Positions 1 through 50,334 of a stretch of DNA of 50,334 nt are shown here, in pieces. The translations under genes were made by a program, and so were the position numbers. The stretch is taken from assembly GCA_030156255.1 (NCBI GenBank), contig JASGMV010000027.1, positions 1-50,334 on the forward strand. The letters run 5' to 3'. The notes under the pieces were generated by a model. The model saw only the letters and a list, made by a program, of their open reading frames with translations. It was not told where the DNA came from and did no database searches. Positions within the stretch are counted from its first letter, which is position 1. Each line of letters opens with the position of its first letter. The DNA is from Desulfovibrionales bacterium. GTDB lineage: Bacteria > Desulfobacterota > Desulfovibrionia > Desulfovibrionales > Desulfovibrionaceae.

Positions 1-10
1 CCCAAGGCAT
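1..10 (-). CDS. Start of a probable IS481-like transposase (partial, runs off left edge)
   Basis: Only the first codons are present: ATG CCT TGG on the minus strand, reading out of the window. An excellent ribosome binding site (GAGGAGG) lies a few bases upstream. Many IS481-family transposases begin Met-Pro-Trp, and the adjacent sequence carries the repeated GTGTTACC.ATG motif seen at the ends of such elements. The identification rests on this combination recalled from the family, because almost none of the protein is visible. It could be another gene that happens to start this way. Confidence 0.4.
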
Positions 11-90
11 CGGTCACCTCCTCGGTGACCCAGAGTGTTACCCATGTTCCCGGTTTCTTGTGTTACCTATGTCCCCGGTTCGTACCGAAG
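11..90. mobile_element. Probable terminus of an IS481-like insertion sequence
   Basis: Two consecutive 25-base units (35-59 and 60-84), both beginning GTGTTACC and containing a CCCGGTT core, match at about 20 of 25 positions. This is the style of subterminal repeats at the transposase-proximal end of IS481-type elements. The outer boundary is probably near 80-90, where the sequence changes into a gene-end repeat. The other end and any target duplication are outside the window. Confidence 0.45.
12..30 (-). promoter_or_regulatory. Hairpin that covers the ribosome binding site of the left-edge ORF
   Basis: A 7-bp perfect inverted repeat, GGTCACC/GGTGACC, has a 5-base loop and includes the GAGGAGG ribosome binding site of the minus-strand ATG at position 10. 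If the transcript starts outside the element the hairpin could form and limit translation, a strategy known for several insertion sequences. Its role here is inferred. Confidence 0.35.
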
Positions 91-130
91 GGGAAAACCA
101 CTTTTGCAAAAGTGGGTTTCCCCTTCCCCC
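88..130. repeat. Gene-end inverted repeat, G-rich/C-rich family, copy 1
   Basis: Arms at 88-106 and 107-125 pair over 19 bp with one mismatch, with core AAGGGGAAA...TTTCCCCTT followed by CCCCC. The same style of sequence recurs at 13210-13259 and at the right edge (50296-50334). It lies just downstream of the lipoprotein gene stop at 145 on the minus strand and may act as a transcription end, although it has no long T-run. Confidence 0.6.
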
Positions 131-144
131 CAGCTCTTTTCGGC

Positions 145-1362
145 TTAATACGGCAGTTGGCCCACCAAGCGGCGGGCGAGCTTGGCGGGCAGCGCGCTGG
201 CGTGCAGACCCGTCTGGTCCGCCTGTTTCGCGCTGCGGCCCCAGGCCGTCAGCTCGTCCAGGGAGAATCCCGCGCCTTTGGGGCATTGGGCGAGCATATC
301 GCGGGCCAGGGCGAAGGCTTCATCCTGCTCCACGGCTTTTCGGAGATGTTCGGCGGCCTGGTCCCATTGGCCGAGATCCAGGGCCTTGAGGGCTCTTCCG
401 TAGCTGGCGACGGCCGGATAGCTTCTGCTGGCCACGCGTCGGAGCTGGGTCCACGCCGGATTCGACGGGACGATGCGCTCTACTTGCAGGATGCGTAAGA
501 GGGCGTCCTTTTCCAGTTGGAAGAAAAAGCGCGGCCGGACACGGCTGGTGAAGGAGTGTTGCAACGCTTTGCTTGCGGCCGAGGCCAAGCCCAGGTTCAG
601 TTCGAAAAACACGCCATTGGGTCCGATATTGCCGAAGCTTGCTCGGGCGGAGCGGCTCAACCGGGCGATGCGCACGGCGCGGTCCAGGGGGGGCGATTGG
701 TCTTGCGCCTCGCTTCTGCGGATCAGGGCCATGACCAGCATGGGATCGGCCGCGCCTTGGGGCGATGCGGCCAGGAGGTCGCGCGTCAAAAAGTCCAGCA
801 ACGCCCTGGCCGTTGCGGACAGGGTTTCGTCGTGGTTCAGGGGGGGGAAGGGAAGCGCGGCGATTTGGTTGCGCAGGCGAAGTTCGCCCGGAGTGAATTC
901 CCGTTCAAGGGCCGAGACGGCCTGTGCTTCGGCGTAGGCCCTGTCCATGAGGTAGAGGCTTTGCCGGGCGAACGGGGACAAGTCGTCGTCCCGGCTTCCG
1001 ACGAGGGTGAACAGGCCTCGGGCGTCCTCCGCGCGTCCCAGAGCCAGATAGGCGACGGCCTGCTCCATGCGCGGAGCCGACTCGTTCCTTTGGGCTTGGG
1101 GAAGGAGCTTCAAGCTCTCCAAGGCGTCTTCGTATTTTCCCAGCAACAGCTGCGCGCCGGCCATGCGCTCCACGGAATACCAACTTTCCGGGTATCGGGC
1201 GATGAAGGTTTTGAAGTCCTGAACGGCCTGACCGAGCTGGTCGTCATTCTGGTCCACGAGCCGGGGCGCCAGCGGCGGCGGAGGCTGAAACGAGCAGGAC
1301 CAGAGGCAGGCGGCCATCAGGAGCATGGCGGGTATCGTTGCGAAATGGCGTAATCGATGCAT
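145..1362 (-). CDS. TPR-like outer-membrane or periplasmic lipoprotein of unknown function
   Basis: The 405-residue product starts with a short basic stretch and a hydrophobic segment ending in two possible lipobox cysteines (MAAC at residue 19, LWSC at residue 23). It is therefore probably exported and lipid-anchored. The following 150 residues are helical and alanine/leucine rich, with tetratricopeptide-like spacing. A second such stretch lies near the C-terminus (LDLGQWDQAAEHLRKAVEQD). The ATG at 1362 was chosen over one at 1404 because it removes a 34-base overlap with the upstream channel gene and leaves GAGGG five bases upstream. It lies 8 bases after the channel gene on the same strand, so the two are very likely co-transcribed. 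TPR lipoproteins usually scaffold envelope complexes. No enzyme motif was seen. Confidence 0.7.
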   Translation of the reverse strand: MHRLRHFATIPAMLLMAACLWSCSFQPPPPLAPRLVDQNDDQLGQAVQDFKTFIARYPESWYSVERMAGAQLLLGKYEDALESLKLLPQAQRNESAPRMEQAVAYLALGRAEDARGLFTLVGSRDDDLSPFARQSLYLMDRAYAEAQAVSALEREFTPGELRLRNQIAALPFPPLNHDETLSATARALLDFLTRDLLAASPQGAADPMLVMALIRRSEAQDQSPPLDRAVRIARLSRSARASFGNIGPNGVFFELNLGLASAASKALQHSFTSRVRPRFFFQLEKDALLRILQVERIVPSNPAWTQLRRVASRSYPAVASYGRALKALDLGQWDQAAEHLRKAVEQDEAFALARDMLAQCPKGAGFSLDELTAWGRSAKQADQTGLHASALPAKLARRLVGQLPY

Positions 1363-1370
1363 GGAGGCCC

Positions 1371-2870
1371 TCAAGAGAAGATGCTGCGGAAGCGTTCGAA
1401 CCATCGGTGGCTGGCGTTTTCCTGCGGATTGAGGCCGTTTCTCCCGGGCGGTGTTTCAGCGCGTTGCCGGAAACATTCGCGTATGTTTTCGACGACCCGG
1501 GGATTGCTCTCCAGAAGCATTTTGAAGGCCTCCCGATCCACGACCAGACAAGCGGCGCCGGTTTTCGCAACAACGTCCGCCCTGCGGGGGTCGCCGGTCA
1601 GCAACGCCATCTCGCCGAAAAATCCTCCGGGCTCCAGTTCGGCCAGAACGGAGCCGTCGCGCTGCACCGAGACGGTTCCCGCCAGAATGACAAACAGGCT
1701 GGTGTCCTGCTCGCCGCTACGTACAATCCTGGCTCCGGCAGGATATTCCAGAAAGGCCGAACTTTGGACGAGCAGCAGGAGGTCGGCGTCGGTCAGCCCG
1801 GAGAAGAGCTCGATGGACCGCAGGATGGGCAGATAGTCCGGCTCCTCTTGCTTGACTCGCCGCGCCATGTGGATTTCGGACCGGGGGTAGGGCAGCGGAA
1901 CGCCGTATTTTTTGAAGTGGTGCCAGACGGACGATTGAACCTGGTCCATGGCCGCCCACTGGTCTTCGAACCGCGGGGCGGAGAAAAAGATTTCGTAAAC
2001 GACCTTGTAGCTTCCGATGGATTTGATGCGCACGAACGACGGGGGAAAGCGGGCAACCAGAGGACAGCGCTTGAGCGCCTCTTCCAGGGCCGCCTTGACG
2101 CGCACGGGCGGGACGTCGCAGGGCGCGCCCACCCGCACCCGGCAGCGCTTCTGGGGGAGCGGCCGGTCGTAATTGACCAGGTTGTGCTTGGAGATGGAAT
2201 TGTTCGGGATATAGATGCTGTCCCGTTGCACGGTTTGGATTTTTGTGTAGCGCCAGCTGATTTCCGCGACTTTTCCGGTGAGGCCGTCCACGCTGATCCA
2301 TTCGCCGACGCCGAAGGGCTTCTCCATCTGGATAAGAAATCCGGAGATGATGGACCCGATGGTGTCCTGCATGGAGAAACCGATGATGGCCGTCAGGATG
2401 GCCGAGGAGGTGATCAGAGAGGAGAGTTTGATATCGAAGATGGACTTGGCCGCGCTCACGACCACCAGGATGAAGATGCCGAATTTAATGACGTCCAGCA
2501 GGAAGTGGTTGACTTCTTTGTGCTTGATGCGCTGGAGATAGATGTCCGAGTAGACGCCGTCGATGAAGCTTTTGATCAGGAGCCAATAGACCAGGGTCTT
2601 GAGCAGGATCAGCGGCGTGTGCACAAGGGCCTGGTCCAGACCGCTTAAGACCAGCCGGTCCGCGGCTTCGATGAGAAAGGCCAGGAAAAGCCACTTGACG
2701 AAAGCCATGCTTTTGGGCGGCAGCCCTCTGCGTCGGATGAGCACGTGCAGGACGACGCTCGTGAGGATGAATAAACCGAGGATGGCGCCCAGCGTGATGA
2801 CGGCGCCCAGATGCAGGGAGAAAAGCAGCCCGAGGTACTGCCGAAAAAGTTCGATGTAGCGTTCGTGCAT
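1371..2870 (-). CDS. MscS-family mechanosensitive channel with C-terminal cyclic-nucleotide-binding domain
   Basis: A 499-residue membrane protein. About four hydrophobic segments occupy residues 1-160. The MscS pore and beta domain follow at about 140-330, with the typical stretch FSMQDTIGSIISGFLIQMEKPF and VAEISWRYTKIQT, then PNNSISKHNLVNYDRP. Residues about 355-470 form a cNMP-binding/CRP-like domain (ELFSGLTDADL, a glycine turn in ILAGTVSV, and PGGFFGEMALLTGDPRRADV, the phosphate-binding cassette with its arginine). MscS channels release solutes on hypo-osmotic shock. In cNMP-gated members nucleotide binding is thought to modulate opening. A CHASE2 nucleotide cyclase encoded at 24107 could supply the ligand, which is inference. 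It is the first gene of a two-gene unit with the TPR lipoprotein. Confidence 0.9.
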   Translation of the reverse strand: MHERYIELFRQYLGLLFSLHLGAVITLGAILGLFILTSVVLHVLIRRRGLPPKSMAFVKWLFLAFLIEAADRLVLSGLDQALVHTPLILLKTLVYWLLIKSFIDGVYSDIYLQRIKHKEVNHFLLDVIKFGIFILVVVSAAKSIFDIKLSSLITSSAILTAIIGFSMQDTIGSIISGFLIQMEKPFGVGEWISVDGLTGKVAEISWRYTKIQTVQRDSIYIPNNSISKHNLVNYDRPLPQKRCRVRVGAPCDVPPVRVKAALEEALKRCPLVARFPPSFVRIKSIGSYKVVYEIFFSAPRFEDQWAAMDQVQSSVWHHFKKYGVPLPYPRSEIHMARRVKQEEPDYLPILRSIELFSGLTDADLLLLVQSSAFLEYPAGARIVRSGEQDTSLFVILAGTVSVQRDGSVLAELEPGGFFGEMALLTGDPRRADVVAKTGAACLVVDREAFKMLLESNPRVVENIRECFRQRAETPPGRNGLNPQENASHRWFERFRSIFS

Positions 2871-2966
2871 GTTGGCCTGCGTCCGAACTCCGATGACGGA
2901 GCCCGGGCCCGCCGTAGCGCCCTTCAGGGCTGGCGCCTTCCTGGCGGACTACGCGTTGTCCGGGCG

Positions 2967-2988
2967 GGGCGGGAGCCTGCTCCCGCCC
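2967..2988 (-). terminator. GC-rich hairpin after the phosphotransacetylase-like gene
   Basis: GGGCGGGAGC and GCTCCCGCCC pair over 10 bp with a tiny loop, in the 149-bp gap between the stop at 3020 and the channel gene start at 2870 (both minus strand). No run of T follows, so it may be a pause or RNA-stability element rather than a strict intrinsic terminator. Confidence 0.4.
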
Positions 2989-3019
2989 GGAAAAGGGCGT
3001 TTTGTCCGGCGGCGTTGCG

Positions 3020-4081
3020 TCAAAGGCCCAAGGCGGCTTTGATCCAGGGCACGTCCAGCGTTGAGGACACGAGCTGCTCGCCTTGCTGGATTTTGATGAC
3101 GTCGCGCAGCTTGTGCCGCGAGAGAATGGCCTCCATCTTCTTGGCCACGCCGAAGGTGTCGTCGCGGATCACCACGATGGGCGTTTCCAGCACTTCCGAA
3201 CGGGTCAGGATGATGTCGTTGGGGTAAAGGTTTCCGGTAAGCACCAGGCAAGGGCAGTCCCCTTCCAAGGCCACGAGCTGCACATCGGAGCGGTCGCCGC
3301 CCACGATGACGGCCGAGTGCTTGTTTTTGCGGAAATGGGTCATGAAGTTTTCGACCTGCATGGTCCCGATGAGGAAGCTCTGGACCACGCGGTCGGCCTT
3401 GGAGTGGGCCGAAATGACCTTGCCTCCCAGACGTTCGGCGAGATCCGAGACTTTGATGGCGCCCATGAGGGGGTCCGAGGGGATCACGCCCAACACCTTC
3501 ACGCCGTGCCTTTCCAGCAGCGGTTTGATCAGGGTGTTCACCTCTTCGGCCATGTTCTCCGGCACGTCGTTGAGAATAACGCCCAAAAGCTGGTCTCCCA
3601 GCTCCTCCTTGTGCACGATCAGCTCATCGTAGCGGATGTCCTTGGCGTACCGGTCGATGATGATCGCCTTGACGCCCAGACGCTTGATCACGGAGATGCC
3701 GTCCACGCCGCAGTATTTGCCGGAATGCATGGAGCCGGAGCCCGCCACCAGGGTCAAGTCTTTGCCCCGGCTGATTTTTTCGTAGGCGTCCGCGATGCGG
3801 GGCGTCAGGTCTTCGTAGGACCCGGTGAACGCTTTGACCTTGAAATCCTGGGTGACCAGCACGGGCGTGACCATGTTCTGATTCTGCTCCAGGCCGAGCA
3901 CCTCCTGGACGAAACGGGCGTCTTCATCGACCATGGCGTCGCCGTAATAAACGGGCATGGCGCCTACGGGCTTCATATAGGCCAGACTGGCGCCTTCCTT
4001 CTGAAGCCGGGCGCCAAGCCCCATGACGATCATGTTTTTTCCCGAATATCCGGCTGTGGACCCAATATATAAGCCAGCCAT
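3020..4081 (-). CDS. Phosphotransacetylase-like protein: BioD-like P-loop domain plus DRTGG domain
   Basis: The 353-residue protein opens with a dethiobiotin-synthetase-like nucleotide-binding fold (YIGSTAGYSGKN, a P-loop variant, residues 4-16). It continues with a DRTGG-type regulatory domain at about 210-320 (VISAHSKADRVVQSFLIGTM, AVIVGGDRSDVQLVAL). This two-domain architecture matches the N-terminal part of long phosphotransacetylases such as Pta, but the catalytic PTA_PTB domain is absent. The protein is therefore more likely a regulator or sensor of acetyl-phosphate/acetyl-CoA metabolism than the enzyme itself. The gene follows the acyl-CoA synthetase by 27 bases on the same strand, which supports a shared role in acetate/acetyl-CoA metabolism. 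ATG at 4081 is preceded by AAGGAGG. Confidence 0.8.
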   Translation of the reverse strand: MAGLYIGSTAGYSGKNMIVMGLGARLQKEGASLAYMKPVGAMPVYYGDAMVDEDARFVQEVLGLEQNQNMVTPVLVTQDFKVKAFTGSYEDLTPRIADAYEKISRGKDLTLVAGSGSMHSGKYCGVDGISVIKRLGVKAIIIDRYAKDIRYDELIVHKEELGDQLLGVILNDVPENMAEEVNTLIKPLLERHGVKVLGVIPSDPLMGAIKVSDLAERLGGKVISAHSKADRVVQSFLIGTMQVENFMTHFRKNKHSAVIVGGDRSDVQLVALEGDCPCLVLTGNLYPNDIILTRSEVLETPIVVIRDDTFGVAKKMEAILSRHKLRDVIKIQQGEQLVSSTLDVPWIKAALGL

Positions 4082-4108
4082 GGCTCCTCCTTGTGCTTGC
4101 GTTCCCGA

Positions 4109-6241
4109 TTATGCTTGTTGTGTGATTTTCTTTTCCGCGTCAAGGGAGATGCGCATGTCAACCGCCAGGGCGCTGGATTTCGATACCAGCACGGGGTTGA
4201 GTTCGGCCTCCATGATCTCCGGAAAGTCCATGGCGATCTGGGACATGGTTAACAGCACGTCCTCCAGCGACTTGAAATCCACCGGCTGCTCGCCCCGCAC
4301 GCCTTTGAGCAACGGGTAGGAGCGAACCTCCCGGATCATCTCCGCGGCGTCCTGCAGGGTCAGCGGCGCCAGCCGGAAGGAAACGTCCCGCAACGTCTCG
4401 ACGTAGACGCCGCCGAGTCCGAACATGAGCATCGGGCCGAACTGTTCGTCCCGTTGGAATCCCACGATGACTTCCTTGGACTCGGGAGGCGCCATGGCTT
4501 GGACCAGGCATCCCGTTACGTGGATGTCGCTTCCTGCCCTGGTGATCCTGGAGGTGATGTCCAGAAAGGCTCGCCGGACAGAGACCGCGTCGGCAAGGTT
4601 CAAGACCACGCCGCCCAGGTCCGACTTGTGGACCACCTGGGGGGAAGCCAGCTTGAGGGCCACGGGATAGCCGATTTTCGACGCGGCCTGGGCGGCTTCG
4701 TCGCTGGTGCGGGCCAGGATGGTCTGGGGGACGTTTAATTCGTACGCCCGGGCGAAGTCCTGGGACAAAAATTCCGGCAGAACGTTCAGGCCCTGCTCCC
4801 GGGCCTTGGCGATGACCTGGGTCGCCTTGCCCAGGTCCCGGCGGAAGCACACCTCGGCCGCCCAGGGCCGGTCCAACATGCGGCGGCGCTCCCACATGCG
4901 CCCGGCGGCCCGCACCGCGGGCTCGGGGAAGTCGAAGCAGGGGACGCCGGCCGCCGTGAGCAGGCGTCGGCCCTCCTGAACGTTGGATTCTCCGAGCAGG
5001 CAGGCCAGCACCGGCTTGTCGGAGTCTTTGGCCGTCTGGATCAGGGCCTGCGCCGCATCGGCGCTGGAAAGGGTCGCCGAGGGCGTGATGATAACCAGTG
5101 CGATTTGCATGCGGTCGTCGGCCAGCAGCAGGCGCAACGCTTCGACCATGCGGTCCACGTCGGCGTCGGCCATGATGTCCACCGGGTTGTAGAACCCGGA
5201 GGAAGGCGGAAGAATCCGGCGTAGGCCTTCGATGGCGGCCTTGTCCGGATAGGGCATGTTGAGGCCCGCGGCCTCGGCCGTATCCGCGGCCAGGATGCCG
5301 GGACCGCCGGAATTGGTCAAAACCGCCAGATTCGGCCCGGAGGGCGCAGGTTGAGCGGAAAAACACATTCCCAGCTCGAAAAGCTCCTCCATGGACCGCG
5401 CCTCGATGACGCCGCATTGCCCGAAGGCGGCCCTGTAAGCTTGCCGGCTTCCGGACAGCGCTCCGGTGTGGGACGAGGCGGCCTTGGACCCGGCGGCTGA
5501 GCAGCCGCCCTTGATGAGCAGCACCGGTTTTTTCCGGCACGCCAAATCGGCGGTCCGGAGAAAAGCCGCGCCGTCGGAAAAGGACTCCAGGTATCCCAGG
5601 ATGACCTCGGTTTCCGGGTCGTCCTGCAAATAGTCGAGGATATCGTTTTCGGACAGAAGGCCCTTGACGCCCAGGTTGATGAGGGAGGAAAAGCCGGCGC
5701 CGCGGCTTTCCGCCCACTCCAACATGCCTGCGCACAGGGCGCCGGATTGCGAGAAGAACGCAATGTTGCCCCGGCGGGGCATCGGCCCTCGGGCAAAGGT
5801 CGCGTTGAGCCCGATGGCGGTGTTGAGCACCCCCAGGCTGCTGGGACCGAGCAGGGCCATGCGGTGCTGCTCGGCCAATTGGACGATGCGTTTCTGGCGT
5901 TTGTGGCCTGGGGTGCCGTTCTCGGTGCAGCCGCCCGTGATCATGACGCAGGCCTTGGCGCGGCGTTGGCTCAGGCCCTCCATCACCTCCACGGCCGCGG
6001 AGGGCGGGACGCAGACCACGGCCAGGTCGACGCTTAGGGGCAGTTGAGAAACGTTGGGAACAACCTCGAGCCCAAGGATCTCCCGACAATGGGGATTGAC
6101 GGGAAATATCTTCCCTCGGTACCCTCCGGCCAGCAGGTTCGCGGTGACGATGTGGCCGACCTTGCCGGCGGCGGCCGAAGCGCCCACCACCGCGACGGAC
6201 TCCGGACGGAACAATGAACTCATATTGACATAATGGGGCAT
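4109..6241 (-). CDS. Acetate/acyl-CoA synthetase, ADP-forming, fused alpha and beta subunits
   Basis: The 710-residue protein has the order CoA-binding Rossmann domain (PESVAVVGASAAAGKVG), succinyl-CoA-ligase-like domains, and a C-terminal ATP-grasp domain (LKLASPQVVHKSDLGGVVL, FGLGGVYVETLRDVSFRLAP). The phosphorylated histidine of the family is present in SSHTGALSG near residue 257. These enzymes convert acyl-CoA, ADP and phosphate into acid, CoA and ATP, which suits substrate-level phosphorylation in an anaerobe. The usual GPN(C/T)LG motif reads GPSSLG here. The ATG at 6241 (MPHYVNMSS) was chosen because AGAAGGGA precedes it. The ATG at 6268 would overlap the divergent rnc start. Substrate specificity cannot be read from the sequence; some family members are protein acetyltransferases but carry a GNAT domain, absent here. 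Confidence 0.88.
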   Translation of the reverse strand: MPHYVNMSSLFRPESVAVVGASAAAGKVGHIVTANLLAGGYRGKIFPVNPHCREILGLEVVPNVSQLPLSVDLAVVCVPPSAAVEVMEGLSQRRAKACVMITGGCTENGTPGHKRQKRIVQLAEQHRMALLGPSSLGVLNTAIGLNATFARGPMPRRGNIAFFSQSGALCAGMLEWAESRGAGFSSLINLGVKGLLSENDILDYLQDDPETEVILGYLESFSDGAAFLRTADLACRKKPVLLIKGGCSAAGSKAASSHTGALSGSRQAYRAAFGQCGVIEARSMEELFELGMCFSAQPAPSGPNLAVLTNSGGPGILAADTAEAAGLNMPYPDKAAIEGLRRILPPSSGFYNPVDIMADADVDRMVEALRLLLADDRMQIALVIITPSATLSSADAAQALIQTAKDSDKPVLACLLGESNVQEGRRLLTAAGVPCFDFPEPAVRAAGRMWERRRMLDRPWAAEVCFRRDLGKATQVIAKAREQGLNVLPEFLSQDFARAYELNVPQTILARTSDEAAQAASKIGYPVALKLASPQVVHKSDLGGVVLNLADAVSVRRAFLDITSRITRAGSDIHVTGCLVQAMAPPESKEVIVGFQRDEQFGPMLMFGLGGVYVETLRDVSFRLAPLTLQDAAEMIREVRSYPLLKGVRGEQPVDFKSLEDVLLTMSQIAMDFPEIMEAELNPVLVSKSSALAVDMRISLDAEKKITQQA

Positions 6242-6266
6242 AGCATCCCTTCTACAGCGACAAATC

Positions 6267-7019
6267 ATGAATCAGCGACAAACAAGCCTGGAAGAGTCTA
6301 TTCACTACCGTTTCGACCAAGTCAAGCTCCTGACGCAGGCCTTGACCCACAGTTCTCACGCCAATGAGCAGGGCGGCGGGGCCTTCGAGAACAATGAGCG
6401 TCTTGAATTTTTGGGCGACGCCGTGCTCGAGTTGGTTGTATCAAGAGAACTCTATGAACGCTATCCCGAAGCCGCGGAGGGAAATCTTACCCGAATCCGC
6501 TCCAGTTTGGTGAAGGAGGCTGCGCTGGCCGGAGTGGCCCGCGAAATACGGTTGGACCAGCATTTGCTGCTGGGTAAAGGCGAGGAGGGCCAAGGCGGCA
6601 GGAATCGGGATTCATTGTTGGCCGACGGCCTGGAGGCTCTCATCGGCGCCATATTTCTTGACGGAGGGTTCGAACCGGCCATGCGGGTCGTGTTGGAGCT
6701 GCTGCAGGACCGTTGGCCCCAGAACCTTTCCGTTCCCCGTCCCCGGGACTACAAGAGCCGGCTGCAGGAGCTGACGCAACAGCTGTACAAGGATCGTCCC
6801 GTGTACAGCTTGCTGGGCGCAAGCGGACCGGAGCATGAAAAAGTTTTTGAGGTGAGCGTTCGCCTGCCCACCGGTGAAACCTTTATCGCCTTGGAGACCA
6901 GCTTGAAGCGCGCCGAGCAAGGCGCCGCCGCTCAAGCCCTACACAGCCTCGGCGAGAGACAGCCCGGAGTCGCCGGGAATCCTCCGCCGGGCGGGGAGAA
7001 CCCGCCCGGCGGGAGATAG
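6267..7019 (+). CDS. rnc: Ribonuclease III
   Basis: The 250-residue protein carries the RNase III signature ERLEFLGDAVLELVVS (residues 44-59) with the metal-binding Glu and Asp, and a second catalytic stretch LEALIGAIFLDGG. A double-stranded RNA binding domain occupies about residues 157-228 (DYKSRLQELTQQLYKDRPVYSL onward). It cleaves double-stranded RNA in rRNA precursor and mRNA processing. A proline/glycine-rich tail of about 20 residues is encoded by a 12-bp GC hairpin. The start lies only 25 bases from the divergent synthetase start, and no clear ribosome binding site precedes it. Confidence 0.96.
   Translation: MNQRQTSLEESIHYRFDQVKLLTQALTHSSHANEQGGGAFENNERLEFLGDAVLELVVSRELYERYPEAAEGNLTRIRSSLVKEAALAGVAREIRLDQHLLLGKGEEGQGGRNRDSLLADGLEALIGAIFLDGGFEPAMRVVLELLQDRWPQNLSVPRPRDYKSRLQELTQQLYKDRPVYSLLGASGPEHEKVFEVSVRLPTGETFIALETSLKRAEQGAAAQALHSLGERQPGVAGNPPPGGENPPGGR
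6984..7012. terminator. Perfect 12-bp GC hairpin between convergent rnc and flagellin genes
   Basis: CCGCCGGGCGGG pairs with CCCGCCCGGCGG around a GAGAA loop, inside the last codons of rnc and 20 bases before the flagellin stop on the other strand. The placement between convergent genes suggests a shared transcription end. No T-run is present on either side, so intrinsic termination is uncertain. Confidence 0.45.
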
Positions 7020-7032
7020 CGAACTGTCTCTA

Positions 7033-7926
7033 TTAACCGCCGATGAGCTGAAGAGCCATCTGCGGCAGGGAGTTCGCCTGCGACAGCATGGCCACAGCCG
7101 ACTGCGTCAAAATTTGCTCCCGCACGAATTGGGTCATCTCGGTGGACACGTCCACGTCGGAGATGCGCGACTCGGCGGCCTGCAGGTTCTCAGCCTGGAC
7201 TTCCAGGTTGGTGATGGTGTTCTCCAACCGGTTTTGCATGGCGCCCAGGTTGGCGCGGACTTTGTCCTTGGAGACGATGGCGTCGTTGATGGCTTCCAGG
7301 GCGTCCTGGGCCATCTCCTGGGTCGAAATCGACCGTCCGGATCTGCCGACGGCCGCGCCGAGGCCAAGGCCGAAGGCCGATGCCGTAGAGGACCCGATGT
7401 TCACATAGTAGTAGTCTTCGGCGGAGTCGTTGCCCGTACCGAAGTGGACCTTCAACTGGCCGGTGGAGTTCAGGCCGGAGCCGTCGTGCGTTTCGCTCGA
7501 CAGGTTGCCGTTGAGCAAGTAGATGCCGTTGAAGTCCGTGGCGTTGGCGATACGGGTGATTTCCGAAGCCATCGCCTGATACTCGGAGTCGATCATCATG
7601 CGCTGGGCTGAGGTGTAGGTGCCCGTGGACGCCTGGGTCGCGAGCTCCTTCATGCGGATGAGCTTTTCGTCGATGATGCTCAAAGCTCCATCCGCCGTCT
7701 GGATCATGGAGATCGCGTCGTTTGCGTTGCGGACGCCTTGCGCCAACGAATCGATGTCCGCCCGCATCAGCTCGCGGATGGCCAGACCGGCGGCGTCGTC
7801 GGCCGCCGTGCCGATTCGAAGGCCGGAAGACAGCCGCCGGGTGGAGACGCTCAACGAATTGTAGTGGTTGTTGAGGTTCCTGGCGGCGTTCATCGCCATT
7901 AAGTTGTGGTTGATGGTCAGGGCCAT
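7033..7926 (-). CDS. Flagellin, filament subunit
   Basis: The 297-residue protein has the conserved flagellin N-terminus (MALTINHNLMAMNAARNL, then RLSSGLRI...AADDAAGLAI) and C-terminus (NLGAMQNRLENTI, ESRISDVDVSTEM, ending SLPQMALQLIGG). These ends form the D0/D1 coiled-coil core of the filament. The central surface region (about 165-215) is short. The ATG at 7926 is preceded by AAGGAGG. An in-frame ATG at 8004 would add 26 residues foreign to the family. A sigma-54 type promoter lies about 50 bp upstream (7974-7989). It is monocistronic and separated from flgE by about 660 bp. Confidence 0.96.
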   Translation of the reverse strand: MALTINHNLMAMNAARNLNNHYNSLSVSTRRLSSGLRIGTAADDAAGLAIRELMRADIDSLAQGVRNANDAISMIQTADGALSIIDEKLIRMKELATQASTGTYTSAQRMMIDSEYQAMASEITRIANATDFNGIYLLNGNLSSETHDGSGLNSTGQLKVHFGTGNDSAEDYYYVNIGSSTASAFGLGLGAAVGRSGRSISTQEMAQDALEAINDAIVSKDKVRANLGAMQNRLENTITNLEVQAENLQAAESRISDVDVSTEMTQFVREQILTQSAVAMLSQANSLPQMALQLIGG

Positions 7927-7973
7927 TTCAAACCTCCTTGTTACTCGCAGAACTTCCTTTTTGGTATTGGGTA

Positions 7974-7989
7974 AGCAACCCTGGCGCCA
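7974..7989 (-). promoter_or_regulatory. Sigma-54 (-24/-12) promoter of the flagellin gene
   Basis: The minus strand reads TGGCGCCAGGGTTGCT. The invariant GG and GC are at the correct spacing and the -12 element TTGCT is well conserved; the -24 element has one departure from TGGCAC. It sits 48 bp upstream of the ATG. Use of this promoter would require RpoN and an enhancer-binding activator such as a FlrC/NtrC-type protein, neither of which is in the window. Confidence 0.75.
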
Positions 7990-8004
7990 AATATGAAATA
8001 TCAA

Positions 8005-8526
8005 TATTATTCAATGTGTTATATCGTCTAGAGTTTTCCTAAAATCTTCATCGAAAAGGCGCGCCCGGCGCCCTTTGCCCAGTCGGGTCAGACTCCTGAC
8101 GGGGGTGTATTTCCTGATTCCGCCCCGTGCGGCGTGCTCGGCGCTTTTCGAACATGGAGGCGGCGTGAAGAGGACGCAGACGCTTGGCGGTCGTGCGGCC
8201 TGTGGGGGCACGAGAGGCGGGCGGCTCCTTTGCTTGCCTCCGTGTAGCGCCGGTCGCGCGAGGAAAGTCCTCCGGAAGAGCGATTGACGCCCGGAGGGCG
8301 CGCTGGAACCGTGGGAAGGCCTCCCGGTGCAGGGCGCACTGGGCTATGGGGTTCCTGTTTTGCTACGGTGTTATTTCAGGGCTAGGCTCTGGGGCGTGCT
8401 CGTGGCTCCTGCCGTGAAATGCTTGTAGACGATCTACGCTCGCCGTGAGCGGGCATTTCAAGCGTAGGATGCTGTAAGCGATGGGAGCGGGAATAAAGGA
8501 CCATGCGAGGCTCGCACCAGGTGAAC
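8005..8526. other. Gene-free stretch of about 520 bp upstream of flagellin
   Basis: No open reading frame here resembles a protein or has a convincing start. The left end carries the flagellin promoter region and an AT-rich stretch (7989-8030). The rest is GC-rich with many short inverted repeats, including a branched set at 8415-8460. A segment GAGGAAAGTCC (near 8260) recalls RNase P RNA, but the other conserved blocks of that RNA were not found. It may hold enhancer sites for the sigma-54 activator, a non-coding RNA or decayed sequence. Confidence 0.5.
8415..8460 (+). ncRNA. Possible branched RNA structure (three-way junction)
   Basis: TGAAATGC (8415-8422) pairs with GCATTTCA (8453-8460). 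Between them are two complete small hairpins, GTAGA/TCTAC (8425-8437) and CGCTC/GAGCG (8437-8451). The arrangement looks like a folded RNA, but it is short, no promoter or terminator was identified for it, and the strand is uncertain. Confidence 0.25.
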
Positions 8527-8559
8527 AAAAAAGCCCCCGGCCTTTGGGGCCGGAGGCTT
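8527..8559 (-). terminator. Intrinsic terminator of the fliK-flgD-flgE unit
   Basis: On the minus strand a stem AAGCCTCCGGCC/GGCCGGGGGCTT (one mismatch, five-base loop) is followed directly by a run of six T. It begins 27 bases after the flgE stop. Confidence 0.88.
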
Positions 8560-8586
8560 TGAGAGTCGAGGAGGACGCGAGATCAG

Positions 8587-10212
8587 TTAGCGGACCATGG
8601 AGATGACCGTGCTCAACAAGGTGTCTGCGGTGGTGATAACCTTGGAGTTGGCCTGGAAGCCTTTTTCCGTGGAGATGAGGTCCACGAATTCTTCGGAAAG
8701 GTCCACGTTGGATGTCTCCAGGTAGTTGCCGGAGATGGTGCCCGAACTTCCGGACCCCGGGGTGTTGGTGATGGCGGCGCCCGAGGACTTGGTCTCCGAA
8801 TAGAGGTTTCCTCCCGCTCGCTCCAGAGCCCAGTCGCTATTGAACGTGGCCAGGGCGATGACGTAGAGGTCGATCTCCTCGCCGTTCGAGTAGGTCCCCG
8901 TGAGCACGCCGTCCCGGTCGACGGATACGGAGGTCAGATAGCCGGAGGAGTATCCGTTTTGCGACATGGTGAGCGTGGAGGAGCTTGTCGAATAGCTGGT
9001 TGTGGCGGTTGCGTCGATGTCGATATTTGCGAAGGAGGGTAATCTGTTTATATTGCTGATATTATTTCCGACCAACGACGCGTTGGAGTAGGCGATCGAG
9101 GACCAGCCGCTGTTGCTGGCGCCTCCGGTGGGCGCCTTGTTGGTGAGGCCGAAGTCGATGCGTATATTGGTGGCGTTTTCGGAGCCTGTGGTGCTCGCGT
9201 TGGACTCACCCAGGTAGTTCGCCGTGCACAACACGTAGCCGTCATTGGAGAAGTCGGCGAGGGTCCAATTGGAGAGGTCCTTGGTGTTGTCGGAGGTCAG
9301 CGCGCTGCTGTCTCCCAGGGTATATGCACTCATGGAGGATACCTTTCCCGTGGCGTCAAAGGAAAGGGTTCCCATCATGAGCATGCCGGCGGCGGAGGTT
9401 TCGCTGATGTCCACGCCGTTGATGACCCGGCCGTCGTCGTCCGGGACGCAGGTGACGACGTATTCCCAAACCTGCCGCCCGCCGGTGTTGCTGGTGTCCA
9501 CTTTGTCGAAATAGACGGTCACTGTGTGCGCGGACCCGTTGGCGTCGTAGGTGGTCATGGTTTGGGAGTAGGCGTACGTCTCGCTGGCCAGGGGGGTGGT
9601 CTCCGTGCCGTCCCAGAGCGAAGCCAAAGAGAAGTAGGGATTGTCCTCGTCCGTGGCGTAGCTGACCTCATCGGAGTCCAACTGGGTGATCATTTTCATC
9701 AGGCTCGTGGCGCTGGGTTCGCATTGGTAGTTTTCGAGTTTGATGTCGGTGATGGAGCCGATGATCCTCACCTCGGAAGCGCTGGCGTTGCCGTTTTCCA
9801 CGGAGTTGTCCACGGCCCAGCCTTGGACAACGTAGCCGTTGGTGTCGACCAGGTCTCCGTTGTCGTTGAGACGGAAATTTCCGGCGCGGGTGTAGTAATT
9901 CTGCGTCGAGTTGGGCACCCGGACGACAAAGAAGCCGTCGCCTTCAATAGCCATGTCCGTGTTGTCGTCGGATTCCGCGAAGGATCCTTGGGCGAAATTG
10001 GAGTACAGGGAGCTGATGGAGGTGCCGCATCCCATCTGGGCCAACCCCGCCGACGTGGTGATGTGGTTGCTCACCAAGTCTTCGAAATTCATCGTGGAGC
10101 TTTTGAACCCCATCGTGCTGACGTTGGCGATGTTGTTACTGATGACACTCAACTTGTTCCCGTGGGCCGAGAGCCCCGAGATACCGGTGTACATTGCGGA
10201 TGAGAGACCCAT
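8587..10212 (-). CDS. flgE: Flagellar hook protein FlgE
   Basis: The 541-residue protein carries the rod/hook N-terminal motif (MYTGISGLSAHGNKLSVISNNIANVSTMGFK) and the FlgE core signature (IEGDGFFVV...YYTRAGNF). The C-terminal helix (SNVDLSEEFVDLISTEKGFQANSKVI) is also present. It polymerises into the flexible hook joining rod and filament. It is longer than the enteric protein (about 400 residues); the extra length is a serine/threonine-rich central region (about 160-430), the surface-exposed part that varies most in the family. It is the last gene of the fliK-flgD-flgE unit, with a strong ribosome binding site (AAGGAGG) and a terminator after it. Confidence 0.96.
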   Translation of the reverse strand: MGLSSAMYTGISGLSAHGNKLSVISNNIANVSTMGFKSSTMNFEDLVSNHITTSAGLAQMGCGTSISSLYSNFAQGSFAESDDNTDMAIEGDGFFVVRVPNSTQNYYTRAGNFRLNDNGDLVDTNGYVVQGWAVDNSVENGNASASEVRIIGSITDIKLENYQCEPSATSLMKMITQLDSDEVSYATDEDNPYFSLASLWDGTETTPLASETYAYSQTMTTYDANGSAHTVTVYFDKVDTSNTGGRQVWEYVVTCVPDDDGRVINGVDISETSAAGMLMMGTLSFDATGKVSSMSAYTLGDSSALTSDNTKDLSNWTLADFSNDGYVLCTANYLGESNASTTGSENATNIRIDFGLTNKAPTGGASNSGWSSIAYSNASLVGNNISNINRLPSFANIDIDATATTSYSTSSSTLTMSQNGYSSGYLTSVSVDRDGVLTGTYSNGEEIDLYVIALATFNSDWALERAGGNLYSETKSSGAAITNTPGSGSSGTISGNYLETSNVDLSEEFVDLISTEKGFQANSKVITTADTLLSTVISMVR

Positions 10213-10253
10213 GGTGACCTCCTTGCGTCCTCTTTCTTACTCTAAAACGATTC

Positions 10254-11024
10254 TTATTCGTCGCCAGAGCCGTCGTCGGAGCCATCGTCCGAACTGTCGT
10301 TAGAGCTGGTATCGTCCGATTCGTCGGACGAGTTGTTATCACTGGTGCTTGCCGGCGCGACGATCTGGTAGACATCGAGGAAGTCGATGCTCCGGCCGTC
10401 CTCGAGAACCAGGTAGTTGTCGCCGTCGTTGGTGATGACCCCGGAGACTTCGCCGCTGACTGCGGAAGTGACCAGAGCCGTGGAGCCGTCGGCGGTCACG
10501 GCGGCGATGTATATCTGATAGACGCCGTTGTCCGCTTCCACGCCGTCGTAGTCCAAACCGTCCCAGACGTATTGGTAGGAACCGGCGGACATGGCGCCGA
10601 GGTCGACGGTGTTCACGATATTGTTGTCCGAATCATAAATGTTGACGTAGACGTCTTGAACTGATTCGTCGAAAGAGTAGTACACGGTGCTGACGGAGTC
10701 GTCGTTTTTGCTGAGGCTGTACCCTTCGGCCATGACTTCCTGTCCGATAAAGCTGACCGCGTTCATCAGATCCTGGCGTTCGAGGGTGCTGTTGATGTCC
10801 CCAATGCCGTCGCTGATGTTGTTTAGTTGTTCAAGACTGGAGAATTCAGCCATTTGAGAGATAAACTCCGTGTCATCCATGGGGTTCAGCGGATCCTGAT
10901 TGGCGATCTGCACCAGCAACAGCTCCAGAAACTCGTCTTTACCCAAGGCGCTGGGATCGCTGTCGTCATCGCTGCCGCTGATGTTGTATTTGCTGTATTC
11001 GACCGGATCGAGGATAACGCTCAT
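10254..11024 (-). CDS. flgD: Flagellar hook capping / assembly protein FlgD
   Basis: The 256-residue protein has the FlgD N-terminal motif (ALGKDEFLELLLVQIANQDPLNPMDDTEFISQMAEFSSLEQL, residues about 26-67). A FlgD Ig/Tudor-like beta domain follows. FlgD caps the growing hook and drops off once FlgE polymerisation ends. The last 30 residues are almost only Asp, Ser, Glu, Asn and Gly, an acidic low-complexity tail not typical of the family. It lies 14 bases after fliK and 41 before flgE, so the three are one transcription unit. Confidence 0.93.
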   Translation of the reverse strand: MSVILDPVEYSKYNISGSDDDSDPSALGKDEFLELLLVQIANQDPLNPMDDTEFISQMAEFSSLEQLNNISDGIGDINSTLERQDLMNAVSFIGQEVMAEGYSLSKNDDSVSTVYYSFDESVQDVYVNIYDSDNNIVNTVDLGAMSAGSYQYVWDGLDYDGVEADNGVYQIYIAAVTADGSTALVTSAVSGEVSGVITNDGDNYLVLEDGRSIDFLDVYQIVAPASTSDNNSSDESDDTSSNDSSDDGSDDGSGDE

Positions 11025-11038
11025 GACTGGGGTCTCCC

Positions 11039-12895
11039 TTAAGCGATGATGCTGATGCCCGTTTGGGCAATACTTGCCTGCTCAACATCACTTTGCATAT
11101 CGCGGGCCACACTGGCGGCTTCTCCGCGGAGGAGCCGCATCCGGCCCATATGCTGAGCCCGTTCGTTTTGCTCCTGGGCGCCGTTGTGGTTGTCCTGGCT
11201 AAAATACTGTTGCATCAGCTGATCATCCGAGAGAAGGCCGGTCTGGACCTCCACCTTGGCGACCTTGAGGCCTTGCTGCTCCAAGGCGGTTTTGAGGGCG
11301 GCCATATTTTCCGTGAGCATCTTGGCCGTGTCGTGGTTTTCCGCACGGATGGATGCGTGCACTTCCTTGTTCTTGACCTGCAGGATGACGTTGAGCTGTC
11401 CCAGGTCCGCCGGGGAGAGCTGCAGCGTGAGCTGCTTGGCGCCGTTGTTCAAAGTTTTCAGCACGCCTTGCTGCACCTGCTCCAGGGCCTGGCGGGTCAA
11501 TGTCTCGCGCGCATTGTTGGCCGCTGTTCCGGAAGCGTTCTTCGCCGTGGACTCGAATTGGGAGGGCGTTTGAACGGACGTCTGGGCGGCGACTTTGTCC
11601 GCCTTGGCGTCGGCTCCCGAGTCGTGCTGGAAACGGGAGAAAAGATCCTCCAGGCCATCGCGCTCCTGGTTTGATCCGCCGGAATGGGCGGAGTCCTCCG
11701 AGGCGGAATTCGCGTTCTCCTGTCCGAGCGGCCCCTTCCCCACAAAGCTGTCGCGGGCTTGCTGCCCCAGGTCTCCGGTTTGGAGCGAATTCTTATTTTG
11801 AGTCTGGTCCTGTTGGGCCTGGGTCGCGGCCTGTTCTTGCTTCGGTTGGGCGATGGAGCCGTTTTGGCTGGCCGTGCGTTCAGCCTCCGCCTTGTCCGCA
11901 ATCTCCTTCCCTATCCCCATGGTCTGCTTGATGCTGTTCTTTTGGTTTTGTTCATCCACTTGCACGAAGCGCATGGACAGGGAAGCCTCGGAGGCGTCGT
12001 CCGCAGCGTTGCGCAGGGCGTCGCTCACCTTGGACATGAGTTCGGCGGTTTCCGCGGTAGTTTTTTGGCTTTTTTCCGTAAGCGCCTGCTTGAGCTGCGC
12101 CAGGGCGTCGCCCAATGCTTCGCCGCTCAAACCGTCGCCGTCTCCGAAAAGCTCCAGGAGTTTTTTCTGGTTTTCCTCGTCCAGGCCGCAGGCCTCGAGA
12201 AGGCTCTGGAATTCCGATCGGCTGACGGAGGCGTCGCTTTTTTCGGCCAGGGCCTGGAGCTGCTTGAGCACGTCGCCTACATCGCCCTTGGTGAGCTGAT
12301 GCAGCGTCGATTCGGTTTGCTTGGTGTTCAAGCCGAGCTTGTGCATCATGTGGGTCAGATGCTGGTTTTGCTCGAGGCTCAGATTGGTCGTTTGATTCGC
12401 GTCCAGTTTCACGGAAGCCAACTTGCGCATGAAGTCGCCCCAGGTGAGTCCTGAGTCGGAATTGACCATATCCTCGAATTCCTGGATGTCCTTGCCGGAG
12501 AATCCGTTGTTGGAGAGCGTGCCGCGCAGCTTATCGAGATCCTCTTTGGTCATTTTGAGCATTTGGGGCGCTTCGACGTCTTCCCCTCGTCCGCCGGTCA
12601 TGGCCATGCGCATGATTTCCGTCTTTTCAGCGTCCTCTTGTTTCTGAGAGCGCTTCCGGGCTTCTTCCGCGTCCTTCTTCAACTCTTCCAGCGTCGGAGC
12701 CGAGGACGCCGCCTGGCGGGACGATTCGCCTTGCTTGTAGCTTTGCAGAACGACGTCCTTGTCGCCGGCGCCCATGGCGTCGCTCAACATGTCGTGGAAC
12801 ATGCCCGTCTCGCTGGCGTAGTCCGGGAGGGTCGGCTGGTTCAGCACATCGGCGTTGCCGGCCTGGTAAAGATCGAAATTCGGAACTATCTGCAT
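11039..12895 (-). CDS. fliK: Flagellar hook-length control protein FliK
   Basis: The 618-residue, glutamine- and alanine-rich protein has a disordered N-terminal two-thirds and the conserved C-terminal FliK/Flg_hook domain at about 480-570 (QLTLQLSPADLGQLNVILQV, LTENMAALKTALEQQGL). FliK acts as a molecular ruler and switches the export apparatus from hook to filament substrates. It is larger than enteric FliK (about 400 residues). It is the first gene of the unit, with ribosome binding site AGGAGG and a sigma-54 promoter about 140 bp upstream. Confidence 0.9.
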   Translation of the reverse strand: MQIVPNFDLYQAGNADVLNQPTLPDYASETGMFHDMLSDAMGAGDKDVVLQSYKQGESSRQAASSAPTLEELKKDAEEARKRSQKQEDAEKTEIMRMAMTGGRGEDVEAPQMLKMTKEDLDKLRGTLSNNGFSGKDIQEFEDMVNSDSGLTWGDFMRKLASVKLDANQTTNLSLEQNQHLTHMMHKLGLNTKQTESTLHQLTKGDVGDVLKQLQALAEKSDASVSRSEFQSLLEACGLDEENQKKLLELFGDGDGLSGEALGDALAQLKQALTEKSQKTTAETAELMSKVSDALRNAADDASEASLSMRFVQVDEQNQKNSIKQTMGIGKEIADKAEAERTASQNGSIAQPKQEQAATQAQQDQTQNKNSLQTGDLGQQARDSFVGKGPLGQENANSASEDSAHSGGSNQERDGLEDLFSRFQHDSGADAKADKVAAQTSVQTPSQFESTAKNASGTAANNARETLTRQALEQVQQGVLKTLNNGAKQLTLQLSPADLGQLNVILQVKNKEVHASIRAENHDTAKMLTENMAALKTALEQQGLKVAKVEVQTGLLSDDQLMQQYFSQDNHNGAQEQNERAQHMGRMRLLRGEAASVARDMQSDVEQASIAQTGISIIA

Positions 12896-13033
12896 GCTGC
12901 CTCCTGACGGCCCGCAAGGACGATCATGAAGTTGCTCTTGAGAACTTTACTTGTGATATCAGCTTGTTGTTTCATCCGGTTCTTCTTGGACGAGGGAAGT
13001 TTTTTCCTTGTCCCGTTGTTTGACCGGAGATAG

Positions 13034-13049
13034 TGCGGGGATCGTGCCA
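13034..13049 (-). promoter_or_regulatory. Sigma-54 (-24/-12) promoter of fliK-flgD-flgE
   Basis: The minus strand reads TGGCACGATCCCCGCA. The -24 element TGGCACG is perfect and the -12 GC is at the exact required spacing, although the two bases before it are CC rather than TT. A start near 13022 would give a leader of about 125 bases. It matches the promoter type in front of flagellin, so both units are probably under the same activator. Confidence 0.65.
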
Positions 13050-13142
13050 GTTGCGAACGGATCGGGATTGGAGAAATGCGAGGGAGAAACTTTTTGGCGT
13101 AGATTGCCCCCCGCTCCCCTCTTCAAAAACTTTTATTATTTT

Positions 13143-13175
13143 GGGCAGTTCAACTTTTCCAAAGTTGAACTGCCC
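13143..13175. repeat. Perfect 15-bp inverted repeat with 3-base loop
   Basis: GGGCAGTTCAACTTT is followed by TCC and its exact reverse complement. It belongs to the repeat cluster between rsmI and fliK. Flanking AAAAACTTTTAT and AAAGTTTTGGGGGAAAGGG pieces resemble the right edge of the window (50300-50334). Confidence 0.75.
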
Positions 13176-13209
13176 CATAACAAAGTTTTGGGGGAAAGGG
13201 ATGGGGTCC

Positions 13210-13259
13210 GGGGGAAGGGGAAAACCCCTTGTTCTTAAAAGGGGTTTTCCCCTTCCCCC
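13210..13259. repeat. Gene-end inverted repeat, copy 2 (perfect 21-bp arms)
   Basis: Arms at 13210-13230 and 13239-13259 are exact reverse complements, with an 8-base loop; the core is GGGGGAAGGGGAAAACCCC. The right arm encodes the last residues of RsmI (EGENPF). It is the same family as the repeat at 88-130. It may serve as transcription end for the minus-strand translation operon; the T-runs are short. Confidence 0.75.
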
Positions 13260-14089
13260 GAGCGGTTCATCAATTCATAGAGTTCTTTTGCGCTCCAGCC
13301 CGACAATCTTTCCGCTGCGCGTTTGGCGGCTTCCTTGGGTTTGCCGCCGGCTTCGCGTTCTTCGCGCAGCACGCGGATCGCCGTGTCCTCGTCCGTGACG
13401 GCTTCGGCTTGCGCCGGGCCGATCACCACCGTGATCTCGCCGAGCAGGCCGAGGTCCCGGCCGGACAGCTCCGCCAGGCTCCCGAGAATGAACTCTTCGT
13501 GTTCTTTCGTCATCTCGCGGGCCAGGCACGCTTCCCGGTCTCCCAGGATCTCCAGCGCCGCCGACAGGGTTTCGGACACCCGGTCCTTGCGCTCGAACAG
13601 CACCAACGTGGCGCCCGTGTCTTTGTGGGTTGCAAAAAGCTTACGCAGCCTGCCTTGGCTGCGGGGAGGGAAGCCCAGGAAAGTGAACGGGTAGGGCGGC
13701 AGGCCGCAAGCGCTCAGGGCTGCGGTCACGGCCGAGGGGCCGGGAACGGGCTTGACCGAAACGCCGGCTTCACGGCAGGCGCGCACCAGCCGGTAGCCCG
13801 GATCGGAAAGCAACGGAGAGCCGGCGTCCGAGATGAGGGCCACGTCTTCGCCTCTGCCAAGAACTTCGAGGGCTTGCTTGATGCGCCCTTCCTCGTTGTG
13901 CTCGAACAGGCTGACCATGCGCTGGGCCTGCACTCCGACGGAGTGCAGCAACAGGCTGGCCCGGCGCGTGTCCTCGGCCAGGACGAGGCTTGCCTTCGCC
14001 AGCGCCTCCGCAGCCCGGGGGCTCAGATCACCAGGGTTGCCAATGGGAGTTGCCGCCACCCACAGCGCCGAAGTTGGTTTCGAGTTCAA
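13235..14089 (-). CDS. rsmI: 16S rRNA (cytidine-1402-2'-O)-methyltransferase RsmI
   Basis: The 284-residue protein is a tetrapyrrole-methylase-fold enzyme with RsmI motifs [17 protein letters not shown] (residues 10-26), LAEDTRR, LISDAGSPLLSDPGYRL and VPGPSAVTAALSACGLP. It 2'-O-methylates C1402 in the ribosomal P site. The start is a TTG at 14089 with GGAG seven bases upstream. It overlaps the end of yraN by 62 bases, which is long but keeps the conserved motif at the right distance from the start. It is the last gene of the ffh-to-rsmI operon. Confidence 0.94.
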   Translation of the reverse strand: MNSKPTSALWVAATPIGNPGDLSPRAAEALAKASLVLAEDTRRASLLLHSVGVQAQRMVSLFEHNEEGRIKQALEVLGRGEDVALISDAGSPLLSDPGYRLVRACREAGVSVKPVPGPSAVTAALSACGLPPYPFTFLGFPPRSQGRLRKLFATHKDTGATLVLFERKDRVSETLSAALEILGDREACLAREMTKEHEEFILGSLAELSGRDLGLLGEITVVIGPAQAEAVTDEDTAIRVLREEREAGGKPKEAAKRAAERLSGWSAKELYELMNRSGEGENPF

Positions 14090-14441
14090 AAGCGTTCTCC
14101 ACGTGTTCGCCCCGAAGTTTCCCGTTGGACTCGGTCACGGACACCAGATCGAAGCGACAGGGCCGCTCCCAAAGTTTTTTTTCGGAGAGAAAAAGGCTCG
14201 CGGCCCGGGCCAGACGCCGTTGCTTGGCCTTGTTCAGCCCCTGGTCCGGCCGGCCCATGGCGCCCGGTCCGCGGGTCTTCACTTCCACGAAAACAATCGC
14301 ATCGCCCGATTCGCAGATCAGGTCCAGCTCCAACTGCTTGGAGCGCCAGTTGCGGGCGAGAATCGTGTAGCCCTTCCCTCGCAGCATGGCGGCGGCGAAG
14401 TCTTCGCCCTGGCGGCCGAGGCTCAAATGCCGGGCAGGCAC
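14028..14441 (-). CDS. yraN: YraN / UPF0102 family endonuclease-fold protein
   Basis: About 137 residues with the family core [20 protein letters not shown], then [21 protein letters not shown] (the Glu-Asp-EVK restriction-endonuclease-like metal site) and [13 protein letters not shown]. Biochemical function is unsettled; the fold suggests a nuclease acting on Holliday-like or damaged DNA. The GTG at 14441 has AGGAG five to six bases upstream and gives the usual family length. An ATG at 14504 would add a long arginine-rich extension overlapping rnhB. It overlaps rnhB by 19 and rsmI by 62 bases. Confidence 0.88.
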
Positions 14442-15040
14442 GCCTGCTCCTGGCTTTCGCCCTCGGGCTTGACGCCGGCGAAGGTCAGCCGATGGATGGG
14501 GCACGGTCCGAGCCGGCGGATGGCTTCGCGGTGGGCCTTGGCGCCGTAGCCCTTGTGGGCGGCGAAGCCGTAGCCCGGATAACGCCGGTCGAGTTTGGCC
14601 ATCAACTTGTCGCGGAAGGTTTTCGCTAAGATGGAGGCCGCGGAAATGGCCGGAATCAGGGCGTCGCCCTTGATGACGGTTTCCTGAGGCAGGGATACGG
14701 GAATGGTCTGGTTGCCGTCGATGAGCACGAGCGCGGGCGCGGTTTTGAGACTCAAAACGGCGCGGGCCATGGCCCGCCGGGTGGCCTGGAGGATGTTGAT
14801 GTCGTCGATCTCACGGGGCCAGGACAGTCCCAGAGACCAACATAGGGCCTCCCGCCGAATGATCTCGGCGAGTTGCTCCCGCCGGCGGGCGCTGAGCTTC
14901 TTGGAGTCGTCCAGGCCCTGGATGGGCGCGGCGTTCGGCCTGAGGACCACTGCAGCCGCAGCCACGGGTCCGGCGAGGCATCCACGGCCGGCTTCGTCCA
15001 CTCCGGCCGAAAGGTCGCTATGGCCGTCGATCAGGAGCAT
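14423..15040 (-). CDS. rnhB: Ribonuclease HII
   Basis: The 205-residue protein has the RNase HII signature [14 protein letters not shown] with catalytic Asp15 and Glu16, LIDGNQ with the third acidic residue, and [15 protein letters not shown] with the fourth. It also has the C-terminal [11 protein letters not shown] motif. It removes ribonucleotides from DNA and RNA primers. It sits between rplS and yraN in the operon, a common bacterial order. Confidence 0.96.
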
Positions 15041-15089
15041 GGCGGGGAAACGGGCGAGGAGGCCTGCGCCTCCTCGCCGCGGAAATCGC

Positions 15090-15437
15090 CTACTTCTGGT
15101 CCAAAGGCTTGATGCGGGCGGCCTTGCCCTTGAGGTTGCGCAGGTAGTACAGGCGGCTGCGGCGAACCTTGCCGCGGGTGACCACCTCGACGCGCTCGAT
15201 GTACGGGGAGTGCATGGGGAAGATGCGCTCGACGCCCACGCCGTCAGAAACCTTGCGCACGGTGAACGTGGCGTCCGTGGTTCCCCTGTGCAGGCGCAAA
15301 ACCACGCCCTGGAAAATCTGGATGCGCTCCTTCTCTCCTTCGAGGATGCGGAGGTAAACTTTGACCGTGTCGCCGGATTTCAACTGGGGCATGTCCAGAC
15401 GCAGATGTTCCTGCTCAATGTTCTGGATGGCGTTCAT
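15090..15437 (-). CDS. rplS: 50S ribosomal protein L19
   Basis: The 115-residue protein is a full-length L19 ([69 protein letters not shown]). It sits at the 30S-50S interface. Ribosome binding site AAGGAG precedes the ATG. It follows trmD by 33 bases, as in most bacteria. Confidence 0.98.
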
Positions 15438-15470
15438 CTTTGCAGCTCCTTCCTACGTGAAGGGTTCGTC

Positions 15471-16748
15471 TCAGTCCGTATCTCCCAGGATGCGGTCCAT
15501 AAGAATGGACGCAGCCGATCGAACGGAGAGATGGTTATAGCCCTCGAGTCCGCGGATGGGCGCGAGCGTCCCGTGGGCTTGTCGTATCACTTGCGGCGCC
15601 AAACCTCGACCCGTGCCGAGGATCAGACATACCGGTTGGTCCTTCAACATTCGTCGCACCTGGCGGACGGTGAGGCCTCCGCCGGGCCGCGCGCTCGTGG
15701 CCACGATCCACGGCCGTTGCCCCGAACGCTCCTGGATTCGGCGGATCGCCCCGTCCAGGTCCTTGACCACCGAAACTCTGGATAGAGCCTCCGCTCTGTC
15801 CGGGTTGGCCTTCGCTCCCGGCCCGACGGTCCAGTGGCTCAAAAGGCGCTCGGCCAACTCCCGCTGGTCTTCAAGAGGCGTGGCCGCGAAAAAGCCTCCC
15901 AGTCCATACGTGCGGGAAACGCGTCCAATATCATGCAGGTCGAGGTTTGTCAAAGACATCGTGCGCACTTCTCCCAGTTTGTCCACGACCGGATAATGCA
16001 ACAGCACGATGTACAGTCCGCGGCCCAGCCGGGGCCCCAGCAAACCGCCGACCATGCGGCTTTCGCCTTCGGTCAGGGAGACGCCGGGCAGCAGGTCGGG
16101 CCGGCGCAGAACGGTCTCGCGCAGCGACGCCTCTCTTCTCCACGCCTCGATGCGGCCATGGTCGCCCGAGAGCAAGATATCCGGGACCCGCAAGCCCTCG
16201 AATTCCTCGGGGCGGGTGTAGTGCGGATGCTCCAGCAGGCCTTGGGAGAAGCTTTCGTCCTCGGCGGATGCGCCGTGTCCCATGAAGCCGGGGATCAGCC
16301 TGGCCGAGGCCTCCAGCAGGCACAGCGCCCCGGTCTCGCCGCCGTTGAGCACGTAATCGCCCACGGAGACGGGCTCCAGCGGAAAGATTCGCTCCAGCCG
16401 GGCGTCCATGCCCTCGTAACGCCCGCAGACCAAGGTGAGGTCCTGGGACGCGGAGAGCTCTTTGGCCAGCTCCTGGTCCAGCGGCCGGCCTTTGGGGCTG
16501 AGCAGCAACATTTTGCCCGGACGCTCGATGGATCGAAGCGCCTCGGACATGGGAGCGGCGAGCATGACCATGCCGGGGCCGCCGCCGTAGGGCCGGTCGT
16601 CCACACTACGGTGGTTGTCGTAGGTGAAGTCCCGTGGATTGACCATGTCCACGCGCAACAGGCCGGAGTCCAGAGCCCGGCCCATGAGCCCGGAGCGCAA
16701 GGGCGTGTCGAAGAATTCCGGGAACAGAGTGACGATGTGGACGTTCAT
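15471..16748 (-). CDS. trmD: tRNA (guanine-37-N1)-methyltransferase TrmD fused to a second SPOUT-type RNA methyltransferase domain
   Basis: The 425-residue protein is about 180 residues longer than ordinary TrmD. Residues 1-240 are TrmD (VHIVTLFPEFFDTPLRSG, DDRPYGGGPGMV, LVCGRYEGMDAR, VSVGDYVLNGGETGALCLLEA). They place the m1G37 modification that prevents frameshifting. Residues about 242-425 match the SAM-dependent RNA methyltransferase family related to TrmD (YIVLLHYPVVDKLGEVRTMSLTNLDLHDIGR, then LILGTGRGLAP and LEGYNHLSVRSA near the end). The second domain has the glycine-rich trefoil loop, so it may be active on a separate RNA; its target is unknown. The gene lies between rimM and rplS. 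Confidence 0.93.
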   Translation of the reverse strand: MNVHIVTLFPEFFDTPLRSGLMGRALDSGLLRVDMVNPRDFTYDNHRSVDDRPYGGGPGMVMLAAPMSEALRSIERPGKMLLLSPKGRPLDQELAKELSASQDLTLVCGRYEGMDARLERIFPLEPVSVGDYVLNGGETGALCLLEASARLIPGFMGHGASAEDESFSQGLLEHPHYTRPEEFEGLRVPDILLSGDHGRIEAWRREASLRETVLRRPDLLPGVSLTEGESRMVGGLLGPRLGRGLYIVLLHYPVVDKLGEVRTMSLTNLDLHDIGRVSRTYGLGGFFAATPLEDQRELAERLLSHWTVGPGAKANPDRAEALSRVSVVKDLDGAIRRIQERSGQRPWIVATSARPGGGLTVRQVRRMLKDQPVCLILGTGRGLAPQVIRQAHGTLAPIRGLEGYNHLSVRSAASILMDRILGDTD

Positions 16749-16799
16749 GGCGCCGGCCGGTCTTGCGGGTTCATGGGCGGGGCCGCCCTCAAGAATGGA

Positions 16800-17354
16800 T
16801 CAGGAAGATTCGTCTTGGGCCAGATAAATGTCCAACAGGCCCGGCGGCGGGGCCACCGTGATCCTTCGCGCTGCAACGTCGATGTCCTTGACGAATTCGG
16901 GTCTTGCCGGCAGCAGTATTTCGCGACCGTCCGGAGTGGCGATGGACCAGACCTCCTGGCCGCCGTGCTCCGAAAATTGATCCAGCACGCCGAGCGGACT
17001 TCCGTCTTCGGCGGCGACTTCGCAACCCAGGATGGCGTGCAGATACACTGCGCCGTCCTCCGGCTCAGGCAGCAAATCGGCCGAAACGGTGACGAGAAAT
17101 TCCCTCCACGTTTCGGCCTGATCCCGGCCCTCGACGCCCTTGAATTTTACAAGGACGCGGCCTTTGTGCGTTCGCCACGTTTCGATCTCGAATCGCCGGG
17201 CCTTCTCCCGTCGGCCTTGCGGAGGCGCGAGGCGCACCCAAGGAAGTTCGCCGAACAGTTCGGGCGACTCGGCGTAGGATTCGAGAACCAGCTCTCCGCG
17301 CAGGCCGTGCGGCTTGACCACCACGGCCACGACCACGTGGTCTTGCTTGGCCAT
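16800..17354 (-). CDS. rimM: Ribosome maturation factor RimM
   Basis: The 184-residue protein has the RimM N-domain (VAVVVKPHGLRGELVLESYAES, VRLAPP) and the PRC-barrel C-domain (LHAILGCEVAAEDGSPLGVLDQF, VWSIATPDGREILLPARPEFVKDID). It binds S19 and helps mature the 30S head. It lies 51 bases before trmD and 12 after khpA. Confidence 0.96.
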   Translation of the reverse strand: MAKQDHVVVAVVVKPHGLRGELVLESYAESPELFGELPWVRLAPPQGRREKARRFEIETWRTHKGRVLVKFKGVEGRDQAETWREFLVTVSADLLPEPEDGAVYLHAILGCEVAAEDGSPLGVLDQFSEHGGQEVWSIATPDGREILLPARPEFVKDIDVAARRITVAPPPGLLDIYLAQDESS

Positions 17355-17366
17355 GGCCGAACGGCG

Positions 17367-17600
17367 CTACTCGAGAATCTCCAGGACGGCGCGTTTCCTG
17401 GCTTTGGTGGAAGCCGCGCCCAAGAGCGTCCGCATGGCTCGGGCCGTCCGGCCCTGCTTGCCGATGACCTTGCCCAGATCTTCCTTGGCTACCTTCAATT
17501 CAATGACCGAAGTCTGCTCACCCTCGATTTCCGAGACCTGTACGGCGTCCGGGTTGTCGACCAGGGACTTGGCGATAAATTCGATCAGGTCTTTCAACAT
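17367..17600 (-). CDS. khpA: KH-domain RNA-binding protein KhpA
   Basis: The 77-residue protein is one KH domain with the family pattern [47 protein letters not shown] is the RNA-gripping GxxG loop. In Gram-positive bacteria KhpA pairs with KhpB and affects cell division and small-RNA function; its role in this group is unproven. Its place between rpsP and rimM is the standard one. AGGTGACGC precedes the ATG. Confidence 0.95.
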
Positions 17601-17686
17601 GCGTCACCTCCGCAGTCAGAAGCATGAGACGTCCAATTGGTGGAGTCAGGCTAGTCGCGTCCGCGCGAGGGAGAGCCTCCAGGGAC

Positions 17687-17929
17687 CTATTCTTCGCCGG
17701 CCTGCTTGATCAGAGAACGAACCGTGTCGCTCGGCTTGGCGCCTTGGCCGAGCCAATGTTGCAGCTTGTCCTTATCGATTTTGATCTCCGCAGGCTCCAC
17801 CATGGGGTTGTAGTGCCCAAGGTAGTCCAAAGCGCGTCCGTCGCGGCGTCCCGCGGAATCCATCGCCACAATGCGGTAGAAGGGGCGCTTTTTGGAGCCT
17901 ATGCGCGTCAATCTCAGTTTCAAGGCCAT
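17687..17929 (-). CDS. rpsP: 30S ribosomal protein S16
   Basis: The 80-residue protein is a full-length S16 ([40 protein letters not shown], then [25 protein letters not shown]). It is an early 30S assembly protein. It follows ffh by 78 bases. Confidence 0.98.
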
Positions 17930-18007
17930 CGTGCTCTACTCCCTTATAATGGTTCATAAGTATTCGCAGCCGGTTTTGCAAGTATAACTTGGATCGGGCT
18001 GCGGTTA

Positions 18008-19516
<1,509 letters not shown>

Positions 19517-19576
19517 CGAAAGCCTCCTGGACGGGCCGGCGGCGCCGCCCTCTCTCTCGACATAAAGAGCAGGTTA

Positions 19577-19603
19577 GTTATGACATCGAGCGCCCGGCGT
19601 CAA
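19577..19603 (-). promoter_or_regulatory. Candidate sigma-70 promoter of the ffh operon
   Basis: The minus strand has TTGACG, 15 bases, then CATAAC, in the 171-bp gap between the divergent ffh and OB-fold genes. The spacer is shorter than ideal. No better candidate was found in the gap. Confidence 0.35.
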
Positions 19604-19687
19604 GCAAATCCCGAAGGCCCTTTCCGCAAGCCGTGGCTTTGTCCTCCAAAGTCTGTTAACAACTCGGCATGAAGCAAGGAGCCGGTC

Positions 19688-20260
19688 GTGGATGAAAGCC
19701 CGAGGGTGCGGGAGCTGCTGCTGGAAGACGCCAATGGCCGGGTTCGGGCCAAGCTGCGCATCTCCGAGGAGGGCCGGCCCGTGATCGAAGTCCTGGACAC
19801 GGAAGGGAGCCCGTTGCGTACGGTGGACCTCATGGACGCGGCCGCAGCGCCCCGGCCGAGGAGCAAGGCCAGGCTGGTCAGCGAAGACTCCCTGGACGAG
19901 TGGCGCGACAAGGTGCGCCAGGAGGTGTTGGCCCAGCACGGCTCTCCCGTGAACGCCTACAAGCTCTATATCGACTTCAGGGAAGACTACCGCGGCGCCA
20001 CCAAAAAGTACGTGAACGAGGTGCTGGTCGTGTCCGGGGAAATCGTGGAAGTCCAGTTCAAGGATTTTGGCGACATCCATGTAGGGTTGAAGGGCCTCTC
20101 CAATTTTCAGGCCGAAGTCATCTGCCATTTTTCAGACACGGAGCGAGCCAGCCTGGACCGTTTGCGCCCGGGGCAGCGTGTCAGGATACGCGGCAAGTGT
20201 ACGGAATATGTCAATAAACGCGTCAAACTTTGGGGCTGCATTGTCGTAGATGTCGGGTAA
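19688..20260 (+). CDS. OB-fold (tRNA_anti-like) protein of unknown function
   Basis: The 190-residue protein has a short N-terminal segment rich in beta strands. A C-terminal domain from about residue 85 looks like the tRNA_anti-like OB-fold family (YKLYIDFREDYRGATKKYVNEVLVVSGEIVEV, then LRPGQRVRIRGKCTEYVNKRVKLWGCIVV). That family occurs mostly in lipoproteins and secreted proteins, but no signal sequence is visible here. The GTG start has AAGGAG seven bases upstream. A nucleic-acid role is not established for this family. It is followed 53 bases later by a membrane protein gene on the same strand. Confidence 0.65.
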   Translation: MDESPRVRELLLEDANGRVRAKLRISEEGRPVIEVLDTEGSPLRTVDLMDAAAAPRPRSKARLVSEDSLDEWRDKVRQEVLAQHGSPVNAYKLYIDFREDYRGATKKYVNEVLVVSGEIVEVQFKDFGDIHVGLKGLSNFQAEVICHFSDTERASLDRLRPGQRVRIRGKCTEYVNKRVKLWGCIVVDVG

Positions 20261-20313
20261 GCTTTCAATAGCTGTCTGGACACTTATCGTAAAATTGCTA
20301 TTTGTACGCAGTA

Positions 20314-21519
20314 ATGAGACAATCCTCGAGTTTTATTGCGGCCTTGCCGCTGGCCGTGGCCTACCTCGGGCCTTCGTTCCTTCGGATTACCCGTTTGCAG
20401 ACCGCCTTCCCCATCGGAGTCTGGTTGGACGGGACCTGGGTCGTTTTGGCCGCAGCGGCCGCCTTGTGGTCCGCCGGCGGAGGGTCCAAGGGATGGATGC
20501 GCGCCTTGCTGGCCGCTTTGTCCGGAATCGCCCTGGGGGCGGCGGCCCTGGCTGCAGTGTCCTTGCTTCGCGGTTCGGCTGCGGCGGGATGGGATATTTC
20601 TCCCTGGACGGCCGAGGCGGCTTTGGCGGCCTATGCGGCGTTCGGGCTGTTGTGGGCCAGGACCTTCGGGGTCGCGGACGCTGTGGTTTTCACGCGCCTG
20701 GGCGTTCTGGCGAGCGCCTTGTTGCTGCTGGAGTTTGCGTTGGCCGGAGGCTCCGTCGCCGTGGGGAGGGGCTCGGCCATGTTCGCCTGGTCCTCCGTGG
20801 AGGCGTGTCTGCTGTTGGCGAGCCTCTGCTTTTCTTTTCGACTCACTCCCTCCATTTCCGTTGACCAGCTTTTGATTTTGACGGGCGTGGCCGCAACGCT
20901 GTCCCGCCCGTCGATCTTGTGCGCAGCGATTCTGGTCGGCCTGCTGTCGCCGGCCAAGGCGCGGACCCGGACGGCGGTCGTGGTGATTTTGGTTGTGGGG
21001 ATCTTTCTTATAGGATGGCTGGCGAGTTCGCCGGTGGTGACGCTGGTGCGGCTGGACTGGTATTGGACATGGGTCGCAGGAGTTCAGGCCCTGGCGGCGC
21101 ACCCGCACGCCTTGTTGACCGGCTTTCCTTTGGACCAGGCGGCGCCTGTGGCCGTCAAGGCGCCTGAAATTCTGGTCCAGCTGTGGGAGAACGTTGCGCC
21201 GGGGGGCGCCGCTCCGAGCCTGCCCTCGACGTTCGGGCCGTTTTGGCTGCGTTTGTCCCTGTGCTGGGGCCTGTGCCCGTTTTTTTTGTTCCTGCTCGGC
21301 TATCCGATCTGGCTGGGACGGCGTCCCTCCAAACCGCTGGCCGGACTTTTCATTGTGGCGCTCATCGGCGGCGTCGTGTCGCCGCTTTTGTACCACCCCG
21401 CCTTGGGCGTTGTCGTGGGCGCGGCTCTGGCCGCGGGAGCCGCCGCCAGCGGGCCGGTTGCGGCGGCTGCGGAGGAAAACGCGGGAACGGTGAACGATGG
21501 AGGAGAAAACGATGCGTGA
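20314..21519 (+). CDS. Polytopic membrane protein, possibly O-antigen-ligase-like
   Basis: About 401 residues, mostly hydrophobic, with roughly ten membrane-spanning segments. A loop near residue 260 (WYWTWVAGVQALAAHPHALLTGFPLD) recalls the W...HP..G.G loop of O-antigen ligase/polymerase (Wzy_C) proteins, which join sugar units in the periplasm. The similarity is weak and no catalytic residue can be named, so function is open. The ATG at 20314 was preferred to the TTG at 20302, and neither has a clear ribosome binding site. The C-terminus ends in an Asn/Glu/Asp-rich tail that overlaps the glycerate kinase start by 8 bases. Confidence 0.6.
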   Translation: MRQSSSFIAALPLAVAYLGPSFLRITRLQTAFPIGVWLDGTWVVLAAAAALWSAGGGSKGWMRALLAALSGIALGAAALAAVSLLRGSAAAGWDISPWTAEAALAAYAAFGLLWARTFGVADAVVFTRLGVLASALLLLEFALAGGSVAVGRGSAMFAWSSVEACLLLASLCFSFRLTPSISVDQLLILTGVAATLSRPSILCAAILVGLLSPAKARTRTAVVVILVVGIFLIGWLASSPVVTLVRLDWYWTWVAGVQALAAHPHALLTGFPLDQAAPVAVKAPEILVQLWENVAPGGAAPSLPSTFGPFWLRLSLCWGLCPFFLFLLGYPIWLGRRPSKPLAGLFIVALIGGVVSPLLYHPALGVVVGAALAAGAAASGPVAAAAEENAGTVNDGGENDA

Positions 21520-22831
21520 CCATCTGCGGGCGATTTTCGAGGCCGGCGTCGCGGCCGTGGACCCCGCCGCGGCCGTGCGCCGAAACGTCCGGATCGAGGG
21601 CGATACGCTGTACGCGGCCGGGGGAATCTATGATCTGGGCAAGGTCGACCGGATTTATCTGGCCGCGGCGGGCAAGGGCGCTGCGCCCATGGCCCGGGCC
21701 TTGATGGAGGTTCTGGATTCGCGGATTCAGGAGGCGCTGGTGGTGGTCAAGTCCGGCCACGGCGAAGATTTGCCCATGGGCCGGCTCATGGAGGCCTCGC
21801 ATCCCATGCCGGACGCTTCGGGACAGCAGGCCTCCGAAGCCGTGCTGGAGATGGCCGGCCGCGTCGGGGCCGGGGATTTGTTTCTGTTCGCCTTGACCGG
21901 CGGCGCCAGCGCCTTGCTGCCGGCGCCGGCGCCGGGGCTCGATCTCGAAGACCTCCGAACAGCCACCAATCTTCTGTTGGAGTGCGGCGCGCCGATCGAG
22001 CACATGAACGCCGTGCGCTCCCACCTGACGCGCATCGGCGGCGGGCAGCTCGCTCGGGCCGCCCTTCCCGCGCAGATCGTCGGCGTGCTCGTCTCGGACG
22101 TCGTGGGCGACGATCTTTCGGTTATCGGATCGGGGCCGCTTGCGCCGAACCGCTCCACGTTCAGGCAATGCGTCGATATTTTAAATGGATACAAGGTAAT
22201 GGACCGGATGCCGCAAGCGGTCCGGGAAAGGCTTCGAGAGGGGGAGGCCGGGCGGGTCCCGGAAACGCCCAAGCCGGGCGATCCGCTGTTCGCGAACGTA
22301 CGCCAGCAGATCGTCGCCAGCAACGCCGTGGCGCTGGATGCGGCCGCAGCCAAGGCCGAAGAGTTGGGATACCGGCCCCTCGTCCTGACCACCAAGCTGA
22401 CGGGGGAGGCTCGGGAGGCGGCGCGCTTTCTCGCCTGCGTGGCGCAGGAGGCTTCCGAGACCGGCAGGCCGGCGGCGCCTCCGGCCTGCTTGCTGGCGGG
22501 AGGGGAGACGACCGTGCGCGTTCGCGGAAGCGGCCTTGGCGGCCGCAACCAGGAAATGGCGTTGAGCGCCGCCATGGCCCTGGAGGGCGTCCGGGGCGTG
22601 GCCATGCTGTGCGCCGGCACGGACGGCACGGACGGTCCCACGGACGCCGCGGGCGCCTTCGCCTTTGGCGACACCGTCGCCAAGGCGCGGGCTTCGGGAA
22701 TGGACCCCGGACGGTATCTGGAAAACAACGACGCCTACCACTTCTTCGACGAAATCGACGGGCTGCTGCGCACCGGGCCGACGCGCACCAACGTGATGGA
22801 TATGGCCGTGGCGCTGGTGGACAATCGATAG
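21512..22831 (+). CDS. Glycerate 2-kinase (MOFRL family)
   Basis: The 439-residue protein has the DUF4147 N-domain (IYLAAAGKGAAPMARALMEVL, VKSGHGEDLP, EASHPMPDASGQQA, FALTGGASALLPAPAPGL) and the C-terminal MOFRL domain (LAGGETTVRVRGSGLGGRNQEMALSAA, CAGTDGTDGPTDAAGAF). It phosphorylates D-glycerate to 2-phosphoglycerate, feeding lower glycolysis. The ATG at 21512 was chosen because GGAGGAG is 6 bases upstream; an ATG at 21497 also exists. It overlaps the membrane protein gene by 8 bases, so the two are translationally linked, though no shared pathway is evident. Confidence 0.9.
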   Translation: MRDHLRAIFEAGVAAVDPAAAVRRNVRIEGDTLYAAGGIYDLGKVDRIYLAAAGKGAAPMARALMEVLDSRIQEALVVVKSGHGEDLPMGRLMEASHPMPDASGQQASEAVLEMAGRVGAGDLFLFALTGGASALLPAPAPGLDLEDLRTATNLLLECGAPIEHMNAVRSHLTRIGGGQLARAALPAQIVGVLVSDVVGDDLSVIGSGPLAPNRSTFRQCVDILNGYKVMDRMPQAVRERLREGEAGRVPETPKPGDPLFANVRQQIVASNAVALDAAAAKAEELGYRPLVLTTKLTGEAREAARFLACVAQEASETGRPAAPPACLLAGGETTVRVRGSGLGGRNQEMALSAAMALEGVRGVAMLCAGTDGTDGPTDAAGAFAFGDTVAKARASGMDPGRYLENNDAYHFFDEIDGLLRTGPTRTNVMDMAVALVDNR

Positions 22832-22845
22832 CAAGAAGGCGGGCC

Positions 22846-23109
22846 GTGAAGTTTACGATTGAGTATTACAAGGAAGCATACGATTGGTTGGCGGTTTGCA
22901 AGGAAGAACCGCACATCCAGGTGCGCGCCGAGAGCGAAGAGGCCGCGACGGAGCGTATGCGCGAGGCTTTGGAGGCGCACGTGGCGTCCTTGATCGTCCA
23001 GTGCGCTGAAGCCAGAGAGCAAGGCGGCCCTATGGCGGAGGATCTGGAGCGTAAGCTTCGGGCCATGGAAATGTCCGTCGAATTTCGTTTGGGCGGCGCG
23101 ACGGAGTGA
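22846..23109 (+). CDS. Small HicB-like domain protein
   Basis: An 87-residue product starts at GTG 22846 with AAGGCGGG just upstream, 14 bases after the glycerate kinase stop. The first 50 residues (FTIEYYKEAYDWLAVCKEEP, then HIQVRAESEEAATERMREALEAHV) follow the HicB antitoxin fold pattern of two strands with a W-L-A core followed by an EEA..REAL helix. The usual C-terminal DNA-binding helix-turn-helix or ribbon-helix-helix is missing; instead there is a charged helix. No HicA toxin ORF with its short dsRBD-like fold was found next to it. It may be a stand-alone HicB-like protein; antitoxin function is not supported. Confidence 0.6.
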   Translation: MKFTIEYYKEAYDWLAVCKEEPHIQVRAESEEAATERMREALEAHVASLIVQCAEAREQGGPMAEDLERKLRAMEMSVEFRLGGATE

Positions 23110-23172
23110 CTTGACAGATTGAATGCTTCTGCGTCATCAAAATGTATACAACCTTGATGCAGGAGGGAGGCC

Positions 23173-23424
23173 ATGAGCCGCAAAGTCAAGTCCGTGCGCG
23201 TGCCCAAGGAGTTGGAGCATCTGAATCTGTCCGGAGTCATCCGGGAGTGCGAGAAATTTCTTCGGGACATCGAGTCGGCCACCTTGCTTCGGGTGCAAGG
23301 CAACAAGGAGGCGGCCGAGGCCCTGCTCAAGGCGCGGCAGTCCGACCTGGGCCGCAAGGTCGGCCGCCTGGTGCACGAGGCCCGCGTTCTGCACGCCAAG
23401 CAGCATGACCAAGGAAGCGAATAG
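23173..23424 (+). CDS. Small charged helical protein of unknown function
   Basis: The 83-residue, basic, predicted all-helical protein (VRVPKELEHLNLSGVIRECEKFL, EAAEALLKARQSDLGRKVGRL) has a strong ribosome binding site GGAGGGAGGCC. No family was recognised. It overlaps the HD hydrolase start by one base (TAGTG), which argues that it is a real, translationally coupled gene. The sequence has no membrane segment or cysteine pair. Confidence 0.7.
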   Translation: MSRKVKSVRVPKELEHLNLSGVIRECEKFLRDIESATLLRVQGNKEAAEALLKARQSDLGRKVGRLVHEARVLHAKQHDQGSE

Positions 23425-24041
23425 TGAACCCCATCGAGCATCTCATGGACCGCGACCGGCTGACGCGGTTGGCGGATTTTTTGTTTGAAGTCGGTATGCT
23501 CCGGAAAACGCCGAGGACCGGTTACCAGTTTTTGGGGTCGGGCTCCGAGAGCGTGGCCGAGCATTCGTTCCGCACCGCGGTGCTGGGCTTCATCCTGGCC
23601 GATCTGGCCGACGCCGACGCGGCGCGCACCGTCATGTTGTGCCTGTTCCACGACGTCCATGAAGCCCGAACCGGAGACTTCAATTACGTCAACAAGATGT
23701 ACAACAAAACCGATGGCGGCCAAGCATTGAAGGACGCCCTGCGGGGCACGGGCCTGACGCAACGGGTTCTGGGGTTTTGGGAGGAGCTCGAAACCACGAA
23801 GACCCTGGAGGCCAACCTGGCGCAGGACGCCGACCAGATCGAATTCATGGCCAACCTCAAGGAGGAGCAGGACCTGGGCAATCCGTACGCCGCCAAGTGG
23901 CTGCAGTCCGCGGTGTTGCGCCTGCGCACGAAGGAGGGCCGCCAGTTGGCGGAGGCGATTTTGTCCACGGACCACACGGATTGGTGGTTCAAGGGTCCGG
24001 ACGCCGCCTGGTGGTCCAGGAAGAACGGCGGAAGCAAGTGA
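23424..24041 (+). CDS. HD-domain phosphohydrolase, YfbR/5'-deoxynucleotidase-like
   Basis: The 205-residue protein has the HD-superfamily metal site: His47 in VAEHSFRT, His76-Asp77 in LFHDVHEA, and a late Asp in AQDADQIEFM. Relatives are 5'-deoxynucleotidases and related nucleotide phosphohydrolases of about 200 residues. Substrate cannot be assigned. The GTG start overlaps the preceding small gene's stop by one base, indicating co-translation. Confidence 0.85.
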   Translation: MNPIEHLMDRDRLTRLADFLFEVGMLRKTPRTGYQFLGSGSESVAEHSFRTAVLGFILADLADADAARTVMLCLFHDVHEARTGDFNYVNKMYNKTDGGQALKDALRGTGLTQRVLGFWEELETTKTLEANLAQDADQIEFMANLKEEQDLGNPYAAKWLQSAVLRLRTKEGRQLAEAILSTDHTDWWFKGPDAAWWSRKNGGSK

Positions 24042-24106
24042 AGCGGGCCGGGACCGGCGAAGGGCGTTAGCGGACCCCTCCGCGGCGACGCCAAGAGGCG
24101 CGAGGC

Positions 24107-26347
24107 ATGCGACGGATTCGCGAGTTTTTATGGCCGCTGGCCATCACGTTGGCGGTGGCGGTCCTTACCACCTGGGCTTATGTGGAGCGGCCTTCGTACC
24201 TGGAGCTTCTGGAGTTGAAGGCCTACGATTTGCGCCTGCTGGCCCGGGGGCCCCTTGCTCCGACCGGACAGACGGCCATCGTCGCAATCGACGAAGAAAG
24301 CCTGGAGCGCGTGGGCCGTTGGCCTTGGGACCGGGACGTCATGGCCCGGTTGACCCGAAAGATCGACGCCCTGCATCCCAAGGCGGTGGGCTACGACATC
24401 AGCTTTTCCTACCCGCAGGCTTCAGCGGCGGGGGACGAACTGGTGCGGTTGGTCAAAGCGGCCAAGATCCAAGGGTTGTTTCCGATCACTCCGGCCTTTG
24501 TCCAATACCTCAAGCAGCGCATCCAGGCGACGCATTCCGACGGCCAGCTGGCCCTTGCCTTGGCCCAGGCCGAGCAGCCCCACGTTTTGGGCTATCATTT
24601 CGACCTGGCCCCGGAGTCCGCCCAGCGCGAGACTTCGGCCGCGAACACGCTGGACCGCGCCGCGAGGTATATCGGCGTCAAGCAGGTGGACGGCGCGGCG
24701 GGCGCCGATTTGAGCGCAACGCCCCGCGGATATCGGCCCAAGACGAACATTCCGCTTCTGGCCAAGCAGGCGTCGGCCCAAGCCTATTTCAACGTCCTGC
24801 CGGACAAGGACGGGACCATCCGCCGGTATCCGCTGGTCATGGACTTCGAGGGAAAGCATTATCAACCTTTGGCCGCGGCGATGTTCGGCTACGCCTTGCC
24901 GCGGGCGATGCCCGTTCTGCTCGTCACCGGGCACGGAATGATCGGCGTGCAGTGGGACCGGCACGTGGTGCGCACGGACGAGGCCGGCCGCATGCTGGTC
25001 AACTATCTCGGTCCGGCGGGGACCATCGTCCACGTTCCGGCCTGGAAGATTCTCGACGGGACGGCGGACCCCGGCGTTCTCGAGAACCGCTACGTGCTGG
25101 TCGGGGTGACGGCGCCCACCGTGTACGACCTGCGGGTGACGCCGGTGGGCGTGGCCTATCCGGGCCTGGAGATTCACGCCACGGTGCTGGAGAACATGCT
25201 GTCGCAGAACTTCATCGTCCGGCCCGGCTGGGCGCCGCTTTTCGACATTGCGGCCATTTGGGTTTTCAGCCTGGCGACGCTGGCGTTCTTGTGGCGAATG
25301 CGCCCGTTGTTGTCCGTTCCGGCCTTTTTCGTTCTCGCCGGGCTGTTCATTTGGTGCAACCAGTACTTTTTCACGGTCAAGCAGTTCTGGCTGGGGCTCA
25401 TCTATCCTCTTATGGCCTTCCTCGGGTCCTATCTGCTGCTCATCGCCTATCGCTTCATGTTCTCGGACCGGCAAAAGAAGCAGATCAAGAGCGCCTTCAG
25501 CAAATATCTGGACCCCGGGGTGGTGGACCAGGTGACGGAGGACCCGCAACGGCTCGCTCTTGGCGGGGAGAAGTGCGTGCTCAGCGTGCTGTTCAGCGAC
25601 ATTCGCGGATTCACCTCCATTTCGGAGTCCTTGAGCCCGGATGCGCTGGTCAAGTTGCTCAACGATTACTTGACCGAGATGACGGAGATCGTCATGGGCA
25701 ACCGCGGGCTTTTGGACAAATACATCGGCGACGCGGTGATGGCCGTGTACGGGGCGCCGCTGCACTATCCGGAGCACGCCGAGGAGGCTTGCCGCAGCGC
25801 GCTGCTCATGATGGAGAAGCTTCGGGAGATCAACGAGGCCGGCCGCCAGCGGGGGGCGCCTCCCCTGGCCATCGGCGTCGGGATCAACACCGGAGAGGTC
25901 GTGGCCGGGAACATGGGCTCCCACCAGCGGTTCGATTATACGGTCATGGGCGACAACGTGAATCTAGCCTCCCGGCTGGAGGGGTTGACCAAGGCGTACG
26001 GCGTGGGGGTGCTGATCAGCGCCTCCACCCAGGCCATGGTTTCGGAAATTTTCTGGACCCGGACCATCGACCTGGTGCGGGTCAAAGGCAAGAAGGAGGC
26101 CGTGGAGATTTTCGAACTGCAAGCGGAGATCACCAAGCCCCAACCTTTGCAGCACATGCCCGAGTATCTGGAGATGGTGGAGGCCTACCGCCAAGGCCGT
26201 TTTCAGCAGGCCCTGGAGTTGTCCGAGGCCTTGACGAGCGAACATCCGGAGGACAAAGTCTGTTTTGTCTATCTTGAGCGGCTCAGAGTTCTGGCGGCCG
26301 ATCCTCCTCAGAACTGGGACGGCGTGTATACGTTTACGACAAAATGA
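24107..26347 (+). CDS. CHASE2-sensor adenylate/guanylate cyclase (class III)
   Basis: The 746-residue protein begins with one membrane helix (residues 9-25). A large extracytoplasmic CHASE2 domain follows to about 375 (AIVAIDEESLERVGRWPWDRDVMARL, AVGYDISFSYPQ, YPGLEIHATVLENML), then three more helices (about 378-450) and a class III cyclase domain from about 488. Metal-binding Asp residues are in FSDIRGFTS and IGDAVMAVYG; GINTGEVVAGNMGS and YTVMGDNVNLASRLEG are also conserved. It probably makes cAMP in response to a periplasmic signal; cGMP cannot be excluded. It may serve the cNMP-binding channel at 1371, though that gene is in another operon. The start at 24107 is preceded by GCGAGG. Confidence 0.93.
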   Translation: MRRIREFLWPLAITLAVAVLTTWAYVERPSYLELLELKAYDLRLLARGPLAPTGQTAIVAIDEESLERVGRWPWDRDVMARLTRKIDALHPKAVGYDISFSYPQASAAGDELVRLVKAAKIQGLFPITPAFVQYLKQRIQATHSDGQLALALAQAEQPHVLGYHFDLAPESAQRETSAANTLDRAARYIGVKQVDGAAGADLSATPRGYRPKTNIPLLAKQASAQAYFNVLPDKDGTIRRYPLVMDFEGKHYQPLAAAMFGYALPRAMPVLLVTGHGMIGVQWDRHVVRTDEAGRMLVNYLGPAGTIVHVPAWKILDGTADPGVLENRYVLVGVTAPTVYDLRVTPVGVAYPGLEIHATVLENMLSQNFIVRPGWAPLFDIAAIWVFSLATLAFLWRMRPLLSVPAFFVLAGLFIWCNQYFFTVKQFWLGLIYPLMAFLGSYLLLIAYRFMFSDRQKKQIKSAFSKYLDPGVVDQVTEDPQRLALGGEKCVLSVLFSDIRGFTSISESLSPDALVKLLNDYLTEMTEIVMGNRGLLDKYIGDAVMAVYGAPLHYPEHAEEACRSALLMMEKLREINEAGRQRGAPPLAIGVGINTGEVVAGNMGSHQRFDYTVMGDNVNLASRLEGLTKAYGVGVLISASTQAMVSEIFWTRTIDLVRVKGKKEAVEIFELQAEITKPQPLQHMPEYLEMVEAYRQGRFQQALELSEALTSEHPEDKVCFVYLERLRVLAADPPQNWDGVYTFTTK

Positions 26348-26481
26348 CCAGCTGGGGTGTTCTCCGAAACCTTGCCGGCTGCGCGTTCTTTTGTTACGGT
26401 TGCAACCGCTGGAGATTGCGGTGATAGGGGCCGTGTGATCATTATAAGTTAGTGCCCTATATATTTTATAAGGAATATTTC

Positions 26482-27288
26482 GTGTCGCAAGACAAATCGA
26501 CTCTCTCCACGCCAGTGGCCGCCCTTGGGCGCGTAACTCTGGCCGTGCTTGCGCGGCTGGGGGACATGTTCCTTTTTTTCCTGGAGAGCTTGGCGCTGAT
26601 CTTTTCGTCGCCGAGCCAGTTCCCCAAAGCGGTGCGGCAGACGTATTTCATCGGCGTCGGGTCGGTCTTGCTGATTTTGTTGATCGGGCTGTTTACCGGC
26701 ATGGTGATGGGGTTGCAGACCTATTACGCGCTGTCCAAGTTCGGATCGGAGGGTTTTCTGGGCGCGGCCGTAGCCTTGGCCGTGGTGCGGGAGCTCGGGC
26801 CTGTTCTTGCGGCGATCATGGTGACCGGCCGGGCAGGGTCCAGCATGACCGCCGAGATCGGCGTCATGCGCATCTCGGACCAGGTGGACGCCCTGGAGGT
26901 CATGGGGATCAACCCCGTCAGCTACCTCGTCAGCCCCAAGCTTGCGGCCTGCCTGGTGAGTTTTCCCATTTTGACCACGTTTTTTGACCTCATCGGCATT
27001 GTGGGCGGCTATGTGACCGGCGTTGCGCTGATGGGCGGGAACGCCGGCGTATATATTTCCAGAGTCCAGGACTCCATCGAATGGGGCGATGTCTGGGTGG
27101 GATACGTCAAGGCCCTGGTCTTCGGGGCCATTGTCTGCACGGTCTGCTGCTACAAGGGCTATTATACGCATCTTCAGCAGGACCTGGCCGGTCCGGAGGG
27201 CGTCAGCAGCTCCACGACCCAGGCGGTGGTCCTGTCCTCCGTGCTGATTTTGTTGTCGGACTACCTTTTGACCTCCATCTTTTTATAG
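26482..27288 (+). CDS. mlaE: MlaE-type phospholipid ABC transporter permease
   Basis: The 268-residue integral membrane protein has the MlaE core (LIGLFTGMVMGLQTYYALSKFG, VVRELGPVLAAIMVTGRAGSSMTAEIG, MRISDQVDALEVMGINPV). It is the permease of the Mla system, moving phospholipids between outer and inner membranes to keep lipid asymmetry. The GTG at 26482 has AAGGA eight bases upstream; an in-frame GTG at 26452 has none. It is first in a tightly packed operon with mlaF, mlaD, mlaC and mlaA. Confidence 0.94.
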   Translation: MSQDKSTLSTPVAALGRVTLAVLARLGDMFLFFLESLALIFSSPSQFPKAVRQTYFIGVGSVLLILLIGLFTGMVMGLQTYYALSKFGSEGFLGAAVALAVVRELGPVLAAIMVTGRAGSSMTAEIGVMRISDQVDALEVMGINPVSYLVSPKLAACLVSFPILTTFFDLIGIVGGYVTGVALMGGNAGVYISRVQDSIEWGDVWVGYVKALVFGAIVCTVCCYKGYYTHLQQDLAGPEGVSSSTTQAVVLSSVLILLSDYLLTSIFL

Positions 27289-27300
27289 GAGCAGCAATCC

Positions 27301-28131
27301 GTGCCGTCCGTTCCTGACATTCGCCTGGAGAATCTGACCGTGGGCTACGAGGGCAAGGCCGTGGTTTCGGATATCGACGTGGTGTTGCCGGGCGGCAGGA
27401 TTTCGGTCATTCTGGGCGGGTCGGGCAGCGGAAAATCCACCTTGCTTCGGCACATCCTGCGCCTGGAGGAGCCTATCGCCGGCACGGTGTGTTTCGGCGA
27501 CCACGATATTTGCCGGCTCTCCAAGCGGGACATGCATTGCATCAAACAGCGGATCGGCGTGCTCTTCCAGGACGGGGCGCTGCTGGGGTCCCTGACGTTG
27601 GCCGACAACGTGGCCTTGCCCCTCAGAGAGCACACCCGGCTCTCCAGGAAGCGCATTCAGGAGATCGTCGAAGGCAAACTCGCCCTGGTGGGGCTGGAGA
27701 AATTTCTGGATTATTATCCCAACGAACTTTCGGGGGGCATGCGGAAGCGGGCCGGTTTGGCGAGAGCCATGGTCATGGACCCCGCCATTTTGTTTTGCGA
27801 CGAGCCCACCTCGGGGCTGGATCCGGTCACCGCGGCCGATTTGGACCAACTGCTGCTTGAAATGCACCGAACCTTCGGCATGGGCATGGTGGTGGTCAGC
27901 CATGATCTGGCCAACATGCGCGCCATCGCCGATTTCGTTATGGTGCTGGGCGACGGCAGGGTGCTGTTTCAGGGAACCAGACAGGAGCTCGAGTCCGTGG
28001 ACGATCCTTATTTGCGAAGATTTCTGGACCGCAAGGCCGAGGAGCGCCAGGGCCCCCGCGTCGGGGAGACGGCGGTGGACGCCTCGGTCATGAAGGTGGA
28101 TTGCTCCCGCTACTGGTCCATGGGGAAGTAA
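27301..28131 (+). CDS. mlaF: MlaF-type ABC transporter ATPase
   Basis: The 276-residue ATPase has Walker A GGSGSGKSTLLRHI, signature ELSGGMRKRAGLARA and Walker B AILFCDEPTSGLDPV, the standard MlaF form. It powers the MlaE permease. GTG start with GGAG upstream, 12 bases after mlaE. The C-terminal 30 residues extend past the ATPase core. No MlaB (STAS) gene was seen in the operon. Confidence 0.94.
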   Translation: MPSVPDIRLENLTVGYEGKAVVSDIDVVLPGGRISVILGGSGSGKSTLLRHILRLEEPIAGTVCFGDHDICRLSKRDMHCIKQRIGVLFQDGALLGSLTLADNVALPLREHTRLSRKRIQEIVEGKLALVGLEKFLDYYPNELSGGMRKRAGLARAMVMDPAILFCDEPTSGLDPVTAADLDQLLLEMHRTFGMGMVVVSHDLANMRAIADFVMVLGDGRVLFQGTRQELESVDDPYLRRFLDRKAEERQGPRVGETAVDASVMKVDCSRYWSMGK

Positions 28132-28141
28132 AGGAACAGCG

Positions 28142-28588
28142 ATGAAGTATGGAAAAGAAACCTGGGTAGGCCTTTTCGTGCTGGTCGGCGTCGTCGCCAT
28201 CGGCTATTTGAGCATCCAATTGGGCGACTTGCGAATATTCAGCAAGGATCATTACATGCTTAAGGCCGCGTTTTCCGACGTTTCCGGTCTCAAGCAAGGC
28301 GCTCCGGTGGAAATTTTCGGGGTCCCCGCCGGGTACGTGGGCGCCATCTCCTTGAACATGGACAAGCAACGGGCCGACGTGGAGCTTTTTCTCAACAAAG
28401 CCATCGTGCTGCACGATGACTGCATTGCGTCGGTAAAGACAAGCGGCCTGATTGGCGATAAATACATCAAAATCAAACCCGGCGGGTTCGGCGAAACGCT
28501 CAAACCCGGGGACACCATTTTCGATACGGAATCTTCTTTGGATCTTGAGTCCCTGATCGGGAAATACGCTTTTGGCGGAACGGAGTAG
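28142..28588 (+). CDS. mlaD: MlaD-type MCE-domain substrate-binding protein
   Basis: The 148-residue protein has one N-terminal membrane helix (residues 8-26) and a single MCE domain (FSDVSGLKQGAPVEIFGVPAGYV, VKTSGLIGDKYIKIKPGG). It forms a hexameric ring on the inner-membrane complex that hands lipids to MlaC. It is shorter than the E. coli protein (183 residues), mainly at the C-terminus. It lies 10 bases after mlaF with AAGGA upstream. Confidence 0.95.
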   Translation: MKYGKETWVGLFVLVGVVAIGYLSIQLGDLRIFSKDHYMLKAAFSDVSGLKQGAPVEIFGVPAGYVGAISLNMDKQRADVELFLNKAIVLHDDCIASVKTSGLIGDKYIKIKPGGFGETLKPGDTIFDTESSLDLESLIGKYAFGGTE

Positions 28589-28594
28589 GTGGTC

Positions 28595-29257
28595 ATGAGG
28601 AATGCAAGCTTGTTTTTCGCCGCCCTCCTTTTGGGAGTGGCGATGTTGTCCGCCTCGTCGGCCTCGGCCGACGAAGCCCAGCAGGCGTTGGAGCCGTCCA
28701 TCACCGAGATACTCTCCATCTTGGCGGACCCCCAGTACAAGGACTCTTCGAAGGCCGGAGAGCAGAAAGAGCGCCTCGAGAAAGTCATCCTGGATATGGT
28801 GGACTTCAAGTTGTTCACCGCCCTGGCCATGGGAAAGGCCGCCTGGATACAGTTTTCTCCCGAGCAGCAGAACCGGCTGGTGGACGCCTTCACGCAGATC
28901 ATGGAGAACAAGTACCTGGACAACATCAGGAAGTACACCAACGAGAAGGTGGAGTACCTGCGGGAGGATGTGTCGCCCAATGGCAATAAGGCGAGGATCG
29001 AAACCGCGATCGTCGGCGCCAAGTCCGGGCAGGTGCCGGTGACCTACAGCTTGTACAAGAACCGCAAGACCGGCCGCTGGCTCGTTTACGACCTGACTGT
29101 CGAGGGCATCAGCATGTTGAGCAACTGGCGCACGCAGTTTGCGGAGGCTATGAAGAAAATGTCGCCGAATGAACTGGTCGAAAGAATGGAAAAGCAAGCC
29201 CGTGGTGAGGAAGATGTCTTCCCTGAGCAGGCGCCGGCGGCTAGGGAGAGTCGGTAG
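28595..29257 (+). CDS. mlaC: MlaC-type periplasmic phospholipid-binding protein
   Basis: The 220-residue protein starts with a signal peptide (hydrophobic residues 5-20, cleavage likely after SASA). The MlaC/Ttg2D domain follows (VILDMVDFKLFTALAMGKAAW, FTQIMENKYLDNIRKYTNE, GRWLVYDLTVEGISMLSNWR). It ferries lipids between MlaA and MlaFED. The ATG at 28595 was chosen because it is closest to the mlaD stop; a GTG at 28589 is an alternative. Confidence 0.93.
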   Translation: MRNASLFFAALLLGVAMLSASSASADEAQQALEPSITEILSILADPQYKDSSKAGEQKERLEKVILDMVDFKLFTALAMGKAAWIQFSPEQQNRLVDAFTQIMENKYLDNIRKYTNEKVEYLREDVSPNGNKARIETAIVGAKSGQVPVTYSLYKNRKTGRWLVYDLTVEGISMLSNWRTQFAEAMKKMSPNELVERMEKQARGEEDVFPEQAPAARESR

Positions 29258-29259
29258 CC

Positions 29260-30138
29260 ATGTTTCGATACGCCATGTCTTTTCTCGGTTTGGCTTTGGC
29301 GTTGGCCCTTGCGCTTTGCCCGAACGCGGCCAGAGCGTCTGGTCCGGAAAACCAGGCGGCCCTGGCGGCCGCCAATGAAATTCCGGGAAGCAGCCAAGCT
29401 TTGGGGCAAGAAGGCTCGGACAGCTCCACCTTTGGCGCCGAAGAGCCCAATGTGGAGGACGACAGCCAGCAACCCATCGCGGACGACGTCTGGGGCGAAT
29501 TCGAAGGCGACGTCAAGGTCGAGAACACGCCGGACCCGTTGCAGCCTTGGAACGAGGCAATGTTCGAGTTCAACGACTACCTCTACTACTACGCCCTGAA
29601 GCCCGCGGCCCAGGCGTGGAAGTTCGTGGTTCCCGAAAAGCCCCGGCGCTGGGTGTCCAATTTTTTCAACAACCTCGCAAGTCCTGTGCGTTTCGCGAGC
29701 TGTTTGCTGCAAGGCAAGTTTTTTGAGGCCGGGGTGGTCTTTTCAAGATTTGTCGGCAACACCGCCTTCGGCCTTGGCGGCCTCGCAGACGTTACGAGCG
29801 ATCTGAAGCCGACGCGGAAAATATCGACCACGGACGAGGACTTTGGGCAAACCCTTGGAATCTGGGGCTTCTCCAATGGCCCATACATCGTCTGGCCGGT
29901 GATCGGCCCCTCCACGATTCGCGACTCGGTGGGTTACGCCGGAGACTCTTTTCTGGACCTCAGCTGGTATCTGGAAGTCGAACTGTGGCAGAACATTCTG
30001 ATCAAGACAGGACAGACCATCAACGACACTTCCCTGCGGCTGGGAGAATATGAAGCCTTGACCGAGGGCGCCGTGGATCCCTACGCCGCAGTGCGCGACG
30101 CCTACATGAAGTTCAGGGCCAAGCAGCTTTCGGAATAG
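29260..30138 (+). CDS. mlaA: MlaA/VacJ-family outer-membrane lipid transport protein
   Basis: The 292-residue protein has an N-terminal signal segment, an acidic linker (about 45-95) and the MlaA domain from about 95 (DPLQPWNEAMFEFNDYLYYY, LASPVRFASCLLQGKF, FVGNTAFGLGGLADV, EDFGQTLGIWGF, YIVWPVIGPSTIRDSVG). It extracts phospholipids from the outer leaflet. E. coli MlaA is a lipoprotein; here the only cysteine in the signal (LALC) lacks a small residue before it, so cleavage by signal peptidase I after ARA seems likelier. It follows mlaC by 2 bases. Confidence 0.93.
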   Translation: MFRYAMSFLGLALALALALCPNAARASGPENQAALAAANEIPGSSQALGQEGSDSSTFGAEEPNVEDDSQQPIADDVWGEFEGDVKVENTPDPLQPWNEAMFEFNDYLYYYALKPAAQAWKFVVPEKPRRWVSNFFNNLASPVRFASCLLQGKFFEAGVVFSRFVGNTAFGLGGLADVTSDLKPTRKISTTDEDFGQTLGIWGFSNGPYIVWPVIGPSTIRDSVGYAGDSFLDLSWYLEVELWQNILIKTGQTINDTSLRLGEYEALTEGAVDPYAAVRDAYMKFRAKQLSE

Positions 30139-30140
30139 CC

Positions 30141-30620
30141 GTGCTCGTCGCCGTCATCTCGGATACGCATTCCGGCCGCCCCACGCCTTGGTTTCGGCGC
30201 GTCTACGACGAACGATTGGCCGGAGCGGACCTCTTGATTCATTGCGGGGATATGGTGGGGCTGGAGATGTACCACTTCCTCCTGCAGCACCCGCGTCTGC
30301 TGGCGGTCCACGGGAATACCTGCGAATGGCGGGTGCGGGAGGAGCTGGGGCCTACGGCCTCGGCCACCCTGTGCGGGCTGCGGGTCGCCGTGACGCACGG
30401 CTGGGGCGATAGAGCCGGAACCCCGGACCGGGTGGCCCGGGCCCTTGGCGCCGACCATGACCTTGTCTGCTACGGGCACACCCATACGCCGGACTGGTCC
30501 GTCAGGGGCGAAGTTCTCTTGTTGAACCCCGGCAGCCTGCAGGAATCTTCCCCGTCCATGGCCCTGTTGACGCTCAAGAACGGCGCCAAGCCCCAGTGTG
30601 AATTTATCCAGCCTTCTTGA
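30141..30620 (+). CDS. Small metallophosphoesterase, YfcE/MJ0936 family
   Basis: The 159-residue protein has the calcineurin-like motif set: SDTH (Asp8, His10), HCGDM, HGNTCEW, VTHGW and GHTHTPDW. Relatives hydrolyse phosphodiesters with two bound metals, but the natural substrate is often unknown. GTG start 2 bases after mlaA, so it is very likely the last gene of the mla operon. A link to lipid transport is only positional. Confidence 0.92.
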   Translation: MLVAVISDTHSGRPTPWFRRVYDERLAGADLLIHCGDMVGLEMYHFLLQHPRLLAVHGNTCEWRVREELGPTASATLCGLRVAVTHGWGDRAGTPDRVARALGADHDLVCYGHTHTPDWSVRGEVLLLNPGSLQESSPSMALLTLKNGAKPQCEFIQPS

Positions 30621-30634
30621 CCGGCGTCGCCGCC

Positions 30635-30683
30635 GATAAAAAAGCCCCGCCGTCCGGAAACTGGACGGCGGGGCTTTTTTATC
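30635..30683. terminator. Bidirectional intrinsic terminator
   Basis: Perfect 21-bp arms GATAAAAAAGCCCCGCC.../...GGCGGGGCTTTTTTATC surround a 7-base loop, with a run of T on both strands. It ends the mla operon from the left and the ppiD/acn operon from the right. Confidence 0.95.
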
Positions 30684-30719
30684 GGGTCGACGGACTGCTC
30701 GGCAAGGATCCCAAGCGCT

Positions 30720-32615
30720 CTATTGAAGCATGTCCGGTTGGACAACCTGGATATCCGATTTGTCGCGCACTTCCGTGAGGAAGGCTGCGACCACCTCCCG
30801 TTGCATCTGGTCGCTCAACGTGTCGGTCCAGCGCTCTTTTTGCGCGTCCCAATCCTCTGCGGAAGCAGGGACCATGCGGTCCAGCTTGGCGATGACCGCG
30901 CCGGAGTTCATCTCGTAGGCTTCCGGCAGCCACGCGCCGACCTTGGCGTCGAACGCCTCGCCGGCAAGGAGGGGGCTTGCGCCCAATCCCGGGATGAAGC
31001 CCTTTCTTCCGAAAGGCTCGCTGGTTTGGATTTTGGCGCTCAGGGCCTTCAGTTCCTTGGGCGCCTGGGCGGGGTCCTGGAGTCGCTTGAGCGCTGCGCG
31101 GGCCTGCTCCAGAGCCAGGGCCTGGGCCTTGTCGGTCTGCAGCCTCTTCTCCACGGCGCCCCGCACATCCGCCAGCGGCTGGACGCTCTCCGGGTTTTCC
31201 GTGATCTTTTCGGCCAGCAGGTAACCGTCCTCAATGGCCAACGGGGTGTCCGCGATCATGCCGACCGGGCGGTTGAACAAGGTTTGGGCCGCTTCTTCCG
31301 TCATGCCGAAAGCGTTGCGAAGCGTCTGCAGGTCGGCCAAATCGCTTTGCTTGACCCGGAGGTCCAGGTTTTTGGCGATATCCTCAAGCTTTGCGCCGGC
31401 CGAGGCCTGCTCCATGGCTTTGTCGAGCAGGGCGGTCACCCGGTCGGAGGCCTGCTCTTCCGCGAGGATGTCCCGGATTTCGTTGCGAACTTTTTCCAAG
31501 GGCGACACGCCCTCGGGCTCGTGCTCTTCGATTTTGATGAGATGCCATCCGAAACGAGTGCGCACGGGGTCGCTGATTTGGCCCGGCTGCAGTTCAAAGG
31601 CGGCGTCCTCAAAAGGCTTGACCATTTGGCCGCGGGTCATCCAACCGATCTCGCCGCCCCGCTCGGCCGAAGGGCCGTCGGAGTTCTTCTCGGCGATCTT
31701 GGCGAAGTCCGCGCCTATTTTAAGGCGAGCGAGCAGCTTTTCAGCCTTTTCTTTCGCTTTTTGGACGTCCTGCGGCGAGGCGTCCTCATCCACCGCGATC
31801 AGAATGTGGCGGACCTTGACGGACTCGGGATGAGTGAACTGCGCCTGATGCGTCTCGTAATAGGCCTTGATGTCCTCGTCGGGAATGGTCTCGGAGGAGG
31901 CCAGATCTTCCGGCGTGAAGGAGAGGTAGTTGATCTGGATTTGCGCCGGCTTGACGAAAAGCTCCTGGTTGTTCTGGTAGAATTCGGTGATTTCTTCGTC
32001 CTTGACGGCCGTTTTGTCCAAAAACTCCTTGGCGTCGAACAGGACGTACTCAACGACCGCCTTTTGGAGCAGGTAGTCGTAAAGGTTGCGCGCCTGGGCG
32101 TCGGTCGCAATCCCGGGCAGGCCGAGATAGGACATGAGCCGCTGGACCACGTAGTCCTGGCGCATGGAGTTTTCGAACTGCGGCGCACTTTGTCCTTCCT
32201 GGGCCAGAACGGCCTTGTAGCGGTCGAAGTCGAAGCGCCGGTCTTCATTCTGGAAGGCGGGAATGCTCTGGATCACTTGCCGGATTTCGGTTGCGGAAAC
32301 GTCCAGTCCGAGCGATTGGGCCTGCTGCTCCATCAACCGCGTGTTGATCAAACGGGCGAGAACCGCCTGCTTGAATTGCGCCTTTTTGAGGTCTTCGCTG
32401 GTTACTTGCGGACTTTGCGCTTTCAGCCGTCGCAACGACTGGTCGTAAGCGTGGCCGAATTCACGCACGGTGATGGGCTCCTCATTCACGTAGGCGACAA
32501 CATTGTCGTTCTTCGCGGTGAAGTTGACTCCCCACGCCACGAAGACAATGATAATCAGCCCGAAGATGATTTTTACGAGCCATCCGCTGGCGTGTTTGCG
32601 CATGAGGTCGAGCAT
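30720..32615 (-). CDS. PpiD-type periplasmic folding factor (SurA N-domain plus parvulin domain)
   Basis: The 631-residue protein is anchored by an N-terminal membrane helix (residues 12-30). It has a SurA_N-like helical region (VVAYVNEEPITVREFGHAYDQSLRRL), a parvulin peptidyl-prolyl isomerase domain at about 268-365 (VRHILIAVDEDASPQD, GGEIGWMTRGQMVKPFEDAAF, GWHLIKIEEHEPEG), and a long C-terminal region. This is the PpiD layout: an inner-membrane chaperone near SecYEG assisting exported proteins. It lies 21 bases after the aconitase gene and probably shares its transcript; the pair has no known functional link. Confidence 0.93.
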   Translation of the reverse strand: MLDLMRKHASGWLVKIIFGLIIIVFVAWGVNFTAKNDNVVAYVNEEPITVREFGHAYDQSLRRLKAQSPQVTSEDLKKAQFKQAVLARLINTRLMEQQAQSLGLDVSATEIRQVIQSIPAFQNEDRRFDFDRYKAVLAQEGQSAPQFENSMRQDYVVQRLMSYLGLPGIATDAQARNLYDYLLQKAVVEYVLFDAKEFLDKTAVKDEEITEFYQNNQELFVKPAQIQINYLSFTPEDLASSETIPDEDIKAYYETHQAQFTHPESVKVRHILIAVDEDASPQDVQKAKEKAEKLLARLKIGADFAKIAEKNSDGPSAERGGEIGWMTRGQMVKPFEDAAFELQPGQISDPVRTRFGWHLIKIEEHEPEGVSPLEKVRNEIRDILAEEQASDRVTALLDKAMEQASAGAKLEDIAKNLDLRVKQSDLADLQTLRNAFGMTEEAAQTLFNRPVGMIADTPLAIEDGYLLAEKITENPESVQPLADVRGAVEKRLQTDKAQALALEQARAALKRLQDPAQAPKELKALSAKIQTSEPFGRKGFIPGLGASPLLAGEAFDAKVGAWLPEAYEMNSGAVIAKLDRMVPASAEDWDAQKERWTDTLSDQMQREVVAAFLTEVRDKSDIQVVQPDMLQ

Positions 32616-32636
32616 GGCGATTCCTTGCGGTTAACG

Positions 32637-34571
32637 TTACGAAGAAGCGCCCTGGCGGGAGGCGCGCACGGCGTTGAGCAGGCCGCCGGCCTTGATGGTG
32701 GCCAGCTCCTTTTCCGTCAAGTCGTTTTTCACCGGAATGGGATCGCCGCCGTCGATGGTCAGGACGGTTTCCACGCCGGGCCTGATCGCGGCGGCGTCCA
32801 GGCGGATTTTGGCGCCCTGGTCGAGACGATCGAAGTCCGCGGGGTCGGCGAGAAGCAACGGCAGGATGCCGAAGTTCACGAGGTTGGCGCGGTGAATGCG
32901 GGCGAACGATTTGGCGATGACGGCCTTCACTCCCAGATGGCGCGGTCCCAGGGCGGCGTGTTCGCGGCTGGAGCCTTGCCCGTAGTTTTCGCCGGCCAGG
33001 ATGACGCCCTGGTCGAGGCGGTCGATTCTGTCCACGAATTCCGGGTCCACACGGCCGAAGATGTGGCGGCTGATGGCCGGAATGTTGGAGCGCAGGGCCG
33101 TGATTTCGGCGCCGGCGGGGAGGATGTGGTCCGTGGTGATGTCGTCGCCCACCTTGAGGGCTACGGTCGCTTCAATGACGGAGGGCATGGGCTCGAAGGG
33201 GTCCAGGGCCACGATGTTCGGTCCGCGTTTGATCTCCACCTTGGAGCCGTCCGCAGGAGGATCGATGAACATGGCCCGGATGGACGGAACATCGGCGGGG
33301 AACTCGCGGCGTTTGGGGGGCTCACCCCAGCCGGCCGGGTCCGTGAATTTGCCGTTCAGGGCGGCTATGGCCGCGGTCATCGGGCTGACCAGATAGACCT
33401 GGCCGTCCTTGGTGCCGCTGCGGCCTTCGAAGTTCCGGTTGAAGGTCCGGGCCGAGACGCCTCCGGACGACGGCGACCCGCCCATGCCGATGCACGGTCC
33501 GCAGGCGCACTCCAGAATGCGGGCGCCGGAAGTGATGATCGGGTCCAGCAACCCTTCGCGGGAAAGCATGAGCAGCACCTGGCGGGAGCCGGGCGCAATC
33601 AGCAGGTCCGTATCGGGATGCGGCTTTTGGCCGTTGAGGATATCGGCCGCTGCGGCGAGGTCGGCGAAGGAGGAGTTCGTGCAGGAGCCGATGCACGCCT
33701 GGTCCACCTTGAGTCCGTCCAGGGAGGCGATGGTCACGGCCTTGTCCGGCATGTGCGGGGCCGCGGCCATGGGCTCCAGGGAGGACAGGTCGATGTCCAC
33801 GACCTCGTCATAGTCGGCGTCCGGGTCGGGGCCGAGTTCGGAGAAGTCGCCGGGCCGTCCCATGGCCGTGAGAAACTCCCGGGTGCGCGCATCGCTCGGG
33901 AAAATGGAGGTGGTGGCGCCCAGCTCCGCGCCCATGTTGGTGATCACTGCGCGCTCGGGCACGGACAAGCTGGCGACGCCTTCGCCTGCGTATTCAAAGA
34001 CTTTTCCGACGCCGCCCTTCACCGAGAGCTTGCCCAGCAGGTGCAGAATGATGTCCTTGGCGCTGGCCCAGCCGGTCAGCCGGCCGGTGAGGTTGACCTT
34101 GACCACCTTGGGCATGGATATGACGTAAGGCTCGCCGGCCATGGCCAGCGCAACGGACAGGCCGCCGGCGCCCATGGCCATGGCGCCTGCGCCTCCGGCC
34201 GTGGGGGTGTGGCTGTCCGACCCGATCAGCGTTTTGCCGGGTTTGGCGAAATTCTCCAGGTGCAGCTGGTGGCAAATGCCGGTCCCCGGAGGCGAAAACA
34301 CGATGCCGTATTTCTCGGCGACGCTTTGCAGGTAGCGGTGGTCGTCGGGGTTGCGGAAACCCACTTGCAGGGTGTTGTGGTCCACGTAGCTGACCGAAAG
34401 CTCGGTCTGGACGCGGTCCAGGCCCATGGCTTCGAACTGCAGATAGGCCATGGTGCCGGTGGCGTCCTGGGTCAAGGTCTGGTCGATGCGCAGGGCGATT
34501 TCGGCGCCGGGCGTCATGTCGCCGGAGACCAGATGCTCGGCGATGATCTTCTGCGTAAGGTTGTGAGGCAT
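32637..34571 (-). CDS. Aconitate hydratase
   Basis: The 644-residue protein has the aconitase set: IGSDSHTPTAGG, GSCTNSS (first cluster cysteine near 297), ECACGPCIGMGGSP (two further cysteines near 358) and the swivel domain with ENYGQGSSREHAALGPRHLG and SFARIHRANLVNFG. It isomerises citrate and isocitrate through a [4Fe-4S] cluster. The length fits the shorter bacterial type rather than AcnA (about 890 residues). The ATG at 34571 has AAGGAG upstream; an alternative GTG lies two codons earlier. Confidence 0.94.
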   Translation of the reverse strand: MPHNLTQKIIAEHLVSGDMTPGAEIALRIDQTLTQDATGTMAYLQFEAMGLDRVQTELSVSYVDHNTLQVGFRNPDDHRYLQSVAEKYGIVFSPPGTGICHQLHLENFAKPGKTLIGSDSHTPTAGGAGAMAMGAGGLSVALAMAGEPYVISMPKVVKVNLTGRLTGWASAKDIILHLLGKLSVKGGVGKVFEYAGEGVASLSVPERAVITNMGAELGATTSIFPSDARTREFLTAMGRPGDFSELGPDPDADYDEVVDIDLSSLEPMAAAPHMPDKAVTIASLDGLKVDQACIGSCTNSSFADLAAAADILNGQKPHPDTDLLIAPGSRQVLLMLSREGLLDPIITSGARILECACGPCIGMGGSPSSGGVSARTFNRNFEGRSGTKDGQVYLVSPMTAAIAALNGKFTDPAGWGEPPKRREFPADVPSIRAMFIDPPADGSKVEIKRGPNIVALDPFEPMPSVIEATVALKVGDDITTDHILPAGAEITALRSNIPAISRHIFGRVDPEFVDRIDRLDQGVILAGENYGQGSSREHAALGPRHLGVKAVIAKSFARIHRANLVNFGILPLLLADPADFDRLDQGAKIRLDAAAIRPGVETVLTIDGGDPIPVKNDLTEKELATIKAGGLLNAVRASRQGASS

Positions 34572-34602
34572 GTTCACTCCTTGCGGGGATGGTGTCAGCG
34601 CG

Positions 34603-34932
34603 TCAAAACAATCGGGAGTCCACGCTGTCCAACAGCCCGAGTTTCAGACGCTTGATGCGGTTGACGCAGTGGAGCCGTTGCGTGTCCAGCGCCAGCCGCT
34701 CTTGTTGTCGTTCAAAAATTTCGCGGGCGTGAATCCGTCCCGCGGAAACGTCCTCGTCCCTCCGCAATTGATTGACAAGTTTGCCCAACTCGTCAATGCG
34801 GCGGTCGAGGCCGGTGATTTCATCCTCCAACTCGCGGATGGCCGTCGCGAGTTCCTGTTCGGTCGCCGGTTCAGCCGGCGATGATGCGTCGCCGGCGGAT
34901 TTTTTTTCGGGAGGCGTCGTCATGGTCTTCAT
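34603..34932 (-). CDS. Coiled-coil protein of unknown function
   Basis: The 109-residue hydrophilic protein has a predicted long helix or coiled coil over residues 25-85 (ATAIRELEDEITGLDRRIDEL, VNQLRRDEDVSAG). No family was recognised. The start at 34932 overlaps the end of the upstream fusion gene by 62 bases; a second ATG at 34923 would reduce this to 53. It lies 31 bases before the aconitase start, in the same direction. Confidence 0.6.
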   Translation of the reverse strand: MKTMTTPPEKKSAGDASSPAEPATEQELATAIRELEDEITGLDRRIDELGKLVNQLRRDEDVSAGRIHAREIFERQQERLALDTQRLHCVNRIKRLKLGLLDSVDSRLF

Positions 34933-36529
34933 TCTCGATCTTTGGGGCGGGGCGAGCGCCGCAGGCCCTATTGAAAACAGTCCACCAGCCGGGCCATACG
35001 CCGGTGATTTCCCCCGGGTTCAATAGCCCGATCCCGGGGCGGAGAAAAGACAAAAGCGAGCAGCCCAGGCACTGGAAGGGATCGGTCGCGGACCAGGGCG
35101 TCTCCCAGCTGATCTTGGACGGCCGGATTACGATGCGCTGGTCTTCGATTTCGTAGTCGGCCCGGCAGTGCTCCAGCAACTCGGCGGCCTGGGCCGTGCG
35201 TCCGGGATCGGAAGGCGCCGCAAGCTCCGCGCCTTGAGCCGCGGCGAGGCCCAGAGTCAGGGCCAGGGGCAGTAGATCCGGGTTGCGGCCGAAGCCGATG
35301 ACGGCCTTTCCGGGGCGGGCGGCGGCCTCGGATTCGAGCCCCCCCCGCGTTTTGCGGATCGTCAGGCCCACGGATGCAAGTTCGCCGAGCAGAGCGGTCG
35401 CCGTGGGCCATTCGGGCCACTCGCCTTTCAAGCGGACCTGGCCGACCGCGACCAACGGCAGGGCGATCAGGTAGGCCGAAAGCACAGGGTCGAGATGAAG
35501 CCGCGCCTTTTCCGGCGCCAGCGGTTTGCCGGGCTTGACGGCGGCGCTAGCCCCGTCGATCTTCGCGGCAACGCCCCATTGCCCAAGAACTTGGGCCACG
35601 GTTTCGAGCCCGAGCATCAGCCGGGGCGTCAGGCGGGAGGGGGCGAAATCGATCCCCAAACCATCCGGGAAGGACCAGGCCATGCCCAAAAGGGCGAGGA
35701 GTAAATGGTCGGGGGCTTCGCCTACGTCGGACAGATGGGCGGCCATGCGTCCACCGGATTCGAGCCGGGCCGGCAATCCGGGAGCGTGGGGGTCGAGCCG
35801 GTGCAGGCGGCCTCCCAGCCGGGGAAGCAGGCGTTCGGCCGGGCCGAGGTCCAACAGCTTGAGCGCCGAAGAGCCCGAAAACTTGGTCACGCCCACCTGG
35901 GGCAGGGCCAGGGCCGCAAGCAGCGACAGGTTTTCCGGATTGGCGCCGGCGAAAATCAGTTTGGCCGTGGTTTGCGCGCTTTCGCCCTGCTTGGCCGTGA
36001 CCGCCGACTCCGCCCAGGAAAGTCCGCCTCCGGCCTGGTTCAGGGCCTTGATCAGCTCCACCAGCGGATCGTTCTGGACGATATTAAATAGATGAAGCGG
36101 CTGTCCCGTGGCTGCGGCCATGGCCAGATGGAGCTTGGTCGCGAAAAGGGAGGCCGGCCCCTCGACGTCCAGGTCCACGGGCTTGGGGCCGGGCGCCAGG
36201 ATGAAGGGGTCGGTGCGCGAGGATCCGGTATGGCCGAGGCCTCGCTCGTAAGCCAGCGAGTTGAGGACGGTGAAGACGTTGTGCAGCGTCTTGGGTTCGA
36301 GCCCTTCGTCTTTTCCGGTTTCGGCCCACTGAGGCCAGAGCTTCTTTTCAACGGCGGGATCGGCGGCGGACAACCCCTTGGCCTTGCGCGCGGAGGTGAT
36401 CTTGGCCAGGAGACGGGTCCTGCCGCCAAGCAGGGAAAGCAGGCGGGCGTCAAGCTCGGCGAGTTCCTGGGTCAGGCTGCGTCGCCGGGGGCTGTACGGT
36501 CTGGGGTCGCGTGTGTCGTTTTCGGGCAT
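34871..36529 (-). CDS. Fusion of a chorismate-mutase-like and a degenerate EPSP-synthase-like domain
   Basis: About 552 residues. Residues 15-95 follow the AroQ chorismate mutase helix pattern (LAELDARLLSLLGGRTRLLA, ARKAKGLSAADPAVEKKLW). Residues about 115-530 have the repeat architecture of 3-phosphoshikimate 1-carboxyvinyltransferase (LTPRLMLGLETVAQVLGQWGV, LHLDPVLSAYLIALPLV, then GEITGVWPGWWTVFNR at the end). The family's PGSKS..NR loop is replaced by EGPASLFATK, and the SSQ and C-terminal HR motifs are also missing. It may be inactive, regulatory or use another substrate. The ATG at 36529 was chosen over one at 36646, which would add a proline-rich, low-quality stretch. Related genes sit in aromatic amino acid loci of Desulfovibrio, but no other such gene is in this window. 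Confidence 0.7.
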   Translation of the reverse strand: MPENDTRDPRPYSPRRRSLTQELAELDARLLSLLGGRTRLLAKITSARKAKGLSAADPAVEKKLWPQWAETGKDEGLEPKTLHNVFTVLNSLAYERGLGHTGSSRTDPFILAPGPKPVDLDVEGPASLFATKLHLAMAAATGQPLHLFNIVQNDPLVELIKALNQAGGGLSWAESAVTAKQGESAQTTAKLIFAGANPENLSLLAALALPQVGVTKFSGSSALKLLDLGPAERLLPRLGGRLHRLDPHAPGLPARLESGGRMAAHLSDVGEAPDHLLLALLGMAWSFPDGLGIDFAPSRLTPRLMLGLETVAQVLGQWGVAAKIDGASAAVKPGKPLAPEKARLHLDPVLSAYLIALPLVAVGQVRLKGEWPEWPTATALLGELASVGLTIRKTRGGLESEAAARPGKAVIGFGRNPDLLPLALTLGLAAAQGAELAAPSDPGRTAQAAELLEHCRADYEIEDQRIVIRPSKISWETPWSATDPFQCLGCSLLSFLRPGIGLLNPGEITGVWPGWWTVFNRACGARPAPKIENEDHDDASRKKIRRRRIIAG

Positions 36530-37032
36530 GTCGAACCTGGTTTTCGTAGGGATAAAAAAGACGTTATTTAGCTTGAAATGGGCGGGCGGGCAAGTGGGCG
36601 CAAAGGAGGGGGTCGGGGGGAGCGTCCGCAGTCCCCGATTAGACATCGTTGATACATTTTCTAGAGAAAAAATGAGTCTTGGTTCACTTAATTAAATAAT
36701 TATTCTAGAGAGTTTCCCTACAAACCGGCTGGGGAAAAAAAGTCTTGCAAAGAATTTCACGAGCGAATAAACAAAGGACCCAACAATGGGGAAGATACGC
36801 GTTAAGACAGAGTTTTTTCAAAGGGCCGTGGAAAGCGGTTCTTGTGTTTTGACGCATCCTTGACAGCCCCCGTTGCGGCTGCTAGAGGCGACAGCCTAGG
36901 CTCTAGGCTTCTAACAGCCATCAGAGTAGCTGACCGGGCGACATCCGGAAGCCCGGCGGCATCCATCACCCCCTTCCAAGGGGGACGGAAAAGGCAAGGA
37001 AACCCTTTAATCTGCATTGGAGGAGGAAAGTT
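36530..37032 (+). other. Regulatory region and long leader of aprBA
   Basis: About 500 bp without a gene separates the divergent fusion gene and aprB. The left half is AT-rich with two copies of TTCTAGAGA (near 36658 and 36705). The right half carries a candidate promoter and a leader of about 140 bases with three short inverted repeats: AGCCTAGGCT (36893-36902), CCGGGC/GCCCGG (36934-36956) and CCCCCTT/AAGGGGG (36969-36984). GGAGGAGG lies just before the aprB ATG. Confidence 0.6.
36860..36888 (+). promoter_or_regulatory. Candidate sigma-70 promoter of aprBA
   Basis: A perfect -35 TTGACA (36860-36865), a 17-base spacer and a weak -10 TAGAGG (36883-36888). A second, weaker pair is TTGCAA and TAAACA with 17-base spacing near 36745-36775. 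The high expression expected for apr genes favours a strong promoter here, but which one is used is unknown. Confidence 0.4.
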
Positions 37033-37530
37033 ATGCCTACCTTTGTTAATCCGGAAAAATGCGATGGCTGCAAGGGTGGCGAAAAGACCGCTTGCATGTA
37101 CATCTGCCCGAATGATCTGATGATCCTCGATCCGGAAGAGATGAAGGCGTACAACCAGGAGCCGGACGCCTGCTGGGAGTGCTATTCCTGTGTGAAGATT
37201 TGCCCCCAGGGCGCCATCGAAGCCCGCCCCTACGGCGACTTCGCCCCCATGGGAGGCACCTCCATTCCTATGCGCTCCGCCGAGGACATCATGTGGACCA
37301 TTAAGTTCCGCAATGGTTCGGTCAAGCGCTTCAAATTCCCCATCCGCACGACCCCTGAAGGCCAGCTGAAGCCTTACGAGGGCACTCCTGAGCCGGACGA
37401 TCTGGACAGCGAATTGCTGTTCACCGAGTCCGGACTGAAGACCCCCAAGGAAGCCTTGGGCAAGAAGTTCGACGTCACCGAGGCGGACAAGACCGAAGTG
37501 TGGGAGCCGCCGGTTAAGACGGTCGGCTAG
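37033..37530 (+). CDS. aprB: Adenylylsulfate (APS) reductase, beta subunit
   Basis: The 165-residue protein has two [4Fe-4S] sites in its first 60 residues (Cys10, 13, 21, 25 and Cys47, 50, 53, 57, the second in CWECYSCVKICPQGAIE). The C-terminal tail (from about 110) wraps around AprA. It passes electrons to the FAD of AprA in the cytoplasm during sulfate reduction. The start has GGAGGAGGAAAG upstream. It is 71 bases before aprA. Confidence 0.97.
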   Translation: MPTFVNPEKCDGCKGGEKTACMYICPNDLMILDPEEMKAYNQEPDACWECYSCVKICPQGAIEARPYGDFAPMGGTSIPMRSAEDIMWTIKFRNGSVKRFKFPIRTTPEGQLKPYEGTPEPDDLDSELLFTESGLKTPKEALGKKFDVTEADKTEVWEPPVKTVG

Positions 37531-37601
37531 GGTCCATCCGCCAGGATAAGGGTCGAGAGTATCGCAATTTAGCAAGAAATCGTTCTGAAGGAGGAAAGGT
37601 C

Positions 37602-39596
37602 ATGCCTCAAATTCCTGCCAAAGAAACCCTCAAGGGTTTGCCGTTGGCCGAGCCCGAAATCATTGAAAAACATTATGATATCCTGATCGTGGGCGGCGGC
37701 ATGGGCAGCTGCGGCGCGGCGTTCGAAGCTGCGCGTTGGATCGAGAAAAAAGACGACAGTATTTCTTTGATGCTCCTGGATAAGGCCGCCCTCGAGCGCT
37801 CCGGCGCCGTTGCGCAGGGTCTGTCCGCCATCAACACCTACTGCGGCGAAAACGAGCCGGACGACTACGTCCGCATGGTCCGCACCGACCTCATGGGCCT
37901 GGTCCGCGAAGACCTGATCTTCGACGTGGGTCGCCACGTGGACGACTCCGTGCACCTCTTCGAGGAGTGGGGCCTTCCCGTATGGGTCAAGAAAGACGGG
38001 AAGAACCTGGACGGCGCCAAGGCCAAGGCCGCTGGCCTGGCCATCCGCAAGGGCGACGCTCCGGTGCGCTCCGGCCGTTGGCAGATCATGATCAACGGTG
38101 AGTCCTACAAGTGCATCGTGGCCGAGGCCGCGAAGAACGCTTTGGGCGAAGATCGCTACATGGAGCGCGTTTTCATCGTGAAGCTGCTGCTGGACACCAA
38201 CCAGCCGAACCGTATCGCGGGCGCTGTGGGCTTCTCCACTCGTGAGAACAAGGTGTACGTCTTCACCTGCAACAGCTGCCTGGTCGCCTGCGGCGGCGCC
38301 GTGAACGTGTACCGTCCCCGGTCCACGGGCGAGGGTATGGGCCGCGCCTGGTATCCGGTCTGGAACTCCGGCTCCACCTACACCATGGTGGCCCAGGTCG
38401 GCGGCGAAATGACCATGATGGAAAACCGCTTCGTCCCCGCCCGCTTCAAGGACGGTTACGGCCCGGTCGGCGCTTGGTTCCTGCTCTTCAAGGCCAAGGC
38501 CACCAACTACAAGGGCGAAGACTACTGCGTGACCAACCGCGCCATGCTCAAACCTTACGAGGATCGCGGTTACGCCAAGGGCAACATCATCCCCACCTGC
38601 TTGCGCAACCACATGATGCTGCGCGAGATGCGTGAAGGCCGCGGCCCCATCTACATGGACACCAAGTCCGCCCTGATGGAGACCGTCAACGGCGACCTGA
38701 GCGGCGCCGAGTGGAAGCACCTCGAGTCCGAAGCTTGGGAAGACTTCCTCGACATGTGTGTTGGCCAGGCCAACCTGTGGGCCGCCCAGAACTGCGCTCC
38801 TGAAGAGCGCGGCTCCGAGATCATGCCCACCGAGCCTTACCTGCTCGGCTCCCACTCCGGCTGCTGCGGCATCTGGGTTTCCGGTCCGGACGAGGCCTGG
38901 GTTCCTGAGGATTACAAAATCAAGGCCGACAACGGCAAAGTGTACAACCGCATGACCTCGGTCAACGGCCTGTTCACCTGCGCTGACGGCGTTGGCGCCT
39001 CCGGCCACAAGTTCTCCTCGGGCTCCCACGCTGAAGGCCGCATCGTCGGCAAGCAGCTCGTCCGTTGGACTGTGGACCACAAGGACTTCAAGCCCTCCAT
39101 CGGCCAGAGCGCTGAAGAGCTCAAGAACGAGATCTACGGCCCCTGGTACACCTACGAGAAGTTCAAATCCGCCTCCACCGCTCCGGACATCAACCCCAAT
39201 TACATCACCCCCCGCAACTTCATGATGCGCCTCATCAAGTGCACCGATGAATACGGCGGAGGCGTCGGCACCTACTACACCACCTCCCGCGCTCTGCTCG
39301 ACACCGGCTTCTGGCTGCTCGGCATGTTGGAGGAGGACTCCGAGAAGCTCTGCGCCCGCGACCTGCATGAACTCATGCGCGCCTGGGAGCAGTTCCACCG
39401 GCTGTGGACCGTGCGCCTGCACATGCGCCACATCGCCTTCCGTGAAGAGTCCCGCTACCCCGGCTTCTACTACCGCGGAGACTTCATGGGCCTCGATGAC
39501 TCCAAGTGGAAGTGCTTCGTGAACTCCAAGCACGACCCCGCGACGAATCAGACCACGGTCTTCAAGAAGCCCTACTACCAGATCATCCCCGACTAA
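37602..39596 (+). CDS. aprA: Adenylylsulfate (APS) reductase, alpha subunit
   Basis: The 664-residue flavoprotein belongs to the fumarate-reductase family: FAD-binding motif YDILIVGGGMGSCGAAFEAARW near residue 27, ERSGAVAQGLSAINTYCGENEPDDYV, and C-terminal helical and capping domains. It reduces APS to sulfite and AMP. Full-length for the family. It has AAGGAGGAAAGG before the ATG. A strong hairpin terminator follows 15 bases after the stop, so qmo expression is probably at least partly separate. Confidence 0.98.
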   Translation: MPQIPAKETLKGLPLAEPEIIEKHYDILIVGGGMGSCGAAFEAARWIEKKDDSISLMLLDKAALERSGAVAQGLSAINTYCGENEPDDYVRMVRTDLMGLVREDLIFDVGRHVDDSVHLFEEWGLPVWVKKDGKNLDGAKAKAAGLAIRKGDAPVRSGRWQIMINGESYKCIVAEAAKNALGEDRYMERVFIVKLLLDTNQPNRIAGAVGFSTRENKVYVFTCNSCLVACGGAVNVYRPRSTGEGMGRAWYPVWNSGSTYTMVAQVGGEMTMMENRFVPARFKDGYGPVGAWFLLFKAKATNYKGEDYCVTNRAMLKPYEDRGYAKGNIIPTCLRNHMMLREMREGRGPIYMDTKSALMETVNGDLSGAEWKHLESEAWEDFLDMCVGQANLWAAQNCAPEERGSEIMPTEPYLLGSHSGCCGIWVSGPDEAWVPEDYKIKADNGKVYNRMTSVNGLFTCADGVGASGHKFSSGSHAEGRIVGKQLVRWTVDHKDFKPSIGQSAEELKNEIYGPWYTYEKFKSASTAPDINPNYITPRNFMMRLIKCTDEYGGGVGTYYTTSRALLDTGFWLLGMLEEDSEKLCARDLHELMRAWEQFHRLWTVRLHMRHIAFREESRYPGFYYRGDFMGLDDSKWKCFVNSKHDPATNQTTVFKKPYYQIIPD

Positions 39597-39610
39597 TCGG
39601 GCGTTTAAAC

Positions 39611-39643
39611 CGGCTGCGGGCCTTCGGGCCCGCAGCCGTTCTT
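39611..39643 (+). terminator. Intrinsic terminator after aprA
   Basis: CGGCTGCGGGCC and GGCCCGCAGCCG form a perfect 12-bp stem closed by a TTCG tetraloop, followed by TTCTTTT. It should end or reduce aprBA transcription before qmoA. Confidence 0.88.
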
Positions 39644-39655
39644 TTCACGGTGGGT

Positions 39656-39715
39656 GAAAATGGTCTAACTCCTGTCTGCGTGAGGGACGCCGTAGCCAGG
39701 ACTTAGACCATTTTC
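39656..39715 (+). promoter_or_regulatory. Long imperfect hairpin between aprA and qmoA
   Basis: GAAAATGGTCTAACTCCTG (39656-39674) pairs with 39697-39715 over 19 positions with one mismatch. The 22-base loop contains a second small stem GCGT/ACGC. It lies 37 bases before the qmoA ATG and after the aprA terminator. It could be an operator, an mRNA leader element or a mobile repeat. Confidence 0.6.
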
Positions 39716-39752
39716 TTGGGTGGGCAACAAAACTCGTTCGGGAGGATAGTCC

Positions 39753-41003
39753 ATGTCGAACTCGAGCATTCTCGTGGTAGGCGGCGGATTCTCCGGGATC
39801 ACCACCGCCCTGGAGGCCGCTGAGGTCGGACACGAGGTCTTTATTGTGGAAAAAAATCCTTACCTGGGGGGAAGAGTTGCTCAGCTCAACCAATACTTCC
39901 CTAAGCTCTGCCCCCCTTCCTGTGGACTGGAAATCCAGTTCCAGCGCATCAAAAACAACCCTCGCGTCCATTTCTTCACCATGGCCGAGGTTGTCTCCGT
40001 GTCCGGCTCGGCCGGAAACTACACGGCCAAGGTCAAGATTCGGCCGCGGTATATCGATGAAAAATGCACCTGCTGCGGCGAGTGCGCCAAAGCCGCGTCC
40101 ACCAGCATTGTCGATGACTTCAATTTCGGACTCGCCAAGCGCAAGGCGGCGTATCAGCCTCTGCTGTTCGCCTTCCCCATGCGTTACGTGTTCGAAGCGG
40201 ACAAGTGCTCCGAGCAGGAGCGGAAGGACGTCGAAGCCGCCTGCCCCTACGGGGCCGTCAATCTGGAGGACAAAGAGCGGACGTTCGATTTGAACGTCGG
40301 CAGCGTGGTCATGGCCACCGGGTGGAAGCCATACGACGTCGCCAACCTGGAGAATCTCGGCGGCGGCAACTTCGCCAACGTGGTCACCAATATGCAAATG
40401 GAGCGCCTCGCCGCGCCCAGCGGTCCGACCAAGGGCAAGATCGTGCGCCCCTCGGACAAGAAGGCGCCCAAGCGCATCGCTTTTGTTCAATGCGCCGGCT
40501 CCCGCGACGAGAATCACCTCAACTATTGCTCCTACATTTGCTGCATGGCGTCTTTGAAGCACGCCGCGTACATCCAGGAGCGGGACCCCGAAGCCCAGAT
40601 CTACATCTATTATATCGATCTGCGCACCCCGGGCCGCTACGACAACTTCATGCGCAAAATCACCGCCAGCGACCAGGTGCATCTGGTCAAGGGCAAGGTT
40701 GCGGAGATCACGGAAGATCCCGGCACGCGCAACCCCATCGTCACCGTGGAGAACGCCGTGACCGGCATCAAGGGCAAGACCGAGTTCGATATGGTCGTGC
40801 TGGCCACGGGCATGCAGCCCAGCATCGCCGGCCAGGGACTCCCGGTTCACGTCCCCACGGATGGGGACGGCTTCATCATCGGCGATGAAGCGGCCGGAAT
40901 CATCGCGGCGGGCTGCGCCAAGATGCCCCTCGATGTGATGAAGTCGGCCCAGTCCGGCACGGGCGCTGCGCTCAAGGCGATCACTAGTGTGGCAGGGAGG
41001 TAA
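39753..41003 (+). CDS. qmoA: Quinone-interacting membrane-bound oxidoreductase subunit QmoA
   Basis: The 416-residue HdrA-like flavoprotein has FAD motif ILVVGGGFSGITTALEAAE (residues 6-24), GGRVAQLNQYFPKLCPPSCG and a cysteine group CTCCGEC at 105-111. With QmoB and QmoC it forms the complex that connects membrane menaquinone to APS reductase. GGGAGGA precedes the ATG. Gene order directly downstream of aprBA is typical of Desulfovibrio. Confidence 0.96.
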   Translation: MSNSSILVVGGGFSGITTALEAAEVGHEVFIVEKNPYLGGRVAQLNQYFPKLCPPSCGLEIQFQRIKNNPRVHFFTMAEVVSVSGSAGNYTAKVKIRPRYIDEKCTCCGECAKAASTSIVDDFNFGLAKRKAAYQPLLFAFPMRYVFEADKCSEQERKDVEAACPYGAVNLEDKERTFDLNVGSVVMATGWKPYDVANLENLGGGNFANVVTNMQMERLAAPSGPTKGKIVRPSDKKAPKRIAFVQCAGSRDENHLNYCSYICCMASLKHAAYIQERDPEAQIYIYYIDLRTPGRYDNFMRKITASDQVHLVKGKVAEITEDPGTRNPIVTVENAVTGIKGKTEFDMVVLATGMQPSIAGQGLPVHVPTDGDGFIIGDEAAGIIAAGCAKMPLDVMKSAQSGTGAALKAITSVAGR

Positions 41004-41006
41004 ACG

Positions 41007-43289
41007 ATGGCTCAAAAGCTTGGCGTATACATCTGTGGCGGTTGCGACATCGGGGCCAGCCTCGACGTCGAGGGACTGGCCGAGTTCGTCAAAAACGGCA
41101 AATACAGCTCCAACTGCGCCGTGGTGAAAACCAGCCCGGTCCTTTGCAGCCCCGAATCCAAAGGCGTCATCGAAGAGGACATCAAGGCCAACGGACTGGA
41201 CGGCGTGGTTGTCTGCGCCTGTTCCCCTCGGGTCAAGTGGGACGTCTTCAACTTCGGGAGCGCCCTGGTTGAGCGCGTCAACCTCCGCGAGCAGTGCGTC
41301 TGGTCTTTCCAGGACGACCCCGCGGTGCCCGGACTGCTCGAGACCATGGCCAAGGACTACGTCAGAATGGGGATGGCCAAGGCCACCAAGTCCAATCCCC
41401 CCGAGGTGGAGGACCTGAAGACGACCAAGACCATCATGGTCATGGGCGGCGGTTTCACCGGTCTCAACGCCGCGTTGTACTCGGCGAAAATGGGCCACGA
41501 CGTCGTGCTGGTGGAAAAGGAAGATGAACTCGGCGGCAAGGCCGGGAACATGTACAAAAGCTTCCCCCTGACGCCTCCTTACACCGAGGCTCAGGACACC
41601 GGCGTCGCCGAACTGGTGAAAGAGGTTACGTCCAACAAGGCGATCAAGGTCATGACCGGCTCCATGGTCGAGGAACTCGCGGGAGCTCCCGGCCAGTACA
41701 CGGCCAAGATCAAAACCGCATCCAAGACCGAGGAGGTCCCCGTGGGCGCCGTGGTGCTGGCCACGGGTTGGGTTCCGCAGGACACCGCCTATCTCGAGCC
41801 TCTTGGTTACGGAAAATACAAGAACGTGGTCACGGCCCATGAGTTCGAGACCCTGATCAAGAGCAGAGGTTTGGCCCGTCCCGGCGACAGCAAGGTTCCC
41901 GAGTCGGTGGCCTTTGTTCTGGACATGGATTTGGCCCTTGCCGCCAAGGCGTCCAAGGAAGAGGACGAGGCCGCGGAGGAAACTGCGGCGGCCCCGGCCG
42001 CAGGAGCGGGCGAAGGCGAAGAGGAAGCAGCCTTTGTTTATGAAGACAAGGAAGTGGCCAAGCATTTGAGCTACTCCTCGGAACTCTCCAGCTTGGTCGC
42101 CCTGAAGCAGGCCGGCTACGTGCGGGAGAAGAACCCCAAGGCCTGCGCTTACATCCTTTACGACCACATGATGGTTCCGGGCGTGAACGAGCGCTACTAC
42201 AAAGCCGCTGCGGACGATCCGGGCGTCATGCTGAGCAAGGCCCAAGTGACCTCGATCAGGCAGGACACCGACGGCGGCCTGCTCATCACGGCCAAAAATA
42301 CGTTGATCGGCGGCTACGTCGAACTCAAGGCCGATATGGTGGTGCTGCCCACGGGCATGGTTCCGGTGACGGCCCACGAGCCGACCATGAACTTCAACTA
42401 CCGCCAGGGACCCCACTTCCCGGACCTGGAGTTGTTCGACGGGTTCGTGGACTCCAACTACATCTGCTTCCCCTACGAGACCCGCCGCACCGGCGTGTAC
42501 GCCGCGGGTTGCGCCCACCAGCCCATGACCATGGCTCTCGCCAAGGAAGACGCTGCGGGCGCCGCGCTCAAGGCGGTGCAATGCATCAATTCCGTGAACC
42601 ACGGCGCCGCGGTCCATCCCCGCTCGGGCGATTTGACCTACCCGGTGTTCAACTTCGTGCGCTGCACCCAGTGCAAACGTTGCACCGAGGAATGTCCCTT
42701 CGGCGCTCTTGACGACGACGAAAAAGGAACCCCGAAGCCCAACATCTCCCGCTGCCGCCGTTGCGGCACCTGTATGGGGGCGTGTCCGGAGCGGGTCATC
42801 TCCTTCAGCACATACAACATTGACCAGATCGGTACGGCCATCAAGGAAGTCGAGGTCCCGGACGACATCGTCGCCGGCGGACCTCGGGTTATCGTCCTGG
42901 CCTGTGAGAACGACGCCTACCCGGCCCTGGATATGGCCGCCTTCCGCAAGAAGTCCTGGAGCCCGTACGTCCGCTTCCTGCCGGTGCGTTGCCTGGGCTC
43001 CGTGAACGCCATTTGGGTGGCGGACGCCATGTCCAAGGGCGTGGACGGGGTGATGCTCCTCGGCTGCAAGTACGGCGACGACTACCAGTGCCACTTTGTG
43101 AAGGGTTCGGAGCTGTGCAACCGCCGCAAGGAAAACATCGCCGAGTCGCTGGACCGTCTGGGCGTGGAGGCTGAGCGTGTGGAGCAGTACCAGGTTTCCA
43201 TCGACGAGTACGACACGATTCCCGAGCTCATTGACGCCTTCATGGAAAAGATCAAGCCGTTCGGGCCGAACCCCTTCAAGGGCTACTAG
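41007..43289 (+). CDS. qmoB: Quinone-interacting membrane-bound oxidoreductase subunit QmoB
   Basis: The 760-residue HdrA-like protein has a FAD motif (TIMVMGGGFTGLNAALYSAK, about 138-158) and two [4Fe-4S] motifs near 553 and 582 (CTQCKRCTEECPFGAL, CRRCGTCMGACPERVI). A C-terminal MvhD-like domain follows from about 625 (VIVLACENDAYPALD, VRFLPVRCLGSVN, LGCKYGDDYQCHF). An acidic alanine-rich insertion sits near residue 315-340 (EEDEAAEETAAAPAAG). It lies 3 bases after qmoA. Confidence 0.96.
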   Translation: MAQKLGVYICGGCDIGASLDVEGLAEFVKNGKYSSNCAVVKTSPVLCSPESKGVIEEDIKANGLDGVVVCACSPRVKWDVFNFGSALVERVNLREQCVWSFQDDPAVPGLLETMAKDYVRMGMAKATKSNPPEVEDLKTTKTIMVMGGGFTGLNAALYSAKMGHDVVLVEKEDELGGKAGNMYKSFPLTPPYTEAQDTGVAELVKEVTSNKAIKVMTGSMVEELAGAPGQYTAKIKTASKTEEVPVGAVVLATGWVPQDTAYLEPLGYGKYKNVVTAHEFETLIKSRGLARPGDSKVPESVAFVLDMDLALAAKASKEEDEAAEETAAAPAAGAGEGEEEAAFVYEDKEVAKHLSYSSELSSLVALKQAGYVREKNPKACAYILYDHMMVPGVNERYYKAAADDPGVMLSKAQVTSIRQDTDGGLLITAKNTLIGGYVELKADMVVLPTGMVPVTAHEPTMNFNYRQGPHFPDLELFDGFVDSNYICFPYETRRTGVYAAGCAHQPMTMALAKEDAAGAALKAVQCINSVNHGAAVHPRSGDLTYPVFNFVRCTQCKRCTEECPFGALDDDEKGTPKPNISRCRRCGTCMGACPERVISFSTYNIDQIGTAIKEVEVPDDIVAGGPRVIVLACENDAYPALDMAAFRKKSWSPYVRFLPVRCLGSVNAIWVADAMSKGVDGVMLLGCKYGDDYQCHFVKGSELCNRRKENIAESLDRLGVEAERVEQYQVSIDEYDTIPELIDAFMEKIKPFGPNPFKGY

Positions 43290-43301
43290 GAGGTAAGGAC
43301 C

Positions 43302-44528
43302 ATGTCGCAAGTCGAGAGAGTGAAGCCGGACCTGCAGTTCGTCAAAGAGCTCCAGAAGGTCGGCGGCGAATCACTCAAGAAGTGCTACCAGTGCGCCACA
43401 TGCAGCGTGGTCTGCCCCATTTCCCCCGCGGACGATCCCTATCCGCGCAAGGAAATGGTGTGGGCCCAGTGGGGGTTGAAAGACCGACTGGTGAACGATA
43501 TCGATATCTGGCTGTGTCACAATTGCGGCGAGTGCTCGGACATGTGCCCTCGCGGCGCCAACCCCGGCGACCTGCTGGCCGCCCTGCGGAACATGACGTA
43601 CCGCAAATTGGTCCGGCCGAACGTCATTGGCTCCTGGATGAGCTCCATCAAGTATCTGCCTATCTTGGCCGGCATCCCCGCATTGATCTACCTGCTCATC
43701 TGGATCGCTCGGGCCAGCGTCCTGGGAACCGCGTTCCCCCTCTTCAAGGCCACGGAGCACGGCTACGAGGTCGCAGAAGGCGGAAAAGTCATCTACGGAG
43801 GATTGTTCCCCGGCGATTACTGCATCGATCTCATTTTCGGGATTGTGGCCATCCTTGTCATTCTCTGCTTCTACGCAGGGATCAAAAAGTTGATCAAGGG
43901 ATTTGACGCCATGCCCAAGACGTTCGTCGTCGGGCAAAAGGCGAAGCCCTCGTTTGTCGAGAGCCTGGTGGAAACCATCAAGTATGAGGTCGCCCAGCAC
44001 ACCCGCTTCAAGCAGTGCGGGGGGGACGAATCCACCACCACTCGCGTCAAGGGGCATATGCTCACCTTCTACGCCTTCATCATCCTTGGGATCGTCACCT
44101 CGGCTATCGCCGTTGGCCACTGGGGCGGCAGAATTCCGGGCCTGGACTTCCTGCACGCGATGGGCGATACCCCGCTGCCGCTGTACAACCCCATCAAGAT
44201 CATGGCGTTGGTCGGCGGCGTGCTGTTGTTGATCGGCATCTACAAGCTGACCAAGCGCCGCTTGAATCTGGACGCGCAGAAGCACGGCTCCAGCTACTAC
44301 GACTGGTACCTGCTCGGGGTGATCTGGGCCATTGCGGTCACCGGTTTGCTTTGCGTGCTGCTGCGTTGGACCAACATCGCGGTCCTGGCGTATCCGTGCT
44401 ACTACATCCACTTGATCTCGGTGTTCCTGCTGATCGCCTACCTGCCTTGGTCCAAACTCGGGCACTTGGTGTACAGGACCATGGCCCTGGCTTACGCCCG
44501 GAAGATCGGCCGTTTGCCGATGAACTAG
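43302..44528 (+). CDS. qmoC: Quinone-interacting membrane-bound oxidoreductase subunit QmoC
   Basis: The 408-residue protein joins an HdrC-like iron-sulfur domain (Cys28, 31, 34, 38 and Cys72, 75, 78, 82) to a cytochrome b-like membrane domain with about six helices (from residue 115). It is the membrane anchor and quinone site of the Qmo complex. AGGAGGTAAGG precedes the ATG, 12 bases after qmoB. Confidence 0.96.
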   Translation: MSQVERVKPDLQFVKELQKVGGESLKKCYQCATCSVVCPISPADDPYPRKEMVWAQWGLKDRLVNDIDIWLCHNCGECSDMCPRGANPGDLLAALRNMTYRKLVRPNVIGSWMSSIKYLPILAGIPALIYLLIWIARASVLGTAFPLFKATEHGYEVAEGGKVIYGGLFPGDYCIDLIFGIVAILVILCFYAGIKKLIKGFDAMPKTFVVGQKAKPSFVESLVETIKYEVAQHTRFKQCGGDESTTTRVKGHMLTFYAFIILGIVTSAIAVGHWGGRIPGLDFLHAMGDTPLPLYNPIKIMALVGGVLLLIGIYKLTKRRLNLDAQKHGSSYYDWYLLGVIWAIAVTGLLCVLLRWTNIAVLAYPCYYIHLISVFLLIAYLPWSKLGHLVYRTMALAYARKIGRLPMN

Positions 44529-44573
44529 AGAAATGACAACAATTGAGACGTCATTGCTATAAGGAGGCTTCCC

Positions 44574-45242
44574 ATGGCTGAAGCAAAGGTTTTCCCCATG
44601 AGCACCTTCGTGGCCTGCCTGCGTGAGAACGACACCTCCGACGCCGGAGTGGTCGACTTGCTGGGCTTCTTGACCAACGCCACCGTGTCCGAAGAGTTTG
44701 CTCCGTTCGCCGCGGCGTTGTCCAAAGCCTGGGTCTACGAGCAGAATCCCGAGCTGACCAAAGCCAGCAAGAGCGAGATCGCGGGACTCGGCCAGAAGGT
44801 TTCCATCAACTCCATGAGCGGCGCATCCGCGGAACAGGCGAAGGCCGTCCTCGAGAAGCTCGTGGAGCTCAAGAAAGAGAACGAAGCGTTGGTCGCGAAG
44901 GCGGCCGAGCTCGAAGCCCAGAACAAGGCCTTGAACGAGGCCAAGATCCAGGCCGAGGGCAAGCTGAAAAAGTACGAAACCCAGGCCGCTCAGGGCGACG
45001 CGAAGCTCGAAATGTCCGGTAAGAAGGTCGACGAATACCTCAAGAAGGTGACCGAGCTTCTGGACCAGATCGAGAAAGTCAAGAAGGAAGGCGTTGTCGT
45101 GGCCGGAACCGGCGCTCCCGGCGAAGCCGGGGCCGCTGCTGCGGACGGAGACGCGGCCGGCGCTCCGGCCCAGGAAGACGCCGGCTCCGACTTCGGTTTC
45201 GGCGGCGGGGCTTCGGACCCGTTCGCGGACTCCAGCTGGTAG
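44574..45242 (+). CDS. qmoD: QmoD-like protein, fourth gene of the qmo operon
   Basis: The 222-residue soluble protein has a helical N-terminal domain (about 1-85), a long coiled coil (about 90-165, AKAVLEKLVELKKENEALVAK onward) and a Gly/Ala/Asp-rich tail. It lies 45 bases after qmoC with AAGGAGG upstream. In Desulfovibrio vulgaris the gene in this position (DVU0851) is called qmoD and is reported to matter for sulfate growth; assignment here rests on position and general character. It has no cofactor motif. Confidence 0.8.
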   Translation: MAEAKVFPMSTFVACLRENDTSDAGVVDLLGFLTNATVSEEFAPFAAALSKAWVYEQNPELTKASKSEIAGLGQKVSINSMSGASAEQAKAVLEKLVELKKENEALVAKAAELEAQNKALNEAKIQAEGKLKKYETQAAQGDAKLEMSGKKVDEYLKKVTELLDQIEKVKKEGVVVAGTGAPGEAGAAAADGDAAGAPAQEDAGSDFGFGGGASDPFADSSW

Positions 45243-45264
45243 GACCGCATCGCATTTTGCATGT

Positions 45265-45374
45265 AAGGCCTTCGGCGCCCCGGTTTGGACCGGCTGCGAC
45301 TGGTCCGAACCGCCCTTGAGCGGCGATGTCCTGGCGCTGTCCGTCCGGGGCGCTGAAGGCCTTTATTTTTTTCG
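45265..45374 (+). terminator. Large nested stem structure with T-rich tail after qmoD
   Basis: Outer arms 45265-45283 and 45345-45363 pair over 19 positions with one G-T type mismatch (AAGGCCTTCGGCGCCCCGG with its near-complement). Inside, CGGTTTGGACC (45281-45291) pairs with GGTCCGAACCG (45302-45312), and a smaller CCGC/GCGG stem follows. TTTATTTTTTT comes directly after the outer arm. It should terminate the qmo operon; the internal fold is far larger than a terminator needs. Confidence 0.75.
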
Positions 45375-45426
45375 CTCATCGTGCTTTCGAGCCGGGTTCT
45401 CCGGCGGTGTTGATAACAACTGTGTT

Positions 45427-45439
45427 ATTTCACTGAAAT
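45427..45439. promoter_or_regulatory. Short palindrome upstream of livG
   Basis: ATTTCACTGAAAT is symmetrical around one central base and lies in the AT-rich 100 bp before livG. It could be an operator for the transporter operon. No regulator can be named from the sequence. Confidence 0.3.
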
Positions 45440-45482
45440 TTAAGTTGCTTTTTCACATTAAACCTTGTACGCAAATGTGAAC

Positions 45483-46238
45483 ATGGCGACTCTTGCACTC
45501 AACGACATCAGCGTTCAGTTCGGCGGCCTCCAAGCGCTCAGTGAAGTTACTTTTACGCTGCATCCGGGCAGCATCATGGGGCTGATCGGTCCGAACGGCG
45601 CTGGAAAGACTACGGTCTTCAACGTGATCACCGGCGTTTATCGGACTTCGGGAGGCAGCGCGACCTACGACGGCGCCAGCATTCTCGGCCGCCGCCCGCA
45701 TGAAGTGCTCGCCATGGGCGTCGCTCGCACCTTTCAGAACATACGCTTGTTCCAGAACATGAGCGCTCTGGAGAACGTGATGGTGGCGCAGCACTGCCGC
45801 ACCAAGGCCAAGGTTCTGGCGGCCGTTCTGAGGAGCCCGGCCCAGCGGCGGGAGGAGGCGCGGATACGCGAGAAGGCGCTGGAAGCCTTGGAGTTCATGG
45901 GGTTGGGCGACAAGGCCTATGAAGTCGCCTCCAACCTGCCCTACGGATTGCAGCGGCGTCTGGAGATTTCCAGGGCGCTGGCGAGCGAGCCCTCCACCAT
46001 TCTTTTGGACGAACCCGCCGCCGGACTCAACCCGGCGGAAAGTTATGGACTCATGGAGTCGATCCGCCGGATTACAACCCGAGGCGTCAACGTGTTGATG
46101 GTGGAGCACGATATGAAGGTCGTCATGGGCGTTTGCGACGCCATCGTCGTGCTCGACCATGGCGTCAAGATTTCCGAAGGCAAGCCTGAGGAGATTCAAC
46201 GGGACCCGGCGGTGATCGAAGCATATCTCGGCAACTGA
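45483..46238 (+). CDS. livG: Branched-chain amino acid ABC transporter ATPase LivG
   Basis: The 251-residue ATPase has Walker [13 protein letters not shown], a variant signature [15 protein letters not shown], Walker [14 protein letters not shown] and the LivG-type C-terminus ([26 protein letters not shown]). It is one of two ATPases for leucine/isoleucine/valine uptake. The ATG at 45483 was preferred over upstream TTG and GTG codons; no clear ribosome binding site precedes any of them. It is the first gene of the operon, 240 bp after qmoD. Confidence 0.93.
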
Positions 46239-46255
46239 AAACCGTGGAGGTTGTG

Positions 46256-47398
46256 ATGAAACGTTTTATTCTCGCCGTGTTGGCTCTGGCGCTCGTTGCA
46301 GTCGCCGGCTGCGACTCCGGCCCCAAGGAAGCCCTGAAAGTAGGCTCCATGAGCCCCCTGACCGGTCCTTACGCCGCGGACGGCAACGACATCGCCAACG
46401 GCGTTCGCACGGCCATCGAAGTCACGCAACAGGCCGGCGGGCTGCCCGGCTTCGAGTCCATCCAGTTGATCGCCGAAGACACGGCCTGCGATCCTCGCCA
46501 GGCTGTGGCCGCCGCCAACAAACTCATCAACGAAGGCGTGGTCGCCGTGGTTGGCGCGTATTGCTCCAGCTCCACCATTCCGGCTTCGGAGACCCTGGAC
46601 CAGGAAGGCGTCGTGATGATCACCCCCGCCTCGACCAACGAAAAGGTCACCGAGCGCGGGCTCAAGAACATGTTCCGCACCTGCGGCCGCGACGACGACC
46701 AATCCATCGCGGCGATCAAATTCATGACGGACTATCTGAAGGCCAAAACGCTGTTCATCATCGACGACAAGACCACGTACTCCCAGGGCTTGGCGGACAG
46801 CGTGGAGAAGAAAGCCGCGGCTGCGGGCATCGACGTTCTGGGGCATGAGCACGTGAACCAGGGCGACAAGGACTTCTCCGCAGTGCTCACCAAGGCCAAA
46901 GAGGCCAATCCCGACGTGCTGTATATGAGCATGCAGAACTCGGCCACGGGGTCGCTGCTGATCATCCAGGCCCGCCGCATGGGCCTGAAGTGCGCCGCTA
47001 TCGGCCAGGACGCCGTCTACCATCCGCAGTTCATCGAGATCGCCAAGGACGCCGCCGAAGGCGTGTACCTGACCTTCGGATACATCGACAAGGACAAGCC
47101 CGCCTACAAGAAGTTCCTTGACGCCTACACGGCCAAGTACGGCGAGCCCGGCGCCTACTCCGCCTACGCCTACGACTCGGCCATGGCTTTGTTCGAAGCC
47201 ATCAAAATGGCCAAGGGCAAAACGGACGCCGCCACCATCAGCGCCAACCTGAAGCAGCTGACCATGGAGGGCGCCTCCAAGAAGATGGATTATCTGGAGA
47301 ACGGAGACTCCGGCTCCAACTACATCATCCGCAAGGTTGAGAACGGCCAGTTCATCAACTTCTGGGATCCTCAGACCGGCAAGGTCTTCGAAAAATAA
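46256..47398 (+). CDS. livK: Branched-chain amino acid-binding lipoprotein LivK
   Basis: The 380-residue type I periplasmic binding protein starts with a lipoprotein signal (lipobox VAGC, Cys19). The Leu/Ile/Val-binding fold follows (LKVGSMSPLTGPYAADGNDIANG, VVGAYCSSSTIPASETLDQEGV, YDSAMALFEAIKMAKG). Asp follows the lipid-anchored cysteine, a residue that in E. coli favours inner-membrane retention. The ATG at 46256 has GGAGG six bases upstream. Confidence 0.94.
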   Translation: MKRFILAVLALALVAVAGCDSGPKEALKVGSMSPLTGPYAADGNDIANGVRTAIEVTQQAGGLPGFESIQLIAEDTACDPRQAVAAANKLINEGVVAVVGAYCSSSTIPASETLDQEGVVMITPASTNEKVTERGLKNMFRTCGRDDDQSIAAIKFMTDYLKAKTLFIIDDKTTYSQGLADSVEKKAAAAGIDVLGHEHVNQGDKDFSAVLTKAKEANPDVLYMSMQNSATGSLLIIQARRMGLKCAAIGQDAVYHPQFIEIAKDAAEGVYLTFGYIDKDKPAYKKFLDAYTAKYGEPGAYSAYAYDSAMALFEAIKMAKGKTDAATISANLKQLTMEGASKKMDYLENGDSGSNYIIRKVENGQFINFWDPQTGKVFEK

Positions 47399-47406
47399 TC
47401 TTGGTG

Positions 47407-47436
47407 CGGAGCGGAGGGCGATCGCCCTCCGCTCCG
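47407..47436. terminator. Perfect 30-bp palindrome between livK and livH
   Basis: CGGAGCGGAGGGCGATCGCC and the following 10 bases form an exact palindrome: a 13-bp stem with a GATC loop in RNA. It lies 8 bases after the livK stop and has no T-run. It probably stabilises the livK message or partly blocks read-through, giving more binding protein than permease. It might also be a protein-binding site. Confidence 0.6.
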
Positions 47437-47452
47437 ATCAAAAGCAGCGACA

Positions 47453-48355
47453 ATGGATTATTTCCTCCAACAGCTCATCAACGGCGTCACCCTGGGCGGG
47501 ATCTACGCGCTGATCGCCCTGGGCTACACCATGGTCTACGGGATCATCCAGCTCATCAACTTCGCCCATGGCGAGTTCTTCGCCGCGGGCGGGTACATCG
47601 GCGTCATTTTCATCACCTGGCTGTCGGCCCAGGGCCTGCATCCCTACGTGTGCCTAGGGCTTTCCCTGCTGTTGTCCATGTTGTACTGCGCTCTTTTGGC
47701 CATGGCCGTGGAGAAGGTCGCGTACAAGCCGTTGCGGTACGCCTCCAGACTCTCCGTGCTGTTGTCGGCCCTCGGCATGTCCATTTTCCTGCAGAACGGA
47801 CTGATGCTCACCCAGGGCGTTTACGACAAACCGTATCCGACCGACCTGACGCAGGGCGGATTCGCCATGGGCGGAGTCGTCGTCTCCTACATGCAGATCA
47901 TCATCCTGGTGTTGACGACGGTGTTGCTCATCGGCTTGAACGCGATGGTCTTCAAGACACGCATCGGCAAAGCCATGCGGGCCACGGCCCAGGACAAGGT
48001 CATGTCCGGCCTGGTGGGCATCAACTCCAGCACGGTCATCTCCTTCACCTTCGCCATCGGCGCCGCCCTGGCCGCGGCCGCGGGCATCATGGTGGGATTC
48101 TATTACGGGTCGGTCAACTACACCATGGGTTTTGTCCCCGGCATCAAGGCCTTCGCCGCCGCCGTGCTGGGCGGCATCGGAAACATCACCGGGGCCATGG
48201 TGGGAGGACTCATCATCGGCATGGTGGAAATTTTCGCCGCAGGATATCTCTCCAGCGAATATAAGGACGTGTTCGCCTTCATTATCCTCATCGCGGTGCT
48301 CTACTTCATGCCCACCGGCATTATGGGAGAGAACGTTGACGATACGAGGGTCTAA
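47453..48355 (+). CDS. livH: Branched-chain amino acid ABC transporter permease LivH
   Basis: The 300-residue membrane protein has about eight helices and the LivH pattern (LINGVTLGGIYALIALGYTMVYG, INFAHGEFFAAGGYIGV, GFVPGIKAFAAAVLGGIGNI, GAMVGGLIIGMVEIF). It forms the permease pair with LivM. Its end overlaps the livM start by 20 bases. Confidence 0.95.
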   Translation: MDYFLQQLINGVTLGGIYALIALGYTMVYGIIQLINFAHGEFFAAGGYIGVIFITWLSAQGLHPYVCLGLSLLLSMLYCALLAMAVEKVAYKPLRYASRLSVLLSALGMSIFLQNGLMLTQGVYDKPYPTDLTQGGFAMGGVVVSYMQIIILVLTTVLLIGLNAMVFKTRIGKAMRATAQDKVMSGLVGINSSTVISFTFAIGAALAAAAGIMVGFYYGSVNYTMGFVPGIKAFAAAVLGGIGNITGAMVGGLIIGMVEIFAAGYLSSEYKDVFAFIILIAVLYFMPTGIMGENVDDTRV

Positions 48356-49556
48356 GAAATCCTGGATCATCTTCGTTGTGGCCATGGGCTGGTTCTTCCT
48401 GATCCTGTGGCCGCTGCTCGGCATTCGGGCCGACGGGCTGTTTTTCGCTCAGACCTTCTCCATTTGGATCAAAGTCGTCGCTGCTTGCGCCATTGTTCTC
48501 GTTTTGGCTCAACTTCACCGCGCAGGGCGGTTGGAATGGGTCTCCAGACCCGTTCAGGCGCTTGGTTCGAAAGTCCAAGCCGCCTACGCCGTCTCGCCGA
48601 AATGGCTGTTGGCGACGATCATGCTGGCCCTGGCCGTCGCCTATCCATTTCTGACGAGCCGTTACGGCCAGGACGTGGCCATCAACGTCCTGGTGTACAT
48701 TTGCCTGGGCCTGGGCCTGAACATCGTCGTAGGCTTGTGCGGGCTGCTGGACCTCGGCTATATCGCCTTTTACGGAGTCGGCGCATACACCTACGCCTTG
48801 CTCTCGATCCACTACGACTTTTCCTTTTGGCTTTCCTTGCCTGCGGCCGGCGTGCTCGCGGCCGCGGCCGGCTGCATCATCGGCTACCCCACCTTGCGCA
48901 TGCGGGGCGACTATCTGGCCATCGTGACCCTGGGCTTCGGGGAGATCGTCCGGTTGATTCTCAACAACTGGATGTCCCTGACCAACGGGCCCAACGGGAT
49001 TCTCGGGATCAAGGCGCCGGGTGCGTGGGTTCCGGACTTCGCTCGCGGCCTCAGCCTGGAGCACGTCTGGCTGACCCGGCCCAAGGAACTGTACTTCGTC
49101 ATTTTGGGGCTGGCCGTTTTCACCATTCTGGCCGTCTACCGCCTCAATTACTCCCGCATCGGAAGGGCGTGGGAGGCCATTCGGGAAGACGAAACCGCGG
49201 CCGAACTCATGGGCGTCAACACCTTCCTGCTGAAGCTTTTGTCCTACGCCATGGGCGCCGTGTTCGGCGGGCTGGCCGGGGCGTTTTTCGCCGCCAAAAT
49301 GCGCTTCGTCAGCCCGGAGTCCTTTACCTTCCTGGAGTCGGCCATGGTGCTCGCCATGGTGGTGCTGGGCGGGCTTGGCTCCATTCCGGGCGTCATTTTG
49401 GGGGTGCTGGCCCTCATCGCCTTGCCGGAAGTCTTTCGCGAATTCGAAATGTACCGCATGCTGGTCTTCGGCGGCGCCATGACCCTGATGATGGTGGTCA
49501 AACCCAGGGGGCTTTGGCCGGCCAAGCGTTTCGGCAAGCGTTCGGAGGAGGAGTAG
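48336..49556 (+). CDS. livM: Branched-chain amino acid ABC transporter permease LivM
   Basis: The 406-residue membrane protein has an extra N-terminal region (about 1-85, with two helices) before the LivM core (LNIVVGLCGLLDLGYIAFYGVGAY, RMRGDYLAIVTLGFGEIVRL, IGRAWEAIREDETAAELMGVN, VVLGGLGSIPGVILG). A TTG at 48336 with GGGAGA six bases upstream is the best start, giving a 20-base overlap with livH. Confidence 0.93.
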   Translation: MTIRGSKKSWIIFVVAMGWFFLILWPLLGIRADGLFFAQTFSIWIKVVAACAIVLVLAQLHRAGRLEWVSRPVQALGSKVQAAYAVSPKWLLATIMLALAVAYPFLTSRYGQDVAINVLVYICLGLGLNIVVGLCGLLDLGYIAFYGVGAYTYALLSIHYDFSFWLSLPAAGVLAAAAGCIIGYPTLRMRGDYLAIVTLGFGEIVRLILNNWMSLTNGPNGILGIKAPGAWVPDFARGLSLEHVWLTRPKELYFVILGLAVFTILAVYRLNYSRIGRAWEAIREDETAAELMGVNTFLLKLLSYAMGAVFGGLAGAFFAAKMRFVSPESFTFLESAMVLAMVVLGGLGSIPGVILGVLALIALPEVFREFEMYRMLVFGGAMTLMMVVKPRGLWPAKRFGKRSEEE

Positions 49557-49560
49557 ACGG

Positions 49561-50283
<723 letters not shown>

Positions 50284-50295
50284 AGCGAAGAGCCG

Positions 50296-50334
50296 GGGAA
50301 GGGGGAAACCCTTTCCCGAAAACTTTTATAGGGC
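50296..50334. repeat. Gene-end repeat, copy 3 (cut by window edge)
   Basis: GGGGAAGGGGGAAACCC is followed by TTTCCCGAAAACTTTTATAGGG. Both halves resemble pieces of the cluster at 13105-13259, and the first half resembles 88-130. It sits 12 bases after the livF stop. Confidence 0.5.

Follow-up and report, generated by a model that had tools for sequence, protein, structure and literature searches.

A probable intrinsic terminator with an enlarged apical region behind the qmoABCD operon of a Desulfovibrionales bacterium

Our results indicate that the qmoABCD operon very likely ends in an intrinsic (Rho-independent) terminator whose apical region is enlarged, namely the 99-nt inverted repeat located between qmoD and livG (45265-45363). 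Coordinates refer to the window, the whole stretch of 50,334 nucleotides that was analysed. We favour this reading because of the position of the element, its T tract, and the plain terminators present at the corresponding place in relatives. As expected for an intrinsic terminator, a GC-rich stem stands directly before a T tract, and the structure lies behind the last gene of the operon, on the transcribed strand. The relevant features are:

44574-45242, + strand: qmoD, last gene of the qmoABCD operon (open reading frame; position and homology)
45265-45283, + strand: outer (terminator) stem, 5' arm (fold prediction, stem search)
45282-45311, + strand: inner hairpin, 10-12 pairs, 6-nt loop (fold prediction, stem search)
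45284-45344, + strand: apical insert of 61 nt, replacing the short loop of the relatives' terminators
45345-45363, + strand: outer stem, 3' arm (fold prediction, stem search)
45364-45372, + strand: T tract TATTTTTTT, the U tract of the terminator (sequence)
45483-46238, + strand: livG, first gene of a branched-chain amino acid ABC transporter cluster (NCBIfam)

The initial annotation had described a 19-bp outer stem followed by a T-rich tail, and both were confirmed. By sequence, 45265-45283 forms 19 uninterrupted pairs with 45345-45363, one of them G·U and 14 of them G-C; in the minimum-energy fold 18 of the 19 are retained, one G being given to the inner hairpin. The T tract adjoins the stem and contains seven consecutive T (45366-45372). 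The 110 nt from 45265 to 45374 fold at -63.9 kcal/mol, compared to a shuffle mean of -43.63 (sd 3.72), which corresponds to a z of -5.45, and none of 200 shuffles was as stable. In support of this, the longest uninterrupted stem seen in 500 dinucleotide shuffles had 15 pairs, compared to the 19 observed. Thus, the outer stem is beyond chance. Note that the opposite strand of the same 110 nt folds too (z -5.47), since the element is palindromic. As read from the sequence, the stem on that strand has no T run behind it, so termination would be expected for plus-strand transcription only.

The element is flanked by two gene clusters on the same strand. Upstream, AprA and QmoC were named by NCBIfam, while HdrA models gave matches under their cut-offs for the two intervening genes; we take these to be QmoA and QmoB, for which sub-cut-off HdrA matches would be expected. 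No NCBIfam model matched qmoD, whose name rests on position and homology and whose stop codon is at 45240-45242. Between aprA and qmoA there is a 12-pair terminator-like hairpin of textbook form, with the loop TTCG (39611-39638), and in view of this hairpin apr and qmo may be transcribed, wholly or in part, as separate units. Downstream, the best match of livG was NF008449 LivG with 283.5 bits, below the curated cut-off of 362, and a LivJ-like protein there also matches below its cut-off; livG is taken as the start of the next transcription unit. The qmoD-livG neighbourhood is probably old, since several relatives (L043, L064, L075, L073, L060, L113 and L054) have a livG relative behind qmoD and on its strand, at 250-1010 nt, distances within which intervening genes may exist. 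The AT-rich stretch before livG contains overlapping dyads, ATAACAACTGTGTTAT (45413-45428) and ATTTCACTGAAAT (45427-45439), which are possibly an operator of the liv cluster; in the alignment of the qmoD-livG spacer with that of L043 they are not evidently kept.

The same site was compared in relatives. Loci of qmoC were collected from 59 genomes, the source genome included, 55 of which had a match (several covering only the N-terminal Fe-S part), and a further 80 loci were taken from named genomes. Among the 112 loci at which qmoC was matched, tblastn detected a qmoD relative in 76, a count in which duplicates and the window's own copies are included; for the remaining 36 no qmoD match reached E <= 1e-5, and they fell outside the flank comparison. 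The 76 qmoD loci yielded 62 distinct flanks, five being left out (L018, L050 and L058 as too short, L044 and L071 for want of a stop) and nine duplicates being merged. A short hairpin-plus-T site, defined by loops of up to 10 nt and spans of up to 45 nt under an otherwise lenient rule, was present in 60 of these 62 qmoD 3' flanks, the window being one of the 62. The 60 sites start at a median of +27 past the qmoD stop (quartiles 24 and 37), 56 of them no more than 100 nt after it, and have a median span of 29 nt (22-44), 12.5 pairs and a loop of 4 nt (3-7). Since the lenient rule admits doubtful matches, including L065 (+306), L080 and L033 (+186), a stricter rule with a shuffle control was set; within the first 130 nt it recovered a site in 53 of the 62 flanks, while ten shuffle rounds gave 1.1 of 62 on average.

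The two flanks lacking a short site are those of the window and L087. Under the short-site rule no short terminator occurs in the 350 nt past qmoD in the window; the element itself starts at +23, which matches the placement of the sites in relatives. L043, the closest relative when judged by qmoC (66% identical by tblastn), has a flank identical to that of L010 and carries a plain 12-pair hairpin with T's at the corresponding place; the aligned spacer showed no evident counterpart of the insert. No other genome of the source genus is among those listed in the relatives set. From these comparisons, the element is most likely the conserved terminator of the qmo operon, and the extra 61 nt probably arose in this lineage, by insertion or expansion at the tip of the hairpin; an origin by template switching (PMC8794818) was also considered.

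We then asked how structured the apical region itself is. An inner 11-bp stem had been proposed, and we do find a hairpin within 45282-45311. At its base this hairpin is in competition with the tip of the outer stem; it counts 10 pairs inside the insert, 11 in the minimum-energy fold, and 12 if it takes over two G's from the outer stem. The small stem also proposed fared less well: two 4-bp stems are present in the minimum-energy structure and absent from the centroid, which consists of the outer stem and the inner hairpin alone. The suggestion of a structured inner RNA domain was not borne out. Folded alone, the 61-nt insert has -21.4 kcal/mol compared to a shuffle mean of -20.3 (z -0.38), and 630 of 2000 shuffles were as stable; when the insert is extended by one base at either end, z becomes -1.18, and 255 of 2000 shuffles were as stable. 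A stem of at least 10 pairs was seen in 46 of 1000 shuffles of the insert. The interior is about as structured as GC-rich DNA gives anyway.

The initial annotation had called for a search for other copies, and a blastn search of the source genome (E <= 10) returned 28 other matches, all of 15-25 nt, and no second copy; seven of the 28 were viewed with their flanks by eye and showed no hairpin of the element's kind. In 58 other relatives' genomes, for each of which the matches listed include no more than 13 scored candidates, no credible homologue of the insert was found; three matches of 32-35 nt had E values of 0.002-0.01. The same was true of 287 other genomes of the family, where two matches of 26-32 nt had E of about 6e-4 per genome; here at most three candidates were scored per genome among the matches listed, a depth at which a weak homologue could escape. 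These five weak matches were taken as chance, each lying inside an open frame of 284-786 codons on one or other strand; the frames at L144 and L040 look dikinase-like to us and that at L042 like a substrate-binding protein, the other two sites being L041 and L145. A search of 801 bases against Rfam, up to E 10, gave five matches, none at its gathering score, the best being EBER1 with 14.2 bits compared to a gathering score of 50. With no energy excess, no second copy, no credible homologue in the genomes searched and no Rfam family at threshold, there is no indication that the insert is an RNA domain under selection.

These results bear on the proposal that the qmo transcript yields a stable small RNA, cut from or starting within its 3' end, with the fold serving as body plus terminator and the insert being functional. 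A strong fold with a U tract would suit such an RNA, and any 3' UTR ended by a terminator can leave a stable 3' fragment, so a fragment could arise here too. However, the insert is no more structured than its shuffles, blastn revealed no second copy in the source genome, the genomes searched gave no credible homologue, the Rfam matches were all far under the gathering score, and just 22 nt separate the qmoD stop from the stem. We therefore regard the proposal as distinctly unlikely. Its more elaborate form, a lineage-specific RNA domain in the terminator tip that would be released as a 3'-derived small RNA and link expression of the sulfate-respiration complex with that of other genes, we consider very unlikely. 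A stable 3'-derived RNA of the kind that may follow any terminator is possible, and nothing here favours one. Among the publications listed as matches, none deals with an RNA from the qmo terminator, and the word qmo is absent from the main text of a study on the noncoding RNAs of Oleidesulfovibrio (PMC11124144).

Near-perfect 19-bp inverted ends flanking unrelated sequence could also be the terminal inverted repeats of a short palindromic mobile element of 99 bp, MITE- or REP-like, which replaced the terminator. Elements of this kind would be expected in several genomic copies, and at the blastn level this one is single, the other matches being the short ones described above. Moreover, the flanks, read by eye, show no clear target-site duplication, and the element occupies the relatives' terminator site and has a T tract. 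A mobile origin of the whole is, in our judgement, extremely improbable.

Next to be considered is the motif GGCGCTG, which occurs twice, 16 nt apart, in the insert (45333-45339) and in the 3' arm (45349-45355), so that the 5' arm has two possible partners. Lacking the 3' arm, the segment 45265-45344 folds at -35.5 kcal/mol, compared to -63.8 for 45265-45363; the inner hairpin is formed, and a 7-bp provisional helix joins 45273-45279 to the insert copy of the motif. This helix, available before the 3' arm is made, would fit a control element between qmo and liv, acting as a regulated attenuator or a read-through switch with the insert as sensing domain. However, once the 22 nt upstream are included (45243-45344, -41.0 kcal/mol) the provisional helix is absent, which makes it uncertain. 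Further points against a switch are that the 3' arm contributes about 28 kcal/mol, that no homologue of the insert was found to show that its sequence is kept, and that no functional tie is apparent between the qmo and liv operons. We give this possibility next to no probability.

Under the preferred reading, that of an operon terminator with an enlarged tip, the following order of events is proposed. As the polymerase leaves qmoD, the inner hairpin would fold first and draw the outer arms nearer. The 3' arm would then emerge with the second GGCGCTG, and the GC-rich stem of 19 pairs would zip up. Finally, release of the transcript would take place at the U tract, and qmo would thereby be separated from the liv transcription unit that follows. 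Because the stem and the U tract are intact, we propose that the extra 61 nt are tolerated, in which case the insert would be neutral. In itself the element is of little importance: the qmo transcription unit probably ends there. Should it prove to terminate transcription, it would follow that some 60 nt can be accommodated at the tip of a terminator stem.

To place the element among the hairpins of its own genome, we used a sample of 450,334 bases, composed of the window and 20 sampled stretches (400,000 bases). Long-span hairpin-plus-T matches numbered 25 in this sample, compared to 19 in one shuffle, and the qmo element was the sole one with at least 14 G-C pairs. One long-span match has more pairs (20), of which 8 are G-C. 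Thus, the element appears to stand apart from the other terminators of this genome and not to belong to a class of them. Another long-span match, L123:14374-14525, has 14 pairs (11 G-C), a span of 152 and the tail TTTTTTCA. Of the element itself, the pattern scan of the window (loops of 3-8 nt) found just a 5-pair hairpin in the 3' arm (45347-45363), and the element is an example of a terminator that programs limited by loop length would miss. Elsewhere in the window, a palindromic terminator-like hairpin at 30642-30676 is followed by TTTTATCG on either strand, with stems of 16 and 14 pairs, and is possibly a bidirectional terminator.

The claim that the structure exceeds a simple terminator holds for its dimensions, a span of 99 nt with 61 nt enclosed, while its position, its T tract and the relatives all point to an operon terminator. 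With the predicted qmo terminators of Desulfovibrionales it shares the position after qmoD, the GC-rich stem and the T tract; it differs in having 19 pairs and 61 nt inside, whereas the 60 short sites have medians of 12.5 pairs and 4 nt. In the available text of a Term-seq study, the median terminator loop is 4 nt in each species, and the TransTermHP rule is given as loops of up to 13 nt and stem-loops of up to 59 nt (PMC12207403), both of which the element exceeds. This short-loop limit is one program's search rule and not a mechanistic requirement, and the element is still an atypical member of the class.

Longer loops have been described. According to the text available to us, large stem-loops with loops of 5-100 nt concentrate in bacteria on the 3' side of genes (Petrillo et al. 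2006, PMC1590033), and the element shares with them a stem of at least 12 bp, with G-U allowed, a loop of 5-100 nt, and a location on the 3' side of a CDS; theirs is a survey class, however, and not a homologous family. In Desulfovibrio ND132, strong secondary structures that were hard to sequence occur at gene junctions, one being 28 bp long, and the authors suggest that these may act as strong terminators (PMC3409199). The available text describes them at other genes and mentions no qmo site; qmoABC is found there once, in the title of a reference. The hairpin-cluster terminators, as presented in the available text of PMC8355165, resemble the element in having more than one hairpin just behind the stop codon. 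Their hairpins stand side by side and are mostly short, whereas the qmo element has a hairpin enclosed by a long outer stem.
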